Notes under the pieces: model-generated
What the model was told of the DNA's origin: nothing
The model's database searches: none
Seen by the model: only the letters and a program-made list of their open reading frames with translations
In this document: piece after piece, positions 1 through 64,000 of the stretch
How the letters are laid out: every line of letters starts with the position of its first letter
How positions within the stretch are numbered: position 1 is the stretch's first letter
Origin: Actinomycetospora chibensis
GTDB lineage: Bacteria; Actinomycetota; Actinomycetes; Mycobacteriales; Pseudonocardiaceae
DNA length: 64,000 nucleotides
Assembly (NCBI RefSeq): GCF_028737215.1
Contig: NZ_JAQZAM010000010.1
Span: 124,001-188,000 of the forward strand
Direction of reading: 5' to 3'
Translations under genes and position numbers: made by a program

Positions 1-692
1 AGCAGGTCGGCGGCCTCGCGCACGAGCGTGACCAGGTGGTTGGCCCCGTGCGCGAGCGCCGCGTGGTACAGCGGGCGGACGGCCTCGGGGATGCGCACCG
101 GCTCGGCGCCCATCTCGACGACCAGCGCCTCGCCGACGAGCCAGGCGGCCTCCGCGTCCTCCCCCGGGCCCTCGGGCGCGGTGACGCCGACGCAGGCGCC
201 GGTGAGGCGCGCGACGTCCTCGGCCCGCCCGGTGATCGTCATCGCCGGGTGCAGGGCGATCGGCAGCACCTCGTGCTCGGCGGCGGGGGCCAGCACACCG
301 ACCCCGGCCGCGCCGCAGGTGTGCACCACGATCTGGCCGGGACGCAGGCAGTCCGACGCCGCGAGGCCCCGGACCAGGCCGGGCAGCACGTCGTCGGGCA
401 CGGCGAGCAGCGCGAGGTCGGCGCGGCGCACGACCTCGTCGGGCGGGAGGATCTCGGCGCCGGGCAGGAGCTCCTCGGCCCGGACGCGCGACGCGCGGGA
501 CACCGCGGAGGCGGCGACGACCTGGTGACCGGCGTTCGCGAGCGCGGCGCCCAGCACCGCACCGACCCGCCCGGCCGAGACCACGCCGACCGCGAGCCGA
601 GAGCCCTCACGAGGAGTCGGGGTCGCGCCCCTGGACGGATCGGGGGAGCCCTGCTCCCACCGCCCGGCGCCCCCGTCGGCGTCGGTGCTCAC
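1..692 (-). CDS. Rossmann-like/DUF2520 domain protein (3' end cut by window edge)
   Basis: The N-terminal part reads LAVGVVSAGRVGAVLG, a glycine-rich Rossmann NAD(P)-binding turn. It is followed by alternating hydrophobic strands and a DUF2520-type region containing ALHPAMTITG. The GTG start at 692 is chosen because GAGGTG lies just upstream and the frame stays open to base 1. In actinobacteria such proteins usually sit between the folate genes and panC, which fits the neighbours here; panC would be beyond the left edge. The family resembles ketopantoate/6-phosphogluconate-type dehydrogenases, but its substrate is not known. The C-terminus is missing from the window. Confidence 0.85.
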   Translation of the reverse strand, partial: MSTDADGGAGRWEQGSPDPSRGATPTPREGSRLAVGVVSAGRVGAVLGAALANAGHQVVAASAVSRASRVRAEELLPGAEILPPDEVVRRADLALLAVPDDVLPGLVRGLAASDCLRPGQIVVHTCGAAGVGVLAPAAEHEVLPIALHPAMTITGRAEDVARLTGACVGVTAPEGPGEDAEAAWLVGEALVVEMGAEPVRIPEAVRPLYHAALAHGANHLVTLVREAADL

Positions 693-824
693 GCGCCACC
701 TCACTCGTTCGGCTCGTTCCCGTCCCGCCAGCGCGGGTACCGGACGATCACTGGGACCCACGGTAGTCGTCGGGGGCGGCGACGGCCGCCGCGGTGAGCG
801 GGTTCACGCCGCGCGGTGGTGGCA

Positions 825-875
825 GCGAGGGCGTCCCTCGCTGCTTCCGGCGCAGCCGGGGCGACCCTCGCTCCC
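825..875. repeat. 51-nt palindromic repeat (family C, copy 1)
   Basis: The element begins GCGAGGGCGTCCCTCGC and ends CGACCCTCGCTCC, so its ends are inverted repeats and an inner palindrome allows a second fold. Two relatives of the same length lie at 10558-10608 and 10633-10683. It starts 13 nt beyond the stop codon of the PrsW-like gene and probably acts as its transcription terminator. The terminator role is inferred from position only. Confidence 0.65.
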
Positions 876-887
876 GGCGTCGCAGGC

Positions 888-2111
888 TCAGGCGCCGGGC
901 GGGCGCAACGGTGGCCCGCCGGGCCAGGACGGCGGCGGGCCGACGTGACCCTGGGTCGGCGCCCCGGCAGGGCCCTGGACGCCGGGCGCGTTGACCGCGG
1001 CGAGGCGGGCGCGCACGACGTTGTCGAGGAGCTCCGCGTGCCAGTCGGGCCGCGGCGGCAGGGCCCCGCGCTCCGCCCGGGCGCGCAGGAACGCGAGCTC
1101 GGTGACCGCGTGCTGGTAGTCCTCGACCGCCCGTGCCGCGGGCGCCCCGGCCCGCCGGTGCACGGCCGCGCGCCAGCGCCGCCGCCCGGTGAGGCTGGAG
1201 AGCAGCGGGACCTCGCTCGGCGCGATCCAGCCGGCGGCCGCGAACCCCGGCATCTGGCGGGCGAGCACCTCGCGCTCGCGCCGTCGCTGCCACACGACGA
1301 GCTCGATCATGCCGGCGAAGAGCGGGAGCATGATCAGGACGTAGACGCCGAAGAAGCCGGCGCCCAGCTGCGTCGACGAGTTCCACAGCGCGTGCAGGAT
1401 GACGGCGAGCACGTAGCCGCCGAGCACCGCGAGCGTGCCGACGACGCGCGACCGCGCCTGCGACGCGATGCCCACCCCGATGCCGATCATGGCTGTGAAC
1501 AGCGGATGCGCGAACGGCGAGAGCACCCCGCGCAGCACGAAGGTCGCGAGCACGGCGGTGCCCGGCGCGCCCTCGGCGTCGGTGAAGGCGCGCCCGAAGT
1601 AGATGATGTTCTCGGTGAACGCGAAGCCCGCCGCCGTGATGCCGGCGTAGACGACGCCGTCGACGATCCCGTCGAACTCCCGGCGCCGGACCAGCAGCAG
1701 CCCGACGACGAACGCGCCCTTGACGAACTCCTCGACCAGCGGGGCCGAGATCACCGCGCCGATCACGTCGCCCTGACCGCGCCCGAGCAGCAGCTCGGCG
1801 GCGATGATCGCGCTGGAATTGATGACGACCGCGACGAGCGCCGACAGCCCGGCGCCCCAGAGGAACGCCGCGAGCAGCAGCCGCGGGGGCTCGGGCTCGA
1901 ACCGGTCGATCCAGAGGAACGCCGCCACGACCGGGGCCACGGGCAGCAGCGCGAGCACCACGCCGATGACGACGCCGACGACCCCGATCTCGGTGCTCGC
2001 CAGTCCGACCGTCACGAGCCCGCACACGCCGAGCACGATCAGGCCGACGACCGGCCACACGAGCGTGCGGCGCTGCTGCGGCGCGAGCCGTACCGGAGGG
2101 GCGATCACCAT
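888..2111 (-). CDS. PrsW-family intramembrane metalloprotease
   Basis: This is a polytopic membrane protein of 407 residues with about eight hydrophobic segments in its first 270 residues. The family signature is visible as PLVEEFVKG, followed by membrane-embedded histidine motifs AHPLFTAMIG and HALWNSS, which in PrsW proteins make the zinc-dependent active site. The last ~120 residues are a cytoplasmic tail ending in a Pro/Gly-rich stretch. An earlier GTG at 2135 is possible but would add a TTA codon, rare in such GC-rich genomes, so ATG at 2111 is preferred. PrsW of Bacillus cleaves an anti-sigma factor; no anti-sigma gene is adjacent, so the target is unknown. Confidence 0.88.
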   Translation of the reverse strand: MVIAPPVRLAPQQRRTLVWPVVGLIVLGVCGLVTVGLASTEIGVVGVVIGVVLALLPVAPVVAAFLWIDRFEPEPPRLLLAAFLWGAGLSALVAVVINSSAIIAAELLLGRGQGDVIGAVISAPLVEEFVKGAFVVGLLLVRRREFDGIVDGVVYAGITAAGFAFTENIIYFGRAFTDAEGAPGTAVLATFVLRGVLSPFAHPLFTAMIGIGVGIASQARSRVVGTLAVLGGYVLAVILHALWNSSTQLGAGFFGVYVLIMLPLFAGMIELVVWQRRREREVLARQMPGFAAAGWIAPSEVPLLSSLTGRRRWRAAVHRRAGAPAARAVEDYQHAVTELAFLRARAERGALPPRPDWHAELLDNVVRARLAAVNAPGVQGPAGAPTQGHVGPPPSWPGGPPLRPPGA

Positions 2112-2159
2112 TCGGGAGGGTAACGACTCCTCCACGCCGCAGCCCGCCCGACCGCCGGG

Positions 2160-3167
2160 TCAGGGCTCGCGGCGGCGCCTCCCACCGGCGCGACCGTTGG
2201 CGGCGTGGGCGGCCAGGAGCTCGGCGACCGTGCGTCCGCCGGAGTCGGAGTCGGTGGACCGGCGGGACGTCTCGTCCGGCGCGCTGCGGCGGCCGGGGCG
2301 CTCGTCGGGCCGTCCGGGACCCGGGGCTGGGGCCTGCTCGAGGGCCTGCTCGAGGGCCTGCTCGGGGGCCACTTCAGTGGGGGGCTCGTAGCCGGCCGAG
2401 CGCACGTACTGGTCGACGAACGACCCGGTCGCGACCACCGACGCACCGGCCGCGGTCGGCGGGACGTCGGCCCTGGCCGGGGGCGGCGACACGGGCCGCG
2501 ACGTCACCGCGCGGCGCCCGTCCACGCCCCCGCCGGAGCGGGGCGCAGGCGCGACGGGCACCGCGGGGCGCAGGGGCGTGGGCGGCGGGACCGGGGGCGG
2601 TACGGCGGCGGACCGTCCGGCCGGCAGGGGCCCGGAGTCGCCGACGACCCGCAGGCGCGTGTCCCGGGGCCGGGGCGCCAGGGGCCGCAGGGGCTGCGGC
2701 GCGACGGGCATCCCGGCCGACTGGAGCGTGACGGCGTCGGCGCCGGTCTCGAGGCGCATCCGCTCGAGCTGCTCGCGCAGGGATGCCGCGTCCTCGCGGG
2801 CCTTCTCGGCGGCCCGCTCCGACTCCTCCCGCGCGGCCGCCTCGCGGGCCAGCTCCAGGTCGTGCTCGCGGCGCAGGGCGGCGACCACGTCGTCGGCCTC
2901 GTCCTGGGCCGCGGCGAGGTCGGCGGCCGCGTCCTGCGCGGCCTCGTCCGCTCCCGCCGCCCCGCGGGCATGGCGGGCCACCACGATGCCGGCGACGACA
3001 GCGGCCCAGAGGGCGGCGACCACGCCGAGGCGCAGCCAGCGGGCGTCGTCGGCGAGCACCACCGCGGCGGCGGCCAGCGCCGCGAGCGTCGCCGCCGTGG
3101 CCAGCAGCGCGGCGCGACGGCGGTCGGGGCCGGCGCGTCCGCGCAGCTCCCCGTCCGGGGTGCTCAT
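2160..3167 (-). CDS. DUF6779-like membrane protein with coiled coil and proline-rich tail
   Basis: Two hydrophobic segments (about residues 20-40 and 47-65) are followed by a charged Ala/Glu/Arg-rich heptad region (about 70-140) that reads as a coiled coil. After it comes a long Pro/Ala-rich low-complexity region and a short C-terminal helix ending TVAELLAAHAANG. A small in-frame repeat (EQALEQALEQA) comes from a tandem DNA repeat near 2336-2368. Start ATG at 3167 precedes the first hydrophobic segment. Proteins of this type sit next to DUF3180 in the folate cluster of Pseudonocardiaceae; function is unknown, and the DUF6779 assignment rests on context and architecture. Confidence 0.7.
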   Translation of the reverse strand: MSTPDGELRGRAGPDRRRAALLATAATLAALAAAAVVLADDARWLRLGVVAALWAAVVAGIVVARHARGAAGADEAAQDAAADLAAAQDEADDVVAALRREHDLELAREAAAREESERAAEKAREDAASLREQLERMRLETGADAVTLQSAGMPVAPQPLRPLAPRPRDTRLRVVGDSGPLPAGRSAAVPPPVPPPTPLRPAVPVAPAPRSGGGVDGRRAVTSRPVSPPPARADVPPTAAGASVVATGSFVDQYVRSAGYEPPTEVAPEQALEQALEQAPAPGPGRPDERPGRRSAPDETSRRSTDSDSGGRTVAELLAAHAANGRAGGRRRREP

Positions 3168-3256
3168 CGTCGCAGGATAGCCCCGTGCCGGAACGGTCCC
3201 GGTCACCCGGCCGGACGAGCGCGTGGTCGCGCCCGGCGACCGGTCCGCCGCCGCGG

Positions 3257-3736
3257 TCAGGACCGCCGCCGTTCCGGGTCGTCCCGGTGATCGTCCCGGT
3301 CGTCGGGGATGCGCAGGCAGTACTCCAGCCAGAGGCCCGCGCCGAGGAGCACCGCACTGCCGATCACGCCGACGATCGCGCCGGCGGTGTCCGCGCCCGC
3401 GGCGTCGACCTGGCCGCTCAGCGGGAGCACGTAGGCGAGGACGCCCAGCCACGCGCCGCCGAGCACCGCGCCGGCCACCGAGGACGCCTTGGCCAGCGCG
3501 ACCGCGCGAGCGGTGGCGATCGCGTCGACGGGACGTGAGCCGGGCCGGCGCCGGATGCGGGCACGCAGCACCGCCGCGAGGACGAGCTCGGCGATGCCCA
3601 GCATGAGCGGGGTGAGCCCGGCGAGCAGGGGCAGCGGAGGCAGGTCGCCGTAGGCCACCTGCACCGCCAGGTTGACGGCCAGCCCGACGGCGACCGCGGC
3701 GACCACCAGCAGCGACGGGCTCGTGCGCGTCCTCAT
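3257..3736 (-). CDS. DUF3180 family membrane protein
   Basis: The 159-residue product has four hydrophobic segments separated by a short basic loop (LRARIRRRPGSR), the usual size and layout of DUF3180 proteins. Its ATG overlaps the folK stop by one base (TGATG), so it is translationally coupled as the last member of folE-folP-folB-folK-DUF3180. That position is conserved in many actinobacteria. No catalytic residues are evident; a membrane role linked to the folate operon is inferred from synteny only. Confidence 0.85.
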   Translation of the reverse strand: MRTRTSPSLLVVAAVAVGLAVNLAVQVAYGDLPPLPLLAGLTPLMLGIAELVLAAVLRARIRRRPGSRPVDAIATARAVALAKASSVAGAVLGGAWLGVLAYVLPLSGQVDAAGADTAGAIVGVIGSAVLLGAGLWLEYCLRIPDDRDDHRDDPERRRS

Positions 3737-4239
3737 CACGACACCCGCGCCGCGGGGTCGGGGCGCACCCCGTCGCGCTCGGCGGCGGGCAGCGCAGCGA
3801 GCAGGTCGGCGACCCGGCCGTGCCCCGCGATCCGGGCCCCGGGGTCGACGTCGAGCCAGGGCACGAGCACGAACGCCCGCTGCGCGGCGCGCGGGTGCGG
3901 CAGCGTGAGCTCGGGGTCGTCGCTGGTCGTCCCGTCGACGTCGAGCACGTCCACGTCGAGCGTGCGCGGGCCCCAGCGGACGTCCCGCGTGCGGCCCGCG
4001 CGGCTCTCGGCGGCCCGGGCCCGGGCGAGCCAGTCGCGGGGACGCGAGTTCGGGTCCTCGACGACGACCACGGCGTTGAGGAAGTCGTCCTGGTCCACGC
4101 CGCCCCACGGCGCGGTCGCGTAGACCGGCGACACGGCCACCACCCGGGCGCCCGCGGCACGCAGGGTCGCGAGGGCGCCGCGCAGGTTCGCGGCGCGATC
4201 GCCGATGTTCGAGCCCAGCGACAGCACGGCCCGGCTCAT
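3736..4239 (-). CDS. folK: 6-hydroxymethyl-7,8-dihydropterin pyrophosphokinase
   Basis: FolK transfers pyrophosphate from ATP to 6-hydroxymethyl-dihydropterin, the step before dihydropteroate synthase. The 167-residue protein starts [15 protein letters not shown], the family N-terminal signature, and carries the active-site region [16 protein letters not shown] followed by [15 protein letters not shown]. Its ATG overlaps the folB stop (ATGA, 4 nt), and its own stop overlaps the start of the DUF3180 gene, so all are read from one mRNA. Length is normal for the family. Confidence 0.97.
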
Positions 4240-4610
4240 CCGCGCTCCCCCGCCCGGGACCGCCGCACCACCACCGCGACGTCGTCGAACGGCACGGTGA
4301 TCGGGGCCTGCGGCTTGTGGAGGGTCACCTCGACGGCGGTGACCCGCTCGTCGTCGAGCACCCGCTGCGCGACCTCGGCCGCCACCGCCTCGATCAACCG
4401 CCGCGGCGGGCCGGCGACGACGGCCGCCGCGCCCTCGGCCAGCGCGCCGTAGTCGACGGTGTCGGCGAGGTCGTCGGACGCCCCGGCCTCGGCGAGGTCG
4501 ACGTCGAGCACCAGGTCGAGGACGAAGTCCTGCCCGTCCCGGCGCTCGTGGTCGAACACGCCGTGGTGGCCCCGCACCGTCAGACCGCGCAGGGCGATGC
4601 GATCGCTCAC
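4236..4610 (-). CDS. folB: dihydroneopterin aldolase
   Basis: FolB converts 7,8-dihydroneopterin to 6-hydroxymethyl-dihydropterin and glycolaldehyde. The 124-residue sequence has the family motifs [17 protein letters not shown] near the start, VDYGALAEG in the middle and the C-terminal [12 protein letters not shown] with the conserved lysine. The GTG start at 4610 overlaps the 3' end of folP by 4 nt (GTGA), and the stop overlaps folK. Size and order match the canonical actinobacterial fol operon. Confidence 0.96.
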
Positions 4611-5494
4611 GGCTCGATCTCCGCCGGCGAGGTTCCCCAGGACCACGCCGCCGCCACCGCCACGGCGTCCAGCGACGGGCCGACCTCGTGCACCCGTACG
4701 CCCCAGGCGCCGTTCGCGGCGGCGAGCGCCGAGACGGCCGCCGTCGCGATCTCCCGGCCGTCGGGCGGGCGGGGCGTGCCATCGTCGTCGGCGAGCAGGG
4801 CGCCGAGGAAGCGCTTGCGCGAGGCCCCGACGAGCACCGGGAAGCCGAGCCCGGTGAAGACCGAGAGCTTGCGCAGGATCTGCCAGTTGTGCGACGCGGT
4901 CTTGGCGAACCCGAGACCCGGGTCGAGGACCAGCAGCGACGGGTCGACGCCGGCGAGCACCGCGCGGTCGACCTGCTCGACCATCTCGGCGCGGACCTCG
5001 CCGACGACGTCCTCGTAGGAGGCGAGCTCGACCATCCGATCGCTCGGGCCGCGCCAGTGCATGATCACCCACGGCACGCCGGCCTCCGCCACCGTCCGCG
5101 CCATGTGCGGGTCGGCCAGGCCGCCCGACACGTCGTTGATCATGCTGGCGCCGGCCTCGACGGCCGCGGAGGCGACGGCCGCGCGGGTGGTGTCGACGGT
5201 GACGCGTACCCCGGCCGCCACGAGGTCCCGGATGACGGGCACGACGCGCGCGGTCTCGGTGGCGGCGTCGACCCGCTCCGCGCCGGGCCGGGTGGACTCG
5301 CCGCCGACGTCGACGAGGTCGGCGCCGCGCTGGTGGAGGTCGATGCCGTGGGCGACCGCGTGGTCGCGGTCGAGCCAGCGACCGCCGTCCGAGAACGAGT
5401 CCGGCGTCACGTTGAGCACGCCCATCACGACGCACCGGCCCGGGTCGGGCAACCGGTGCGAGCGGGGCGGCTCGGACCCGACGGGCGCCCCCAC
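4607..5494 (-). CDS. folP: dihydropteroate synthase
   Basis: FolP joins 6-hydroxymethyl-dihydropterin pyrophosphate to p-aminobenzoate and is the sulfonamide target. Motifs seen are [27 protein letters not shown], the substrate-loop [18 protein letters not shown] and the conserved GASRKRFLG. The protein is 295 residues, normal for the family. The GTG start at 5494 follows the folE stop by one base (TGAGGTG), and the 3' end overlaps folB, so expression is coupled. Nothing suggests a resistance duplication; this is the housekeeping copy. Confidence 0.97.
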
Positions 5495-5495
5495 C

Positions 5496-6128
5496 TCAGC
5501 CGCCCCGGATGAGGTTGAGGGCCTCCGCCCGGGTGCTGGCCGAGGTCTTGAAGCTGCCGCGTACGGCCGACGTCGTCGTGCGCGCGCCGGGCTTGCGGAC
5601 GCCGCGCGACGACATGCACTGGTGCTCGGCGTCGATCACCACCAGCGCCCCCCGGGTGTCGAGACGCTCGGCGAGGGCGTCGGCGATCTGTGTGGTCAGA
5701 CGCTCCTGCACCTGCGGGCGGCGGGCGTAGAGGTCGACGAGCCGGGCGAGCTTGCTCAGGCCCGTGACGAGCCCCTGCGTTCCGGGGATGTAGGCGACGT
5801 GCGCGACCCCGTGGAAGGGCAGCAGGTGGTGCTCGCACATCGAGAACATCGGGATGTCCCGGACGAGGACGAGCTCGTCGTGGTTCTCGGAGAACGTGCG
5901 GTCGAGCACGGCCGGCGGGTCGGCGCGCAGCCCGGAGAACAGCTCCTGGTACGAGCGCGCCACCCGGCCGGGGGTGTCGCGCAGGCCCTCACGGTCGGGG
6001 TCCTCACCGATGGCGATCAGCAGCTCGCGCACGGCGGCCTCGGCGCGCTCGGCGTCGAACGGTGGCAGCTCCGGCGCCGGGCCGGTGCCGTTCGCCGACT
6101 GGCCGTCCAGTTCCTGACTGGTCGTCAC
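5496..6128 (-). CDS. folE: GTP cyclohydrolase I
   Basis: FolE opens the folate pathway by converting GTP to 7,8-dihydroneopterin triphosphate. The protein shows the zinc-site segment [14 protein letters not shown] and the C-terminal [16 protein letters not shown], supplying the Cys/His ligands, plus ALNLIRGG at the end. The GTG at 6128 is chosen because GAGGGAG sits two bases upstream; the 25-30 residues before the catalytic fold are low complexity. It follows ftsH by 55 nt on the same strand, the ftsH-folE order typical of actinobacteria. Confidence 0.97.
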
Positions 6129-6183
6129 GTCTCCCTCGCGGTCTTCCTCGACCGGCCGGCGGACAGCCGGCCCTGCGGTTGGC

Positions 6184-8736
6184 TCAGCCCTGGCCGCGGG
6201 GGGTGTCCCGGCCGTCCGAGCCGGACGAGCCGGTGGTGCCGTCGGACCCGTCGTGACCCCAGCCCGTGGACGACGACCCGGTGTGCCGACCCTCCGACCG
6301 ACCTTCCGGCCGGCCGTCCGACCGGCCCTCGCGGGTTCGGCCATCCGGGTCACCGTACGGGTTCGGCACGGATTCGCCCGCCGGGCGTGACGCGCCGTAC
6401 TGACCCGGCGCCTGGCCCTGGCCCGGCCCGCCGGAGCGCCCGGCTCCGCCCGGGTTCCACGTCGTGCCATGCGGCACCGTCGCGGGCGTCCAGCCGGGAG
6501 GGGCACCGTAGTTCGGTGCCACCGACGACGGCTTGTCCTCGGCCGAGCGACGGCCGCCGCCGTTGGAGCCCGCGGCGACGCTGCGGTAGACGTCCGGGAT
6601 GCCCTGCGTGGGCGTGCCCTGGGGCGGGGTGGGCGACTGGCCGCCGTCGTGGGGACGGTCGTGGCCGTTGCCCGCGGCGTGGGCGCCGTAGGAGCCGTTG
6701 ACGGCGGGAGCCGGCGCGTGGCCGTTGCCGGCGACGGAGCCGACGGCGGCGGGCTCCTCGCGCTGCTCGCCGGGCGGGGGCCACGGCTCGCCGCGCTCGG
6801 CGGCCTGCTCGCGCCGGGTCTTGATCGGCGGGCGGTCGGAGGGCACGCGCTCGCCGAAGTCGTTGAACGCGGTGATCCGGGGCCGCTTGGTGACCGACGC
6901 GAAGATGCGCTCGAGGTCGCGGCGCTGCAGCGTCTCGTGCTCGATCAGCTCGCCGGTGAGCGCGTCGAGCGCGTCACGGTGGACGTTGAGGATGTCCCAC
7001 GCCTCGGTGTGCGCCGCCTCGATGAGCTTGCGCACCTCCTCGTCGATCTCGTGGGCGACCTCGAGGGAGTAGTCGTTCTGCTTGCCCGCGGTGCGGCCGA
7101 GGAAGGGCTCGCCGCCCTCCTGGCCGTACTTGACCGCCCCGAGCTTGGCGCTCATGCCGTACTCGGTGACCATCGCGCGGGCGATCTTCGTCGCCTGCTC
7201 GATGTCGGACGACGCGCCGGTGGTCGGCTCGTGGAACACGAGCTCCTCGGCCGAGCGTCCGCCCATCGCGAACACCAGCCGGGCGAGCATCTCCGAGCGG
7301 GTCATGAGCTCCTTGTCGTCCTCGGGGACGACGAGGGCGTGCCCGCCGGTGCGCCCGCGGGGCAGGATCGTGACCTTGTAGACCGGCTCGATGTCGGGCA
7401 TCGCCCAGGCGGCCAGCGCGTGGCCGGCCTCGTGGTAGGCCGCGACCTTCTTCTCCTGCTCGGAGATGATGCGGCTCTTGCGGGCCGGGCCGCCGATCAC
7501 GCGGTCGACCGACTCCTCGAGCGCGGCGCTGTCGATCTCGGTCTTGCCCAGGCGGGCGGTGAGCAGCGCGGCCTCGTTGATGACGTTGGCGAGATCGGCG
7601 CCGGAGAACCCGACGGTGCGCTTGGCGAGACCGTCAAGGTCTGCCTCCGGGGCCAGCGGCTTGCCCGCGGAGTGCACCGCGAGGATGGCGCGACGGCCGG
7701 CGAGGTCGGGCGCGGCGACCGGGATCTGGCGGTCGAAGCGGCCCGGACGCAGCAGCGCGGGGTCGAGGATGTCGGGCCGGTTGGTGGCCGCGATGAGGAT
7801 GATCCCGCCGCGGGCGTCGAAGCCGTCCATCTCGACGAGCAGCTGGTTGAGCGTCTGCTCGCGCTCGTCGTGGCCACCGCCCATGCCGGCGCCGCGGTGG
7901 CGGCCGACGGCGTCGATCTCGTCGACGAACACGATGCAGGGGGAGTTCTGCTTGGCCTGCTCGAACAGGTCGCGCACCCGGGAGGCGCCGACGCCGACGA
8001 ACATCTCCACGAAGTCCGAGCCGGAGATCGTGTAGAAGGGCACGCCCGCCTCGCCGGCGACCGCGCGGGCCAGCAGCGTCTTGCCGGTGCCGGGCGGGCC
8101 GTAGAGCAGGACGCCCTTGGGGATCTTCGCGCCGAGCTGCTGGTAGCGGGTCGGGTTCTGGAGGAAGTCCTTGATCTCGTAGAGCTCCTCCACCGCCTCG
8201 TTCGCCCCGGCGACGTCGGCGAACGTGGTCTTCGGCATGTCCTTGTTGAGCTGCTTGGCCTTGGACTTGCCGAAGGACAGGACGCGGTTGCCCCCGCCCT
8301 GGGAGTTCATCATCCAGAACAGCAGCAGGAGCACCAGGCCCAGCGGGATGAGGTAGATCAACATCTGGGTGAGGATCGAGTCCTGCGTGACCCGGGTGTC
8401 GAAGCCCGACCCGGCCGGGTTCTCGCGGACCAGGGCGAACACCTGGTCGGTCGCTGCGGCCGGGTACTGCGCGTAGATCTGGTTGGTCGTCGTGGGCGCG
8501 GCGCCGTCGACGCCGGGCACCTGCACGGGGTTGGTCAGCGTCAGGCGGAGACGCTGCTCCTTGTCCTCGATCGTGATCTCGGACGCGTTGCGGGCCTCGA
8601 CCTGCTGCAGGGCGAGCGACGTCGGGGCCTCGGTGAACCCGCGGGTGTCGCTGAGCAGCGACGAGACCCCGAGGTAGACGAGGAAGAACACCACGATCCA
8701 GATGAGTGGATTGCGGAGAAGGCGCTTGCGGTCCAT
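6184..8736 (-). CDS. ftsH: ATP-dependent zinc metalloprotease FtsH
   Basis: FtsH is a membrane-anchored AAA+ protease that extracts and degrades membrane and regulatory proteins. Two membrane segments (about residues 10-28 and 122-144) flank an extracytoplasmic domain. The AAA core has Walker A GPPGTGKT at 213-220, Walker [11 protein letters not shown] and the arginine-finger region. The protease domain has the HEAGH zinc motif. At 850 residues it is longer than usual: roughly 200 C-terminal residues form a Gly/Pro/Ser-rich tail that looks disordered. The gene has its own upstream region (8737-8904) and precedes folE. Confidence 0.98.
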
Positions 8737-8904
8737 ACGGTTGCGGCCTCCAGGCGGCCCTCGACCCTCCCCGGGTGGACCCTGCGGTCGGTGTCAGTCG
8801 TCTCGGCTCGGGGTCCGCCCACGCACGGACGTCCGTGGGGCCCTGATCTGCTCAATGTACCCCGCGGACCCGACGGTGGTCCGGGCGCGCAAGACCGGTG
8901 GCCC

Positions 8905-10488
8905 TCAGCGACGGCGGCGCGCGGTCCCGAACAGCCCGCGGGTGATCTCACGACCGAGCTGGCTGGCGAGAGAGCGGACGAAGGACTTCACCGCCGGGTT
9001 GGCCATCGCCTTCTCGACCATGCCCGGGCCCTCGTCCTCGGCGGGCGGCGGAGCCTGCGGCGGTGCCTCCTGCGGGGCCTGCTGCGGCGGCACCGGCTCG
9101 GCCGGCGGCGTGCCCGGCGCGCTCGTCGCCCCCGTGCGTGCCGCGAGCTTCTCGTGGGCCGACTCGCGGTCGATGGGCGTGCCGTACTTCGGCCACAGGG
9201 GCGAGCCCTGGGCCGCCTCGGTGACCGCGGGCTCCCCGATCGCGGTCATCAGCGAGCGCGGTGCGCGCACCCGCGTCCAGGCCACGGGCGTCGGCGCCCC
9301 CCGCTCGGAGAGCACGGTGACGAGGGCCTCGCCGGTGCCCAGCGTCGTCAGCAGCTCCTCGATGTCGTAGACCGCGCTCTTCGGGTACGTCCGCGCCGTC
9401 TTCGTCAGCGCCTTCTGGTCGTCGGGGGTGAACGCGCGCAGGGCGTGCTGCACGCGCGCCCCGAGCTGGGAGAGCACGTCATTGGGGACGTCGGTGGGCT
9501 GCTGGGTGCAGAAGAAGACGCCGACGCCCTTGGAGCGGATGAGCTTGACCGTCTGCTCGATGCGGTCGAGGAACGCCTTCGAGGCGTCGTTGAAGAGCAG
9601 GTGCGCCTCGTCGAAGAAGAAGACGAGCTTCGGCTTCTCGACGTCGCCGGCCTCGGGGAGCTCCTCGAACAGCTCGGCGAGCAGCCACATGAGGAACGTC
9701 GAGTAGAGCGTCGGGTCGGCCTGCTGGTCGGCGAGCTCGAGCAGCGTCACCCGCCCTCGCCCCTGGAACGGCCCGTCGGGCTCGACGACGAGCAGGTCCT
9801 CCGGGTCGAACTCGGGCTCGCCGAAGAACTCGTCGCCGCCCCGGGCCTCGAGGTTGACGAGCGCCCGCAGGATGACGCCGGCCGTCGACGCCGAGACCCC
9901 GCCGATGCCCTTGAGCTCGGCCTTGCCCTCGTCGGAGATCAGGTACTGGATGACCGAGCGCAGGTCCTTGGTGTCCAGCAGCGCGAGGCCCTGGCCGTCG
10001 GCCCAGTGGAAGATCAGCCCGAGCGTCGACTCCTGGGTCTCGTTGAGCCCGAGCACCTTGGACAGCAGGATCGGCCCGAACCCGGTGATCGTCGCGCGGA
10101 CCGGCACGCCGATCCCCTGCCCGAGCGAGAGGAACTGCACGGGGTAGGCCGTCGGGGCCCAGTCGTCCCCGGTCTCGTGCGCGCGCTGGGTGACGCGGTC
10201 GGACGTCTCGCCCTCGCGCGCGAGACCGGAGAGGTCGCCCTTGATGTCGGCGAGCAGCACCGGGACCCCGGCTGCGGAGCACTGCTCGGCGAGGTTCTGC
10301 AGCGTCTTGGTCTTGCCCGTGCCGGTCGCGCCGGCCACGAGGCCGTGGCGGTTCAGCGTCGCGAACGGGATGCGGACGTGCGCCTCCGGCACCGCGACGC
10401 CGTCGATCACGACCGCTCCCAGCTCGAGCGCCCCCGCCTCGGTCGCATATCCGGCGGCGATCTCTGCAGCTGCACCCTGGTCGGCCAC
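8905..10488 (-). CDS. HerA-like DUF853 family NTPase
   Basis: This 527-residue protein has Walker A GATGTGKTKTLQNLAEQ near residue 35, followed by LLADIKGDLSGLAREG, and a Walker B-like FFFDEAHLLFNDASKAF. This is the pattern of the DUF853/HerA-C ATPases related to DNA-pumping helicases. An Ala/Pro-rich linker (about 440-485) precedes a C-terminal helix region. The usual HerA partner nuclease NurA is not adjacent, so a recombination role is not supported by context. It lies between ftsH and a palindromic-repeat spacer, on the same strand as its neighbours. Confidence 0.88.
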   Translation of the reverse strand: MADQGAAAEIAAGYATEAGALELGAVVIDGVAVPEAHVRIPFATLNRHGLVAGATGTGKTKTLQNLAEQCSAAGVPVLLADIKGDLSGLAREGETSDRVTQRAHETGDDWAPTAYPVQFLSLGQGIGVPVRATITGFGPILLSKVLGLNETQESTLGLIFHWADGQGLALLDTKDLRSVIQYLISDEGKAELKGIGGVSASTAGVILRALVNLEARGGDEFFGEPEFDPEDLLVVEPDGPFQGRGRVTLLELADQQADPTLYSTFLMWLLAELFEELPEAGDVEKPKLVFFFDEAHLLFNDASKAFLDRIEQTVKLIRSKGVGVFFCTQQPTDVPNDVLSQLGARVQHALRAFTPDDQKALTKTARTYPKSAVYDIEELLTTLGTGEALVTVLSERGAPTPVAWTRVRAPRSLMTAIGEPAVTEAAQGSPLWPKYGTPIDRESAHEKLAARTGATSAPGTPPAEPVPPQQAPQEAPPQAPPPAEDEGPGMVEKAMANPAVKSFVRSLASQLGREITRGLFGTARRRR

Positions 10489-10557
10489 GGGGGGAGGCTA
10501 GCGGGCCGGCGCGCTCCCGGGGTGGATCACCGGCGTGGGGCTCGCGGGCGTCTGGGA

Positions 10558-10608
10558 GCGAGGGTCACCTCGGGTGCATCCAGCGCAGGCAGGGTGACCC
10601 TCGCTCCA
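10558..10608. repeat. 51-nt palindromic repeat (family C, copy 2)
   Basis: Its ends are GAGCGAGGGTCACC and GGTGACCCTCGCTC, a near-perfect inverted repeat (GCGAGGGTCACC pairs with GGTGACCCTCGC). It has the same 51-nt length as the copies at 825-875 and 10633-10683. It lies in the 210-nt spacer between the ABC-export operon and the HerA-like gene and may help terminate the operon. Confidence 0.65.
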
Positions 10609-10632
10609 CCTCGGGTCCGCGGGCGGCGGTGA

Positions 10633-10683
10633 GCGAGGGACGCCCTCGCTGCCTCCCACGCAGTCGGGGTGACCCTCGCTCCA
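10633..10683. repeat. 51-nt palindromic repeat (family C, copy 3)
   Basis: This copy is closest in sequence to the one at 825-875: both contain an inner palindrome around GCGAGGG and CCCTCGC, then a CGCAGYCGGGG segment. It starts 15 nt past the stop codon of the gene at 10699-11340, a position expected for an intrinsic terminator, and is followed by a second copy in tandem. Confidence 0.65.
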
Positions 10684-10698
10684 CCACCCTGCGAGCGC

Positions 10699-11340
10699 TC
10701 AGGACCCCGCGGGCACGTCCACGCGCACCGCGGTGATCGCGCCGTCGGCGCCGCGCTCGGCGTGCACCGTCACCTGCTGGCCCACCCGCAGGCCGGCCGG
10801 GCCGTCGGGGCGCGGGACGGCGACGCCGGTGCCCGCCGTGGTGCGCAGCGGCGTGAGGGTGCCGTCGCCGGAGCGGACGGTGACGATCGGGAAGCCGCCG
10901 CCCGTCGGCTGGACGGACTCGACGACGCCGAGCAGGTCGGGTACCGAGCCGGGCCCGGTGTCCGGGGCGGTCGCGCGGCCGATGAAGGCCCCGAGCGCCA
11001 GGCAGACGACCCCGCCGAGCACCAGCAGCAGGATCCGGGTGGAGCGCGCGAGCCCGGGCCGCTGCAGGCGGGTGGCCAGGTCGACGTCGTCGACGGGGCG
11101 GTCGAGCACCGACGCAGCGTCGTCCTGCCGGGGCGCGGGCCGGGTCTGCCGGGCCGGCCCCGACCGGCGCGCCGGGGGCGGCGGGACCGGGAACTGCTCG
11201 GTGGGCGCGGCGTCGGGCGTGTGCACCGCCGTGGGGGCCTCGGCATCACGGCCGTCGTCACGGCCGTCGCTCGCGTCGCGGTCGTCCCGCGACGGCTCGG
11301 TGTCCGTCGACGTCCCCTCGTCGGGGTCGGGCTGGGTCAC
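10699..11340 (-). CDS. hypothetical single-pass membrane protein of the ABC-export operon
   Basis: I do not recognise this family. The first ~110 residues are acidic then Pro/Arg-rich and look disordered. One membrane segment follows (ILLLVLGGVVCLALGAFIG, about 115-135). The C-terminal ~75 residues form a small beta-rich domain with GQQVTVHAERG, resembling OB-fold/DUF5666-type domains. The GTG start at 11340 has a strong GGAGGAG ribosome site. It starts 25 nt after the permease stop, so it is probably the last gene of the adaptor-ATPase-permease operon and may act outside the membrane with the adaptor. Confidence 0.75.
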   Translation of the reverse strand: MTQPDPDEGTSTDTEPSRDDRDASDGRDDGRDAEAPTAVHTPDAAPTEQFPVPPPPARRSGPARQTRPAPRQDDAASVLDRPVDDVDLATRLQRPGLARSTRILLLVLGGVVCLALGAFIGRATAPDTGPGSVPDLLGVVESVQPTGGGFPIVTVRSGDGTLTPLRTTAGTGVAVPRPDGPAGLRVGQQVTVHAERGADGAITAVRVDVPAGS

Positions 11341-11365
11341 GGCTCCTCCTGGAGGTCCACGGGTG

Positions 11366-12570
11366 TCACTCCCGGCGCAGGGCGTCGATGGGCCGCAGGC
11401 GGGCGGCGCGGCGGGCGGGGTAGGCGCCGAAGAAGATGCCGATGGCGGCCGACACCGCGACGGCGGCCACCACCGCGGCGGGCAGGATCACGGGCCGGAA
11501 GTCGCCGAGTGGCACGAGCGTCCCGGCGTAGCCGACCGCGACGCCGAGGATGCCGCCGACCACGCTGAGGATGATCGACTCGACGAGGAACTGCCCGAGG
11601 ATCGCCGACGGCGGCGCCCCGAGGGCCTTGCGGATCCCGATCTCCCGGGTCCGCTCCGTGACCGACACCAGCATGATGTTCGTGATCCCGATCCCGCCGA
11701 CCACCAGCGAGATCGCCGCGATCGCGGCGAGCAGCAGCGTGAACGCCGAGAGGGTCTGGTCGAGGACGTCGGCGAGCTGGCGGGCGCTGATCACCTGGTA
11801 GTCGCGGGCGTCGACGCCGTCGATGCCGTGGCGGCGGTCGAGGATCGAGTTGATCTCGCTCTCGGCGGCGGCCTGCGCCTCGGTGGACCGGGCCTGCACG
11901 ACGATCTGGCTCAGGTTGCCGAAGCCCGTCAGCGAACCCTGTACGGCGGTCAGCGGGGCGAGGATGTTCTCGTCGGGGTTCGACAGCCCCTGCCCCTGGC
12001 CGGCCGGCGCGAGGGTGCCGATCACGAGGAACGGCACGTCGTCCACCAGCACGTTCTGTCCCACCGGGTCCGAACCGGCGCCGAACAGGTCGTCGGCGAC
12101 CGTCCGGCCGAGCAGCACGACCTTGCGGCCCGCCTCGACGTCGGCGTCGGTGTAGAAGCGGCCGGTGCCCATCTGCACGTTGGCGCCCGAGAAGTAGGAC
12201 GGGGTGCTGCCGACGACGGTGACGTCGCTGGTCGCCCGGCCGGCGGCGGTGGTCGCCGAGAGCGTCACCACCGGGGACACCGACGCGACGTCCGGGGCGC
12301 CCTGGGGATCGGCGAGCGCCCGGGCGTCGGCCGAGGTCAGCGGGCGTCCGTCGGTGCCCGCGGTCTCGGGGGGCTGGCGCGGCAGGACCGTGATGCTGTT
12401 GGCGCCCAGGCCCGCGATCTGGCTCTGGATGTAGACCGACGCCCCGTTGCCCAGCGCCGTCAGCAGGATGACCGCGGCGATCCCGATGATGATCCCGAGC
12501 ATCGTCAGCAGCGACCGCAGCCGGTTGGCGATCAGGCCGCGCATCGCAAAGCGGACGATCTCGATGACGC

Positions 12571-12574
<4 letters not shown>
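11366..12574 (-). CDS. MacB-type ABC transporter permease
   Basis: The product has the FtsX/MacB layout: an N-terminal membrane segment (LLTMLGIIIGIAAVILLTAL), a ~220-residue extracytoplasmic domain, and three C-terminal membrane segments with the cytoplasmic motif RTREIGIRKALGAPP between them. It ends with ARRAARLRPIDALRRE, the usual C-terminus. The GTG start at 12574 overlaps the ATPase stop by 4 nt. With the adaptor and ATPase it should form a tripartite-like exporter; in a Gram-positive envelope it probably exports peptides or antimicrobials, though the substrate cannot be read from sequence. Confidence 0.92.
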
Positions 12575-13283
<709 letters not shown>

Positions 13284-13287
<4 letters not shown>

Positions 13288-14900
13288 CCGCCCCCGCCGG
13301 AGCCGCCACCACCGTTGTTGTCGAGACGCGGCGGCGGCTGGCCCGGCGCGAAGGCGTTGCCGGTGTTCGGGTCGGGCAGGACGACGAGCTCGCCGGGCGC
13401 GAGGCCGGAGCGGATCTCGGTCAGCGTGTCCGAGCTCAGCCCCAGCCCGACGGTGCGGGCCTGCGGGAGGCCGTCGGGCCCGAGGACCTGCACGGTCCCG
13501 GAGGTCGCGCCCTCGCCGCCGATCGGCGTCACGGCCACCGACGGGAGGAACGCGACGTTCGGCGACTGCGCGACGGTCACCGCGACGCTCGCGGACATCC
13601 CCGGCCGCAGGTTCGGTGGCGGGGTGGTGAGCGTGACGGCGGTGCCGTACTCGACCGAGGTGCCGGCGCCGGGCAGCAGGTCGACCGCGCTCACGATGCC
13701 GGGCAGCGCCTGCCCGGGCAGCGCGTTGACCGAGACCTCCACCGGCTGCCCGACCGTCAGCCGCCCGACGTCGAGCTCGGGGACGTCCGCGCGGATCTGG
13801 AGGGTCGTGAGATCGAGGACGGTCATGGCCGCCGGAGCCGTCGGCGACCCCGTGACCGACGCGGTCCCCCCGCCCGACTGCGCACCGGCCCCGCCCGAGG
13901 CCGCACCGGCCGCCGCGGAGGCGCCGGCCCCGGTCCCGCCCGCGGTGCCGTCGGGCAGCGTGCCGCCGGTCGGGTTGCCCGACGTCGTCGAGCTGCTCAC
14001 CGTGGCGCCGGCCGACACGATCTGGCCGGGGCCGATGTCGAGGCTGACGACCGTGCCGTCCTGCGGGGACGAGAGCTCGAGGTCGTCGGCGGACTGCTCG
14101 GCCTGGATGACCGACGCCTCGGCCTGCGCGAGCGCCGCCTCCGCCGAGGCCACGGCGCCCTCGGGGGTCGAGGCACCGGCGGCGCCTCCCGCGGCGCCCG
14201 CGCCCGACCCGCCGGCGGCTCCGGACCCGGTGCTGCCGGTGCCGGTGCCCGGCGTCGGCGTGGGCGTGGGCGTCGGGGCGGCGGCCTTCGGTTGCGAGGA
14301 GAAGCCGTGGACGCCGACCAGCGGAGCGTTCTGCTGCTGGGGCTGCTGCTGGCTCGAGGGCGGCTGGCTCGGCGGCGGCTGTTGCTGGGCCGGCGCGGGC
14401 TGCTGCTGAACCTGGGGCTGCTGGCCGGCCGTCGGCTGCGCGGCCGGCGGCATCGTGCCGCCCGCCGCCAGCTGCTGCGCCGCGGGCTGCTGGGCCGGCG
14501 CGGCGGTGGTCGTCGGCTCGTCGCGTGCCTCGCGGGCGTCGCGCAGCTGCTGGCGGGCGGAGTCCCGCTGGGCGCGCGCGGCCTCGAGGTTCGCCTCGGC
14601 GTACTCCGGGTCGAGGGTGGCGACGACCTCGCCCGCCGTGACGGTCTCCCCGATGGCCACCCGGACGTCCTCGACGCGTCCGCCGGCGGCGAAGTTGAGC
14701 GTGGAGCTCCGGGCGCTGGTCACGGCGCCGGAGGCAGTGACGGTCTCGGCGACCGTGCCGCGGCCCACCGGGGTGGTGCGCAGGCCGGCGTCGTCCGTGC
14801 CGCTCGAGGACAGGGCCACCACGGCGCCGCCCGCGGCGAGCAGCACGACCAGCACGATCAGCCCGTTGACGATCCACAGAGAGCGACGCCCACCGGCCAT
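13284..14900 (-). CDS. HlyD/MacA-type efflux adaptor with low-complexity insertions
   Basis: An N-terminal membrane anchor (about residues 8-30) is followed by a first lipoyl half (VEDVRVAIGETVTAGEVVATLD) and the start of a helical hairpin. About 110 residues of Pro/Gln-, Thr/Pro- and Gly/Ala-rich sequence then interrupt the hairpin. A second helix (SAEAALAQAEASVIQAEQSA) and second lipoyl half (DGTVVSLDIGPGQIVSAG) follow, with another Gly/Ala insertion, then beta-barrel and membrane-proximal domains. It is the first gene of the operon and should link the MacB-type transporter to the cell wall side. The 538-residue length exceeds the usual ~380-400 because of the insertions. Confidence 0.9.
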
Positions 14901-14965
14901 GTGGCGGACGCTATCCCCACGTCACGCGTCCCCGACGCCCGGGTCCGCACTGGGTGAGTGACGGT

Positions 14966-15511
14966 TCAGGCGTAGACGTGCGGGTCGAGCGTGCCGATGT
15001 AGGGCAGGTCGCGGTAGCGCTCGGCGTAGTCGAGGCCGAAGCCGACGACGAACTCGTTGGGGATGTCGAAGCCGATGTAGGCGACGTCCACGTCGAGCTT
15101 GGCCGCCTCGGGCTTGCGCAGGAGGGTGACGACCTGCAGCGACGCCGGCCCGCGCGACTCCAGGTTCTTGCGCAGCCAGGACAGCGTCAGCCCCGAGTCG
15201 ATGATGTCCTCGACGATCAGGACGTGGCGCCCGGAGATGTCGCGGTCGAGGTCCTTGAGGATCCGGACGACGCCCGAGGACGACGTCGACGACCCGTAGG
15301 AGCTCACGGCCATGAACTCGAGCTGCGTGGGCATCGGGAGCTTGCGCGCGAGGTCCGTCATGAACATCACGGCGCCCTTGAGCACGCCGACGAGGACGAG
15401 GTCCTGGTCGTGCTCGCCGTACGCGGCGCCGATCTCGGTCGCCAGGTCGGCGATCTTGCTCTGGATCTGCTCCTCGGTGACCAGCACGGACGCGATGTCG
15501 CCGTCGTACAC
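14966..15511 (-). CDS. hpt: hypoxanthine phosphoribosyltransferase
   Basis: This enzyme salvages hypoxanthine/guanine to IMP/GMP using PRPP. The PRPP-binding motif [17 protein letters not shown] is clear, as are the N-terminal [16 protein letters not shown] and the C-terminal [16 protein letters not shown]. The GTG start at 15511 is set by a GAGGAG site nine bases upstream; it gives 181 residues, normal for the family. It begins 14 nt after the tilS stop, the standard tilS-hpt pair, which in relatives is followed directly by ftsH; here six kilobases of other genes intervene. Confidence 0.96.
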
Positions 15512-15525
15512 CGTTGTCGAGCTCC

Positions 15526-16524
15526 TCAGCAGATCGGTGGTGGGGCGTGTGGCGCAGTCCCTGCTCCGGCCGCGGCCACGCGCAGCCTGCCACGAGCCCG
15601 CACGACCTCCAACCCGCCCGGGAGGGGAGGTGCGCCCTGGCCGCGCCACGCGGCGACGAGCGCGTCGACGGCGCGGAGATGCGCGTCACTGAGCTCCGCG
15701 ACCCCGGCGGCGTGCAGCCACCCCCGCAGCACCCGCCGCCGGATCGCGGGCGGGTCGACCGCGAGGGCGACGGCGTCGAGGGCGCCGTCGTCGTCGACCA
15801 GCTCATGACGACGCCCGTCGGCCAGGGCGGTGAGCGTGGCGTCGTCGTCGGCGAGCTGGGCGGCGGTGCGAGCCAGGGCGGGCGCCACGCCGCCGGCCAG
15901 CACGTCCTCGAGCAGGGGAAGGACCTCGTGGCGCAGCCGGACGCGGGTGTAGCGCGGGTCGGCGTTGTGGGGGTCGTCCCACACCGCGAGGCCGGCGGCC
16001 GCGCACGCCGCGCGGGTGGTCGCGCGCCGCACGCCCAGCAGGGGGCGGCACCACGGCGGGTCCCAGGCGGCCATGCCCGCGAGCGAGCGAGCGCCCGATC
16101 CGCGGCCGAGTCCCAGGAGCACCGTCTCGGCCTGGTCGTCGAGCGTGTGACCGAGCAGCACGGGCGCGTCCCCGTGCTGCTGTGAGATCGAGCGCAGCGC
16201 CGCGTACCGGGCTGCCCGCGCGGCGGCCTCGGGCCCGCCGGAGGTGCCGACCTCGACGGCGACGACGTCGGCGCGCGCCGCCCCCAGGTCGCGGAGGAGC
16301 GCCGCCGTCCGCGCCGCGTGCTCGTCCGAGCCGCCCTGGAGGCCGTGGTCGACGACGACGCCGAGCACCGGCCCCGGCGCGACGTGGACCGCCGCGGCGG
16401 CGAGGGCGAGCGAGTCCGCCCCGCCCGAGCACGCGACGATCACCGCGAACGGGCCGTCCGCTCCCCCGGGCACGGCCTGGCGCACCGCGCGGCGGACCTC
16501 GGCCACCGGCTCCGGGACGCGCAC
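15526..16524 (-). CDS. tilS: tRNA(Ile)-lysidine synthetase
   Basis: TilS modifies C34 of tRNA-Ile(CAU) to lysidine so that AUA is read as isoleucine. The PP-loop motif [11 protein letters not shown] lies near residue 32, followed by [15 protein letters not shown] and [17 protein letters not shown], all diagnostic. At 332 residues it is the short actinobacterial form without the long C-terminal domains of E. coli TilS. It is downstream of the metalloprotease gene by 10 nt and upstream of hpt by 14 nt. Confidence 0.96.
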
Positions 16525-16534
16525 GAGCGGGGCG

Positions 16535-17608
16535 TCAGCCGTGGAGGCGGGCGAGCCAGGCCGCGGGGTCGGTGATCTCCGCGCGCCGGGGCAGGGTGTC
16601 CGGCGAGGTCCAGACGGCGTTGAGCCCGTCGAGGCCGACGGCGTCGACGACGTGGTCGACGAACACCCGTCCCTGCTCGTACTGCTTGATCTTGGCGTCG
16701 ACGCCCAGCAGCGTGCGCAGGAGCCGGTCGACGAGGCTGCCGCCCCGGCGCCGGGTGGTGAAGCGCGCCCGGATCGTGGACACCGACCCGACGACCTCGG
16801 GGCCGACGGCGTCCATCACGTGCTCGGCGTGGCCCTCGAGCAGCGTGGTGAGGGCGAGCAGCCGGTCGAGCACCTCGCGCTGCTCCGGTCCCTGGAACAT
16901 CTCGACCAGGGCGAGCCCGTCGCGCGGCGGGTCGCGGCGCACCGCCCTGACGATCTCGGGCAGGCGGTCGACGGCGCCCGACGCGGTGCGGTCGAACCCG
17001 CCCGCGAACGCGGCGACCTCGGAGCGGAAGTGGTCGCGCAACCAGTCGACGGCCGTGAACTGGAGCCGGTGGGTGGCCTCGTGCAGGCAGACCCACAGGG
17101 CGAAATCCTCGGCATCGACGTCGAGGGCGCGGCGCGCGGCGACGACGTTGGGCGCGACGAGCAACAGGCGCCCGGCCTTCTCCGGGCCGCCGAACGGGTC
17201 GTACTGACCCAGCACCCTGCTGCCGAGGAACGCCAGCAGCGTGCCCATCTGCAGGCCGGCCGCCGAGCGCGTGACGCGGCCGAACGCGTCGCCGACGAGG
17301 CCCTCCGGCGCGCGGGGGCCCGGGGTGTCCTCGAGCAGCGTGGCGACGCCGTCGACCGCGGAGCGGATCCACCCGGGCCGGTCGACGACGTCGGCGTCGG
17401 GCACGGGCAGGCCGGCGCCGAGCCCGGTGAGCGCCCGCACGTGGCCCTCGCCGACCCGGGCGCCGTCACGCAGCCGCGCGACCTCGATGGCCGCCTCCTC
17501 GGGCGTCACCGACGGCCCCGCGGAGACCAGGCGTACCCCGGTGCCGGCGGCGAGGTCCCAGTCGACGGGCAGCCCCGTCGGGGGCGCGGAGGTCAGCTCG
17601 GCGGTCAC
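16535..17608 (-). CDS. zinc-dependent metalloprotease (DUF2342 / F420-associated family)
   Basis: The 357-residue protein carries LHEATHRLQF, an HExxH-type zinc motif, at about residue 155, within the pattern of the DUF2342 family that is annotated as coenzyme-F420-biosynthesis-associated in actinobacteria. No signal peptide or membrane segment is visible, so it is probably cytoplasmic. It lies between dacB and tilS, as in mycobacteria. A direct role in F420 synthesis has not been established for the family; the name reflects co-occurrence. Confidence 0.88.
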   Translation of the reverse strand: MTAELTSAPPTGLPVDWDLAAGTGVRLVSAGPSVTPEEAAIEVARLRDGARVGEGHVRALTGLGAGLPVPDADVVDRPGWIRSAVDGVATLLEDTPGPRAPEGLVGDAFGRVTRSAAGLQMGTLLAFLGSRVLGQYDPFGGPEKAGRLLLVAPNVVAARRALDVDAEDFALWVCLHEATHRLQFTAVDWLRDHFRSEVAAFAGGFDRTASGAVDRLPEIVRAVRRDPPRDGLALVEMFQGPEQREVLDRLLALTTLLEGHAEHVMDAVGPEVVGSVSTIRARFTTRRRGGSLVDRLLRTLLGVDAKIKQYEQGRVFVDHVVDAVGLDGLNAVWTSPDTLPRRAEITDPAAWLARLHG

Positions 17609-17648
17609 GGTTCCACCGTACGTCGCGCCTCCTCCGCCGGCGGGCCCC

Positions 17649-19115
17649 TCAGCGGCAGCCGCAGTCGTGCAGCGCCGCGGCCAGCGCGTCGAGGCGCGGT
17701 CGGGCGCTGCCCGGGTCGACGCCGTTGCTCATGAAGGAGAAGACGAGCACCCGCCCGTCGGCGGTGCCGACGACGCCGGCGAGCGCGTTGGCGGCGGTGA
17801 GCGTGCCGGTCTTGGCGCGGACCCAGCCGCGGCCGTCCGCCGCCGGCGTCCCGGGCGTGTAGCGGTCGGCGAGCGTGCCCCCGCCGCCGGCGACGGGCAG
17901 CCCGTCGAGCAGCGGCCGCAGGGCGGGGGTGCGTGGGTCGGTGCCGACGGGGGCCGCGGCGGGGGCGAGCACCCCGGACAGGGCGGTGGCCGGCACGCGG
18001 TTGTTCACCGAGAGCCCGCTGGTGTCCGCGAGCGTCACCCCGGCGGTGTCGATCTGCGCCTCGGCGAGCACCTGCGTCACCGCGCGGGCCGCGCCGTCGA
18101 ACGTCGTGGGCAGACCGACCGAACGGGCGACCTCGCGGCCGAGGGCCTCGGCGAGGACGTTGTCGGAGTTCTGCAGCGCCGTGCGGACGAGCTCGGTGAC
18201 CGGCGGCGAGACGACCTGCCCGAGTACCGCCGCGCCGGGCGGCGCGGTGCCGACCGTCGCGGTCGGGGCGGTCCCGCCGGCGGCGAGGCGACGACCCAGC
18301 TCGCGGGCGGCGTCGGAGGCGGGCGTCGCGGTGCGCGGGACGTCGAGCTGGGTCGGGTCCGAGCGCCCCCCGTCGAGCATCACGGGCACGATCGGCGCGA
18401 CGAAGCCGCCGGCGACGTCGGTGGGGTCCCACCCCGGCGCGACCCCGTTGCCGCCGCCGTTCTCGTAGCGGGAGACGTCGACGTAGACCCGCGTGACGGC
18501 CGGCTGCCCGGCGCGGGCGGCGGTCACCGCCGTGACGAGGTCGTCGAGCCGTGCCGCGTCGGGGTACACGGTCCGTTGCCCGGCCGGAAGCGACGACAGC
18601 GTCGGGTCGCCGCCGCCGACGAGCACCACGGAGTCGGGCGTCGGCCCGGCGACGACCGTCGTCGTCCAGCGCATCGTCGGGTCGAGCCGCAGCAGGGCGG
18701 CCGTGCCCGTGAGCAGCTTCGTCACCGACGCCGGGACCTGGGGCTCGGAGGACCGACGGTTCCACAGGGTGGTGCCGGTGGCGGGGTCGACGACGGCGCC
18801 GGTGAGGTCGCCGAGCGCGGCGGCCCGGGCGTCCAGCGCCGTCGCGAGCCCGGCCTCGGTCGGGACCGGCGCGTCGGCGCCGGCGGCGGCCAGGCGCAGC
18901 CGGGGTGTCGAGGGCTCCGGGGGCTCGGCGGCCTCCCCGCCGAGCAGCGAGACGGGCAGCCCGACCGACCGGGCGAACGAGGGCGCCTGCAGCGACGTGC
19001 CCACGCCGAGACCGGCGAGCAGGACGACGACGACCGCGAGCGCGAGGAGCGCCGGGATCCACCGGCGACCGGCGGACGACGTCGCGGGATCCGCGCGGTG
19101 ACCGTCGCCGCTCAC
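17649..19115 (-). CDS. dacB: D-alanyl-D-alanine carboxypeptidase/endopeptidase (PBP4 class)
   Basis: DacB trims or cleaves peptidoglycan cross-links outside the membrane. An N-terminal membrane anchor (WIPALLALAVVVVLLAGLGV) leads to the penicillin-binding domain with SVTK (active-site SxxK), SDN (SxN, in LQNSDNVLAEAL) and KTG (RAKTGTLTAANAL), in the spacing of class C PBPs. 488 residues is normal. It is the first gene of the dacB-metalloprotease-tilS-hpt series and diverges from ppa across a 167-nt intergenic region that should hold both promoters. Confidence 0.96.
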   Translation of the reverse strand: MSGDGHRADPATSSAGRRWIPALLALAVVVVLLAGLGVGTSLQAPSFARSVGLPVSLLGGEAAEPPEPSTPRLRLAAAGADAPVPTEAGLATALDARAAALGDLTGAVVDPATGTTLWNRRSSEPQVPASVTKLLTGTAALLRLDPTMRWTTTVVAGPTPDSVVLVGGGDPTLSSLPAGQRTVYPDAARLDDLVTAVTAARAGQPAVTRVYVDVSRYENGGGNGVAPGWDPTDVAGGFVAPIVPVMLDGGRSDPTQLDVPRTATPASDAARELGRRLAAGGTAPTATVGTAPPGAAVLGQVVSPPVTELVRTALQNSDNVLAEALGREVARSVGLPTTFDGAARAVTQVLAEAQIDTAGVTLADTSGLSVNNRVPATALSGVLAPAAAPVGTDPRTPALRPLLDGLPVAGGGGTLADRYTPGTPAADGRGWVRAKTGTLTAANALAGVVGTADGRVLVFSFMSNGVDPGSARPRLDALAAALHDCGCR

Positions 19116-19282
19116 GCCCCCGGACCCCTCCTCACCTGCAGTTCACCCCACCCCGGACGAGGGAGAGGTCACGTCGACTCAGGTGACGGTGCACCCCGGT
19201 CGGTACCCCACACTAGAGGCCGGGTCGTGGCCCTCCGGCCACGCCGCCGACGAGGCCACGACAAGAGCGAGCACAGGGAGCG

Positions 19283-19786
19283 GTGAGCGGCACCGTGCAG
19301 TTCGACGTACTGATCGAGATCCCCAAGGGGGTCCGCAACAAGTACGAGATGGACCACGAGAGCGGCCGGCTGCGGCTGGACCGGACGCTCTTCACGGCCA
19401 CTCAGTACCCGGCCGACTACGGATACGTCGAGCACACCCTCGGCATGGACGGCGATCCGCTCGACGCGCTGGTCCTCATCCAGGAGCCGACGTTCCCGGG
19501 CTGCCTGGTGGCAGCCCGCGCGATCGGCATGTTCCGGATGACCGACGAGGCCGGCGGCGACGACAAGCTGCTCTGCGTGCCGGCGGGCGACCCCCGCCAG
19601 GAGCACCTGCGCGACATCCACCACCTCTCGGAGTACGACCGCCTCGAGATCCAGCACTTCTTCGAGGTCTACAAGGACCTCGAGCCCGGCAAGAGCGTCG
19701 AGGGCGCCTCGTGGGTCGGCCGCGCGGACGCCGAGCTGGAGATCAAGGCCTCGCGCAAGCGGGCCGAGGAGCAGGGCACGCACTGA
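19283..19786 (+). CDS. ppa: inorganic pyrophosphatase
   Basis: This soluble family I pyrophosphatase hydrolyses PPi to phosphate, pulling biosynthetic reactions forward. The 167-residue sequence shows [27 protein letters not shown] and the metal-binding [10 protein letters not shown], all family hallmarks. The GTG start has AGGGAGCG directly upstream. It diverges from dacB as in many actinobacteria and is followed by a strong hairpin at 19807-19836. Confidence 0.97.
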
Positions 19787-19806
19787 GCCGGTGAGCACGC
19801 CCACGC

Positions 19807-19836
19807 GGCCGCCGGGACCCGGAGGTCCCGGCGGCC
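19807..19836. terminator. bidirectional hairpin terminator between convergent genes
   Basis: GGCCGCCGGGACC pairs perfectly with GGTCCCGGCGGCC (13 bp) around a CGGA loop. It lies 20 nt after the ppa stop and 22 nt beyond the stop of the opposing MFS gene, so it can serve both. No U-tract follows, as is common in high-GC actinobacteria. Confidence 0.8.
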
Positions 19837-19858
19837 GGACGTGACTTGGTGGCGGCGT

Positions 19859-22570
19859 CTACGGGGCCGACCGCGTGAGGTCGTCGCGGTCCTGCGGTGC
19901 CGGCGTGTCCGGCGCCTCGTGGCGACCACCCTCCGGGCCGGGGGTCGCGGGACGCGGCGGGGCCACCGTGAGCGTCACGTCCACCGGGCCGGCGGTGCCG
20001 TCGACGACGACCTGCTCGGTGACCGGCGCGAAGCCGCTCGCGGTGAGCATGTGCCGCCCGGGCGCCAGGTCGTCGAGCTGGAAGCGGCCGTCGGCACCGG
20101 TGACCGCCGAGGCCACCACGCCGCCGTCGCGTCCGACGAGGACGACCAGCGACTCGGACACGGGCGCCCCGCCCGAGGCCCGCACGGCCCCGGCGAGCGT
20201 GTAGCGCGCCACCGGCACCGTCACGTCCGCCCTGCCCCCACCGTCGCCGACCTCGACCCGCGTGGCCCGCGGCGCGCGCCCGGGAGCGAGGACGGTGACC
20301 GTGTAGATCCCGGCCGCGACCTCGCCGCCCTCCCAGACGCCCTCGGCGTCGCTGCGGTGCACGCCGACGACACCGCCGGTGGGGTCGGTGACGGTCACGG
20401 TGGCGCCGGCGACGCCCGTGCCATCGGGCTCGGTGACCCGCCCGCCCAGGGTCGCCGCGCGGGCGAGGGCCACGTCGCGGCGCACGGGGACGCCGTCCAC
20501 GGTGACCAGCTCGGCGAAGGGCCGGCGCCGCGGCGAGCTCGCGATGAGCACGTAGGTCCCGGATGCGGGCGCCCGCAGGACGAAGCCGCCGGCGGGGTCG
20601 AGATCCGTGCGCTCCACCGGGGCGCCGTCCAGGCCGTGGAGCGAGACGGTCACCTCGTCCTCCGCCTCGACCGTGGCCCCGGTCGTGCCGGTGACGTGGC
20701 CGTGCACGGTCGGTCCCGTGGAGCGGCGCGGCGCGGGGCTCGGCGTGTCGGCCGCGCTCGGCGGTCCCCACCCGGGCTCGGCGTCGTGGCGGGACGGCCC
20801 GGCGGCCGCCCCCGCCGGGACGGGCGGCGCGGAGGCCGTGGTGTCCAGGGCCGCTGCCCCGGCGGTCGGCCCGCCGACGGCCGCCCCGGTCGTGGTGGGG
20901 GTGGCCGCCTGCTCCTCGTCGCGGGCCTGGATGCCCGAGACCGTGCGCAGCGGCAGCTCCCGCATGAACCAGATGAGCACGAAGCCGATCGCCACCACGC
21001 AGGCGGCGACGAGGAACACGAGGTCCATCGAGTCCGCGAACCCGACGAGGAACGGCTCGGCGAGGCGGGGGTCCATGCGCTGCAGCACCGAGGAGTCCTG
21101 CACGACCTGCGCCGCGCCCGTCACCGGGTTCAGCGCGACGGCGTTGGCCGGGTCGGCCGCCACCGCAGGGTCCGCGGCCGCGGCCTGGAACGCCGGGGTG
21201 CCGACGGCGGCGGCGAACGCCGTCCGGATGTTGTCGCCGACGGTGGAGAACAGGATCGACAGGAAGACCGCGACACCGAGCGTGCCGCCCATCTGCCGGA
21301 AGAACGTGGCCGACGCCGTCGCGACGCCCATGTCCTTGGCCGGCACCGCGTTCTGCACCGCGAGCACGAGGGTCTGCATGCACAGGCCGACGCCCAGCCC
21401 GAAGATCGCCATGAGGACGGCGACCTCGCCGTAGGGCGTGTCCGCATGCAGCCGCAGGTGGAACAGCACCAGGCCGACCGTCATGAGGCCGAGGCCGATC
21501 ACCGGGAAGATCTTGTAGCGGCCCGTCCGGGAGGTGAGCTGGCCGGAGAGGATCGAGGACACCATCAGGCCGCCGACCAGCGGCAGCATCTCCAGGCCCG
21601 CCTGCGTCGGCGAGGAGCCGGTGACGATCTGGAGGTACTGCGGGACGAGCGCGATGCCGCCGAACAGCCCGATCCCGGTGATGATCGCGATGATCGAGGT
21701 CAGGCTGAACACCGAGTTGTTGAACAGCCGCAGCGGGAGCACGGCGTCGTCGCCGTAGGCGCGCTCGGCGAGGAGGAACGAGACCAGCCCGACCGCCGCG
21801 ACGACGTAGCAGACGATCGCCGACGTCGAGGTCCAGCCCCACTCCCGGCCCTGCTCCGCGACGATGAGGATCGGCACGAGCGTGACCGCGAGGGCGATCG
21901 CGCCGGGGAAGTCGATGCGGTGGTCGCGGCGGGTGTGCGGCAGGTTGAGCACCCGGAAGACGACGAAGAACGCGACGATGCCGATGGGCACGTTGACGAG
22001 GAAGACCCAGCGCCAGCCGGTGATGCCGAAGATCGTGGTCTGGCCCGCGAGGAACCCGCCGATCACGGGGCCGAGCACGCTCGACGTCCCGAACACGGCG
22101 AGGAAGAAACCCTGGTACCGGGCGCGCTCCCGCGGCGGGACGATGTCACCGATGATCGTGAGCGCGAGGCTCATCAGGCCGCCGGCGCCGAGCCCCTGGA
22201 TCGCGCGGTACGCGGCGAGCTCGTACATCGAGGTCGCGATGGTGCACAGCACCGAGCCGACGACGAAGATCCCGATCGCGGAGAGGAAGAACGGCTTGCG
22301 CCCGTAGAGGTCGGAGAGCTTGCCGTAGAGCGGGGTCGAGATCGTGGCCGTGAGCAGGTAGGCCGTCGTCGCCCAGGCCTGCAGGTTGAGGCCCTGGAGG
22401 TCGTCGGCGATCGTGCGGATCGAGGTCGCGACGATGTTCTGGTCGAGCGCGGCCAGGAACATCCCGAGCATCAGCCCGGAGAGGATGGCGAGGATCTGCC
22501 GGTGGGTGAAGCCGGTGCTGCTCGCCGCGGTGGCGGCTGCCGGCGGAGCCGGGGCAGCGGTGGTGCTCAT
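19859..22570 (-). CDS. DHA2-family MFS exporter with three C-terminal carboxypeptidase-regulatory-like modules
   Basis: Residues about 25-545 are a 14-helix drug/proton antiporter of the EmrB/QacA type, with ALDQNIVATSIRTIADDL in helix 1 and GKLSDLYGRKPFFL in the loop after helix 2. An Ala/Pro-rich linker (about 550-617) leads to three ~80-residue beta-sandwich modules at about 618-704, 705-788 and 789-868, each with a G.V..-DG..V..A.V.V...G pattern and ending DVAL or DVTL. In this transporter class both termini are cytoplasmic, so the modules should lie inside the cell. The start ATG at 22570 overlaps marR-like gene by 4 nt. Export of a hydrophobic toxicant under the upstream regulator is likely; the tail's role is unknown. 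Confidence 0.92.
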   Translation of the reverse strand: MSTTAAPAPPAAATAASSTGFTHRQILAILSGLMLGMFLAALDQNIVATSIRTIADDLQGLNLQAWATTAYLLTATISTPLYGKLSDLYGRKPFFLSAIGIFVVGSVLCTIATSMYELAAYRAIQGLGAGGLMSLALTIIGDIVPPRERARYQGFFLAVFGTSSVLGPVIGGFLAGQTTIFGITGWRWVFLVNVPIGIVAFFVVFRVLNLPHTRRDHRIDFPGAIALAVTLVPILIVAEQGREWGWTSTSAIVCYVVAAVGLVSFLLAERAYGDDAVLPLRLFNNSVFSLTSIIAIITGIGLFGGIALVPQYLQIVTGSSPTQAGLEMLPLVGGLMVSSILSGQLTSRTGRYKIFPVIGLGLMTVGLVLFHLRLHADTPYGEVAVLMAIFGLGVGLCMQTLVLAVQNAVPAKDMGVATASATFFRQMGGTLGVAVFLSILFSTVGDNIRTAFAAAVGTPAFQAAAADPAVAADPANAVALNPVTGAAQVVQDSSVLQRMDPRLAEPFLVGFADSMDLVFLVAACVVAIGFVLIWFMRELPLRTVSGIQARDEEQAATPTTTGAAVGGPTAGAAALDTTASAPPVPAGAAAGPSRHDAEPGWGPPSAADTPSPAPRRSTGPTVHGHVTGTTGATVEAEDEVTVSLHGLDGAPVERTDLDPAGGFVLRAPASGTYVLIASSPRRRPFAELVTVDGVPVRRDVALARAATLGGRVTEPDGTGVAGATVTVTDPTGGVVGVHRSDAEGVWEGGEVAAGIYTVTVLAPGRAPRATRVEVGDGGGRADVTVPVARYTLAGAVRASGGAPVSESLVVLVGRDGGVVASAVTGADGRFQLDDLAPGRHMLTASGFAPVTEQVVVDGTAGPVDVTLTVAPPRPATPGPEGGRHEAPDTPAPQDRDDLTRSAP

Positions 22571-23091
22571 GAAGCCTCCGGGGGAGCCAGCACGGGCGAG
22601 GACGCCGCGCTGGAGAGGTGGTGGTTCTCGAAATCGGTGGTCAGCCGGTCGAGGAGCTCGACGAGCCGCAGGCGGTCGGCCTCGTCCCAGTGCGCGGTGA
22701 GCGCCCCGATCTCGCGGTTGCGACGGTCGCGGTTGGCCTGGAAGACGCGCAGGCCCTCGTCGGTGGCGGCGAGCAGGGTGGCCCGCCCGTCGTCGGGGTC
22801 GGGACGTCGCTCGACGAGACCGGCCCGGACGAGGCCGGCGACCTGCCGGCTGACGGTGGACGGGTCGGAGTGCACCGACTCGGCGAGCGCGTTGGAGCGC
22901 CGGGGTCCCTCGAGCACGAGGCGGGCGAGCAGGACGTAGGCCGCCCGCTCGACACCGTCCGGGCCGACGGCCTTGCCGGCCTTCGCCCGCTCGACCGCCC
23001 GCATCAGGCGGATCATCTGGTGGCCCAGGCGGTCCGAGACCAGCCAGCGGTCGTCCACCCCCGGCGGTGCCGGGAGCCGCGTGGAATCCAT
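22567..23091 (-). CDS. MarR-family transcriptional regulator
   Basis: The 174-residue protein has the winged-helix core VLEGPRRSNALAESVHSDPS, then TVSRQVAGLVRAGLVERR and the wing DPDDGRATLLAATDEG, all typical of MarR. It is co-transcribed with, and overlaps by 4 nt, the MFS exporter it probably represses, a common arrangement in which the exported compound is the inducer. The ATG at 23091 has GGAG seven bases upstream. Candidate operator repeats surround the start region. Confidence 0.94.
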   Translation of the reverse strand: MDSTRLPAPPGVDDRWLVSDRLGHQMIRLMRAVERAKAGKAVGPDGVERAAYVLLARLVLEGPRRSNALAESVHSDPSTVSRQVAGLVRAGLVERRPDPDDGRATLLAATDEGLRVFQANRDRRNREIGALTAHWDEADRLRLVELLDRLTTDFENHHLSSAASSPVLAPPEAS

Positions 23092-23130
23092 TGCATGCTC
23101 CGTACAATCGGTTGCTGACTACAAGCATGC
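23091..23130 (-). promoter_or_regulatory. candidate MarR operator/promoter of the marR-MFS operon
   Basis: Two GCATGC boxes (23093-23098, 23125-23130) bracket the region, and TTGCATGCTCCGTACAA (23091-23107) has the TTG...CAA symmetry of MarR sites. A second TACAA lies at 23120-23124. The site overlaps the regulator's start region, as expected for autorepression. The assignment is from symmetry and position only. Confidence 0.4.
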
Positions 23131-23208
23131 ACCCGGCGTCCGTGCTCCCGCCAACCGGGCCCCGATCGAGGACGTCCCTGGGGGGGTCCGGGGCGGGCGG
23201 GTTTCCGC

Positions 23209-23255
23209 GCGAAGGGCACCTTCGGCCGGATAGAGCGGCGACGGGCGCCCTTCGC
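23209..23255. repeat. 47-nt palindromic repeat (family B, copy 1)
   Basis: The element runs from GCGAAGGGCACCTTCGGCC to GGGCGCCCTTCGC and its ends are inverted repeats. Two relatives of identical length follow the Clp ATPase gene at 62272-62318 and 62337-62383. Unlike those, this copy lies between divergent genes, 31 nt upstream of the enoyl-CoA hydratase start, so it cannot be a simple terminator for either. Confidence 0.6.
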
Positions 23256-23286
23256 TGGAACGCGCCGCGCCCTACGGTGGCGAACC

Positions 23287-24066
23287 GTGAGCAGCGAGCG
23301 CGTCACCTACGAGCGCGACGGGCACGTCGCGACGATCACCTACTCCCGCCCCGAGAAGCTCAACGCGATCGACGGCGCGATGCGCGACAGGCTCAACGAG
23401 GCGTTCGACCGCTTCCGCGCCGACGACGAGGCGTGGGTGGGCATCGTGACCGGCGAGGGCCGGGCGTTCTGCGTCGGGGCGGACGCGAGCGGCGAGGGCA
23501 ACCCCGCCGGCGACTTCCCCGGCTCGTTCTGGGAGCGCCCCACGGTCAACTCGTTCGAGAGCGGCTGGGAGATCTACAAGCCGGTCATCGCCGCGGTGAA
23601 CGGTCACTGCCTGGGCTACGGGCTCACGCTCGTCACCTGGTGCGACCTCGTGATCGCCAGCGAACGGGCGACGTTCGGCTTCCCCGAGGTCCGCCTCGGC
23701 ATCCCGACGATCGTCGGCGCGATCCGCCTGCCCCAGCGCATCGGCTGGCAACCGGCGATGGAGCTGCTGCTCACCGGCGAGCGGGTCGACGCCGAGCGCG
23801 CCCGGGAGATGGGGCTCGTCTCGCGCGTCGTCCCGCACGACGGCCTGCTCACCGAGGCCCGGGCCCTCGCCGATCGGCTCCTCGCCGGCGCACCTCTGGC
23901 CCAGCGGGCGATCAAGGAGATGGCCCGCCGGGCGCCGTATCTGGGCGAGACCGACGCCATCCGCTTCGGCGAGACCATGCGCCGCGTCGCGGGCGCGACC
24001 GAGGACGCCGCCGAGGGCATGTCCGCGGCGCGCGAGAAGCGCGAGCCCCGCTGGCGGGGCCGCTGA
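23287..24066 (+). CDS. enoyl-CoA hydratase/isomerase family protein
   Basis: The 259-residue crotonase-fold protein has the N-terminal ITYSRPEKLNAIDGAMRD and the oxyanion-hole segments GRAFCVGADASG and VNGHCLGYGLTLV, then FGFPEVRLGIPTIVGAIRL. These place it among enoyl-CoA hydratases; in other members the catalytic acids fall in the FPEVRLG region, and here one Glu is kept. It is transcribed alone, divergent from the MarR operon. Which acyl-CoA it handles cannot be told. Confidence 0.92.
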   Translation: MSSERVTYERDGHVATITYSRPEKLNAIDGAMRDRLNEAFDRFRADDEAWVGIVTGEGRAFCVGADASGEGNPAGDFPGSFWERPTVNSFESGWEIYKPVIAAVNGHCLGYGLTLVTWCDLVIASERATFGFPEVRLGIPTIVGAIRLPQRIGWQPAMELLLTGERVDAERAREMGLVSRVVPHDGLLTEARALADRLLAGAPLAQRAIKEMARRAPYLGETDAIRFGETMRRVAGATEDAAEGMSAAREKREPRWRGR

Positions 24067-24080
24067 GGTGCGCCTCCGGC

Positions 24081-24114
24081 GCATGTGAGCACGTCGGAGT
24101 GGCTGCTCCGACGT
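24081..24114. repeat. broken 46-nt hairpin (family A, partial copy)
   Basis: GCATGTGAGCACGTCGGAG followed by TGGCTG and CTCCGACGT is the left arm, loop and half of the right arm of a hairpin like the intact one at 24721-24766. The expected outer part of the right arm (GCTCACATG) is missing and replaced by DUF559-like coding sequence. It starts 14 nt after the enoyl-CoA hydratase stop and marks a rearrangement junction. Confidence 0.6.
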
Positions 24115-24727
24115 CGTCCTGCACCGGTCGCGCGCGTTCACCCACATCACGGTCGATGACGACCCTCCCCATGTCGGGAAGGCGCACACGATCCTCGACC
24201 TGGCCGTCGACGCAGGAGACGCGCGAGAGGCCATGCGGGTCTTCACCTCCCTGGCGGCCGCGGCGCGTGTGCCGGCCCTGCTCCTCGAGGAGGCGATCGA
24301 GCTCCGTCGACCACGGCGCTACCTGCGTCCCCTGCGCGATGCCGTGACGCTCCTCCGCGACGGCGTCTGCTCCGTCCTCGAGGCCGATTGGGCGCTCGAC
24401 GTCGAGCGAGCGCATGGTCTGCCGGCGCCGACCCGCCAGTTCTCCGTGGTCGTCGAGGGGCGCCGGCGCGCGGAGGACCTGCTCTATGCCATGCCACGGG
24501 GCGAACTCATCGTCCGCCTCGACGGTTGGCGCCATCAGGCCGACACGACGACGGCACGCAGTGATCGAGCCCGCGACAACGCCGCCGAGCTCGCCCATCG
24601 CGCACGGATGACCTTCGGATGGGAAGAGGTGCACCACGAGCCGTGCGAGGCGGCAGTCCTCGTCGGCGTCCGGCTCCGGGAGCTCGGCTGGGAGGACGAG
24701 CCTCGGAGGTGCACTTCGTGCATGTGA
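24098..24727 (+). pseudogene. 5'-truncated DUF559/AbiEi-type endonuclease-domain remnant
   Basis: The open frame encodes LHRSRAFTHITVDDDPPHVG, then HTILDLAVDAGD, VLEADWALDVERAHGLP and VRLDGWRHQADTTTARSDRA. This matches, in order, the middle and C-terminal parts of the intact protein at 37209-38090 (RTAFDLGRRAPL, then VEYDGPEHRTITGQN). Roughly the first 100 residues are absent, there is no start codon with a ribosome site, and the frame begins inside a broken hairpin and ends inside the next one. An ATG at 24233 could give 164 residues, but that would cut into the domain. It is best read as a dead fragment fixed between two repeat elements. Confidence 0.72.
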
Positions 24728-24766
24728 GCACTTCGGAGTGCCCCAGCACTCCGAAGTGCTCACATG
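24721..24766. terminator. perfect 21-bp hairpin (family A) between convergent units
   Basis: CATGTGAGCACTTCGGAGTGC pairs without mismatch with its complement after a CCCA loop. It begins at the end of the pseudogene and stops 5 nt beyond the thiolase stop codon, so it should terminate thiolase transcription and anything entering from the left. The same outer CAYGTGAG appears in the elements at 24081 and 58409. Confidence 0.85.
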
Positions 24767-24770
24767 TGCG

Positions 24771-25982
24771 TCAGCGCACCCGCTCGAAGACCGCCGCGAG
24801 GCCCTGGCCGCCGCCGATGCACATGGTCTCGAGGCCGTAGCGGGCCTCGCGACGGTCCATCTCGCGCAGCATGGTCGCCAGGATCCGCACCCCGGTGGCG
24901 CCGACGGGGTGGCCCAGCGAGATGCCCGAGCCGTTGGGGTTCACCCGCTCGTCGGTGATCAGGTCGATGCCCCACTCCCGCCCGACCCCGAGGGCCTGGG
25001 CGGCGAACGCCTCGTTCAGCTCGATCACGTCGAGATCCGCCAGCGACAACCCGGCCCGGGAGAGAGCCGCCTCCGTCGCCGGCACCGGCCCGATCCCCAT
25101 CACCTCGGGCCCGACCCCGGCCAGGCCCCACGACACCAGCCGCGCCAGCGGGCGCAGGCCCAGCTGCTCCGCGCGATCAGGCGTCGTCACGATGCACACC
25201 GCGGCGCCGTCGTTCTGCCCCGAGGCGTTCCCGGCGGTCACCGTCGCCTCCGGGTCCTGCTTGCCCATGATCGGCTTGAGGGTCGCGAGCTTCTCCAGCG
25301 CCGCGTCCGGGCGGATGTGCTCGTCGGCCTCCACGACCGTGTCCGACTTCCGCCCGGGCACCGTCACCGCCACCAGCTCCTCGGCGAAGCGCCCGTCCTT
25401 GACCGCCGCGGTCGCCTTCTCGTGCGAGCGCATCGCGAGCCGGTCCTGCTCCTCGCGCCCGATCGAGTACCGCTTCCGGACGTTCTCGGCGGTCTCGATC
25501 ATCCCGCCCCACACCGGGTGGTCCTTGCCGCCGGCGTGCACGCGGCCCTCGGCCAGCGCGTCCTTCATCTGGAAGCCGCCCGCCTTGGTGCCCCAGCGCG
25601 GCGCCTGGGAGTAGTACGTCGCGCCCGACATCGACTCCGCACCGCCGGCGAGCACCAGCGACGCCCCGCCGGTCTGCACCGCCATCGCCGCGTACAGCAC
25701 CGCCTGCAGCCCCGACCCGCAGCGCCGGTCGACCTGGATCCCCGGGACCGTCACCTCGAGCCCGGCGTCCAGCGCCGCCACCCGCCCGATCGCCGGGGCG
25801 TCCATCGTCGGATAGCAGTGCCCGAACGCCACGTCGTCCACGTCCTCGGCCCGCAGACCGGTGCGCGACACCAGCTCGCGGATCACCGTCGCCGCGAGCT
25901 CCTGGGCCGCCACGTCCCGCAGCGCCCCGCCGAAGCCCCCCACCGGGGTCCGCAGGGGCTCACAGATCACCGCATCGGCCAC
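24771..25982 (-). CDS. acetyl-CoA C-acyltransferase (thiolase)
   Basis: This 403-residue thiolase has the nucleophile cysteine in QVDRRCGSGLQAV, the NEAFAAQALG motif, GHPVGATG and the second catalytic cysteine region GLETMCIGGGQGLAAVFE. It cleaves 3-oxoacyl-CoA to acetyl-CoA and a shortened acyl-CoA, or condenses acetyl-CoA units. The GTG at 25982 has a GAGGAGG site upstream. It is the third gene of a probable LLM oxidoreductase-MaoC-thiolase operon, with 26-nt spacing to the MaoC gene, suggesting one beta-oxidation-like route. Confidence 0.94.
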   Translation of the reverse strand: MADAVICEPLRTPVGGFGGALRDVAAQELAATVIRELVSRTGLRAEDVDDVAFGHCYPTMDAPAIGRVAALDAGLEVTVPGIQVDRRCGSGLQAVLYAAMAVQTGGASLVLAGGAESMSGATYYSQAPRWGTKAGGFQMKDALAEGRVHAGGKDHPVWGGMIETAENVRKRYSIGREEQDRLAMRSHEKATAAVKDGRFAEELVAVTVPGRKSDTVVEADEHIRPDAALEKLATLKPIMGKQDPEATVTAGNASGQNDGAAVCIVTTPDRAEQLGLRPLARLVSWGLAGVGPEVMGIGPVPATEAALSRAGLSLADLDVIELNEAFAAQALGVGREWGIDLITDERVNPNGSGISLGHPVGATGVRILATMLREMDRREARYGLETMCIGGGQGLAAVFERVR

Positions 25983-26008
25983 GGCCGACCTCCTCGACAA
26001 CGACAGAG

Positions 26009-26461
26009 CTAGTACGCGTAGCGCAGGATGACCTCGGCGACGCACGCCGGCTTGGGCCATCCCTCGATCTCGACGGTCCCCCCGATGGTGGCCTGCACAC
26101 CGTTCGGGACGTCCGTGACGTCCACCAGGCGGCAGTGACCTCGCACACGGGAGCCGACGGGCACCGGGGCCGGGAACCGGACCTTGTTCAGCCCGTAGTT
26201 CACGGTCATCGAGACGCCCTCGACCTTGAAGGTGTCCCACCCGAACTTGGGCATGAGGGCGACGGTGAGGAAGCCGTGCGCCACGGTCCTCCCGAACGGC
26301 CCCTCGGCGGCCGCCTCCGGGTCGACGTGGATCCACTGGTGGTCGTCGGTGGCGTCGGCGAAGGTGTCGACGCGCTTCTGGTCGACGGTGACCCAGGGGC
26401 TGGTGCCCAGGTCCTCGCCCACCGCACCGCGCAGTTCCTCGATGTCGGCGAACACGCGCAT
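26009..26461 (-). CDS. MaoC-family (R)-specific enoyl-CoA hydratase
   Basis: The 150-residue single hotdog protein has the hydratase motif FADATDDHQWIHVDPEAAA with the catalytic Asp/His, then GRTVAHGFLTVALMPKF. This is the usual size and motif order of MaoC-like dehydratases. It lies 23 nt after the LLM oxidoreductase and 26 nt before the thiolase on the same strand, so it likely hydrates the enoyl-CoA used by that thiolase. Confidence 0.93.
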   Translation of the reverse strand: MRVFADIEELRGAVGEDLGTSPWVTVDQKRVDTFADATDDHQWIHVDPEAAAEGPFGRTVAHGFLTVALMPKFGWDTFKVEGVSMTVNYGLNKVRFPAPVPVGSRVRGHCRLVDVTDVPNGVQATIGGTVEIEGWPKPACVAEVILRYAY

Positions 26462-26484
26462 GGGGAGCTCCTAGAGGTTCGGCC

Positions 26485-27540
26485 CTACAGATTGGCGCAG
26501 AGTTCCTTGGCCTGCCCCACCAACGACACCCGCTCGGCGGGTGTGCCGGCGAGCGGCGTGACATTGATCGTGGTGATGCCGGCGGCGGCGAAGGCCTGCA
26601 GCCGCTCGGCGACGTAGGAGCGCGGCCCGATCAGCGACATCGCCCGGACGAGCTCCTCGGGGACCGCCGCCGCGGCGTCGTCCTTCTTGCCGTCGAGGTA
26701 GAGGTACTGGATCTTCTCCGCCTCCTGCTCGTAGCCGTAGCGGCGGGCGACGTCGTTGTAGAAGTTCTTGCCCTTCGCGCCCATGCCGCCGACGTAGAGC
26801 GCGACGAACGGGCGCATGCCGTCGAGCATCGCCTGCGCGGTGGCCTCGTCCTCGGTGATGCACAGCGAGGCCTGGAGGTAGACCTGGAGGTCGCCGAGCG
26901 CCGGGTCGCGCTTCGCCTTCCCGGCCTCCAGGGACTCGCCCCAGATCTCGTGCGCCCGCTCGGGGACGAAGAAGATCGGCAGCCAGCCCTCGGCGACCTC
27001 GGCGGTCAGGGCGACGTTCTTCGGCCCGATCGCGGCGAGGACGATCGGGATCCGGTCGCGCACCGGGTGGTTGATGATCTTCAGCGGCTTGCCGAGGCCC
27101 GTGCCCTGGTCGGCCGGCAGGGGGATCGAGTAGTACTTGCCGGAGTACTGGACCTTCTCGCGGCGCCACACCTGCCGGCAGATGTCGACGATCTCGCGGG
27201 TGCGCCCGAGCGGCGCGTCGTAGCGCAGGCCGTGGAAGCCCTCGATGACCTGCGGCCCGGACGCCCCGATGCCGAGGGTGAACCGGCCGTTCGAGACGTA
27301 GTCGAGGCCCGCGGCGGTCATCGCCGTCAGCGACGGGGTTCGCGTGTAGATCTGCAGGATGCCCGAGGCGATCTCGACGGTGCTCGTGCGCGCAGCGATG
27401 TACCCGAGCTGGCTGACCGCGTCGAAGCTGTAGGCCTCGGGCACGAAGACGATGTCCAGCCCGGCTGCCTCGTGCTCGGCCAGCTCCGCGACCGTCTCCT
27501 CGAAACCGCCGCTGTAGTTCAGGCCCATCCCGATCCGCAC
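26485..27540 (-). CDS. LLM-class F420-dependent oxidoreductase
   Basis: The 351-residue TIM-barrel protein has the luciferase-like N-terminus GMGLNYSGGFEETVAELAEHEAAGLDIVFVPE, and VSNGRFTLGIGASGPQV, which matches F420-binding members. The GTG at 27540 follows GAGGAGGCAGC and removes an unsupported upstream extension. It leads a three-gene unit with MaoC and thiolase. Such enzymes oxidise or reduce acyl-CoA, alcohol or lipid intermediates with F420; the exact reaction is not apparent. Confidence 0.92.
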   Translation of the reverse strand: MRIGMGLNYSGGFEETVAELAEHEAAGLDIVFVPEAYSFDAVSQLGYIAARTSTVEIASGILQIYTRTPSLTAMTAAGLDYVSNGRFTLGIGASGPQVIEGFHGLRYDAPLGRTREIVDICRQVWRREKVQYSGKYYSIPLPADQGTGLGKPLKIINHPVRDRIPIVLAAIGPKNVALTAEVAEGWLPIFFVPERAHEIWGESLEAGKAKRDPALGDLQVYLQASLCITEDEATAQAMLDGMRPFVALYVGGMGAKGKNFYNDVARRYGYEQEAEKIQYLYLDGKKDDAAAAVPEELVRAMSLIGPRSYVAERLQAFAAAGITTINVTPLAGTPAERVSLVGQAKELCANL

Positions 27541-27639
27541 GCTGCCTCCTCGCTCCGCGCCCGACGCCCTGGCCGTCCCGCCGGGGCAGCCTGCCACGAT
27601 CGCCCGGATCATGGAGCCGGCGGAGGCGAGGGCGCGAGG

Positions 27640-28083
27640 GTGTTCACGACGACGGTGACGGTGCGCGGCTACGAGACCGACGCGAACGGGCACGTCAACC
27701 ACGCCGTCTACCACCAGTACGGCGAGCACGGGCGCACGGAGTTCCTCCGCGTCGCGGGGCTCGACGTGCCGGACCTGACGGCCGCCGGCCTCGGTCCGGT
27801 GATCCTCGAGTCCACCGTTCGGTTCCTGGCCGAGCTCCGCGTCGGCGACGTGGTCGAGGTGGCGCTCGACGTGCGCTTCGGCGAGGGGAAGACGTTCCGG
27901 ATGGACACCGAGCTCCGTCGCGGCGAGCAGGTGTGCGCGACGCTCACCGGCGTCATGGGGCTGCTCGACCACGCCACCCGACGGCTCGTCGCCGACCCCC
28001 GCGGACGGATGCTCGCGCTGGCCGACCCGGAGACCGGCCCTCAGCTGCTCGGCGAGCCCTCCGAGGCAGCCCCTGAGAAGTGA
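27640..28083 (+). CDS. acyl-CoA thioesterase, 4-hydroxybenzoyl-CoA thioesterase-like hotdog fold
   Basis: The 147-residue protein has the hotdog signature YETDANGHVNHAVYHQYGEH, which carries the catalytic Asp region, and later FLAELRVGDVVEV. Start GTG at 27640 gives the family's usual N-terminus (FTTTVTVRGYETD). It diverges from the LLM oxidoreductase over about 100 nt and overlaps the end of the convergent flavin reductase gene by 43 nt. It likely releases CoA from products of the adjacent acyl-CoA genes. Confidence 0.88.
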   Translation: MFTTTVTVRGYETDANGHVNHAVYHQYGEHGRTEFLRVAGLDVPDLTAAGLGPVILESTVRFLAELRVGDVVEVALDVRFGEGKTFRMDTELRRGEQVCATLTGVMGLLDHATRRLVADPRGRMLALADPETGPQLLGEPSEAAPEK

Positions 28084-28682
28084 CCGGGCCACTCGTCGTA
28101 GCGGATGCGCGGGGTGGCGAGCACCTCGCCGAGGGTGGACCACTCGGAACCGCCGAGACGGGCGATCGGCGCGAGCCGCCGGGCGTCGGGACGTCCGTCG
28201 ACGAGCGCCTCGGAGTCGACGACGGCGTGCACCACGCGGCCGAGCACGAGCGTGCAGTTGCCCAGCGGGACGGTGCGCTCCAGCCGGCACTCCAGCGCCA
28301 CGGGTGACTCGGCGATCCGCGGGGTCGCGATGTGCGACGACGGTTCGCGGGTCAGCCCCGTCGCGTCGATCTCGCTCTCGTCCGCCGGGAAGTCGGTGGC
28401 CGTGGCGTTGATCTCCTCGATGAGCTTCTCGGGCGTGAGGCACACCGTGAACTCGCCCGTGGCCTCGGCGTTGCGCAGCGAGTCCTTCTCCCCCACCGAG
28501 GTGAACTGCACGATCGGCGGGTCGGTGCTCGCCACCGTGAAGAAGGAGTGCGGGGCGAGGTTGTCGACGCCGTCGGCCGACCGCGTCACCACCCAGGCGA
28601 TCGGCCGCGGCACGATCACCTGGGTCAGGAACTGGTAGAAGCGGCCGGCGCCCAAGGCGTCGGGGTCGAAGTCGGTGCGCAC
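28041..28682 (-). CDS. flavin reductase-like (FMN-binding split-barrel) protein
   Basis: The 213-residue protein shows VIVPRPIAWVVTRSADGVDNLAPHSFFT, the signature of the flavin reductase/FlaRed split-barrel family, then VGEKDSLRNAEATGEFTV and a DATGLTRE segment. It most resembles the FMN-binding flavoprotein group acting on small substrates or supplying reduced flavin to a monooxygenase. No oxygenase gene is adjacent. Its 3' end overlaps the thioesterase gene. Confidence 0.9.
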   Translation of the reverse strand: MRTDFDPDALGAGRFYQFLTQVIVPRPIAWVVTRSADGVDNLAPHSFFTVASTDPPIVQFTSVGEKDSLRNAEATGEFTVCLTPEKLIEEINATATDFPADESEIDATGLTREPSSHIATPRIAESPVALECRLERTVPLGNCTLVLGRVVHAVVDSEALVDGRPDARRLAPIARLGGSEWSTLGEVLATPRIRYDEWPGHFSGAASEGSPSS

Positions 28683-28687
28683 GCCGG

Positions 28688-30190
28688 TCAGTTACCCGGG
28701 AGCAGGCCGCTCGGCACCAGCTGCGGGCGCTCCGAGGTCGTCGTCCGTGACGACGAGGTGCTCCCCGTGGTGCTGGTCGGCGTCTCCTCACCGGACGTCG
28801 TCGTGCCCTCCGGCGCGTCGCCGCTGGTGGTGGTCTCCGGTGCGGACGTCGACGTCGTCGGCTCGGCGGTGCCGAACACCTGCCCGAAGCTCGTGCCCGA
28901 CTCGCCCCCCGAGATCGGCGAGCCCTTGACCCGCTCGATCCCGGTGATCGCGAGCATCGCGATGAGGAAGATCAGCAGCGCCGTGGCTGCGAGCACCCCG
29001 TAGCGCTTCCAGGGCGTCCGGCGCGGCGGGTCGCCGTCGTCGCCGTCGTCCGGGTCGTCCGGGCCGCCGGGGACACCGTGCAGGACGGTCGGGTCGCCGT
29101 CGGGCCCGCCCATCATGCGGGTGCCGGGACCGACGGCCTGCGTGGCGTCGTCGCCGATCGCGCGGGTGCGGGGGTCGACGGCCTGGGTGGCGTCGTCGCC
29201 GATCGCGCGGGTCGGGTCGTCGCCCGGTCCGACGGGACCGCCGCCCGGTCCAGCGCCCATGGCCATCGTGGCGGGCGCCGCCCCGACGCGCGCCGCGCCG
29301 CCACCGATCACGACGGTGGGCTGCTCGTCCGGCCCGGCCCCCCGGCCCGGGGCCCCGACGGCCACCGTGCGGCGCTCGTCGGCCCCGTCCTCGGGCTCGC
29401 CGGGACGCCCCGGTCCGCGGCGCGCCTTCATCCGGCTGCGGACGTGGTCGCGGGTCCGCTCGACGGACCGCTGGTAGGCCGCGTCGCCGACGGTGGTGAT
29501 GACCGCGGCGATCCCGGCGCCGGCCACGGTGCCCGCCGCACCGCCCATGAAGGAGCCGGCCCCCGCGGTCAGGATCGCGGCGAAGGCCTGGCCGGAGACC
29601 TTGATCGCCGACAGCGGATTTTCGGACGCCGCCGCGGCCCCCGCCGGGCGGTGGCTCGTCGGCTCGTCGCCCGGCTCGCTCGGCCCCGGCTCGCGCGACA
29701 CCGGCGCGACGGAGGTGCGCTGGTCGTCGGCCGGCGTGCGCCACGGCCGGTCGTCGACAGCCCCGCCGTACGGCGCCGCGGGCCCTCCGTGACCGCCGTG
29801 GCCCGGAGGTCCCGGCGCCCCGGGCGGCGGCCCGTACCGGCCGGGCGGCGGGCCCTGCTGTGGGCCCTGCTGTGGGCCCTGCGGAGGCATGCCCGGCGGG
29901 GGCGGGCCCTGCGGCGGCATGCCCTGCGGTGGGCCGTACCGGGGTGGGCCGGCCGGCGCACCGTGGCGGCCTCCCTGCGGGCCGGGCTGCGGCGGCGGCC
30001 AGGGCGCTCCGGGCGGTCCACCGGGACCGGGTCGCCCGGATCCTGCGGGCGCCGCGCCGGGTCCCTGCGGTGCGGCGGGATCGGCGGCGTCGGAGCCCGA
30101 CGAGCCCTGCGGGGCGTTGTCCGCGTCCGGCCCGGGGGCGGAGTGGCGCCCGCGTCCGGAGCCGTCCGGGGGTCCGGATTGCTCGCTCAT
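28688..30190 (-). CDS. hypothetical proline/glycine-rich membrane protein with Thr-x-x-Ile/Val motif array
   Basis: I do not recognise a named family. The first ~130 residues are Gly/Pro/Gln-rich and disordered. A glycine-rich amphipathic stretch (about 195-230, FMGGAAGTVAGAGIAAVITT) is followed by a basic segment. Residues ~265-360 hold repeated units such as EQPTVVIGG, DDPTRAIGD and DDATQAVGP. One membrane helix (GVLAATALLIFLIAMLAITGI) precedes an extracytoplasmic Ser/Thr-rich tail. A ~40-nt tandem duplication within the gene (29134-29212) produced part of the repeats. The motif array resembles phosphothreonine sites for FHA domains, but no kinase gene is nearby. Confidence 0.8.
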   Translation of the reverse strand: MSEQSGPPDGSGRGRHSAPGPDADNAPQGSSGSDAADPAAPQGPGAAPAGSGRPGPGGPPGAPWPPPQPGPQGGRHGAPAGPPRYGPPQGMPPQGPPPPGMPPQGPQQGPQQGPPPGRYGPPPGAPGPPGHGGHGGPAAPYGGAVDDRPWRTPADDQRTSVAPVSREPGPSEPGDEPTSHRPAGAAAASENPLSAIKVSGQAFAAILTAGAGSFMGGAAGTVAGAGIAAVITTVGDAAYQRSVERTRDHVRSRMKARRGPGRPGEPEDGADERRTVAVGAPGRGAGPDEQPTVVIGGGAARVGAAPATMAMGAGPGGGPVGPGDDPTRAIGDDATQAVDPRTRAIGDDATQAVGPGTRMMGGPDGDPTVLHGVPGGPDDPDDGDDGDPPRRTPWKRYGVLAATALLIFLIAMLAITGIERVKGSPISGGESGTSFGQVFGTAEPTTSTSAPETTTSGDAPEGTTTSGEETPTSTTGSTSSSRTTTSERPQLVPSGLLPGN

Positions 30191-30313
30191 CCCTGCCCTC
30201 GCTGACCTCGGCGACCGGTCCCGCGCCCGGACGTGACCGAGTCACCAGGGTGCCCCACGGCCCGGTCCGTGCGTGGGCCGGGCCCTCGGCGACCCCGCAC
30301 CGGAGGCGTCCGG

Positions 30314-30484
30314 TCAGCCGCCGGAACGCCGGTGACGGCCGCCGGTGCCGCGGAGCATGACCGGCCGGGACGGCCGGGACTCGCCCCCTCCGGAGAGGTC
30401 CTCACGGAACGCGCGCCGCTCGGCTCCACGATCGGACCGGCCGAGGGCCCGGCGGACTTCCTCGTAGATCGGCGTCTGCATCAT
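30314..30484 (-). CDS. small hypothetical protein, 56 residues
   Basis: The frame starts MMQTPIYEEVRRALGRSDRG and ends in a basic, glycine-rich tail. There is no signal peptide or membrane segment. Its codon use is GC-rich like its neighbours and the N-terminus looks amphipathic, which makes it plausible as a real small gene, but there is no recognised family. It sits in the 523-nt gap upstream of the sulfite-oxidase-like gene, which otherwise shows no gene. Confidence 0.45.
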   Translation of the reverse strand: MMQTPIYEEVRRALGRSDRGAERRAFREDLSGGGESRPSRPVMLRGTGGRHRRSGG

Positions 30485-30713
30485 GCGCGGCACCCTACGA
30501 CTCCGCCGACGACGCCCGACGGCCACTCCGGCCACACCCACCCGGGGTTTCACACCCCCGCTGAGCTGGGGACACGTCCTCGCGGAGGGCCTTGCCGCCG
30601 ATCATGACCGGACACCGCACGAGGACCGGTCACGGACCCGCCGACGAGGTCCACCCCAACGGATCAACCAGGCCCGAACAGCCCTCACCCCGTGTCGCCG
30701 AGGTCGGAGAATC

Positions 30714-31790
30714 GTGCCCCACCCACCGGTCGAACTCACCGTCCACTCGGCGCAGCCGTACAACGCCGAGCCACCGCGCACGGCCCTCGCCGACCGCGAC
30801 CTCACGCCCCTCGAGGCGTTCTACCACCGCAACCACGCCCCCGAGACGCCGTCACCCGATCCCGCGAGGTGGACGCTGCGGGTCGACGGGATGGTCGAGC
30901 GGCCGGCGACGTTCTCGCTCGGCGCGCTCCGTGAGCGGTTCCGCGGGCACACGGAGGTCGTGACGCTCCAGTGCGCCGGCAACCGGCGCGCCGGGCTCGC
31001 CGAGGTGGCCGACCTGCCGGGCGAGACACCGTGGGGCCCGGGGGCCGTCGGCACGGCGCGCTGGTCCGGTGTGCGCCTCGCCGACGTCCTGCGCGAGGTC
31101 GGGGTCGAGGCGGGCGCCACGGACGTGGAGCTCACCGGGGCGGACGTCACCGAGGAGCCGGGCGCCCCCGAGCCGTACGCGGTCTCGGTGCCGCTGGAGA
31201 AGGCCCTGGCGCCCGAGGTGCTCCTCGCCTGGTCGATGAACGGCGAGCCGCTGCCGGTCGCGCACGGAGCTCCGATCCGCGTCGTCGTCCCCGGCTGGAT
31301 CGGTGCGCGCAGCGTGAAGTGGCTCGAGCGCGTCACCGTCGCCGACCGGCCCTCCGACGGGCACTACCAGGCCGTCGCGTACCGGCTGCTGCCCGCCGAC
31401 GCCTCCCCCGCCCGCGGCCGGGGAGTCCCGCTCGGCCCCATCGCGGTGAACGCCGACGTTCTCGCCCCCGCCGACGGCGCCGAGGTCCCGCCCGGCCCCA
31501 CGCGGGTCACGGGCTACGCCCTCGCCGGCGGCGACCGCACCGTGGTGCGCGTCGACGTGTCCACCGACGACGGCAGGACCTGGCGCGAGGCGGACCTCGA
31601 CCCACAGGCCTCGCGGTGGAGCTGGCGGCTGTGGCACGCCGAGCTCGACCTGCCGCCCGGGACGACCCGCGTCGTCGCCCGCGCGTGGGACTCGGCGGCG
31701 GGGGTCCAGCCCGCCGACCCGGCCGAGGTCTGGAACCCGAAGGGCTACGTCAACAACTCCTGGGCCCGCGTGACGCTGCACGCGATCTGA
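30714..31790 (+). CDS. sulfite oxidase-type molybdopterin oxidoreductase
   Basis: The molybdenum-ligand cysteine lies in VVTLQCAGNRRAGL, followed by GTARWSGVRLADVL and PVAHGAPIRVVVPGWIGARSVKWL, the hallmarks of the sulfite-oxidase fold. A C-terminal immunoglobulin-like dimerisation domain (about 245-358, VRVDVSTDDGRTWREADL) is present. No heme domain and no Tat signal are seen, so it is probably cytoplasmic and uses another electron acceptor. The GTG at 30714 is set by GGAGA just upstream. Confidence 0.93.
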   Translation: MPHPPVELTVHSAQPYNAEPPRTALADRDLTPLEAFYHRNHAPETPSPDPARWTLRVDGMVERPATFSLGALRERFRGHTEVVTLQCAGNRRAGLAEVADLPGETPWGPGAVGTARWSGVRLADVLREVGVEAGATDVELTGADVTEEPGAPEPYAVSVPLEKALAPEVLLAWSMNGEPLPVAHGAPIRVVVPGWIGARSVKWLERVTVADRPSDGHYQAVAYRLLPADASPARGRGVPLGPIAVNADVLAPADGAEVPPGPTRVTGYALAGGDRTVVRVDVSTDDGRTWREADLDPQASRWSWRLWHAELDLPPGTTRVVARAWDSAAGVQPADPAEVWNPKGYVNNSWARVTLHAI

Positions 31791-31868
31791 CCGGAACACG
31801 GGTGGGCGGGCGCGCACCGGATATCCGCGACGGCACCGTCGTGGTGCGCATCCGGAGGTCGTCATCCC

Positions 31869-32042
31869 ATGAGCACCGACGCTCGCTCGTCCCGCCGCCC
31901 ACCCGTCGGCGTCCTCGTCGCCGCCCTGCTGGCGGTCCTGCTCGTCCTGGGCGGGGTGCTGTTCTGGCTCGCGCAGGGCACCGCTCCCTCCAGCGGCTCC
32001 ACCACCAACGGCTCCCTCGTCGTGCTCCTCGCACCCGCCTGA
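31869..32042 (+). CDS. small single-pass membrane protein, 57 residues
   Basis: The short frame begins MSTDARSSRRPPVG and contains one strong membrane helix (VLVAALLAVLLVLGGVLFWLA) followed by a Ser/Thr-rich outside tail ending LLAPA. GGAGG lies 12 nt before the ATG, so translation is well supported. It sits between the sulfite oxidase and two DUF202 membrane proteins, all on the plus strand. No function can be assigned. Confidence 0.65.
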   Translation: MSTDARSSRRPPVGVLVAALLAVLLVLGGVLFWLAQGTAPSSGSTTNGSLVVLLAPA

Positions 32043-32109
32043 TCCCACGCCCGCGCCTCCGACCGGGCACGATGCGCACGTCGTCGCTCGTGCACCGGAG
32101 GGAGGGTCC

Positions 32110-32487
32110 GTGGGTCAGGCCCCCGACAGCGACACCGACACCGACACCGAGGAGCACGAGCCCGACTACCGCTTCACCCTCGCCAACGAGCGCACCTTCC
32201 TCGCGTGGCTGCGGACGTCGCTCTCGCTGCTGGCCGCGGGGGTGGCCGTCGTCCAGCTCCTGCCCGAGTTCGCCGTCCCCGGGACGCGGGTGGTCGTCGG
32301 CGGCCTGCTCGCGGTGCTGGCCGTCATCACCGCCGCCGGCGGGGTGCTGCGCTGGCGCGGGGTGGAGGTCGCGATCCGGCGGGGCCTGCCGCTGCCGACC
32401 CAGCGGATGCCGTGGGTGCTCGCGGGCGGGCTCGTCGTCCTCGCCGTGTTCGGCCTCGTGCTGATCGCCCTGCGCGGGGCGGCGTGA
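32110..32487 (+). CDS. DUF202 (YidH-type) membrane protein
   Basis: The 125-residue product starts with an acidic Asp/Thr repeat and then shows the family motif RFTLANERTFLAWLRTSLSLLAAGVAV. Three membrane segments follow, with a basic loop between the second and third. It overlaps the next gene, also DUF202, by 4 nt (GTGA). DUF202 pairs like YidH/YidG are small inner-membrane proteins of unknown role, possibly working as a heteromer. Confidence 0.9.
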   Translation: MGQAPDSDTDTDTEEHEPDYRFTLANERTFLAWLRTSLSLLAAGVAVVQLLPEFAVPGTRVVVGGLLAVLAVITAAGGVLRWRGVEVAIRRGLPLPTQRMPWVLAGGLVVLAVFGLVLIALRGAA

Positions 32488-32804
32488 CCTCCCCGTCGGA
32501 CGGGGGCCTGCAGGCCGAGCGGACCGGGCTGTCGTGGAGCCGGACGTCGCTCGGTGTCGGCGCCAACGCGGTGCTGCTCGCGGTCCGGGAGCTCACCCAC
32601 GACGAGCCGGGACAGGCGCTCGTGCTCGCCGGGGCCGCGGCCGCTCTCGCGGTGGTGATCGCCCTCTACGGGCGGCACCGCACACGGCTGCTGAGCCGCG
32701 CCCCGCTGCCCTCGCCGCTGGCCGCCGACCGCGCCGTCCCGCTGCTCGGGGGTGCGGTGGCCCTGCTGGCGCTGGTCACCGGTGTGGTGCTGGTGCTGCC
32801 GTAG
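32484..32804 (+). CDS. DUF202 (YidG-type) membrane protein
   Basis: The 106-residue product begins GLQAERTGLSWSRTSLGVGANAVLLAVREL, a diverged form of the DUF202 N-terminal motif, with three membrane segments. The GTG start overlaps the stop of the preceding DUF202 gene, so the two are translationally coupled and probably assemble together. Its 3' end overlaps the convergent EamA-type transporter gene by 29 nt. Confidence 0.88.
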   Translation: MTSPSDGGLQAERTGLSWSRTSLGVGANAVLLAVRELTHDEPGQALVLAGAAAALAVVIALYGRHRTRLLSRAPLPSPLAADRAVPLLGGAVALLALVTGVVLVLP

Positions 32805-33684
32805 CCACCGGGGCACGCTGCTCCGGGGTGGGCCCGGAGCGGATGAGCGTGACGAGCCCCGCGACGGCGACCACCGCGCTCAGCCCGGCGAGGATCCCGC
32901 CCGACAGACCGAGCGCGAAGCGCTCGCCGAGCACGACGATGCCGATCGCCATCGCCGTCACCTGATCGGCCGTGATCTGCGTGGACAGCCCGGCGTCGAG
33001 CCCCCCGTCGCGGTAGGCGGTCTGCAGCAGCAGGACCGACGCCACGGGCAGCACCACGACCGCGGCGAGCACCGCCCCGATGAGCCACGGCGAGCGGCCG
33101 TCCTGCACCAGCCGGAACGTCAGGCGGACCAGGCCCGACGTCGCCCCGGCGCACAGTCCGGAGACCGCCGCGCGCATGACCGCCCGCGGCATGGCCGGGG
33201 CGCGGCCGCTCGCCCCGGCCACCAACAGGGCGACGAGGGGGATGACGAGCAGGGTCGTGAGCACGATCCCGGCGTCGGGGCGGGTGTCCGACGGCTGGTG
33301 CTCGGCGAGCCCGAAGAGCCCCGCCAGCCCGATGACGAGCACCACGGCGCCGATCCACTCGCGGCGGTGGATGCGGCGACGCTCGAGCCACGCGTCGAGG
33401 GGCAGCGCCAGGATCAGGGACGTCACGCCGATCGGCTGGACGAGCGTGATCGAGCCGAAGCCGAGCGCGACGACGTGGATGAGCGCCCCGAGCACCATCG
33501 CGGTCACCCCGCCCCACCACCAGGGCCGGCGCAGCAGCGCCCCGAAGAACGGCACGCCGGTGCCGGTGCGGGTGGAGCCGTCGACGGTGCGGGCGGTCTC
33601 GCGCCGCTGCAGGGCCGCGGAGAGCGCGTAGGCCAGCGCGGAGCAGCAGGCGAGGGCGACCGCGAAGGAGGCGTTGGCGGTCAC
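32776..33684 (-). CDS. EamA/DMT-superfamily transporter
   Basis: The 302-residue protein has about ten hydrophobic helices in two repeats, with the repeat motif FGSITLVQPIGVTSLILALPLDAWL in the first half and LLQTAYRDGGLDAGLSTQITADQVTAMAIGIVVLGERF in the second, the usual DMT signature. It probably exports or imports a small metabolite, but the family gives no substrate. The start at 33684 leads straight into the first helix. Confidence 0.88.
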   Translation of the reverse strand: MTANASFAVALACCSALAYALSAALQRRETARTVDGSTRTGTGVPFFGALLRRPWWWGGVTAMVLGALIHVVALGFGSITLVQPIGVTSLILALPLDAWLERRRIHRREWIGAVVLVIGLAGLFGLAEHQPSDTRPDAGIVLTTLLVIPLVALLVAGASGRAPAMPRAVMRAAVSGLCAGATSGLVRLTFRLVQDGRSPWLIGAVLAAVVVLPVASVLLLQTAYRDGGLDAGLSTQITADQVTAMAIGIVVLGERFALGLSGGILAGLSAVVAVAGLVTLIRSGPTPEQRAPVATAAPAPHR

Positions 33685-33754
33685 CGTCGGCGCCCGGGAG
33701 GAAGTGGTGACACGGGGAGGGGTGGCACGGCGGCGAGGTACCCGGTCCGGGGGG

Positions 33755-34999
33755 TCAGCGCACGAACGCGCTGTGGCCGGTGACCGCCTTGCCGACGATC
33801 AACGTGTTCATCTCCCGGGTGCCCTCGAACGAGTACAGCGCCTCGGCGTCGGCGAAGTAGCGCCCGACCCCGTTGCCCAGGATCACCCCGTTGCCGCCGA
33901 CGAGCTGGCGGGCCCACGCGACGGTCTCGCGCATCCGGCTCGCGCAGAACTCCTTGGCCAGCGCCGAGTGCGCGTCGGAGCCCCGGCCGGCGTCGAGGAG
34001 CTGGGCGTTGCGCACCGCCATGCCCAGCGACGCGGTGACGTTGCCCAGCATCTGCACGAGCAGCTCCTGCATGAGCTGGAACCCGGCGATCGGGCGACCG
34101 AACTGCTCGCGCTGCAGCGCGTAGGACAGGGCGAGCTCGTAGGCGCCCATCTGCGTGCCGACCGCGCCCCAGGAGGCGTTGCCGCGGGTCAACCGCAGGA
34201 CCCCGCCGGCGTCGTCGAACGTGCCCGTGCCGCCGGAGAGGCGGTGGTCGTCGGGCACCCGGACCCCGCGCAGGGCGATGTCGGCGTTCTGGACGATGCG
34301 CAGGGCCGTCTTGCCCTCGATCTTGGCGATCGTCATGCCCTCGGTGTCGCGGGGGACGACGAACCCGCGCACCTCGTTCGTCTCGAGGTCGCGCGCCCAG
34401 ATGACGACGATGTCGGCGAACGTCGCGTTGCCGATCCAGCGCTTGTCGCCGTCGAGGACCCACTCGTCCCCGTCGCGGCGGGCGGTGGTCCGCATGCCGC
34501 CCGCGACGTCGGACCCCCCGTCCGGCTCGGTGAGCCCGAACGCGCCGATCGTCTCCATCCGCGCCATCGAGGGCAGCCAGCGCTGCCGCTGCTCCTCCGT
34601 GCCGCCCGCGTGCACCGAGCCCATCGCGAGGCCGGTGTGGATGCCGAAGAAGCTGTTCACCGACGGGTCGACCCGCGCGATCTCCGCGTGCAGGAAGCCG
34701 AGGAACAGGCGGCGGGCGGGCTCGGTCCGGCCCTCGCCGAGCCCGTACGGCAGCCCCGCGAGGTCGAGGTCCGCGAAGCCCTTGACCAGCTGCATCGGGA
34801 ACTCGGCGCGCTCCCAGGCGTTCTCGACCACCGGGGCGACGTCCTCGCCGAGGTAGGAGCGCAGGCGCCGCAGCGTGGCGGTCTCGTCGTCGGTGAGCAG
34901 GTCCGCGTAGTCGAAGAAATCGGCCACCGCATCCCGGTCCGGGGCGAGGTCGAGGGCGGGCCGCGGCAGGGCAGGGAAGTCGGATGGGAGCTCGGGCAT
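33755..34999 (-). CDS. acyl-CoA dehydrogenase, glutaryl-CoA-dehydrogenase-like
   Basis: The flavin-binding segment FGLTEPDGGSDVAGGMRTTA and the WVLDGDKRWIGNATFAD loop are clear. The catalytic-base region reads YSFEGTREMNTLIVGKAVTG, closely matching glutaryl-CoA dehydrogenases (EGTHDI...LGRA). ATG at 34999 is used because TGGAGGGC precedes it; an upstream frame extension lacks a ribosome site. The protein is 414 residues. If it acts on glutaryl-CoA it would serve lysine/tryptophan breakdown, but close relatives use other acyl-CoAs. Confidence 0.9.
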   Translation of the reverse strand: MPELPSDFPALPRPALDLAPDRDAVADFFDYADLLTDDETATLRRLRSYLGEDVAPVVENAWERAEFPMQLVKGFADLDLAGLPYGLGEGRTEPARRLFLGFLHAEIARVDPSVNSFFGIHTGLAMGSVHAGGTEEQRQRWLPSMARMETIGAFGLTEPDGGSDVAGGMRTTARRDGDEWVLDGDKRWIGNATFADIVVIWARDLETNEVRGFVVPRDTEGMTIAKIEGKTALRIVQNADIALRGVRVPDDHRLSGGTGTFDDAGGVLRLTRGNASWGAVGTQMGAYELALSYALQREQFGRPIAGFQLMQELLVQMLGNVTASLGMAVRNAQLLDAGRGSDAHSALAKEFCASRMRETVAWARQLVGGNGVILGNGVGRYFADAEALYSFEGTREMNTLIVGKAVTGHSAFVR

Positions 35000-35064
35000 G
35001 CCCTCCAGCGTGGCCCGCGCCGCCGGGGCACGCCACTGATCACCGGCGGGCCGCGTCGAGATGA

Positions 35065-35083
35065 TGCTTGTACTATCCAAGCA
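35065..35083. promoter_or_regulatory. candidate palindromic operator upstream of acyl-CoA dehydrogenase and module gene
   Basis: TGCTTGTACTATCCAAGCA is a perfect 6-bp inverted repeat with a 7-nt centre. It lies 66 nt upstream of the acyl-CoA dehydrogenase start and 93 nt before the divergent module gene. The symmetry and TTG...CAA core suit a MarR or TetR-class regulator. No regulator is adjacent, so the binding protein is unknown. Confidence 0.45.
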
Positions 35084-35175
35084 AATGGGGCCCGGTCGTG
35101 CCCGCTCCCGGCCGGTGGGGTCCGACCGGTGGACGATGGGAGCGGCCGGACGCGTGTCGAGAGAGGTGGACGTCG

Positions 35176-36150
35176 GTGGACGGACAGGAACCGATCATGA
35201 TCTTCGGTCGGGTCACGCGGAGCGACGGCGCCCCGGTGCCCGGCGCCGCGCTGACGCTGTGCGACCTCTCCGGTGACCAGCTCGACCGCGCCGCCGCGGA
35301 CGAGGGCGGGCACTTCCAGCTCGTGCCGCCGACCGGCGGGACCTACCTCGTCATCTGCGCGTCCTCGACCCATCAGCCGCACGCCTCGCTGGTCGCCGTC
35401 GCCGACCGCCCGCTGCGCCACGACGTCGGGCTCTCCGGCGGCGGGGCCTCGCTCGGCGGCACCGTCGGGGTGCGCCACGGGGCAGGGACCAACGGGGCGT
35501 CCGAGGCCGGCAACGTCCGCGGGTGGGACGACGTCGTGCTCACCCTCACCGACGTGCGCGGCGCCGTCGTCGCCGTGACCCGCTCGGGCAGCGACGGCGG
35601 CTACCGCTTCTCCGACCTCACCGAGGGCACCTACACGCTGACCGCCGCGGCGCCGCGCCTCGCGCCGGTCGCCGAGACCGTCCGCGTCCCCGGCGAGGGC
35701 CACGTGACCCACGATGTCGCGCTGGCCACCCGCACCCAGCTCTCCGGCACCGTCCGCTCGGCCGGCGCCGGGCGTCCCGTCGCCGAGGCCCTGGCCACCC
35801 TGGTCAGCGAGGACGGCCACGTCGTCGGCTCGCGTGTCACCGGCGAGGACGGTTCGTTCCGCTTCGACGACGTCGCGCACGGCGTCTACACGATCACCGC
35901 GAGCGGCTACGCCCCCGTGGCCTCGGAGATCGAGATCGGACCGGGCCACCCGTCCGACGTGGTGCTGAGCCTGGTGCCGCCCGCCGTCGACGGTGCGCCG
36001 TCGCGCCCGGCCGCGCCACCCGGTGGCGACGGGGCGGCCGCGGGCAACGGCGACGGCGCCACCGGTGGGCGCCACGTCCACCACCTCGACACCGACGACG
36101 TCGCCGGGACGCCGCGGACCGACAGCCAGGCCGGCGGCGAGCCGCGGTGA
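35176..36150 (+). CDS. stand-alone protein of three carboxypeptidase-regulatory-like modules
   Basis: The 324-residue product consists of three ~85-105-residue beta-sandwich modules (about 10-95, 95-200, 200-285), each opening like MIFGRVTRSDGAPVPGAALT or LSGTVRSAG and closing with a short hydrophobic strand such as HDVAL. A low-complexity Gly/Ala/Asp tail follows. There is no signal peptide, lipobox or membrane segment, so it is predicted to be cytoplasmic, unlike most CnaB-type proteins. A later ATG at 35197 is also possible. It is immediately upstream of the YceI fusion and probably co-transcribed. The module order closely mirrors the tail of the MFS exporter at 19859. Confidence 0.82.
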   Translation: MDGQEPIMIFGRVTRSDGAPVPGAALTLCDLSGDQLDRAAADEGGHFQLVPPTGGTYLVICASSTHQPHASLVAVADRPLRHDVGLSGGGASLGGTVGVRHGAGTNGASEAGNVRGWDDVVLTLTDVRGAVVAVTRSGSDGGYRFSDLTEGTYTLTAAAPRLAPVAETVRVPGEGHVTHDVALATRTQLSGTVRSAGAGRPVAEALATLVSEDGHVVGSRVTGEDGSFRFDDVAHGVYTITASGYAPVASEIEIGPGHPSDVVLSLVPPAVDGAPSRPAAPPGGDGAAAGNGDGATGGRHVHHLDTDDVAGTPRTDSQAGGEPR

Positions 36151-36188
36151 GTGACGGCGGGAGACGGAGCGTTCAGGGGAGCACGCCG

Positions 36189-37043
36189 ATGGGGGAGCTC
36201 GACCATCTCTCGCAGCGCACGGCGGAGACGGCTTCCGGCGCACCCCGGGGCGATGGTCAGGTTCGTGGTCTCGCCGTGACGAGCGACGGCTGGCCCGTGC
36301 CGTTCGCCGTCGTCACGGTGATCGACGCGTCCGGCACCCAGGTCGGCGGCGCGTCGATACGCGGGGACGGCACGTTCGAGGTCGAGGGCCTGCCCTCGGG
36401 GCCGGTCACCGTGATCACCTCGGCGGTCGGGCACTCCCCGGCGGCGCGCCCGCTGTCCGGGCCGGGCGACCTGGGACGCGTGGTCCTGACGCGCTCCGGT
36501 GCGCTGCGCCTGCCCGCCCCGGGGCGCTGGGAGATCGATCCCGTCCACTCGCGCATCGCCGCGTCGGCGTTCCACCTGGGCATCACCAAGGTCCACGGAC
36601 GCCTGCGGAGCTTCTCCGGGGCGATCGAGATGGGCGCCGACCTCGCAGGGACGCGGGTGCACGCCGCCATCGACCCGGCGAGCGTCGACACCGACGACGA
36701 CACCCGCGACCAGCACCTGCGCGCCGGCGACTTCCTCGACGTCCTCGCGTTCCCGCGCATCGAGTTCTCCTCGACCGCGATCACCGCCCGGAGTCCCGAC
36801 CACTGGACGATGACCGGCGACCTGGTGCTCAAGGGCGTGCGCAACACCGTCGCCCTCGACGTCGTCTACCACGGTTCCGGGCCGGACCTCTGGGGCGGCG
36901 AGCGCGCGGGCTTCAGCGCGACCACCCAGCTCTCGCGCGACGACTTCGACATCCGCTGGAACCAGTCGGTGATCGCCGGCATCTTCGCCGTCGGCCGCAC
37001 CCTGCGCATCGAGATCGACATCGAGGCGGTGCGCACGCCCTGA
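36189..37043 (+). CDS. YceI-family protein with N-terminal carboxypeptidase-regulatory-like module
   Basis: Residues about 22-105 are one module (GLAVTSDGWPVPFAVVTVID...); about 110-284 form a YceI lipocalin-like domain with WEIDPVHSRIAASAFHLGITKVHGR, DQHLRAGDFLDVLAFPRIEF and the C-terminal SVIAGIFAVGRTLRIEI. YceI proteins bind isoprenoid-like lipids. ATG at 36189 has GGGGAG seven bases upstream; an in-frame GTG at 36147 would overlap the previous stop (GTGA) and is an alternative. No signal peptide is seen, so the protein is probably cytoplasmic. Confidence 0.9.
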   Translation: MGELDHLSQRTAETASGAPRGDGQVRGLAVTSDGWPVPFAVVTVIDASGTQVGGASIRGDGTFEVEGLPSGPVTVITSAVGHSPAARPLSGPGDLGRVVLTRSGALRLPAPGRWEIDPVHSRIAASAFHLGITKVHGRLRSFSGAIEMGADLAGTRVHAAIDPASVDTDDDTRDQHLRAGDFLDVLAFPRIEFSSTAITARSPDHWTMTGDLVLKGVRNTVALDVVYHGSGPDLWGGERAGFSATTQLSRDDFDIRWNQSVIAGIFAVGRTLRIEIDIEAVRTP

Positions 37044-37208
37044 CCGGCGGTTAGCGGGCCGGGGGGCTCCTCCGGCGCTGTGATCATCGGGTGGCGGTCG
37101 GGCTTCGGAGCACCGAGGTCGCCCCGTCATCACCCGCTGATCACCGAGCTGTCCACAGCTCCGCCGATCCGATGGATCCCGGACGCCGCGGGCTGCGTCG
37201 AGACCGGC

Positions 37209-38090
37209 ATGGATGTCATCACCCGGTTCACCAGCACACCGTTCCGCGCCTCGGAGGCCGTCGCCGCCGGCCGTATCACCTGGGATCGCCTGCGCGGCCC
37301 GGACTTCGTCGCCCTCGCCCGCGACGTCCACGTCGGCGCCGCGACCGAGATCGGCGTGCGCGTCCGGCTCGAGGCCCTCGACGCCCGGAGCCGCGGTCGG
37401 GGCATGGTCGCCGGCCCGCTGGCTGCGCTGGCGTGGGAGGTCGAGTGCCCTTGGGACGACGCCGAGCTGGTCCTGCCCGGGCACTGGAACCCCGTCCCCG
37501 CCGGGGTGTGCGGGCGCAGCGACCGCCTGCGACCAGAGGAGATCGCGACCCGGCACGGGGTGGCGATCACGACGCCCGTGCGCACGGCGTTCGACCTGGG
37601 CCGGCGCGCACCGCTCGTCGAGGCCGTCGCCGCGGTGGATGCGCTCGCGCACGCCTGCCGCTTCGACGCCACGGCGCTCGACGCGCTCGCGGAGCACCAT
37701 CCGCGGACCCGCGGACCCGTGGCGCTCCGGCAGGTCCTCACGCTCGTCGACCCGCGCGCCGAGTCGCTGATGAAGACCCGCACGCGGCTGCTGTTCGTGC
37801 TGCGGGGAGTGCCCGCGCCGATCCCCCAGTACCGGGTCCGGCTCCCCTCCGGGCGGTACGTGCGCCTCGATCTCGCATGGCCGGACGTCCCTCCCGGTCG
37901 GCGCAAGGTCGCTGTCGAGTACGACGGCCCCGAGCACCGCACCATCACCGGCCAGAACCGCGACCACTTCCGCGACGCGGCCCTGGACGACCTCGGCTGG
38001 GAGATCCTCCACGTCCCCTCGGCGCCCGTCCTCGACCCCGTGGCCGCCGACGCCCTCGCCGCCCGCGTCGCCCGCAAGGTCCTTCCGTGA
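37209..38090 (+). CDS. DUF559/AbiEi-type protein with C-terminal Vsr-like nuclease domain
   Basis: The N-terminal half has helix-rich sequence with TTPVRTAFDLGRRAPLVEAV, typical of AbiEi-like/type IV antitoxin-type proteins of actinobacteria. The C-terminal ~95 residues read LPSGRYVRLDLAWP then KVAVEYDGPEHRTITGQNRD, fitting the DUF559 endonuclease fold (PD-(D/E)XK, Vsr-related). No partner toxin gene is adjacent. ATG at 37209 is preferred because upstream sequence is not conserved in style. A truncated relative lies at 24098-24727. Confidence 0.75.
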   Translation: MDVITRFTSTPFRASEAVAAGRITWDRLRGPDFVALARDVHVGAATEIGVRVRLEALDARSRGRGMVAGPLAALAWEVECPWDDAELVLPGHWNPVPAGVCGRSDRLRPEEIATRHGVAITTPVRTAFDLGRRAPLVEAVAAVDALAHACRFDATALDALAEHHPRTRGPVALRQVLTLVDPRAESLMKTRTRLLFVLRGVPAPIPQYRVRLPSGRYVRLDLAWPDVPPGRRKVAVEYDGPEHRTITGQNRDHFRDAALDDLGWEILHVPSAPVLDPVAADALAARVARKVLP

Positions 38091-38165
38091 TCAGCAGGTG
38101 GCCGCGAGGGATCAGAGCTCGCCTGAGCCCTCCCACCACCCGATGATCAGGTTCCGGCGCCCCGG

Positions 38166-39269
38166 TCAGGTCGGCACCGGCTCGTGGTCGCTCTCGCCCG
38201 GGGCGGCGCCGAGCACGAGGTCGTGGACGACCGGGCGGCCGTCGACCGAGATCAGCACGGCGCGGGGCCGGGCGGCCCGTCCTCCCATGCGGTGCGGGGT
38301 GCAGACCAGCATGAAGTCCCCGGACCCCGGCGGATCGAGCTGGTAGGTGCCGTCGACCTCGGTGTGCACGCGCGCGACCTGCTCCCCACCGTCCGAGACC
38401 AGGGTCAGCACCGCCGGGCGGGCGTGGCCGTCGAGCCCGAGGACGCGACCGTGCACGGGACCGGCCGTCACGCCGGCGTCCCCGTCGGCCTCCTCGTGGG
38501 CGTCGGCGTCGGGGACCTCCTCGCGCGGGTCGGGGGCGAACTGCGGCTCGCCGGCGGTGAGCCCCCCGCTGTTGGCCCGCGTCACGACGGCCATCAGCAC
38601 GATCGCGACCAGGACGAGCACCACCGGAGCCACGAACGACCAGTCCGGGGCGAAGCGCTGGACCACGGCGTTGCCGCCCGCGGCGGCGATCACGGCGAGC
38701 AGGCGCAGCGGCGAGTTCCAGTTCCACGTGAAGGGCTTGTGCAGCTCCACGAGGCTCGAGACCCAGTTGGTGATCGTCCCGGACATGAAGCTCGTCGGGG
38801 TCCCGGCCGGACCGACGTAACGCACGGCCGCCGCCTGGACGCCCATCGCCAGCCCCGAGCCGACGACGAGCACGACGACCTTCCACTGGACGAGCGGACT
38901 GTCCCCGTCGACCCCGTACCAGAACCCGCCGAGCAGCAGGAGCAGCGCGAGCTCGAACGTCAGCGTCGCGCCGACGGCGTTGCGCCACGGCCAGCGACGC
39001 ATCGCCAGCCCGCAGAACACGGTGCCCGCGATCAGACCGCCGCAGTAGCCGGCGATGGCGCAGACGTTGTCGAGGATCTGCGGCCAGTCGCCCTGGCCGA
39101 GGCCCAGCCCCAGCATGACGAGGTTGCCGGTCATCGTGCTGGCGAAGACCTGGTTGAAGGCGAAGTACGTGACGACGTCGATCGCACCCGCGGCAGCGGT
39201 GAGGACGACGGTCACGGCGCTGAGCGTGCGGGGACGCTGCTCGGGTTCGTCGAATCCGGTCACGCACAC
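38166..39269 (-). CDS. YoaK/DUF1275 membrane protein with C-terminal carboxypeptidase-regulatory-like module
   Basis: Residues about 10-225 hold six to seven membrane helices with the DUF1275 motif ASTMTGNLVMLGLGLGQGDW and TPTSFMSGTITNWV. An acidic linker (DPREEVPDADAHEEAD) precedes a module at about 270-367 (GPVHGRVLGLDGHARPAVLT... VVHDLVL). This family is uncharacterised. The GTG start at 39269 has no clear ribosome site; GTG at 39263 is an alternative. It is convergent with the DUF559-type gene and followed upstream by the MFS exporter gene on the same strand. Confidence 0.85.
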   Translation of the reverse strand: MCVTGFDEPEQRPRTLSAVTVVLTAAAGAIDVVTYFAFNQVFASTMTGNLVMLGLGLGQGDWPQILDNVCAIAGYCGGLIAGTVFCGLAMRRWPWRNAVGATLTFELALLLLLGGFWYGVDGDSPLVQWKVVVLVVGSGLAMGVQAAAVRYVGPAGTPTSFMSGTITNWVSSLVELHKPFTWNWNSPLRLLAVIAAAGGNAVVQRFAPDWSFVAPVVLVLVAIVLMAVVTRANSGGLTAGEPQFAPDPREEVPDADAHEEADGDAGVTAGPVHGRVLGLDGHARPAVLTLVSDGGEQVARVHTEVDGTYQLDPPGSGDFMLVCTPHRMGGRAARPRAVLISVDGRPVVHDLVLGAAPGESDHEPVPT

Positions 39270-39353
39270 CGACGCTGACAGCGGGTCTTGACGAACTCAT
39301 GACCTACGGACTGCGTTCGTGTGAGGCCGCTCGGACGTCCGGTCCAGCGTGGC

Positions 39354-41387
39354 TCAGCGCACGGCCGCACGCTCGCGCAGCACGACGTCGACGTGCACCG
39401 GCGACCCGTTGACCGTCACCCGGGTGGCGGCCGGGGCCACCGCACCGCGCCCGCGGGGCGTCGCGATCACCAGGTAGTCCCCGGAGCGCCCGCCGGCGCT
39501 GAGCGCGAAGCGGCCCTCGTCGTCGGTCTCCGCGCGGTCGGCCTCGTGTCCGTGGGCGTCGACGAGCGTCAGCACGGCCGCCGCCGGCGCCTCGTCGGGC
39601 GCCAGGATGCGGCCCGCGACGGCGACGGAACGAACGTCCACGGGGTCACCCCGGTCCTCCTCCCCCAGCGCCTCGCCGGACGATTCGGCCTCCCGCACCG
39701 ACGGCTTCGCGCTGTCGAACAGCGACGCGATCGCGGCGACGAGACAGCAGACCGCGGCGAAGCCGAGCGCCAGGAACAGGCCGTCGGCGAAGGGGCCGGA
39801 GATCAGCTCCGGGAAGAAGCTGCGGCCGGTGAGGAACCCCGCCTGCTGCGGGCCCACCTGCGACAGCACGCCGGGCCCGAGCAGCGTCTCGATCGGGTTG
39901 TAGCCGAGCAGGGCGGCGAACAGCGTGCTCACCGGCGGGAGCTCGGCGATGCGGCCCGCGACGTCGGCGGGCACGCCCTGCCCGGTCAGCCCGGTGAACA
40001 GCGCCGCGGGCAGCGTCGAGGCGAGGCCCAGGATCAGCATCGAGAAGAAGATGCCGATCGAGAGGACGGTGGCGCCGTTCTGGAACGTCGCCGTCATCCC
40101 CGCGGCCGCGCCGCGCTGGCGGGCGGGGACGCTGTTCATGATCGAGGCGCGGTTCGGTGACGAGAACAGGCCCATCGCGAGCCCGTTGACCGCGAGCAGG
40201 ATCGCGAACAGGGAGTACGGGAAGTCGACCGGCAGGAACCCCATGAGCAGGAAGCTCACCGCGGCGACGAGCATGCCGCCGGCGGCGTACCAGCGGGCGC
40301 CGTGCCGATCGGAGAGCACGCCGGAGAGCGGTCCCGCGACGAGGAAGCCGATGGTCAGCGGGACCATGTAGATGCCGGCCCACAGCGGCGTCGACTCGTA
40401 GTCGTAGCCGTGGCGCGGCAGCCAGATGCCCTGCAGCCAGATGATCAGGATGAACTGCAGGCCACCGCGCCCGAGCGCGGAGAGCAGGTTCGCGATGTTC
40501 CCAGCCGTGAACGAGCGGATCCCGAACAGCGACAGGTGGAACATCGGGTGCGGGACGCGCCGCTCGACGGCGACGAAGACCGCGAGGACGACGACGCCGC
40601 CGATGAGGCAGACGAGGACCGTCGGGCTCGTCCAGCCCATGACGTGCCCGCCGTAGGGCTGGATGCCGTAGGTGATGCCCATCAGCACCGCGACGAGGCC
40701 GACGGCGAAGGTGACGTTGCCCCACCAGTCGATGCGGCCCTCGTGGCGCTCGCTGGTCTCCCGGAGCTTGGACCAGGCCCAGATCGTGCCGCCCACGCCG
40801 ATGGGCACCGAGACGATGAAGACGAGGTGCCAGGCCACCGGGGCCAGCACCCCGCCGATGATCAGCCCGAGGAACGACCCGGCGATGGCGGCGATCGAGT
40901 TGATGCCGAGCGCCAGGCCGCGCTGGTGGGCCGGGAACGCGTCGGTGAGGATCGCCGTGGAGTTCGCGAGCAGCAGCGCGCCGCCGATGCCCTGCAGGAC
41001 GCGCATGGAGATCAGCCAGATCGCGCCCGCGTCGCCCTTGAGCCACGTGACGGCCAGCAGGATCGAGAACACGGTGAACACCGCGAACCCGAGCGTGTAC
41101 ATCCGGGTCCGGCCGAACATGTCGCCCACGCGGCCGAAGGTGACGACGAGGACGGCCGTCACCACCAGGTAGCCCATGATCAGCCAGAGCAGGTAGCTGA
41201 TGTTCTCGGGCCGCAGCGGGTCGAGCGCGATGCCGCGGAAGATGTCCGGGAGTGCGATGAGCAGGATCGACATGTTGATCGTCACGATCAGCACGCCGAG
41301 CGTGGTGTTGGTCAGCGCGATCCACCTGTAGCGGGGCCCCAGGTGCGCCACCGCCGGCGCGACCGCCGCGTCCGCCCTCGTCGTCAC
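39354..41387 (-). CDS. DHA2-family MFS exporter with one C-terminal carboxypeptidase-regulatory-like module
   Basis: The first ~560 residues are a 14-helix exporter beginning LTNTTLGVLIVTINMSILLIALPDIF, with VVTFGRVGDMFGRTRMYTLGF after helix 2. After a Ser/Glu-rich linker, residues ~590-677 form one module (VAGRILAPDEAPAAAVLTLV... VHVDVVL). GTG at 41387 has GGAGG five bases upstream. It lies 84 nt upstream of the YoaK gene on the same strand, so the two may form one operon. A hydrophobic substrate is likely but not shown. Confidence 0.9.
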   Translation of the reverse strand: MTTRADAAVAPAVAHLGPRYRWIALTNTTLGVLIVTINMSILLIALPDIFRGIALDPLRPENISYLLWLIMGYLVVTAVLVVTFGRVGDMFGRTRMYTLGFAVFTVFSILLAVTWLKGDAGAIWLISMRVLQGIGGALLLANSTAILTDAFPAHQRGLALGINSIAAIAGSFLGLIIGGVLAPVAWHLVFIVSVPIGVGGTIWAWSKLRETSERHEGRIDWWGNVTFAVGLVAVLMGITYGIQPYGGHVMGWTSPTVLVCLIGGVVVLAVFVAVERRVPHPMFHLSLFGIRSFTAGNIANLLSALGRGGLQFILIIWLQGIWLPRHGYDYESTPLWAGIYMVPLTIGFLVAGPLSGVLSDRHGARWYAAGGMLVAAVSFLLMGFLPVDFPYSLFAILLAVNGLAMGLFSSPNRASIMNSVPARQRGAAAGMTATFQNGATVLSIGIFFSMLILGLASTLPAALFTGLTGQGVPADVAGRIAELPPVSTLFAALLGYNPIETLLGPGVLSQVGPQQAGFLTGRSFFPELISGPFADGLFLALGFAAVCCLVAAIASLFDSAKPSVREAESSGEALGEEDRGDPVDVRSVAVAGRILAPDEAPAAAVLTLVDAHGHEADRAETDDEGRFALSAGGRSGDYLVIATPRGRGAVAPAATRVTVNGSPVHVDVVLRERAAVR

Positions 41388-41402
41388 GTGGCCTCCGCCG
41401 TC

Positions 41403-41426
41403 TGACCGTTAGGTTTGGTCAACTAT
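41403..41426 (-). promoter_or_regulatory. candidate promoter and operator of the MFS-YoaK unit
   Basis: On the minus strand TATAGT (41421-41426) makes a good -10 box. Downstream, TGACC (41403-41407) and GGTCA (41417-41421) form an inverted repeat with a 9-nt centre that would cover the transcription start. This is the layout of a repressor operator. The motif class is not recognised. Confidence 0.4.
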
Positions 41427-41509
41427 AGGCACGCATCGTCGAGCCCCGCGGTGTGACGTCCTCGTACCGTGCCCGGGGTACGCCGCATGCCCACCCCGGA
41501 AGGCCGCCC

Positions 41510-42028
41510 GTGACCGCCCTGACCGCCGACGCCGCGCGCCGCTCGATGATCAACTGCTCGAAGGGCGACGCGAAGCGGATGACGCTCGCCGACGACGTCG
41601 TCGACACCGACCTCACCGACGTCGAGTTCGTCGGCTGGCGCGACCCGCGCATGCCGCAGCGGGCGTACGTCGTGAGCCTCCACGAGGGCGCGGTCACCGG
41701 CGTGCTCCTGCGGCCGGCCGCGGGCGGCGGGCCGCGGCGCACGGCGATGTGCGCGCTGTGCCGCACCACCCGCTCGGGCGGCGACGTCACGCTCTTCACC
41801 GCGCCGCGCGCGGGTGCCTCCGGGCGGGACGGCAACACCGTCGGCACCTACATCTGCGACGACCTCGCCTGCCCCGCGACGACGCGCCTCGAGAAGGCGA
41901 CGCCGGGCGTCGCGCCCGATCTCAGCCACCCGGTGGACGAGCGCGTCGCCGGGCTGCGCGTCCGGCTCGACACCTTCCTCGCCTCGATCCGCGGGACGGT
42001 CGACGCCGCGGGAGCCCCGGCCCCCTAG
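41510..42028 (+). CDS. FBP-domain protein with C-terminal treble-clef zinc finger (EF-G-binding type)
   Basis: The 172-residue product has CALCRTTRSGGDVTLF and later YICDDLACPATTRL, giving the four cysteines of the treble-clef zinc finger found at the C-terminus of FusB/FBP-type elongation-factor-G-binding proteins. The N-terminal half is helical (RRSMINCSKGDAKRMTLADD). It may free EF-G from stalled ribosomes, which is the known action of FusB; fusidic-acid protection in this organism is not shown. GGAAGG lies upstream of the GTG start. Confidence 0.8.
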   Translation: MTALTADAARRSMINCSKGDAKRMTLADDVVDTDLTDVEFVGWRDPRMPQRAYVVSLHEGAVTGVLLRPAAGGGPRRTAMCALCRTTRSGGDVTLFTAPRAGASGRDGNTVGTYICDDLACPATTRLEKATPGVAPDLSHPVDERVAGLRVRLDTFLASIRGTVDAAGAPAP

Positions 42029-42732
42029 GACCCGGCCTGCGGCACGAGGACGGGCAGGGCGCGGAGCGCGAGGTCGACGAGCACCGGCTGGGCCTGGTCC
42101 TCCGGGATCGGGCGGTCGGGCGTGAGCGTGAAGCTGGCCGTCACCCGGCCGTAGACGACGACCAGCACCGGGCCTTCGGGGTCGGGGTAGAACACCGCCT
42201 CGGCGGCGCCGAAGGGCACCGGCTGGGCCGGCACGCCGGAGCTGGCCTGGGCGTCACGGTTGACCCGCGACTGCGCGCTCGCGGCCTCGGGAGTCGTGTA
42301 ACCGCTGGTCAGGACCTTGAGGATGAGGGTGTTCGACGGCGGCGCGCCGGGGCCGCCGAGCGAGGTGTAGTTGCACGTGACTCGCTCGAGGCGCCCGACC
42401 GAGGGCGCGGGGACGTCGCGCAGGTCGGTGACGCGCACGGTGCCGAGCGGCAGGCCGAGGTAGTTCGGCACCTGGTCGGACGGCAGCACCTGGTCGCAGT
42501 CGGTCGGCAGGATGCTGTTGCGCGGCGGCGGTGCGCTCGTCGCCGGGGCCGCGCCGGGGCCGGGGAACGTCGGGATCGGCGGGGTGCCGCTGGGCAGGCT
42601 GGACGAGCAGGCGCTCAGCAGCATGGCGAGCCCGGTGGCCGCGCCCGCGAGCGCCAGGTGCCCGCGTCGGGGCCCCCGCCGCGCCGGCCCCCTCGCCGGA
42701 CACGTCGCCGGACCCGTTCCCGCGCGCTCCAT
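42025..42732 (-). CDS. hypothetical lipoprotein
   Basis: The N-terminus is basic and Arg-rich, followed by a hydrophobic stretch ending LAMLLSAC, a lipobox, so the mature protein should be anchored to the outer leaflet. The mature part starts Ser/Pro-rich, then CDQVLPSDQVPNYLGLPLG and a second Cys in RVTCNYTSLG, resembling small actinobacterial DUF3558-type lipoproteins, though I cannot confirm the family. ATG at 42732 is chosen to place a typical signal peptide; an upstream in-frame extension is unsupported. The 3' ends of this and the FBP gene overlap by 4 nt. Confidence 0.75.
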   Translation of the reverse strand: MERAGTGPATCPARGPARRGPRRGHLALAGAATGLAMLLSACSSSLPSGTPPIPTFPGPGAAPATSAPPPRNSILPTDCDQVLPSDQVPNYLGLPLGTVRVTDLRDVPAPSVGRLERVTCNYTSLGGPGAPPSNTLILKVLTSGYTTPEAASAQSRVNRDAQASSGVPAQPVPFGAAEAVFYPDPEGPVLVVVYGRVTASFTLTPDRPIPEDQAQPVLVDLALRALPVLVPQAGS

Positions 42733-42837
42733 CGGCCCCCGCTCGTCGTCGCCGTCGCCCGCCCTCGCCGCAGGTGCCCGTGACGGTACTGCGCCGACCA
42801 CGGTAGTAGCGGTCACCGGGGCCGGGCGCGGCGCACC

Positions 42838-43236
42838 TCAGCCGTCCGACTCCTCCTCCGCCAGCACCTGCTGCGCGACGCCGAACGCCCGGTTGGCCGC
42901 GGGGACCCCGGCGTACACGCCGACCTGCAGGAGGACCTCCTGGATCTCCTCGCGGGTCAGGCCGTTGCGTCGGGCCGCGCGCACGTGCATCGCGAGCTCG
43001 CCGTCGTGGTGCAGGGCCGCGAGCACCGAGAGCGTGACGATGCTTCGCTCCCGGCGGGCGAGCCCGGGCCGCGTCCAGATACCGCCCCAGGCGTAGCGGG
43101 TGATGAAGTCCTGGAAGTCGGCGGTGACGTCGTCGGTGTTCGCGACGGCACGATCGACGTGGGCGTCGCCGAGGACCGCGCGGCGCACCTCCTCGCCGGC
43201 GGGGTCCCAGTGCTCGGTGGAGGGGTGCGGGCTCAC
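42838..43236 (-). CDS. pcaC: 4-carboxymuconolactone decarboxylase
   Basis: PcaC converts 4-carboxymuconolactone to beta-ketoadipate enol-lactone in protocatechuate breakdown. The 132-residue protein has GGIWTRPGLARRERSIVTLSVLAALH and the conserved ELAMHVRAARRNGLTREEIQEVL with its histidine, the family signature. Its ATG overlaps the pcaB stop by 4 nt. In many actinobacteria PcaC is fused to PcaD as PcaL; here it is separate. Confidence 0.95.
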   Translation of the reverse strand: MSPHPSTEHWDPAGEEVRRAVLGDAHVDRAVANTDDVTADFQDFITRYAWGGIWTRPGLARRERSIVTLSVLAALHHDGELAMHVRAARRNGLTREEIQEVLLQVGVYAGVPAANRAFGVAQQVLAEEESDG

Positions 43237-44630
43237 GGAGTCTCCTCGGTGTTCCTGGGTCGAGCTCCCCTATCGGCGTGCTCGTCTGGATGCTGCGGGT
43301 TCCGCGATCGGAGCAGGTCGTCGACGAGTGCAGCGGCCTCGCCCACGGCGCGGGCCGGGTCGAGCAGCGCGCGCACCTCGGCGGCGGGGTCGGCGGGCGG
43401 GTTCTCGAGACCGGCGAGGGCCTCGGCCAGCACGTCGGCGAAGGGCCGGTGCTCGTCCTGGGCGGTGCTCGCCGCCGCGGAGACGAGGTCCTTGGCGGCG
43501 GCGTGCCCGAGCCGCTCGCGCAGGCCGGTGGTCGCCTGCTCGGCGAGCAGGAGTCCGCCGGTGACGTCGAGGGAGGCGGCGACGCGGTCCGGGTCGACGA
43601 CGAGGTGCGTCACCGCGTCGGCGAGCCAGGCCGCCCCGGACCCGACGGTGCGCAGCAGCTCGGTGAGCGGGCGCCACTCGGCGTGCCAGGGTCCGGCGGC
43701 GCGCTCGTGCTCGTGCAGCGACGCAGCGGTGAGCACGGAGGCGACGAGGCCCGGCGCGGCGAGGGCGGCTGCCCGCGCGGACACGGCGGCGACGGGGTTG
43801 CGCTTGTGCGGAAGCGTCGAGGACCCGCCGCGGCCCGGGACGTCCTCGCGCACCTCGCCGACCTCGGTCTGGGCCAGCAGCACGAGGTCGGTGGCGACCG
43901 AGCCGACCGCGGCACCTGCGCGGCCGAGCAGGCCCGCGAGCTCGGCGATCCGCCCGCGCTCCGTGTGCCAGGCGAGCGGGGGGTCGACGAGGCCGAGCCG
44001 GCGGGCCAGCGCGGCGCGCACGCCCCGGCCGTGGCCGTCGAACGCGGCGAGGGTGCCGACGGCGCCGCCGAGCTGGACCGCGGGCCGCCAGGCGGCGAGC
44101 GCGTCGGCGGCGGCGTCCAGCCCCGAGCACCACCCCGCCGCCCGGAGCCCGAACGTGATGGGGGCCGCCTGCTGCAGCAGCGTGCGGCCGGCGGCGGGAC
44201 GGTCGCGGTGTGCCACAGCGAGACCGGCGGCTGCGTCGGCGGCGGTGCGGAGGTCGGCCGTGATCGCGCCGATCGCCGCACGCGCCACCAGCATCGCGGC
44301 GGTGTCCATGACGTCCTGGCTCGTGGCGCCACGGTGGACCCCGGAGGCCGCCGCGTCGCTCAACGCCCCCCGCAGGTGGGCGACCAGCGGCACCACGGGA
44401 TTCCCGGACGCGGCGGCCTGCTCGCCGAGAGCGCTCGCGTCGACGGGGCTACGACACGCCTCGGCGATGGCGTCGGCGTCCTCGCGGTCGAGCGTGCCCA
44501 CATCGGCCGCGGCCGCGGCGAGCGCGGCCTCGACCTCGAGCAGGGCGGCGACCCAGGCGTCGTCGGCGACCGCCGCCCGGGTGTCCCCGCGCGCGAGCAC
44601 GGGGTCGAACAGCCCGGGACGGTCGGTCAC
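43233..44630 (-). CDS. pcaB: 3-carboxy-cis,cis-muconate cycloisomerase
   Basis: PcaB belongs to the fumarase/aspartase superfamily and lactonises carboxymuconate. The superfamily signature GGSSTLPHKRNPVAA is present, along with VHRGATSQDVMDTA near residue 100. The 465-residue length includes a ~20-residue tail after the last conserved helix, within which lies a 14-nt copy of the short motif also seen at 48356, 49330 and 57061. The stop overlaps pcaC, so the two steps are coupled. Confidence 0.95.
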   Translation of the reverse strand: MTDRPGLFDPVLARGDTRAAVADDAWVAALLEVEAALAAAAADVGTLDREDADAIAEACRSPVDASALGEQAAASGNPVVPLVAHLRGALSDAAASGVHRGATSQDVMDTAAMLVARAAIGAITADLRTAADAAAGLAVAHRDRPAAGRTLLQQAAPITFGLRAAGWCSGLDAAADALAAWRPAVQLGGAVGTLAAFDGHGRGVRAALARRLGLVDPPLAWHTERGRIAELAGLLGRAGAAVGSVATDLVLLAQTEVGEVREDVPGRGGSSTLPHKRNPVAAVSARAAALAAPGLVASVLTAASLHEHERAAGPWHAEWRPLTELLRTVGSGAAWLADAVTHLVVDPDRVAASLDVTGGLLLAEQATTGLRERLGHAAAKDLVSAAASTAQDEHRPFADVLAEALAGLENPPADPAAEVRALLDPARAVGEAAALVDDLLRSRNPQHPDEHADRGARPRNTEETP

Positions 44631-44637
44631 GCGGGCA

Positions 44638-45222
44638 TCATGCCTGGGCGGTGGCCCCCGCGTGGCGGACGCTGTGCGCGCCCTCGCCGAACTCCTCGAC
44701 GATCTTCGCGCAGAAGGCGTCGAGGTCGTCGGGGGTCCGGCTGGTCACGAGGCCGCGGTCGACCACGACCTCCTCGTCGACGGCCTCGCCGCCGGCGTTG
44801 CGGATGTCGGTGCGCAGGCTCGGATACGACGTCAGCGTGCGGCCGCGCACGAGGTCGGCCTCGACCAGCGTCCACGGCGCGTGGCAGATGGCGCCGACCG
44901 GCTTGCCCGCCGCGAAGATCGCCTGCACGAACGACACGACGTCGCCGCTCTGCCGCAGCTGGTCGGCGTTGATCGTCCCGCCGGGCAGGACGAGCGCGTC
45001 GAAGTCGTCGGCCGAGACGTCGGAGATCGCCGCGTCCGGGGTGAACGTGTCGCCCTTGTTGATGTCCGAGTTCATCGCCTGGATCGCGTCGGTGGAGAGC
45101 GAGACGAGCGTGCTGCGCGCGCCCGCCTCGTCGACCGCAGCGCGGGGCTGCTCGAGCTCCGCCTGCTCCACGCCGTCCGTCGCGATGATCGCGACCCGCA
45201 GTCCGTCCAGTGCGCCGGCCAT
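44638..45222 (-). CDS. DJ-1/PfpI family protein (class I glutamine amidotransferase-like)
   Basis: The 194-residue protein has the flavodoxin-like start LRVAIIATDGVEQAELEQPR, LVLPGGTINADQL and the nucleophile elbow VGAICHAPWTLVEADLVRG, with cysteine as in PfpI/YhbO-type deglycases. Size is normal. It precedes pcaB by 7 nt on the same strand, so it may be read with the pca genes, possibly protecting against reactive aldehydes. That link is inferred from spacing alone. Confidence 0.93.
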   Translation of the reverse strand: MAGALDGLRVAIIATDGVEQAELEQPRAAVDEAGARSTLVSLSTDAIQAMNSDINKGDTFTPDAAISDVSADDFDALVLPGGTINADQLRQSGDVVSFVQAIFAAGKPVGAICHAPWTLVEADLVRGRTLTSYPSLRTDIRNAGGEAVDEEVVVDRGLVTSRTPDDLDAFCAKIVEEFGEGAHSVRHAGATAQA

Positions 45223-45295
45223 TCCGGGTGTCCTCCTCGAGGGTGTGCGATGTGCTCACCTCTCGGGTCCCCGGTCGACGGGCGGCCCGAAACGG

Positions 45296-45757
45296 TCAGC
45301 GCTGCCGCAGCACGAGCCCCGGGGCGAGGGGGCCGGAGACCTCACGGGCGGCGGCCCATCCCGCGAGGGCCGTGGGGTCGACGCCGTGGCGAGCGGCCGC
45401 CGCCGGGGCCTCCGCGACGGTCTCCGCGCCCCGCCGGAGCAGCGACGTCGCCCCGCGCGGGTTGCCCCGCTGCTCGTGGGTCAGGCCCACGGCGAGCTGG
45501 GCCAGGCCCTTCCAGAGCATCCGCTCGTCGGGTGGCGCGGCCTTCCAGGCGCCCTCGAGCACGTCGTGGGCGTCGAACGGCCGGTCCCGGTCGAGTAGGT
45601 CCTGCGCACGGGCGAACACCTCGTCCGGCGGGAGGTCCTCCTCCTCGTCGGGCCGGGGCACGCCCGTCGCGCCGCGGGGCAGCGGGCGACCGCTGGCGTC
45701 GCGGGGTCGCGAGTTCTTCGCGCGTCCCGCCTCGTCCCGGTCCCGGTCGGCCACCAC
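45296..45757 (-). CDS. DUF309 family protein
   Basis: The first ~40 residues are charged and disordered. The helical DUF309 core contains RPFDAHDVLEGAWKAAP and LWKGLAQLAVGLTHEQRGNPRGA, including the conserved HxxLE region. The family is small, cytoplasmic and of unknown function. It lies 10 nt after the TerC stop on the same strand, so both are probably expressed together. Confidence 0.88.
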   Translation of the reverse strand: MVADRDRDEAGRAKNSRPRDASGRPLPRGATGVPRPDEEEDLPPDEVFARAQDLLDRDRPFDAHDVLEGAWKAAPPDERMLWKGLAQLAVGLTHEQRGNPRGATSLLRRGAETVAEAPAAAARHGVDPTALAGWAAAREVSGPLAPGLVLRQR

Positions 45758-45767
45758 GCCGGAGAGC

Positions 45768-46868
45768 CTAGGACTGCGAGCGCGAGCCCGTCTGCTCGGC
45801 GTCGGTCGTCGTCCTCTGGCCGTCCTCGCGGCTCTGGCTGCCCGCGGATCCCTCGCCCTCGGTGACGGCCGGGGAGTCGTCGTCCCCGCCGTCGTCGGCC
45901 GACTCCGTCGTCGCGTTCCGCGTGGACATCAGGCTGGTGACGGTGACCACGGCGAGCGTGGCGACGATGACCACCAGCGACAGCCAGGTGGGGATCTCCG
46001 GGATCGCCGGGTTCACGTCCTCGTGCAGGTACAGCAGGATCAGCTTGACGCCGATGAAGGCCAGGATGAACGCCAGCCCGTAGCTCAGGTGCACGAGCCG
46101 GTCGAGCAGGCCGACCAGCAGGAAGTACAGCGCCCGCAGGCCCAGCAGCGCGAACGCGTTCGCCGTGAAGACGATGTACGAGTTCTGGGTGATCCCGAAG
46201 ATCGCGGGGATCGAGTCGAGGGCGAACACGAGGTCCACCGACAGGATCACCGCGACGACGATGAACAGCGGCGTGACGCCCCACTTGCCGTTGACCCGCG
46301 AGGTGAGCCGGCCGTCGTCGGACTCGCCCTCGTGGTCGCCCTGCTCCTCGTGCACGGTGACGAACCGGCGGACCACCTTGACCGCGCGGTTGTCGTGCAT
46401 GTCCTTCGGTTCCTGACCGTGCTGCCTGATCAGCGTCCACGCCGTGTACATCAGGAACAGGCCGAAGATGACGAAGACGAACGCGAAGGCGGAGATCACC
46501 GCGGCGCCGATGGCGATGAAGATCGCGCGCATCACCAGCGCGCCGATGACACCCCAGAGCAGCACCTTCTGCTGGTGGCGCTTGGGTACGGCGAACTGCC
46601 CGAGGATCACCGCGAAGATGAACAGGTTGTCGACCGAGAGGCTCTTCTCGACCAGATAGCCGGCGAAGTACTCGGTGCCCGACTGCGTGCCCATGGTGAA
46701 CAGCAGGATCACGCCGAAGGCGACGGCGACCGCGACGTAGATGACCGACCAGAGCGTCGCCTCGCGGAAGCTGACCTCGTGCGGGGATCGCGCGTGCCAG
46801 ATGTCGATACCGACGAGCACGATGATCCCGCCGATCGTGGCTGCCCATGCCCAGAACGGGACCGTCAC
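45768..46868 (-). CDS. TerC/Alx-family integral membrane protein
   Basis: The 366-residue protein has about nine membrane helices and the family motifs EYFAGYLVEKSLSVDNLFIF and VVAVILSVDLVFALDSIPAIFGI, with the conserved aspartates thought to bind metal. A charged loop separates the two halves, and the C-terminus is a Ser/Thr/Asp-rich tail. TerC proteins are linked to tellurite tolerance and Mn2+ homeostasis during secretion. The GTG at 46868 has AAGGAG upstream. No Mn riboswitch was seen in the leader. Confidence 0.92.
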   Translation of the reverse strand: MTVPFWAWAATIGGIIVLVGIDIWHARSPHEVSFREATLWSVIYVAVAVAFGVILLFTMGTQSGTEYFAGYLVEKSLSVDNLFIFAVILGQFAVPKRHQQKVLLWGVIGALVMRAIFIAIGAAVISAFAFVFVIFGLFLMYTAWTLIRQHGQEPKDMHDNRAVKVVRRFVTVHEEQGDHEGESDDGRLTSRVNGKWGVTPLFIVVAVILSVDLVFALDSIPAIFGITQNSYIVFTANAFALLGLRALYFLLVGLLDRLVHLSYGLAFILAFIGVKLILLYLHEDVNPAIPEIPTWLSLVVIVATLAVVTVTSLMSTRNATTESADDGGDDDSPAVTEGEGSAGSQSREDGQRTTTDAEQTGSRSQS

Positions 46869-47108
46869 GCCTGCTCCTTGCCATCGCCGTCGTCGTGCTC
46901 GGGGTGTCGCGTTCGCCAACGGACGCGGTGGTCGGTCGGTTCCCCGGTGTGACGATACCGACCCGCGAGCGGTAACGACGCCGATGTCCGGATTCGTGCC
47001 GTCTCACACGGACGGGCGGAGAACGAGGTGGGTCGGGGTGTCGGGCCCCGGCATGATCGTCCGTCCCACCAGGGTCCCCCGGGTCGACCGACGGACCCGG
47101 AGGTGCGT

Positions 47109-48326
47109 GTGGGCCCTCGCTGGTCCGCGCTCGCCCTCGCCCTCGCCCTCGCCGGGACGCTGGCCCTCGGGGGCGCCGCGCCCACGCCGCCGCCCCCGGA
47201 CGGGCGGGTCCTCGACCAGCTCCTCGCCCCGCGCGGCGCGCCGAACCTTCCCGGCACGTCGTACCGCGAGTTCACGACGACCCTGCCCGACCCGCGGGGC
47301 GGCCCGATCCGGGGCGACGTCGTCGAGGTGGACCTGACCTCGCCCGCCGTCCGCGTCGACCTGCTGACCCCGCCGACGGTGGCGGCCGTGGCGACGGTGC
47401 CCGAGCTCGCCGGGCGCGCGGGGGCGGTCGCGGCGGTCAACGGCGGTTTCTTCGACGAGGGCGGCAGCGGCGCCCCGCTCGGCGCGGAGATCGTCGCCGG
47501 GGCGCCGCGCAGCTCCGGGGTGCCCGCGGGTCGGCGACCCGCCCCGCCGGTGCCGCCCGGGGAGGACGCCGACTCGGTGGTCGGCATCGACCGCACCGGG
47601 CGCGCGCACCTCGCGCGCGTGCAGTTCCGGGGCCGGCTCGTCGCGGGACGCCGGACGGTGCCGCTGGCGGGCCTCGACGGCTACGCCGTGCCGGTGGACG
47701 GCGTCGGGGTGTTCGACCCGGCGTGGGGCGAGGCGTCCCGCGAGGCGGCGACCTGCGGCTCCGACACCGACCCGCGCGCCGGGTGCAGCGCCGACACGCT
47801 CGAGGTCCGGGTGGCCGGCGGGCGGGTCACCGCGGTGGGACCGCCCGGCGAGGGCCGCCTGCCCGCCGGGACGCTCGCCCTCGTCGGACGCGAACGGGGC
47901 GCGGCGTCGCTGCGCGCGCTGCCCGTCGGCACCCGGGTCGCCGTCGACTACCGCTTCGACGCCGTCGGCGCCCCGCCGCTGCATGTCGCCGTCGGGGCCC
48001 TGCCGCTCGCGCGCGCCGGCCGTCCCCTGCCGGGCCTGCAGGCCACCGAGCGCGCACCCCGCACCGCGGTCGGACTGTCGGCGGACGGGCGGCGGCTGTG
48101 GCTCGTCACCGTCGACGGGCGTCAGGACGCGAGCGTCGGCACCACCCTCGCCGAGCTCGGACGCCTGCTCACCGACCTCGGCGCGCCCGTCGCCGCGGCC
48201 CTCGACGGCGGGGGCTCGACGACCATGGTCCGGCGCGGGCGTGACGAGGACCTCACCGTCGTCAACAGCCCCTCCGCCGACCCCCTGCGCGCCGTGACCG
48301 ACGCCCTCGCCGTCCTCCCCCGCTGA
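47109..48326 (+). CDS. phosphodiester glycosidase family (NAGPA-like) secreted protein
   Basis: An N-terminal signal (WSALALALALAGTLALGGAA) is followed by a domain with AGRAGAVAAVNGGFFDEGG and a C-terminal VAAALDGGGSTTMV, the motifs of the NAGPA/phosphodiester glycosidase family (GGFF and DGGGST). The protein should be exported and may cleave N-acetylglucosamine-phosphodiester or related cell-wall glycans. The GTG at 47109 is set by GGAGG five bases before it; GTG at 47103 is possible. Confidence 0.87.
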   Translation: MGPRWSALALALALAGTLALGGAAPTPPPPDGRVLDQLLAPRGAPNLPGTSYREFTTTLPDPRGGPIRGDVVEVDLTSPAVRVDLLTPPTVAAVATVPELAGRAGAVAAVNGGFFDEGGSGAPLGAEIVAGAPRSSGVPAGRRPAPPVPPGEDADSVVGIDRTGRAHLARVQFRGRLVAGRRTVPLAGLDGYAVPVDGVGVFDPAWGEASREAATCGSDTDPRAGCSADTLEVRVAGGRVTAVGPPGEGRLPAGTLALVGRERGAASLRALPVGTRVAVDYRFDAVGAPPLHVAVGALPLARAGRPLPGLQATERAPRTAVGLSADGRRLWLVTVDGRQDASVGTTLAELGRLLTDLGAPVAAALDGGGSTTMVRRGRDEDLTVVNSPSADPLRAVTDALAVLPR

Positions 48327-48355
48327 CCTGCACGCCCGGGGGCCACGCTGACCGA

Positions 48356-48390
48356 TACAGCACGCCGATAGGGTCAGGACCCCCCTCTCG
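48356..48390 (+). repeat. motif D, long form (inverted relative to 49316-49353)
   Basis: The sequence starts TACAGCACGCCGATAGGGTC and continues AGGACCCCCCTCTCG. Its complement recurs at 49316-49353 with a 3-nt insertion; the two copies face each other around the DUF4190 gene. It begins 30 nt after the stop of the glycosidase gene, in the sense orientation. Shorter 14-16-nt copies are at 43269 and 57061. Confidence 0.7.
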
Positions 48391-48463
48391 ATCGGTCTCA
48401 GGCCGATCGGGCACCGACGATTCCGACCCCCGCCCGGGAACACGCGGCCCCGTCATGCGGTTC

Positions 48464-48507
48464 AATGAGACGTCCGGGCCGGGCGCCATGTGCCCCCGGG
48501 TCTCATT
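48464..48507. repeat. 44-nt stem-loop with AATGAGAC arms
   Basis: AATGAGAC (48464-48471) is exactly complementary to GTCTCATT (48500-48507), and CCGGG and CCCGG pair inside. A TTTAAG run follows on the plus strand. It could be a terminator for the glycosidase gene or a small structured element. It has no second copy in the window. Confidence 0.5.
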
Positions 48508-48603
48508 TAAGAAGGCCTCCAGGGACGATCGTTCGGCTGAAGCCCTGCTGTGCCGCGCGCCGCGAGGCGGCTCATCGCCCGGTCCGGACACCTGACGTAC
48601 GGC

Positions 48604-48633
48604 GGCCCCCGCACCCATCAGGGTGCGGGGGCC
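48604..48633. terminator. terminator hairpin of the DUF4190 gene
   Basis: GGCCCCCGCACCC and GGGTGCGGGGGCC form a perfect 13-bp stem around ATCA. It lies 20 nt downstream of the DUF4190 stop codon on the minus strand. No U-tract is seen. Confidence 0.8.
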
Positions 48634-48653
48634 GTCGTCGTCGCGGGGCGGGA

Positions 48654-49214
48654 TCAGCCGCCCTCGCCCTCCGGGGCCTCCGGGGCCTCCGGCTGGGTGC
48701 CCGGCAGCTGCTGGCCGAACTGCTGACCGCACTGCTCGTAGGCCTGCTGGACCGCGGCCGGGTTCGGCTGGTTGTTGGCGTTGGTGACGCAGTCCTGCAG
48801 CTGCTGCAGCGAGTTCGCCCCGCCGAAGTTGAGGAACGCGACGGCGAAGAAGATCACCAGGATCTGGGTGATGATGCCGATGATCAGCATGATCACGCCC
48901 AGCACCAGCCCGGTCATGGCCGCGCCGCCGTTCGTGGCCTGCAGCGACTTGACCCGGCCCCGGCCGACGGAGCCGAGGATGACGGCCAGGAGCGCCAGGA
49001 TGATCGTGACGATGCCCAGGAACGGCACCCAGACGATGACGATCGACAGCAGCGCGAGGATGCCGAACACCAGCGCCGCGGTCCCCATGCCGTTGCGGGG
49101 CTTGGGCGGCGTGGCCGGCTGCCCCCAGCCCGGCGGGTTGCCGCCCTGGTCTCCGTAGGACTGCTGCCAGCCCTGTTGCCCCTGCTGGCCGTAGCCGTCG
49201 CCCGGAGTGGTCAC
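48654..49214 (-). CDS. DUF4190-type membrane protein
   Basis: A Gln/Gly/Pro-rich start (about 40 residues) precedes MGTAALVFGILALLSIVIVW and two or three further membrane segments with GSVGRGRVKSLQ between them, the DUF4190 pattern. The outside C-terminal part has two cysteines (LQDCVTNA, YEQCGQQF) and an acidic Pro-rich end. Function is unknown. The gene is bracketed by inverted copies of motif D, 264 nt downstream of its stop and 102 nt upstream of its start. Confidence 0.85.
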   Translation of the reverse strand: MTTPGDGYGQQGQQGWQQSYGDQGGNPPGWGQPATPPKPRNGMGTAALVFGILALLSIVIVWVPFLGIVTIILALLAVILGSVGRGRVKSLQATNGGAAMTGLVLGVIMLIIGIITQILVIFFAVAFLNFGGANSLQQLQDCVTNANNQPNPAAVQQAYEQCGQQFGQQLPGTQPEAPEAPEGEGG

Positions 49215-49315
49215 GTCGAACGTCCTCTCGCACCTCGAAGCTCCGGCCGACGGCCGGGCTGGTCATCGTGCCACCGGTACCCGTTATCCCTGGACTCCAC
49301 GGCGCGGAGAGCCAC

Positions 49316-49353
49316 CGAGAGGGGGGCTTTCCTGACCCTATCGGCGTGCTGTA
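49316..49353 (-). repeat. motif D, long form (inverted partner of 48356-48390)
   Basis: On the minus strand it reads TACAGCACGCCGATAGGGTC, then AGGAAAGCCCCCCTCTCG, matching the copy at 48356 apart from a 3-nt insertion. It begins 37 nt after the stop of the FadE5-like gene, in that gene's sense orientation. The two long copies thus occupy the same 3'-untranslated position behind two different genes. Confidence 0.7.
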
Positions 49354-49389
49354 CCCGACCGTCAGGATGGCCGCCAGGCCGGTACCCCG

Positions 49390-51417
49390 TCAGTGCAGCG
49401 ACGCCGCGTGGGCGCGGGCCTCGTCCTGGCGGCGCTGCTCGGCGCCGGTCGCGATGGGCGCGCCGATCCAGCTCTCCGGGATGCCGAAGGCGTCGACGAG
49501 CGCGCGGGCGTGGGGCCGCAGCTCCTGGCAGAGGCGGTTGACCTCGGCGGTCACGGTCTTGGCCCGCGCGGCCGAGATCCGCCCGTGCTCGAGGAACCAG
49601 CCCTTGTCCTCCTCGATGGCCGACAGCGCGTAGAGGTCGCACACCTTGCCCAGCAGGGCCCGCGCGGACGGGTCGACGGCGGCCTCGACACCGCGCACGA
49701 AGGCGTCGAGCACCAGGCCGTCGAGGTGGCTGCGCGCCGCGCGCAGGAGGTGGTCCTGCGCGTTGTTGAAGATCGCGAACTGCCGCTCCGCCGACAGGCT
49801 CTTGTCGCGCGCGGGACGCAGGCGGCGCACGAGGCCGTCGAGCGTGTGCTCCTCGCGGTCGTCGAGCAACTTGACCTGCCAGGACCGGTCGAGCACGTCG
49901 TCCTCGTCGCGACCCGGCGCCACGGCACGCAGGCGCTCGGCGAGCTGGCGCAGCGAGGTGCGCTCGGCGACGGTGTCGAGCACCTGGTCGGCGACGAAGC
50001 GCACAGTGCCCAGGGTGTCGAGGTTCCCGAAGTCGTCGGCGTATCCCGAGATGAGGCCCTTCGCGACGAGCTGGAGCAGGACGGTGTTGTCGCCCTCGAA
50101 CGTCGTGAAGACGTCGGTGTCGGCGCGCAGCGCGCCCAGCCGGTTCTCCGACAGGTAGCCCTGCCCGCCGCACGCCTCGCGACAGGCCTGGATGGTGGCC
50201 GTGGCGTGCCAGGTCGTGAGCGCCTTCGTCCCGGCGGCGCGCGACTCGAGCTCGCGCTGACGCTTCTCGTCGACGTCCCCGCCCGCCTCCCGGGTGGTCT
50301 GGATGTCGTGGAGCATCTCGACGAGCTCGTTCTGCGCGAACCGCAGCGCGTAGGTGCGCGCCAGGCCCGGCAGCAGCTTGCGCTGGTGGGCCAGGTAGTC
50401 GAGGACGGTGATCTCCTCCTCGCTGCCCGGCGCCGCGAACTGCCGCCGCGCCTCGCCGTAGCGCACGGCGATGGTCTGGGCCAGCGACGCGGCGCCCACC
50501 GCACTGCCCGAGACGCTCACGCGACCGCGGACGAGCGCGCCGAGCATCGTGAAGAAGCGGCGGTTCTCGCTCTCGATCGAGCTCGAGTACGTGCCGTCCT
50601 CGGCGACGGCGCCGTAGCGGTCGAGGAGGTTCTCGCGCGGCACGCGCACGCCGTGGAACGCCAGCCGGCCGTTGTCGACGCCGTTGAGCCCCTGCTTGTG
50701 CCCGTCGTCGGTGATCTCGACGCCGTGCAGCACCGCGCCGTCGTCGTCGCGCAGGGGGACGAGGACCGCGTGCACGCCGTGGCGCTGTGGTTCCTCTCCG
50801 GGCCCGCCCGTGTAGAGCTGCACGAACACCGCCGCCATCCGCCCGTCGCGGGCGGCGTTGCCGATGTAGTCCTTGCGCGCCGACTCGGTCGGGGTGTCGA
50901 CGACGAACTCGCCGGTGTCGGCGTCGTAGGTCGCCGTGGTGTGCACCGACTGGACGTCCGAGCCGTGGCCGGTCTCGGTCATCGCGAAGCAGCCCGGGAG
51001 CGAGAGGTCCATGACGCCGGGCAGGAAGCGCGCGTGCTGCTCGGCGTTGCCGAGGGCCTGGATCGCGCCCCCGAACAGACCCCACTGCACCCCGCTCTTG
51101 ACCTGCAGCGACAGGTCGGCGAACGCCAGCATCTCGAACGAGACGACGGAAGCGCCGATGTCCCCGCGCCCACCCACGGCGGTGGGGAAACCGTGCACCG
51201 CGTGGCCGTCGTCGGCGAGGCGCCGGAGCATCGCCCAGATCTCCGCGCGGTAGCTCTCGACGTCGAGGCCGGGGTCCACGCGCAGCTCGGCGAAGTCGGG
51301 CCGGTCGCGGATCTCGTCGCGCACGGTGTGCCAGCGTCCGTCGAGGGTGCGCCGGACGGCGGCGACGGTGGCCGCGGTGACGTCGTCGGGGGAGGTGCGA
51401 CTGGACGGGCTACTCAC
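49390..51417 (-). CDS. acyl-CoA dehydrogenase/oxidase, FadE5-like
   Basis: The 675-residue flavoprotein contains LPGCFAMTETGHGSDVQSVHTTA, the FAD-contact segment, and a long C-terminal half as in acyl-CoA oxidases and mycobacterial FadE5; EACGGQGYLSENRLG and TTFEGDNTVLLQLVAKGL carry the base region with its Glu. In Mycobacterium, fadE5 sits beside fadA2, fabG4 and htdX, exactly the set found here. It lies 43 nt downstream of the TetR gene on the same strand, so that regulator probably controls both. Confidence 0.9.
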   Translation of the reverse strand: MSSPSSRTSPDDVTAATVAAVRRTLDGRWHTVRDEIRDRPDFAELRVDPGLDVESYRAEIWAMLRRLADDGHAVHGFPTAVGGRGDIGASVVSFEMLAFADLSLQVKSGVQWGLFGGAIQALGNAEQHARFLPGVMDLSLPGCFAMTETGHGSDVQSVHTTATYDADTGEFVVDTPTESARKDYIGNAARDGRMAAVFVQLYTGGPGEEPQRHGVHAVLVPLRDDDGAVLHGVEITDDGHKQGLNGVDNGRLAFHGVRVPRENLLDRYGAVAEDGTYSSSIESENRRFFTMLGALVRGRVSVSGSAVGAASLAQTIAVRYGEARRQFAAPGSEEEITVLDYLAHQRKLLPGLARTYALRFAQNELVEMLHDIQTTREAGGDVDEKRQRELESRAAGTKALTTWHATATIQACREACGGQGYLSENRLGALRADTDVFTTFEGDNTVLLQLVAKGLISGYADDFGNLDTLGTVRFVADQVLDTVAERTSLRQLAERLRAVAPGRDEDDVLDRSWQVKLLDDREEHTLDGLVRRLRPARDKSLSAERQFAIFNNAQDHLLRAARSHLDGLVLDAFVRGVEAAVDPSARALLGKVCDLYALSAIEEDKGWFLEHGRISAARAKTVTAEVNRLCQELRPHARALVDAFGIPESWIGAPIATGAEQRRQDEARAHAASLH

Positions 51418-51460
51418 GGGGTCCCTCCGGGGGAGCGGTTCGTGATCCGGGTGTGCCCCG

Positions 51461-52180
51461 TCAGGACGCGGACGACGCCGCAGCGGGCGTCACAGTGCGC
51501 GAGAGCCCCGACCAGGCGAGGTCCGCCAGCTGCCCGGCCAGTTCCTCGCGCTCGAGGTCGGGGCGGGTGGCCAGCCACTGGTCGCCCGCAGCGCGGACCA
51601 TGCCCACGAGGGCGTGGCCCCACGTCTGGGCGGGCGAGGGATCGCGGTTCTGACGGCGCAGTTCGGTCGAGATGATCTCTGCGATGTGGTCGCCGATGAC
51701 CGTGCAGAGGTCGCTGACGGGGTCTTCGCTCTCCGGCCGGTCGAGCTTCGGAGGCCGCATGACGTAGCGGTAGACCTCGGGGTCGGCGGCGATGAGCCCC
51801 AGGTAGGCGTCGATGCCGGAGACCAGCGTGCGGCGGGGGTCGTCCGACGCCTCGCGCATGGCCGTCTGGAGCTGCCCGACCAGCGTGGCCGCCACGCGGT
51901 CGCAGACGGCGAGGTAGAGGTCGTTCTTGTCGGCGAAATGCCGGTAGACGACGGTCTTGCTGGTACGCGCCTGCGCGGCCACCTGGCTCATCCCCACCTC
52001 GGCGCCGTGCTCGCGGATGGCCACGATCGTGGCGGCGGTGAGCTCGTGACGCCGGGCGCGGCGGTGCTCGTCCCACCGGCTGGACCGGCGGTCGCGGCGA
52101 GGCCGGGTGCCGGACTCGCGCTCGCTGTCGCGCGCGCCACCGACACCCGCGTCGGAGTGATGCGTGGAACGACGGCTCAC
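51461..52180 (-). CDS. TetR-family transcriptional regulator
   Basis: A charged ~40-residue lead is followed by the TetR helix-turn-helix ATIVAIREHGAEVGMSQVAA then ARTSKTVVYRHFADKNDLYL. The ligand domain is typical in length (239 residues in total). It lies between fadE5-like and, divergently, fadA2-like genes, so it probably represses both directions and responds to an acyl-CoA. Start GTG at 52180 abuts a palindrome and lacks a clear ribosome site; the message may be leaderless. Confidence 0.92.
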   Translation of the reverse strand: MSRRSTHHSDAGVGGARDSERESGTRPRRDRRSSRWDEHRRARRHELTAATIVAIREHGAEVGMSQVAAQARTSKTVVYRHFADKNDLYLAVCDRVAATLVGQLQTAMREASDDPRRTLVSGIDAYLGLIAADPEVYRYVMRPPKLDRPESEDPVSDLCTVIGDHIAEIISTELRRQNRDPSPAQTWGHALVGMVRAAGDQWLATRPDLEREELAGQLADLAWSGLSRTVTPAAASSAS

Positions 52181-52212
52181 GTTACCGACGGTACCTGATA
52201 CTTTCGGGTAAC
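52181..52212. promoter_or_regulatory. candidate TetR operator between fadE5-like and fadA2-like units
   Basis: GTTACC (52181-52186) and GGTAAC (52207-52212) are exact complements, extended to GTTACCGA and TCGGGTAAC with one bulged base. The 32-nt site begins directly at the regulator's start codon and is 69 nt upstream of the fadA2-like start, a good position to control both promoters. Confidence 0.55.
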
Positions 52213-52281
52213 TCCGTCGGCACGGCGCATGTCGCGTGCCCGTGACCGCCCCTGCAGACTCCAGCTGAACTGGGAGGAACA

Positions 52282-53610
52282 GTGCCTTCCGCACCGTCCC
52301 GACCGACGCTCCCCCGCCGTGCGGCGATCGTCGGCGCCAACCGCATCCCCTTCGCCCGGTCCAACGGCGCCTACGCGCGGGCCTCCAACCAGGACATGCT
52401 CACCTCGGCCCTCGACGGCCTCGTGGCCCGGTTCGGGCTCGCCGGCGAGCGCCTCGGCGAGGTCGTCTCCGGTGCGGTCCTGAAGCACAGCCGGGACTTC
52501 AACCTCACCCGCGAGTCCGTGCTCGGCAGCCGTCTCTCGGCCGCGACGCCGACCTACGACGTCCAGCAGGCGTGCGGCACGAGCCTGCAGACGACGGTGC
52601 TCGTCGCCAACAAGATCGCCCTCGGGCAGATCGAGAGCGGCGTCGCCGCCGGCGTCGACACCACGAGCGACGCCCCGATCGAGGTCAACGACGAGCTGCG
52701 CCGCGTCCTGCTGGCCGCGAACCGCGCGAAGTCGACCGCAGGCGTGCTCAGGGCGCTCGCCGGGCTGCGTCCCGGCCAGATCGTCCCCGAGATCCCGGCG
52801 AACCGCGAGCCGCGCACCGGCATGGCGATGGGCGAGCACGCCGCCCAGACCGCCGCCGCGTGGGGCATCAGCCGCACCGCACAGGACGAGATCACGGTCG
52901 CGAGCCACCAGAACCTCGCCGCCGCCTACGAGCGCGGGTTCTTCGACGACCTCATGACCCCCTACCTCGGTCTCACGCGCGACAACAACCTGCGCGCCGA
53001 CTCGACGCTCGAGGGCCTCGCCAAGCTCAAGCCGGTGTTCAAGCCCGCCGGCTACCCGGACACCGAGGCCACGATGACCGCGGCCAACTCCACCCCGCTG
53101 ACCGACGGCGCCGCCACGGTGCTGCTGGCCAGCGACGAGTGGGCCGCCGAGCGCAACCTGCCGGTCCTCGCGCACGTCGTCGACGCCGAGACCGCTGCGG
53201 TCGACTACGTCCACGGCGACGAGGGCCTGCTCATGGCCCCGACCTACGCCGTGCCGCGGATGCTCGAGCGGAACGGCCTCACGCTGCAGGACTTCGACTT
53301 CTACGAGTTCCACGAGGCGTTCGCCTCGACGATCCTCGCCACGTTCGCCGCGTGGGAGGACCCGATCTTCTGCAAGGAGCGCCTGGGGCTCGACGAGCCG
53401 CTGGGCAGCTTCGACCGCGCCAAGCTCAACGTCGCGGGCTCGTCGCTGGCCACCGGCCACCCCTTCGCGGCCACCGGCGCCCGCATCGTCCCGACCCTGG
53501 CGAAGCTGCTGCACGAGAAGTCGACGCAGGGGGGATCCGGCACCGTGCGCGGCCTGATCTCGATCTGCGCGGCCGGTGGCCAGGGCGTCGTCGCCATCCT
53601 CGAGGCCTAG
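52282..53610 (+). CDS. acetyl-CoA acetyltransferase, FadA2/FadI-like thiolase
   Basis: The 442-residue thiolase has the active cysteine in YDVQQACGTSLQTTV, the NEAF-equivalent YEFHEAFASTILATFAAW, TGHPFAATGARIV and the second cysteine in LISICAAGGQGVVAILEA. The GTG start follows GGGAGGAAC. It heads the operon fadA2-fabG4-htdX-like and supplies or cleaves 3-oxoacyl-CoA in fatty-acid metabolism. Confidence 0.95.
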   Translation: MPSAPSRPTLPRRAAIVGANRIPFARSNGAYARASNQDMLTSALDGLVARFGLAGERLGEVVSGAVLKHSRDFNLTRESVLGSRLSAATPTYDVQQACGTSLQTTVLVANKIALGQIESGVAAGVDTTSDAPIEVNDELRRVLLAANRAKSTAGVLRALAGLRPGQIVPEIPANREPRTGMAMGEHAAQTAAAWGISRTAQDEITVASHQNLAAAYERGFFDDLMTPYLGLTRDNNLRADSTLEGLAKLKPVFKPAGYPDTEATMTAANSTPLTDGAATVLLASDEWAAERNLPVLAHVVDAETAAVDYVHGDEGLLMAPTYAVPRMLERNGLTLQDFDFYEFHEAFASTILATFAAWEDPIFCKERLGLDEPLGSFDRAKLNVAGSSLATGHPFAATGARIVPTLAKLLHEKSTQGGSGTVRGLISICAAGGQGVVAILEA

Positions 53611-53631
53611 GACCAAGGAGCTACTGAGCAG

Positions 53632-55005
53632 ATGTCCAACGACTGGTACTCCGACTTCGTCAACTCCGGATTCGGCAAGTCGATCGCCGGTTCCGTCGGG
53701 CTCCCGCCGGTGCCGCAGCTACGTCGCTACGAGCCCGGCCAGCCGCTGCTGTCGGGTCCGGCGCTGCTGGGCACCGCGACCGCCGACGGCCGCGTCGCCA
53801 AGGTCGTGCGCTCGCTGCTCACCGACCTGGGCGTCGAGGTCCACGACGACCCGAACGCCGCCGTCGGCGGGGGCAGCTCGACCTCGAAGGTCGCCGCGGG
53901 GATCGTCGACGCGACCGGCCTCGCGTCGCCGGCCGACCTCGCCGAGGTCCAGGCCTTCCTCACCCCGGTCATGCGCCGGATCGGTCCCTCGGGCCGCATC
54001 CTCGTGATCGGCGACGTGCCCGCCGAGGCCGGCTCGCCCGCGGTCCGGGCCGCCCGCCGGGCCCTCGAGGGCCTCGTGCGCTCGGCCGGCAAGGAGGCCC
54101 GCTACGGCGCGACGGTGAACCTCGTGCACGTCGCGGACGGTGCGGAGAACGACCTCGAGTCGACGCTGCGCTTCTTCCTGTCGTCGCGCTCGGCGTTCGT
54201 GCACGGGCAGCGTCTCGACGTAGGCACCGTCCCGGGCTTCTCGGGCTCGAGTCAGGGTGTCGACTGGGACAAGCCGCTCGCCGGGCGGACCGCGGTGGTC
54301 ACCGGTGCCGCGCGCGGCATCGGCGCCACCGTCGCCTCGACGCTGCGCCGCGACGGCGCCACCGTCATCTGCGTCGACGTGCCGTCGGCGGGCGACGCCC
54401 TGGCGCACACGGCCAACGACATCGGCGGGACCGCGCTGCAGCTGGACATCACCGCGGACCACGCGCCGGCCACGCTGCTCGAGCACGCCCAGCGTCACGG
54501 CGGGCTGGACATCGTCGTGCACAACGCCGGCATCACCCGCGACAAGCTACTGGCCAACCAGGACCGCGACCGCTGGAACTCGGTCATCGACGTCAACCTC
54601 AACGCGCAGCTCGCGATCAACGACGCGCTGCTCGGCTCCGAGGTGTTCCACCGCGGCGGGCGCATCGTCACGGTCTCGTCGATGGCGGGGATCGCGGGCA
54701 ACCGCGGCCAGACCAGCTACGGCGCCTCGAAGGCCGGCGTCATCGGGATGGTCGACGCGACCGCCCCGCTGCTCGCCGAGAAGGACGCGACGATCAACGC
54801 CGTCGCGCCGGGCTTCATCGAGACCGCGATGACCAAGGCCATGCCCGTCGGCACGCGCGAGGCCGGGCGGCGCCTGTCGTCGATGACCCAGGGCGGGCTG
54901 CCGGTGGACGTCGCCGAGACGATCGCCTGGTTCGCCCAGGGCGCCTCGTACGCCGTCAACGGCCAGGTCCTGCGCGTCGACGGCCAGAACTTCCTGGGGG
55001 CCTGA
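53632..55005 (+). CDS. 3-oxoacyl-ACP/CoA reductase, FabG4-like (high-molecular-weight FabG)
   Basis: The 457-residue protein has an N-terminal ~210-residue flavodoxin-like domain and a C-terminal SDR domain with VVTGAARGIGATVASTLRRDG, the catalytic serine in IVTVSSMAGIAGNRGQTSYGASK and the Tyr-x-x-x-Lys. This two-domain layout is that of mycobacterial FabG4, which reduces 3-oxoacyl-CoA using NADH. It follows the thiolase by 21 nt and precedes the hydratase by one base, so the three act in order. Confidence 0.94.
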   Translation: MSNDWYSDFVNSGFGKSIAGSVGLPPVPQLRRYEPGQPLLSGPALLGTATADGRVAKVVRSLLTDLGVEVHDDPNAAVGGGSSTSKVAAGIVDATGLASPADLAEVQAFLTPVMRRIGPSGRILVIGDVPAEAGSPAVRAARRALEGLVRSAGKEARYGATVNLVHVADGAENDLESTLRFFLSSRSAFVHGQRLDVGTVPGFSGSSQGVDWDKPLAGRTAVVTGAARGIGATVASTLRRDGATVICVDVPSAGDALAHTANDIGGTALQLDITADHAPATLLEHAQRHGGLDIVVHNAGITRDKLLANQDRDRWNSVIDVNLNAQLAINDALLGSEVFHRGGRIVTVSSMAGIAGNRGQTSYGASKAGVIGMVDATAPLLAEKDATINAVAPGFIETAMTKAMPVGTREAGRRLSSMTQGGLPVDVAETIAWFAQGASYAVNGQVLRVDGQNFLGA

Positions 55006-55006
55006 C

Positions 55007-55861
55007 GTGACCATCGAGACGCTCGACGGCCCACCGACCCTGGGCGTGCTCTACGGACGGGCGCTGCTGACGGCGCGCTCGGGCGGCTCCACGCTGCCCG
55101 ACCGCCGCCTCGACCTGCCCGGCGTGCGCATCGACGCCGACACGGTGGCCGACTACAACCACGTCTGCGGGTTCTCCGTCGGCGGCGTCGTACCGCCGAC
55201 CTACCCGCACATGCTGGCGTTCCCGCTGCAGATGCGGCTGATGACCGACCGCGAGTTCCCCCTGCCCGCGCCGGGCATGGTGCACCTGCGCAACGTGATC
55301 ACCCAGCAGCGTCCGCCGGAGGTCGGCGAGCCCCTGCGCGTCGCCGTGCACGCCGACCACCTGGCCGCGCACCCCAAGGGCGCGCAGGTCGACCTCGTCA
55401 CCGCGGTGATCGACGCCGACGAGGTCGAGATCTGGGGCTCGCGGAGCACGTACTTCGTGCGCGGGGCGCCCGCGCCCGACGCCGAGCCCTCGGCGCCGCC
55501 GGAGCCCGACCCGCACGTGGGCCGGCTCCCGCATGCGGTGTGGCGGATCCCCTCCGACATCGGCCGGCGCTACGCCGCCGTCTCGGGCGACGTGAACCCG
55601 ATCCACGTCAACGGCCTCGCGGCCAAGGCGTTCGGGATGCCGGGCACCATCGCCCACGGGATGTGGACCAAGGCCCGCGTCCTCGCCGCGCTCGCCGGCC
55701 GCCACGGCCCGGCGTTCACGGTCGACGTCGTGTTCAAGGCGCCGGTGCGCGCGCCCTCGACGGTCCATCTCCACACCGCGGAGGCCGACGGGGGCTGGGA
55801 CGCCAAGCTCGTGAGCCCGAAGGGCAAGGACCACCTCCTGCTGACGCTGCGCGAGGGCTGA
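55007..55861 (+). CDS. double-hotdog MaoC-type dehydratase, HtdX-like
   Basis: The 284-residue protein has two hotdog halves; the second carries the hydratase motif YAAVSGDVNPIHVNGLAAKAFGMPGTIAHGMWTKARVL. In mycobacteria HtdX dehydrates 3-hydroxyacyl intermediates next to fabG4. The GTG start is one base after the fabG4-like stop, indicating translational coupling. Together with thiolase and reductase it completes a small fatty-acyl elongation or degradation set. Confidence 0.93.
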   Translation: MTIETLDGPPTLGVLYGRALLTARSGGSTLPDRRLDLPGVRIDADTVADYNHVCGFSVGGVVPPTYPHMLAFPLQMRLMTDREFPLPAPGMVHLRNVITQQRPPEVGEPLRVAVHADHLAAHPKGAQVDLVTAVIDADEVEIWGSRSTYFVRGAPAPDAEPSAPPEPDPHVGRLPHAVWRIPSDIGRRYAAVSGDVNPIHVNGLAAKAFGMPGTIAHGMWTKARVLAALAGRHGPAFTVDVVFKAPVRAPSTVHLHTAEADGGWDAKLVSPKGKDHLLLTLREG

Positions 55862-55907
55862 ACCCGCTCGGTGGCGTGATGCAAGCAGGGCTCCCTAGAG
55901 TGGTGCC

Positions 55908-56399
55908 GTGCTCGGGAAGACGTACGACCGCGAGGTGTGCTCGGCCGCGCGGGCGCTGGAGCTCGTCGGCGAGCGCTGGAGCCTGCTGATCGTGCGCAAG
56001 GCGCTCTACGCCGGCGCCCGGCGCTTCGGCGACTTCCGCTCGCTGGGGATCGCGACCAACGTCCTCGCCGGCCGCCTCGAGGGGTTCGTCGAGGCGGGGA
56101 TCATGGAGCGCACTGACGTGAACGGCCCCGAGTACCTGCTCACCGAGCAGGGCCGGGAGCTCGCCACCGTCGTCGTCGCCCTCACGGCCTGGGGGGACCG
56201 ATGGCTCGCCCCCGACGGACCGCCCGTGCACTACACGCACACCGGGTGCGGGGACGACGTCACCCCGCGCCTGGTGTGCGGCACGTGCGGCGTCCTCCAC
56301 GACGCCGACGAGGTGCACGCGCGTCCCGGGCCGGGCATGCCCGCCGAGATCGCGGCGCGCATGGCTCAGAGCGAGATCGTCCCCCCGCGCTCCACGTAG
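55908..56399 (+). CDS. HxlR-family transcriptional regulator
   Basis: The N-terminal winged helix reads CSAARALELVGERWSLLIVRK then GARRFGDFRSLGIATNVLAGRL, the HxlR signature. An extension after residue ~105 has HTGCGDDVTPRLVCGTCG, three cysteines that could bind a metal or sense redox state. It is transcribed away from, and its 3' end overlaps by 34 nt, the broken MBL-fold gene. Its target is unknown; the dehydrogenases at 57-59 kb are candidates. Confidence 0.92.
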   Translation: MLGKTYDREVCSAARALELVGERWSLLIVRKALYAGARRFGDFRSLGIATNVLAGRLEGFVEAGIMERTDVNGPEYLLTEQGRELATVVVALTAWGDRWLAPDGPPVHYTHTGCGDDVTPRLVCGTCGVLHDADEVHARPGPGMPAEIAARMAQSEIVPPRST

Positions 56400-57180
56400 T
56401 CGACGCGCTCGGCCCAGCCGCGCCGCTCGACCTCGGCGGTGAACGCCGAGAGCGGCGAGCGGAAGCGGTCGTAGTCGTCGACGTGGATCGGGGTCGCCCG
56501 CCGGGGCGCCACCGTCTCCAGCACGTCGGCACCCATCCGCCCGTCCATCGTCACGACGATGCCGCCGGGCAGCGTCGTCCCGCCGAGGTGCAGGACGGCG
56601 CGATCGACCTCACCGATGTGCTCGCGAATCCGGCGGATGCCGTCGAACGGCAGCGTGTCGCCCGAGAGGTAGACGCGGCGCAGGGTCTCGCCCGCCGGCG
56701 ACCGGAACTCCAGCAGGCTCCCCATCACCGGCGGCAGCACCCGCCGGAGCGGGCCCGGCGCGTGCTGCCCCGGCAACGCCGTCACCTCGAGCGTCGCCCC
56801 GTCGGGCCGGACGAGCGTGTGCGACTCCCACGTCCGCAGCCCGAGCGCCCGCCGGAAGCCCTGGCGCGACTGCAGCGTGCGGGACGCGGCGGGCGTCGTC
56901 ACCACCGGCAGCGACCGGTCGAGGGACCGCCGGGCCACGCGGTCCCAGTGGTCGCCGTGCAGGTGCGACAGGACGATGCCGTCGAGCGCGGGCAGCTCGG
57001 CCGGGGTGCACGCGGGCTCGGTGAGGCGCTTCGACGTCAGCCCCTTGCCCAGATACGCGCCCTATCGGCGTGCTGTGTTGGATCCACGGTGCAGGAAGTT
57101 CGGATCCGTGAGGACGTGAACCCCCCGCACCGCAGCACCGTCGTCGCTGTCCCGACGAAGTAGAGCGAGGACTCGGTCAC
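56366..57180 (-). pseudogene. MBL-fold metallo-hydrolase (UlaG-like) broken by a frameshift and an in-frame stop
   Basis: From GTG 57180 the frame reads TESSLYFVGTATTVLRCGGFT, then shifts: one base is missing near 57116, after which the next frame gives VLTDPNFLHRG. After HRG comes an extra SNTARR, then TAG (57062-57064), and then GAYLGKGLTSKRLTEPA resumes, leading to the zinc motif SHLHGDHWD. Intact relatives read ...LHRGQRAYLGKGL..., so about 18 nt look inserted, and that insert carries motif D. A 190-residue frame could restart at 56938, but it would lack the zinc motif. The start overlaps the dehydrogenase stop by 4 nt, so the gene was once part of that operon. Confidence 0.75.
57061..57076 (-). 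repeat. motif D copy inside the MBL-fold pseudogene
   Basis: The 16 nt ACAGCACGCCGATAGG on the minus (sense) strand are identical to the core of the copies at 48356 and 49316. The copy coincides with the extra codons and the TAG that interrupt the reading frame between HRG and AYLGKG. Confidence 0.65.
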
Positions 57181-58358
57181 GGCGCCAGGACGACCTTGAT
57201 GCACTCGTCCTGCTTCTTCTGGAAGATCTCGTACCCGTGGGCCGCCGACTCGAGCGGGAGCCGGTGGGTCTCGAGGTCGTGGACGCCGAGCGGGTCCTCG
57301 TCGGTGAGCAGCGGCAGGATCTCCGGGACCCAGCGCTTCACGTGGGCCTGGCCCATCTGCAGGCTGATGCCCTTGTCGAAGATCTTCAGCATGTTGATCG
57401 GGTCGGCGGTGCCGCCGTAGACCCCGGAGAGCGACACGACGCCGGCGCGGCGCACGGCGTCGACGCACCCGACGAGCGCCGCGGTCCGGTCGACGCCCGC
57501 CACCTGCAGCAGCGGCGCGGCGATGGCGTCCGGGAGCTTGCCGACCACCTTCTGCGCGATCTGCGGGATCGCCGAGCCGCCGTGGGCCTCCATGCCCACC
57601 GCGTCGATCGCGGAGTCGGTGCCGCGCCCGTCGGTGAGGTCCCGGATCGCCGTGGTGACGTCGTCGACGGTGTTCGAGTCCACGACCTCGACGCCGTGGC
57701 GGCGCGCCATCGCGTTGCGCTCGGGGACGCTGTCGACGGCGATGACCCGGGCGCCGCGGTAGCGGGCGATCCGCGCGGCCATCTGCCCGATCGGCCCGAG
57801 GCCGAACACCGCGACGCTCCCGCCCTCGGGGATGCGCGCGTACTCCACGGCCTGCCACGCGGTGGGCAGCACGTCGGAGAGGTAGAGGAAGCGCTCGTCG
57901 GCCGGGCCCTCCGGCACCGTGATCGGCCCGAACTGCGCCTGCGGCACCCGCAGGTACTCGGCCTGGCCGCCCGGGACCTGGCCGTAGAGCTTCGTGAAGC
58001 CGAACAGCGAGGCGCCCATCCCCTGGTCACGGTTCTGGGTGGTCTCGCACTGCGAGAACCACTGGCGCTCGCACATCCAGCAGTGCCCGCAGGAGATGTT
58101 GAACGGGACGACGACGCGGTCTCCGACCTTCAGGTCGCCGGTCTCCGAGCCGACCTCCTCGACGATCCCCATCGGCTCGTGGCCGAGGATGTCGCCGGCG
58201 TCGAGGAACGGTCCGAGGACCTCGTAGAGGTGCAGGTCCGAGCCGCAGATCGCGGTGCTCGTGACCTTGATGATGGCGTCGGTCGGCGCCTGGATCGTCG
58301 GGTCCGGGACGGTCTCCACCCGGACGTCGTGCTGGCCCTGCCAAGTCAATGCGCGCAT
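57177..58358 (-). CDS. zinc-dependent alcohol dehydrogenase (glutathione-independent formaldehyde dehydrogenase-like)
   Basis: The 393-residue medium-chain dehydrogenase has ICGSDLHLYE (catalytic zinc cysteine), GHEPMGIVEEVGS and ISCGHCWMCERQWFSQC (structural zinc cysteines). The Rossmann motif VFGLGPIGQMAARIARYRGA precedes a long insertion typical of formaldehyde dehydrogenases of the Pseudomonas FdhA type. NAD(H) use is expected. It overlaps the MBL pseudogene downstream by 4 nt. An aldehyde-detoxification role is likely but not certain. Confidence 0.92.
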   Translation of the reverse strand: MRALTWQGQHDVRVETVPDPTIQAPTDAIIKVTSTAICGSDLHLYEVLGPFLDAGDILGHEPMGIVEEVGSETGDLKVGDRVVVPFNISCGHCWMCERQWFSQCETTQNRDQGMGASLFGFTKLYGQVPGGQAEYLRVPQAQFGPITVPEGPADERFLYLSDVLPTAWQAVEYARIPEGGSVAVFGLGPIGQMAARIARYRGARVIAVDSVPERNAMARRHGVEVVDSNTVDDVTTAIRDLTDGRGTDSAIDAVGMEAHGGSAIPQIAQKVVGKLPDAIAAPLLQVAGVDRTAALVGCVDAVRRAGVVSLSGVYGGTADPINMLKIFDKGISLQMGQAHVKRWVPEILPLLTDEDPLGVHDLETHRLPLESAAHGYEIFQKKQDECIKVVLAP

Positions 58359-58408
58359 GGGTCGGGCTGCCCGACCATGTTCCGGCTCGAAACGAGGCGC
58401 TGCCGCGC

Positions 58409-58454
58409 ACGTGAGTGATGTGGGTCGTCGGGACGACCCACATCGCTCGCGTGG
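58409..58454. terminator. 46-nt hairpin terminator (family A relative)
   Basis: CACGTGAGTGATGTGGGTCG continues TC into a GG loop and then GACGACCCACATCGCTCGCGTG, pairing at 20 of 22 positions. It lies 12 nt beyond the stop of the oxidoreductase gene at 58467, and its length equals that of the element at 24721-24766, with the same outer CAYGTGAG. Confidence 0.8.
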
Positions 58455-58466
58455 GCCTCCGGCTCC

Positions 58467-59510
58467 TCACACCTTGACGATCATCTTTCCGGTGTTCTCG
58501 CCGCGGAGCATGCCGCGGAAGGCCTCGACGGCCCGGTCGATGCCCTCGACGGTGGTCTCCGCGAACTTCACGCGGCCCTCGGCCACCCACGGGGTGACCT
58601 CCTCGAGGAACGGCCGCATGCGGTCGATCGAGTCGGTGACGATGAATCCCTGGATCGACAGGCGCTTCTTGACGATCTGGAAGAGGTTGGCCGGCCCGGG
58701 GGTCGGGTTCTCGTCCGTGTCGTTGTAGTGCGCGATCGCTCCGCAGGCGGCGACGCGGGCGAAGTCGTTGGCGCACGCGATGGCGGCCTCGAGGTGGTCG
58801 GCGCCGACGTTGTCGAAGTACACGTCGACGCCGTCGGGCATGGCCTCGCGGAGCTGGTCGGTGACCGATCCGTCCTTGTAGTTGAACGCCGCGTCGTAGC
58901 CCAGCTCGCCGGTCAGCCAGGCCACCTTCTCGGCGCTGCCGGCGCTTCCCACGACGCGCGAGGCACCCTTGAGCTTCGCGAGCTGCCCGACGAGGCTGCC
59001 GACGGCGCCGGCGGCGCCCGAGACGAACACCGAGTCGCCCTCACGGAACGCCGCCTTGTCCAGCAGGCCGACCCAGGCGGTGAGGCCGGGCGCGCCGAGC
59101 ACGCCGAGGAACGCCGACGGGCTGACGCCGTCGGGCGCCGAGACCTTCTGCACCTGCTTCGCGGGCACGACGCCGTGGGTGCGCCACGCGAGGTTGGCCG
59201 TCACGAGGTCGCCGACGGCTGGGCCATCGGGGTCGTTGCTGCGGCTCGCGACGACCTCGCCGACCGAGCGCCCGTCCATGGCCTCGTTCAGCCGGAACGG
59301 CGCCACGTACGAGGGGACGTCGTTCATGCGACCGCGCATGTAGGGGTCGACGGAGAAGTGGTGATTGGCGACGAGGACCTCGCCCTCGCCCGGCTCGGGG
59401 AGCTCGCGGTCGACGAATGCGAAGTCGTCGGGCTCGGGGAAGCCCGAGGGTCGGCGGACGAGGTGGACCTCGCGGGCGGTCACGGTCCCTGCAGTGGTCG
59501 AGCGGCTCAT
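58467..59510 (-). CDS. NADP-dependent alkenal/2-alkenal-type oxidoreductase (PTGR family)
   Basis: The 347-residue protein belongs to the zinc-free medium-chain reductases: YMRGRMNDVPSYVAPFRLNE, GAPGLTAWVGLLDKAAFREGD and VFVSGAAGAVGSLVGQLAKLKGA (the AxxGxxG NADPH motif), followed by GVDVYFDNVGADHLEAAI. These are the marks of leukotriene B4 12-hydroxydehydrogenase-like/YncB enzymes that reduce alpha,beta-unsaturated carbonyls. It is transcribed alone, with its own hairpin terminator. Confidence 0.93.
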   Translation of the reverse strand: MSRSTTAGTVTAREVHLVRRPSGFPEPDDFAFVDRELPEPGEGEVLVANHHFSVDPYMRGRMNDVPSYVAPFRLNEAMDGRSVGEVVASRSNDPDGPAVGDLVTANLAWRTHGVVPAKQVQKVSAPDGVSPSAFLGVLGAPGLTAWVGLLDKAAFREGDSVFVSGAAGAVGSLVGQLAKLKGASRVVGSAGSAEKVAWLTGELGYDAAFNYKDGSVTDQLREAMPDGVDVYFDNVGADHLEAAIACANDFARVAACGAIAHYNDTDENPTPGPANLFQIVKKRLSIQGFIVTDSIDRMRPFLEEVTPWVAEGRVKFAETTVEGIDRAVEAFRGMLRGENTGKMIVKV

Positions 59511-59600
59511 GGAAGCCAGGATGCCCGTCCCACGCGTGTCGATGCCGTGACGCGGGTAGCCCCGGGCTTGAGCCGGGTCCGCTCACCCTCTCGGGTGTGA

Positions 59601-59621
59601 CATGAGTCGACCTGACTCAGG
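59601..59621. promoter_or_regulatory. HAIR-like element (HspR-binding site) upstream of Clp ATPase
   Basis: CATGAGT, seven bases, ACTCAGG matches the HAIR consensus CTTGAGT-N7-ACTCAAG at 12 of 14 positions and keeps the N7 spacing. It lies 77 nt before the start codon, suitable for repression by HspR, which controls clpB and dnaK in actinobacteria. A further TTGAGC lies upstream at about 59569. Confidence 0.65.
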
Positions 59622-59697
59622 AATGAATCGTTCCCCCCGATCGCTGAGAGGGACAGTGCCGGCGCCCAGCCGGCGTGGACCCCCACTGAGGAGCTTC

Positions 59698-62259
<2,562 letters not shown>

Positions 62260-62271
62260 GGCTCGTCCTGC

Positions 62272-62318
62272 GCGAAGGGCACCTTCGGCCGCTCTCTGCG
62301 GCTGGAGGTGCCCTTCGC
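62272..62318. repeat. 47-nt palindromic repeat (family B, copy 2)
   Basis: It begins GCGAAGGGCACCTTCGGCC and ends GGAGGTGCCCTTCGC. The ends pair over GCGAAGGGCACCT/AGGTGCCCTTCGC (13 bp), with further inner pairing. It starts 12 nt after the Clp stop and probably terminates that transcript. Confidence 0.75.
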
Positions 62319-62336
62319 GTCTCTCGGGGTGACCTG

Positions 62337-62383
62337 GCGAAGGGCACCTTCGGCCGCTCAAGGCGGCTGGAGGTGCCCTTCGC
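62337..62383. repeat. 47-nt palindromic repeat (family B, copy 3)
   Basis: This copy is nearly identical to the one 65 nt before it, differing mainly in the central CTCAAGGCGG versus CTCTCTGCGG. The tandem pair forms a double hairpin between the Clp and DUF1918 genes, a layout also found for family C at 10558-10683. Confidence 0.75.
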
Positions 62384-62446
62384 GCATCTCGGGGTACCTG
62401 GCCGGGAGGCACCGTCCGAGCAGGTTCCGAGCAGGAGGAGAACCCC

Positions 62447-62782
62447 GTGAGCGCGTCCGTGGGCGACCGCATCCGCATGCACTCCAACCACACCGACGTC
62501 CCCGACAGGGTCGGCACCGTGGTCGCGGTGCTCGGGGAGGACGGTCCGCCCTACCGCGTCCGGTTCGACTCCGGCGAGGAGACGATCGTGAGCCCGGGCC
62601 CCGACGCGACGATCGAGGCCGGGTCCTTCTCGGACAAGGCGGGCCTGGCCGCCGAGAAGGCGGAGGAGAAGGCCGGCGAGCTCGCCGAAAAGGCGGGCCA
62701 GGCGGCGAGCGACGCCACCGGGACCGCGGCGCGGGCCGTGGCCGACGTCGCCGACCAGGTCGCCCAGCGCTTCCGGCGCTGA
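62447..62782 (+). CDS. DUF1918 protein with Ala/Glu/Lys-rich helical tail
   Basis: The first ~58 residues are the DUF1918 domain, a small beta-barrel (VGDRIRMHSNHTDVPDRVGT ... YRVRFDSGEETIVSPGPDA). The rest is a long amphipathic Ala/Glu/Lys helix with repeated AEKAEEKAGELAEKAG, possibly membrane- or nucleic-acid-associated. The GTG at 62447 has GGAGGAGAA upstream. Function is unknown. Confidence 0.88.
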   Translation: MSASVGDRIRMHSNHTDVPDRVGTVVAVLGEDGPPYRVRFDSGEETIVSPGPDATIEAGSFSDKAGLAAEKAEEKAGELAEKAGQAASDATGTAARAVADVADQVAQRFRR

Positions 62783-62888
62783 GGCTCGCGGCCGGCCCAC
62801 GGCGTGTCGCGCCGGCGAGGATGTGGCGATCCTGACGTTCAACGCCAGCGTGGACGCAGGGCTGGCACGGCAGTGCCGGAGGAGCGGC

Positions 62889-63656
62889 TCAGCTCTCGAG
62901 CGCGGACCGGTCGTCGCCGCCCTCGAGGGCCGGCGGCTTGCGGGACACCGACACCCCGCCCATCAGCGCGAGGCCCGTCACGCGTACGCGGGGGCCGTCG
63001 GCGCGTCGCGGCACGCCCGAGCCGTCCTCGAACCCGCCCATGAAGCCGAAGCCGTCCTCGATCACCGTGGTGTCGGGGTCGACGGTGACGTCGATGCCGC
63101 CCATGATCGCGACGGCCTGGATCGTCACCTCGACGCCGGCCGGGACGCCGCGCAGGTCGAGGCTGATGCCGCCCATGATCGCGATGGCGCCGATCGCGAG
63201 CCCGGCGTCGTCGAGGCGCGCGTCGCGGAAGGACAGCTCGGCACCGCCCCAGAACGCGAACACCCGGTGGGTGAGCCCCGGGGTCCACTCGCCACGCTTC
63301 TGCGTGCCCGAGAGCACGGCCACCGAGGCCGTCGACGAGGGCCGGTCGAGCCGCCCCAGCGGCCGCCGCACCGAGGCGTCGGTGCCCGGCGCGGCGTCGA
63401 CGGGCCCGAGGTCGGCGGTGATCGGCGCGAGGTCCCGCCGGAAGATCGCGGCGTAGGCGTCGCGCAGGCGCTCGTCGCCCTCGACCATCGTCAACCGCCC
63501 GTCGGCGACCGCGGTCCGCACGACCTCCGCGACCTGCTCCCGCTCGGCGTCGGACGCGCGGATCGGCGGCGGCTCCGCGGGGACGGCCGGAGGACGGGAC
63601 GGTGCGTTCGCGCCCTGCTCGTCGGGCGTCTGGTCGTCGGACGCCGGCTCGCTCAT
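62889..63656 (-). CDS. DUF1707 SHOCT-like and LiaF-type (cell-wall-active antibiotic response) protein
   Basis: Residues ~30-85 are a DUF1707 domain (IRASDAEREQVAEVVRTAVA ... DERLRDAYAAIFRRDLAPI). The C-terminal ~120 residues form a beta-helix-like repeat with MGGISLDL, MGGIDVTV and MGGVSV, as in LiaF/DUF2154 proteins. The start overlaps the upstream kinase gene by 4 nt (ATGA). LiaF proteins restrain LiaRS-type two-component systems under cell-wall stress, so it may modulate that kinase. Confidence 0.9.
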   Translation of the reverse strand: MSEPASDDQTPDEQGANAPSRPPAVPAEPPPIRASDAEREQVAEVVRTAVADGRLTMVEGDERLRDAYAAIFRRDLAPITADLGPVDAAPGTDASVRRPLGRLDRPSSTASVAVLSGTQKRGEWTPGLTHRVFAFWGGAELSFRDARLDDAGLAIGAIAIMGGISLDLRGVPAGVEVTIQAVAIMGGIDVTVDPDTTVIEDGFGFMGGFEDGSGVPRRADGPRVRVTGLALMGGVSVSRKPPALEGGDDRSALES

Positions 63657-64000
63657 GGCCGGGAGGATAGGCGGACGCCGGGGTCGACGGGAGCACCGTC
63701 GGGCGTCCCGCCCGCCGCGGGCAGGTCGACGACGAACCGCGTCTCGCCCGGGCGACTGGTGATCCGCAGGGTGCCGCCGTGCTCGCCCACCACCGCGGAC
63801 ACGATCGAGAGCCCGAGGCCCGTGCTGCCGGTGGTGCGCGCCCGCCCCGAGTCGCCGCGGGCGAAGCGCTCGGCGACTCGGGGCAGCAGGTCGGCGGGGA
63901 TGCCGGGGCCGTCGTCGGCGACCGAGAGCCGCACCACGGCGCGTCCGTCGTCGCCGGTCGCGGGGTGCAGGCCGACGGTGACGTGCGTGCCCGGCGGCGT
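63653..64000 (-). CDS. sensor histidine kinase, C-terminal ATPase part (5' end beyond window)
   Basis: Only the last ~115 residues are present. They show the HATPase G1 box VADDGPGIP, the ARGDSGRARTTGSTGLGLSIV G2 segment and a final VVDLPAAGG strand. The stop overlaps the DUF1707/LiaF-like gene by 4 nt, so the two are coupled. The sensing domain, dimerisation helix and response regulator lie outside the window. Confidence 0.9.
   Translation of the reverse strand, partial: TPPGTHVTVGLHPATGDDGRAVVRLSVADDGPGIPADLLPRVAERFARGDSGRARTTGSTGLGLSIVSAVVGEHGGTLRITSRPGETRFVVDLPAAGGTPDGAPVDPGVRLSSRP

Follow-up and report, generated by a model that had tools for sequence, protein, structure and literature searches.

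A widespread, apparently cytosolic triple-module tail on DHA2 exporters of actinomycetes and its genetically linked module-YceI partner

MFS drug pumps are usually viewed as stand-alone membrane proteins, EmrAB-type assemblies aside. A 64,000-nucleotide stretch of the Actinomycetospora chibensis genome (hereafter, the window) encodes a pump of this kind that carries three tandem modules at its C-terminus, and a group of genes 13 kb away bears modules of the same family. The locus raises the question of what such a tail does on a drug exporter and how it came to be there.

The pump is encoded by a clean open reading frame of 903 codons on the minus strand (positions 19859-22570), and comprises a 14-TM DHA2 core, a disordered linker and three PF13620 modules (Table 1). 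The original prediction of an MFS exporter with a triple tail behind an Ala/Pro linker is thus borne out by the exact reading frame, by Pfam and NCBIfam matches and by the AlphaFold2 (AF2) model. The core matches MFS_1 (E 2.5e-52, residues 33-432) and, above the cut-off, TIGR00711 efflux_EmrB (262.1 bits vs 230.2, E 9e-78, residues 29-535), and the stop codon of an upstream marR gene shares the sequence ATGA with the pump start, a 4-bp overlap within one operon, so that the assignment as an EmrB-type pump beside MarR also holds. A marR gene lies upstream of the pump in most relatives as well, and this MarR-linked DHA2 exporter is presumably proton-coupled. The OtrB model gives E 4e-148 and 494.4 bits, well under its naming cut-off of 999, which rules out the pump being the OtrB oxytetracycline exporter; on sequence grounds, the pump is placed within the OtrB/Tcr3 branch of DHA2 and is not OtrB proper. 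It shares the 14-TM core with the EmrB (TIGR00711) and OtrB/Tcr3 tetracycline pumps, and the 563 positions of the OtrB model end before its tail. The AF2 model contains 14 long helices, and the closest solved folds to the full model are EmrB, MHAS2168 (the Rv1410 homologue, second-best), EfpA and QacA. The linker, of about 60 amino acids, has pLDDT values below 50 at residues 561-615, and its amino-acid divergence is at or near the top in most within-genus comparisons; the window and A. callitridis pumps share 97% identity. Among the matches listed from a plasmid collection, the pump core alone was covered, with no tail.

Table 1. Features of the pump locus and of the module genes in the window
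Feature	Positions	Strand	Details and evidence
MarR regulator	22567..23091	-	Upstream of pump; Pfam MarR E 3.4e-11
14-TM DHA2 (EmrB/OtrB-type) MFS core	20936..22570	-	Residues 1-545; Pfam/NCBIfam, AF2
Linker	20717..20935	-	Residues 546-618; helix 546-556, then disordered Ala/Pro/Gly/Thr-rich stretch; AF2
Tail module 1 (PF13620)	20453..20716	-	Residues about 619-706; Pfam, trees, AF2 tail model
Tail module 2 (PF13620)	20207..20452	-	Residues about 707-788; Pfam, trees, VIA Z 12.7 to carboxypeptidase D
Tail module 3 (PF13620)	19961..20206	-	Residues about 789-870; Pfam, trees, Z 12.0 to CnaB2, 12.2 to carboxypeptidase D
Free triple-module protein	35176..36150	+	Three PF13620 stretches; position-matched tail counterpart; tail trees
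Module-YceI protein	36189..37043	+	Pfam YceI E 6.5e-39, PF13620 E 6.8e-9
DUF1275 membrane protein with one C-terminal module	38166..39269	-	Pfam DUF1275 E 2.1e-25
Second MFS pump ('B' family) with one C-terminal module	39354..41387	-	Pfam; loci L147, L152, L153

PF13620 (CarboxypepD_reg) matches the pump in three stretches with E 8.7e-28 (96.9 bits vs 32.3); when the modules are searched singly, modules 2 and 3 exceed the cut-off and module 1 falls slightly under it, at 30.7 bits. The AF2 model of the tail has a pLDDT of 92.9, and a single module superposes on a carboxypeptidase D domain with Z 12.7 and 1.6 A over 78 residues, in agreement with a transthyretin/prealbumin-like fold. Pilin and adhesin stalks resemble the complete triple only at the level of individual domains, with large rmsd. 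A sequence-profile comparison places NOMO2, SdrD and UafA nearest among solved chains and carboxypeptidases lower in the list; fold and profile are thus shared with PF13620 and with SdrD-B/CnaB-type domains. The 265-residue tail contains no Lys and its modules no Cys, and therefore neither isopeptide nor disulfide bonds can form in the modules. Accordingly, CnaB-type isopeptide cross-linking was rejected for the tail: the modules are of the PF13620/transthyretin-like kind and lack that chemistry. The invariant columns of the tail are chiefly Gly, with a few Pro, Asp, Thr, Ala and Leu, and within the genus the modules are under purifying selection (dN/dS 0.08-0.71).

On which side of the membrane the tail lies is suggested by the core. 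The core has 14 TM helices, TM2 and TM3 are joined by a motif-A-type loop (GKLSDLYGRK), and TM14 is followed by basic residues; these features point to an inside C-terminus, so that, as judged from model and sequence, the tail should be cytosolic. Such a placement, itself predicted, is unusual for the transthyretin-like domain class: the solved PF13620/CnaB-type relatives are mostly extracellular or ER-lumenal, whereas this tail is apparently cytosolic and devoid of Lys. A role as an extracellular cell-wall spacer is disfavoured by the predicted topology.

The tail is common among related exporters. The genome scan yielded at least 565 relatives; among the best 80, on which the tail counts rest with kinship ignored, 64 carry it and 16 are tailless, so the possibility that most orthologues lack the tail is rejected. 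All but one of the 64 have three modules, the remaining one ending at a contig edge. These best relatives include members of Pseudonocardia, Actinokineospora, Amycolatopsis, Kutzneria, Nocardia, Streptomyces and Actinopolymorpha. A triple-module match, nearly always in a long frame, was found in 83 of 150 sampled genomes (29 of 46 genera) of the window's family and in 40 of 247 genomes of the same class. One class genus, probably Streptomyces because its tails branch with Streptomyces tails, usually has two triple-module copies. In the tree of pump cores, the tail fits one gain and few losses (parsimony, 5 changes); the tailed clade has moderate support (SH-aLRT 93), and the tailless pumps of the same branch are largely basal, with a few apparent losses. 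Taken at the level of sequence, the pump-tail fusion is old and spread across actinomycete families. An assembly artefact is likewise rejected by the 64 tailed relatives and by the genus itself, where the free triple occurs in all 18 genomes and a pump-tail match in 17, the exception (G014) being an 83% complete assembly in 640 contigs.

The four module genes 13 kb from the pump encode the free triple-module protein, the module-YceI protein, the DUF1275 protein and the one-module MFS pump; PF13620 and profile matches confirm that, as predicted, all belong to the same module family. The DUF1275 module (271-358) scores 42.8 bits with a profile made from the other modules of the window, and genome G013 contains two such DUF1275-module genes in tandem (L155). 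Besides the one in the window, the genome encodes three further one-module MFS pumps (C33:243026, C6:20300 and C53:145489), and the modules of all four fall with module 1 of the triple and with the YceI and DUF1275 modules.

The partner that stands out is the module-YceI gene, whose product matches PF04264 with 134.1 bits against a cut-off of 23.7. The window protein has no N-terminal hydrophobic signal, and the YceI partners start straight with the module, with no signal peptide; an alternative GTG start at 36147 would overlap the stop codon of the preceding free triple gene. A YceI gene lies directly 3' of the tailed pump in 27 of 64 loci and of none of the 16 tailless pumps (counts that ignore kinship); in 26 of the 27 the module is in the same frame, and the overlap is typically 4 bp. 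No YceI gene occurs within about 6 kb of the other 37 tailed pumps. In the sample of 247 class genomes, which were not picked for linkage and in which YceI and triple-module positions were compared by hand, each of the 22 top-scoring module-YceI genes has a triple module no more than about 400 bp upstream. This set includes the window's own gene; for those from outside the window, identity is 43-50%. A further 11-12 lower-scoring module-YceI genes in the class sample do not adjoin a triple module, and neither does any of the 11 module-less YceI matches listed in tail-bearing genomes. The triple module is genetically linked to module-YceI, and as gene order the pairing is facultative. In the window, module-YceI is preceded by the free triple; elsewhere the preceding triple mostly belongs to a tailed pump, from either the OtrB-like family or that of the window's second MFS pump. 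In the module tree, the YceI modules cluster together (98) and, with the single-module tails, lie on the module-1 side of a supported split (96). The A. chibensis genome has a second module-YceI paralogue (L006, C55:72344-73105), which has diverged and does not adjoin a triple module, and similar genes occur in several class genomes; at L041:8709-9571, module and YceI domain occupy two separate reading frames, perhaps owing to a frameshift.

How are the pump tail and the free triple related? The modules of the two proteins do mirror each other one by one, as predicted: in a tree of 101 modules, those of positions 1, 2 and 3 form separate groups, the free protein's included, which implies that the triple was inherited as a unit. 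Identity between corresponding modules is 51% for the third, 36% for the first and 37% for the second. The G.YTITASG-type strand proposed for both third modules is present in the free protein (GVYTITASG); the pump has GRHMLTASG. Duplication and fusion were also proposed to have spread the family. Its presence on several membrane proteins is confirmed; the age of the fusion does not agree with a local spread. An origin of the fusion within this lineage, by duplication of a local free module protein and its joining to the pump, is, in our judgement, very unlikely, even though the pump tail and the free triple lie about 13-30 kb apart in those genus genomes that have both on one contig, and a clade uniting the local tail with the free protein is not rejected by the AU test (p 0.295 and 0.159, at a cost of 3-10 log units). 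The fused form is found over many genera and families; outside the genus, module-YceI usually follows a tailed pump gene; and the free protein is nearest to the pump tails of other genera, with which it groups in three tail trees (98/90, 80/90 and 97/96; the 80/90 tree was built without row L145, which is 16% filled and was included in the 98/90 tree). It is 50-52% identical to tails of Pseudonocardiales pump-YceI operons outside the genus and about 42% to the local pump tail. These relationships favour a direction from pump tail to free protein through loss of the pump, and disfavour both a local duplication as the source of the two proteins and capture of a free module. That the window's free triple shares one origin with the other sampled free triples is rejected (AU p 8e-5), suggesting that free forms arose more than once.

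Several loci show other arrangements of these genes. At L147, L152 and L153, a 'B'-family pump with a triple tail is followed by a free triple-module gene; in L152 and L153 the two directly overlap, and in L147 pump tail, free triple and module-YceI follow in succession. L149:871-3198 contains a tailless pump and, after 60 bp, a two-module gene, possibly a split or frameshifted pump-tail gene. At L150 and L151, a triple-module protein with a long low-complexity N-terminus is preceded by a one-module gene, and no pump was found nearby.

YceI proteins are known to bind prenyl lipids, quinones and hydrophobic drugs, and the drug and lipid binders characterized in this family act outside the cytoplasm. 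They are lipocalin-like barrels whose crystal structures carry octaprenyl ligands, and the secreted family member BcnA captures antibiotics (PMC5350466). In mycobacteria, a periplasmic handover of lipid from the MFS pump Rv1410 to the carrier LprG has been proposed (PMC10576003). Because of these binding properties, the Rv1410-LprG precedent and the gene linkage, we tentatively propose, with a probability of roughly 0.42, that the tail is a cytosolic docking arm that brings a YceI lipid or drug carrier to the pump. In this scheme, the cytosolic C-terminus of the DHA2 exporter would consist of a flexible linker followed by three transthyretin-like modules arranged as a rod; the tail and the YceI protein would both be cytosolic and dock to each other through their modules; and the YceI barrel would collect or buffer lipophilic substrate near the inner opening of the pump. 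The free triple would most likely be the tail of a former pump-tail-YceI operon minus the pump, and could serve as a soluble adaptor; in Actinomycetospora, the pump and the YceI unit are 13 kb or more apart. The extracytoplasmic action of the known YceI binders counts against the proposal. Its extension to an actinomycete-wide export system, in which cytosolic module-YceI sits on a DHA2 pump by way of matching modules and supplies it with lipophilic substrate from inside, is rather doubtful.

Two other functions deserve consideration. The tail might act as a scaffold or oligomerization arm that clusters module proteins, or as a tether to a cytosolic partner, with no handover of substrate. The same module on two MFS families, DUF1275 and YceI, with four genes within about 6 kb, would suit such a role, as would the common use of transthyretin-like and pilin-type domains as interaction and spacer units; we nevertheless regard it as somewhat improbable, given that it does not predict the tight, specific linkage between triple module and module-YceI. 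Less probable still, and in our view unlikely, is a regulatory or sensing role in which the tail gates the pump, the YceI neighbours being merely co-regulated. Transthyretin folds do bind small hydrophobic molecules, and the tail has been kept over long times even though tailless pumps of the same branch exist, but the mostly Gly invariant columns contain no conserved polar cluster hinting at a ligand site, and the modules match PF13620 rather than the transthyretin hormone-binding family.

The docking arm thus remains our preferred reading, and it can be set against known systems. Like TT1927b and BcnA, the partner has a full YceI domain; unlike BcnA, which is secreted (PMC5350466), it has an N-terminal module and no signal peptide and is encoded with a pump. 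The mycobacterial LprG-Rv1410 pair likewise combines a DHA2-type MFS pump with a lipid-binding partner, a role proposed here for module-YceI, but LprG is a periplasmic lipoprotein (PMC10576003), whereas the YceI protein, from an unrelated carrier family, is proposed to work from the cytosol. The pump represents a known family with a widespread, predicted cytosolic arm and a partner gene that are both undescribed in the literature searched; neither the pump-tail fusion nor the pump/YceI pair is described in the titles and abstracts listed, a partial coverage that proves little.

For the evolution of the family, the favoured order is the reverse of the one originally predicted: the tail is probably the older state, and free triple modules seem to have originated repeatedly from within the tail family. 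The tail, the free module protein and module-YceI form a small soluble set that makes docking directly testable. If the proposal is correct, a docked module-YceI/pump complex would be the cytosolic equivalent of the LprG-Rv1410 pair of the periplasm, and multidrug efflux in antibiotic producers would gain a loading or scaffolding step through the conserved cytosolic arm and its lipid-binding partner.
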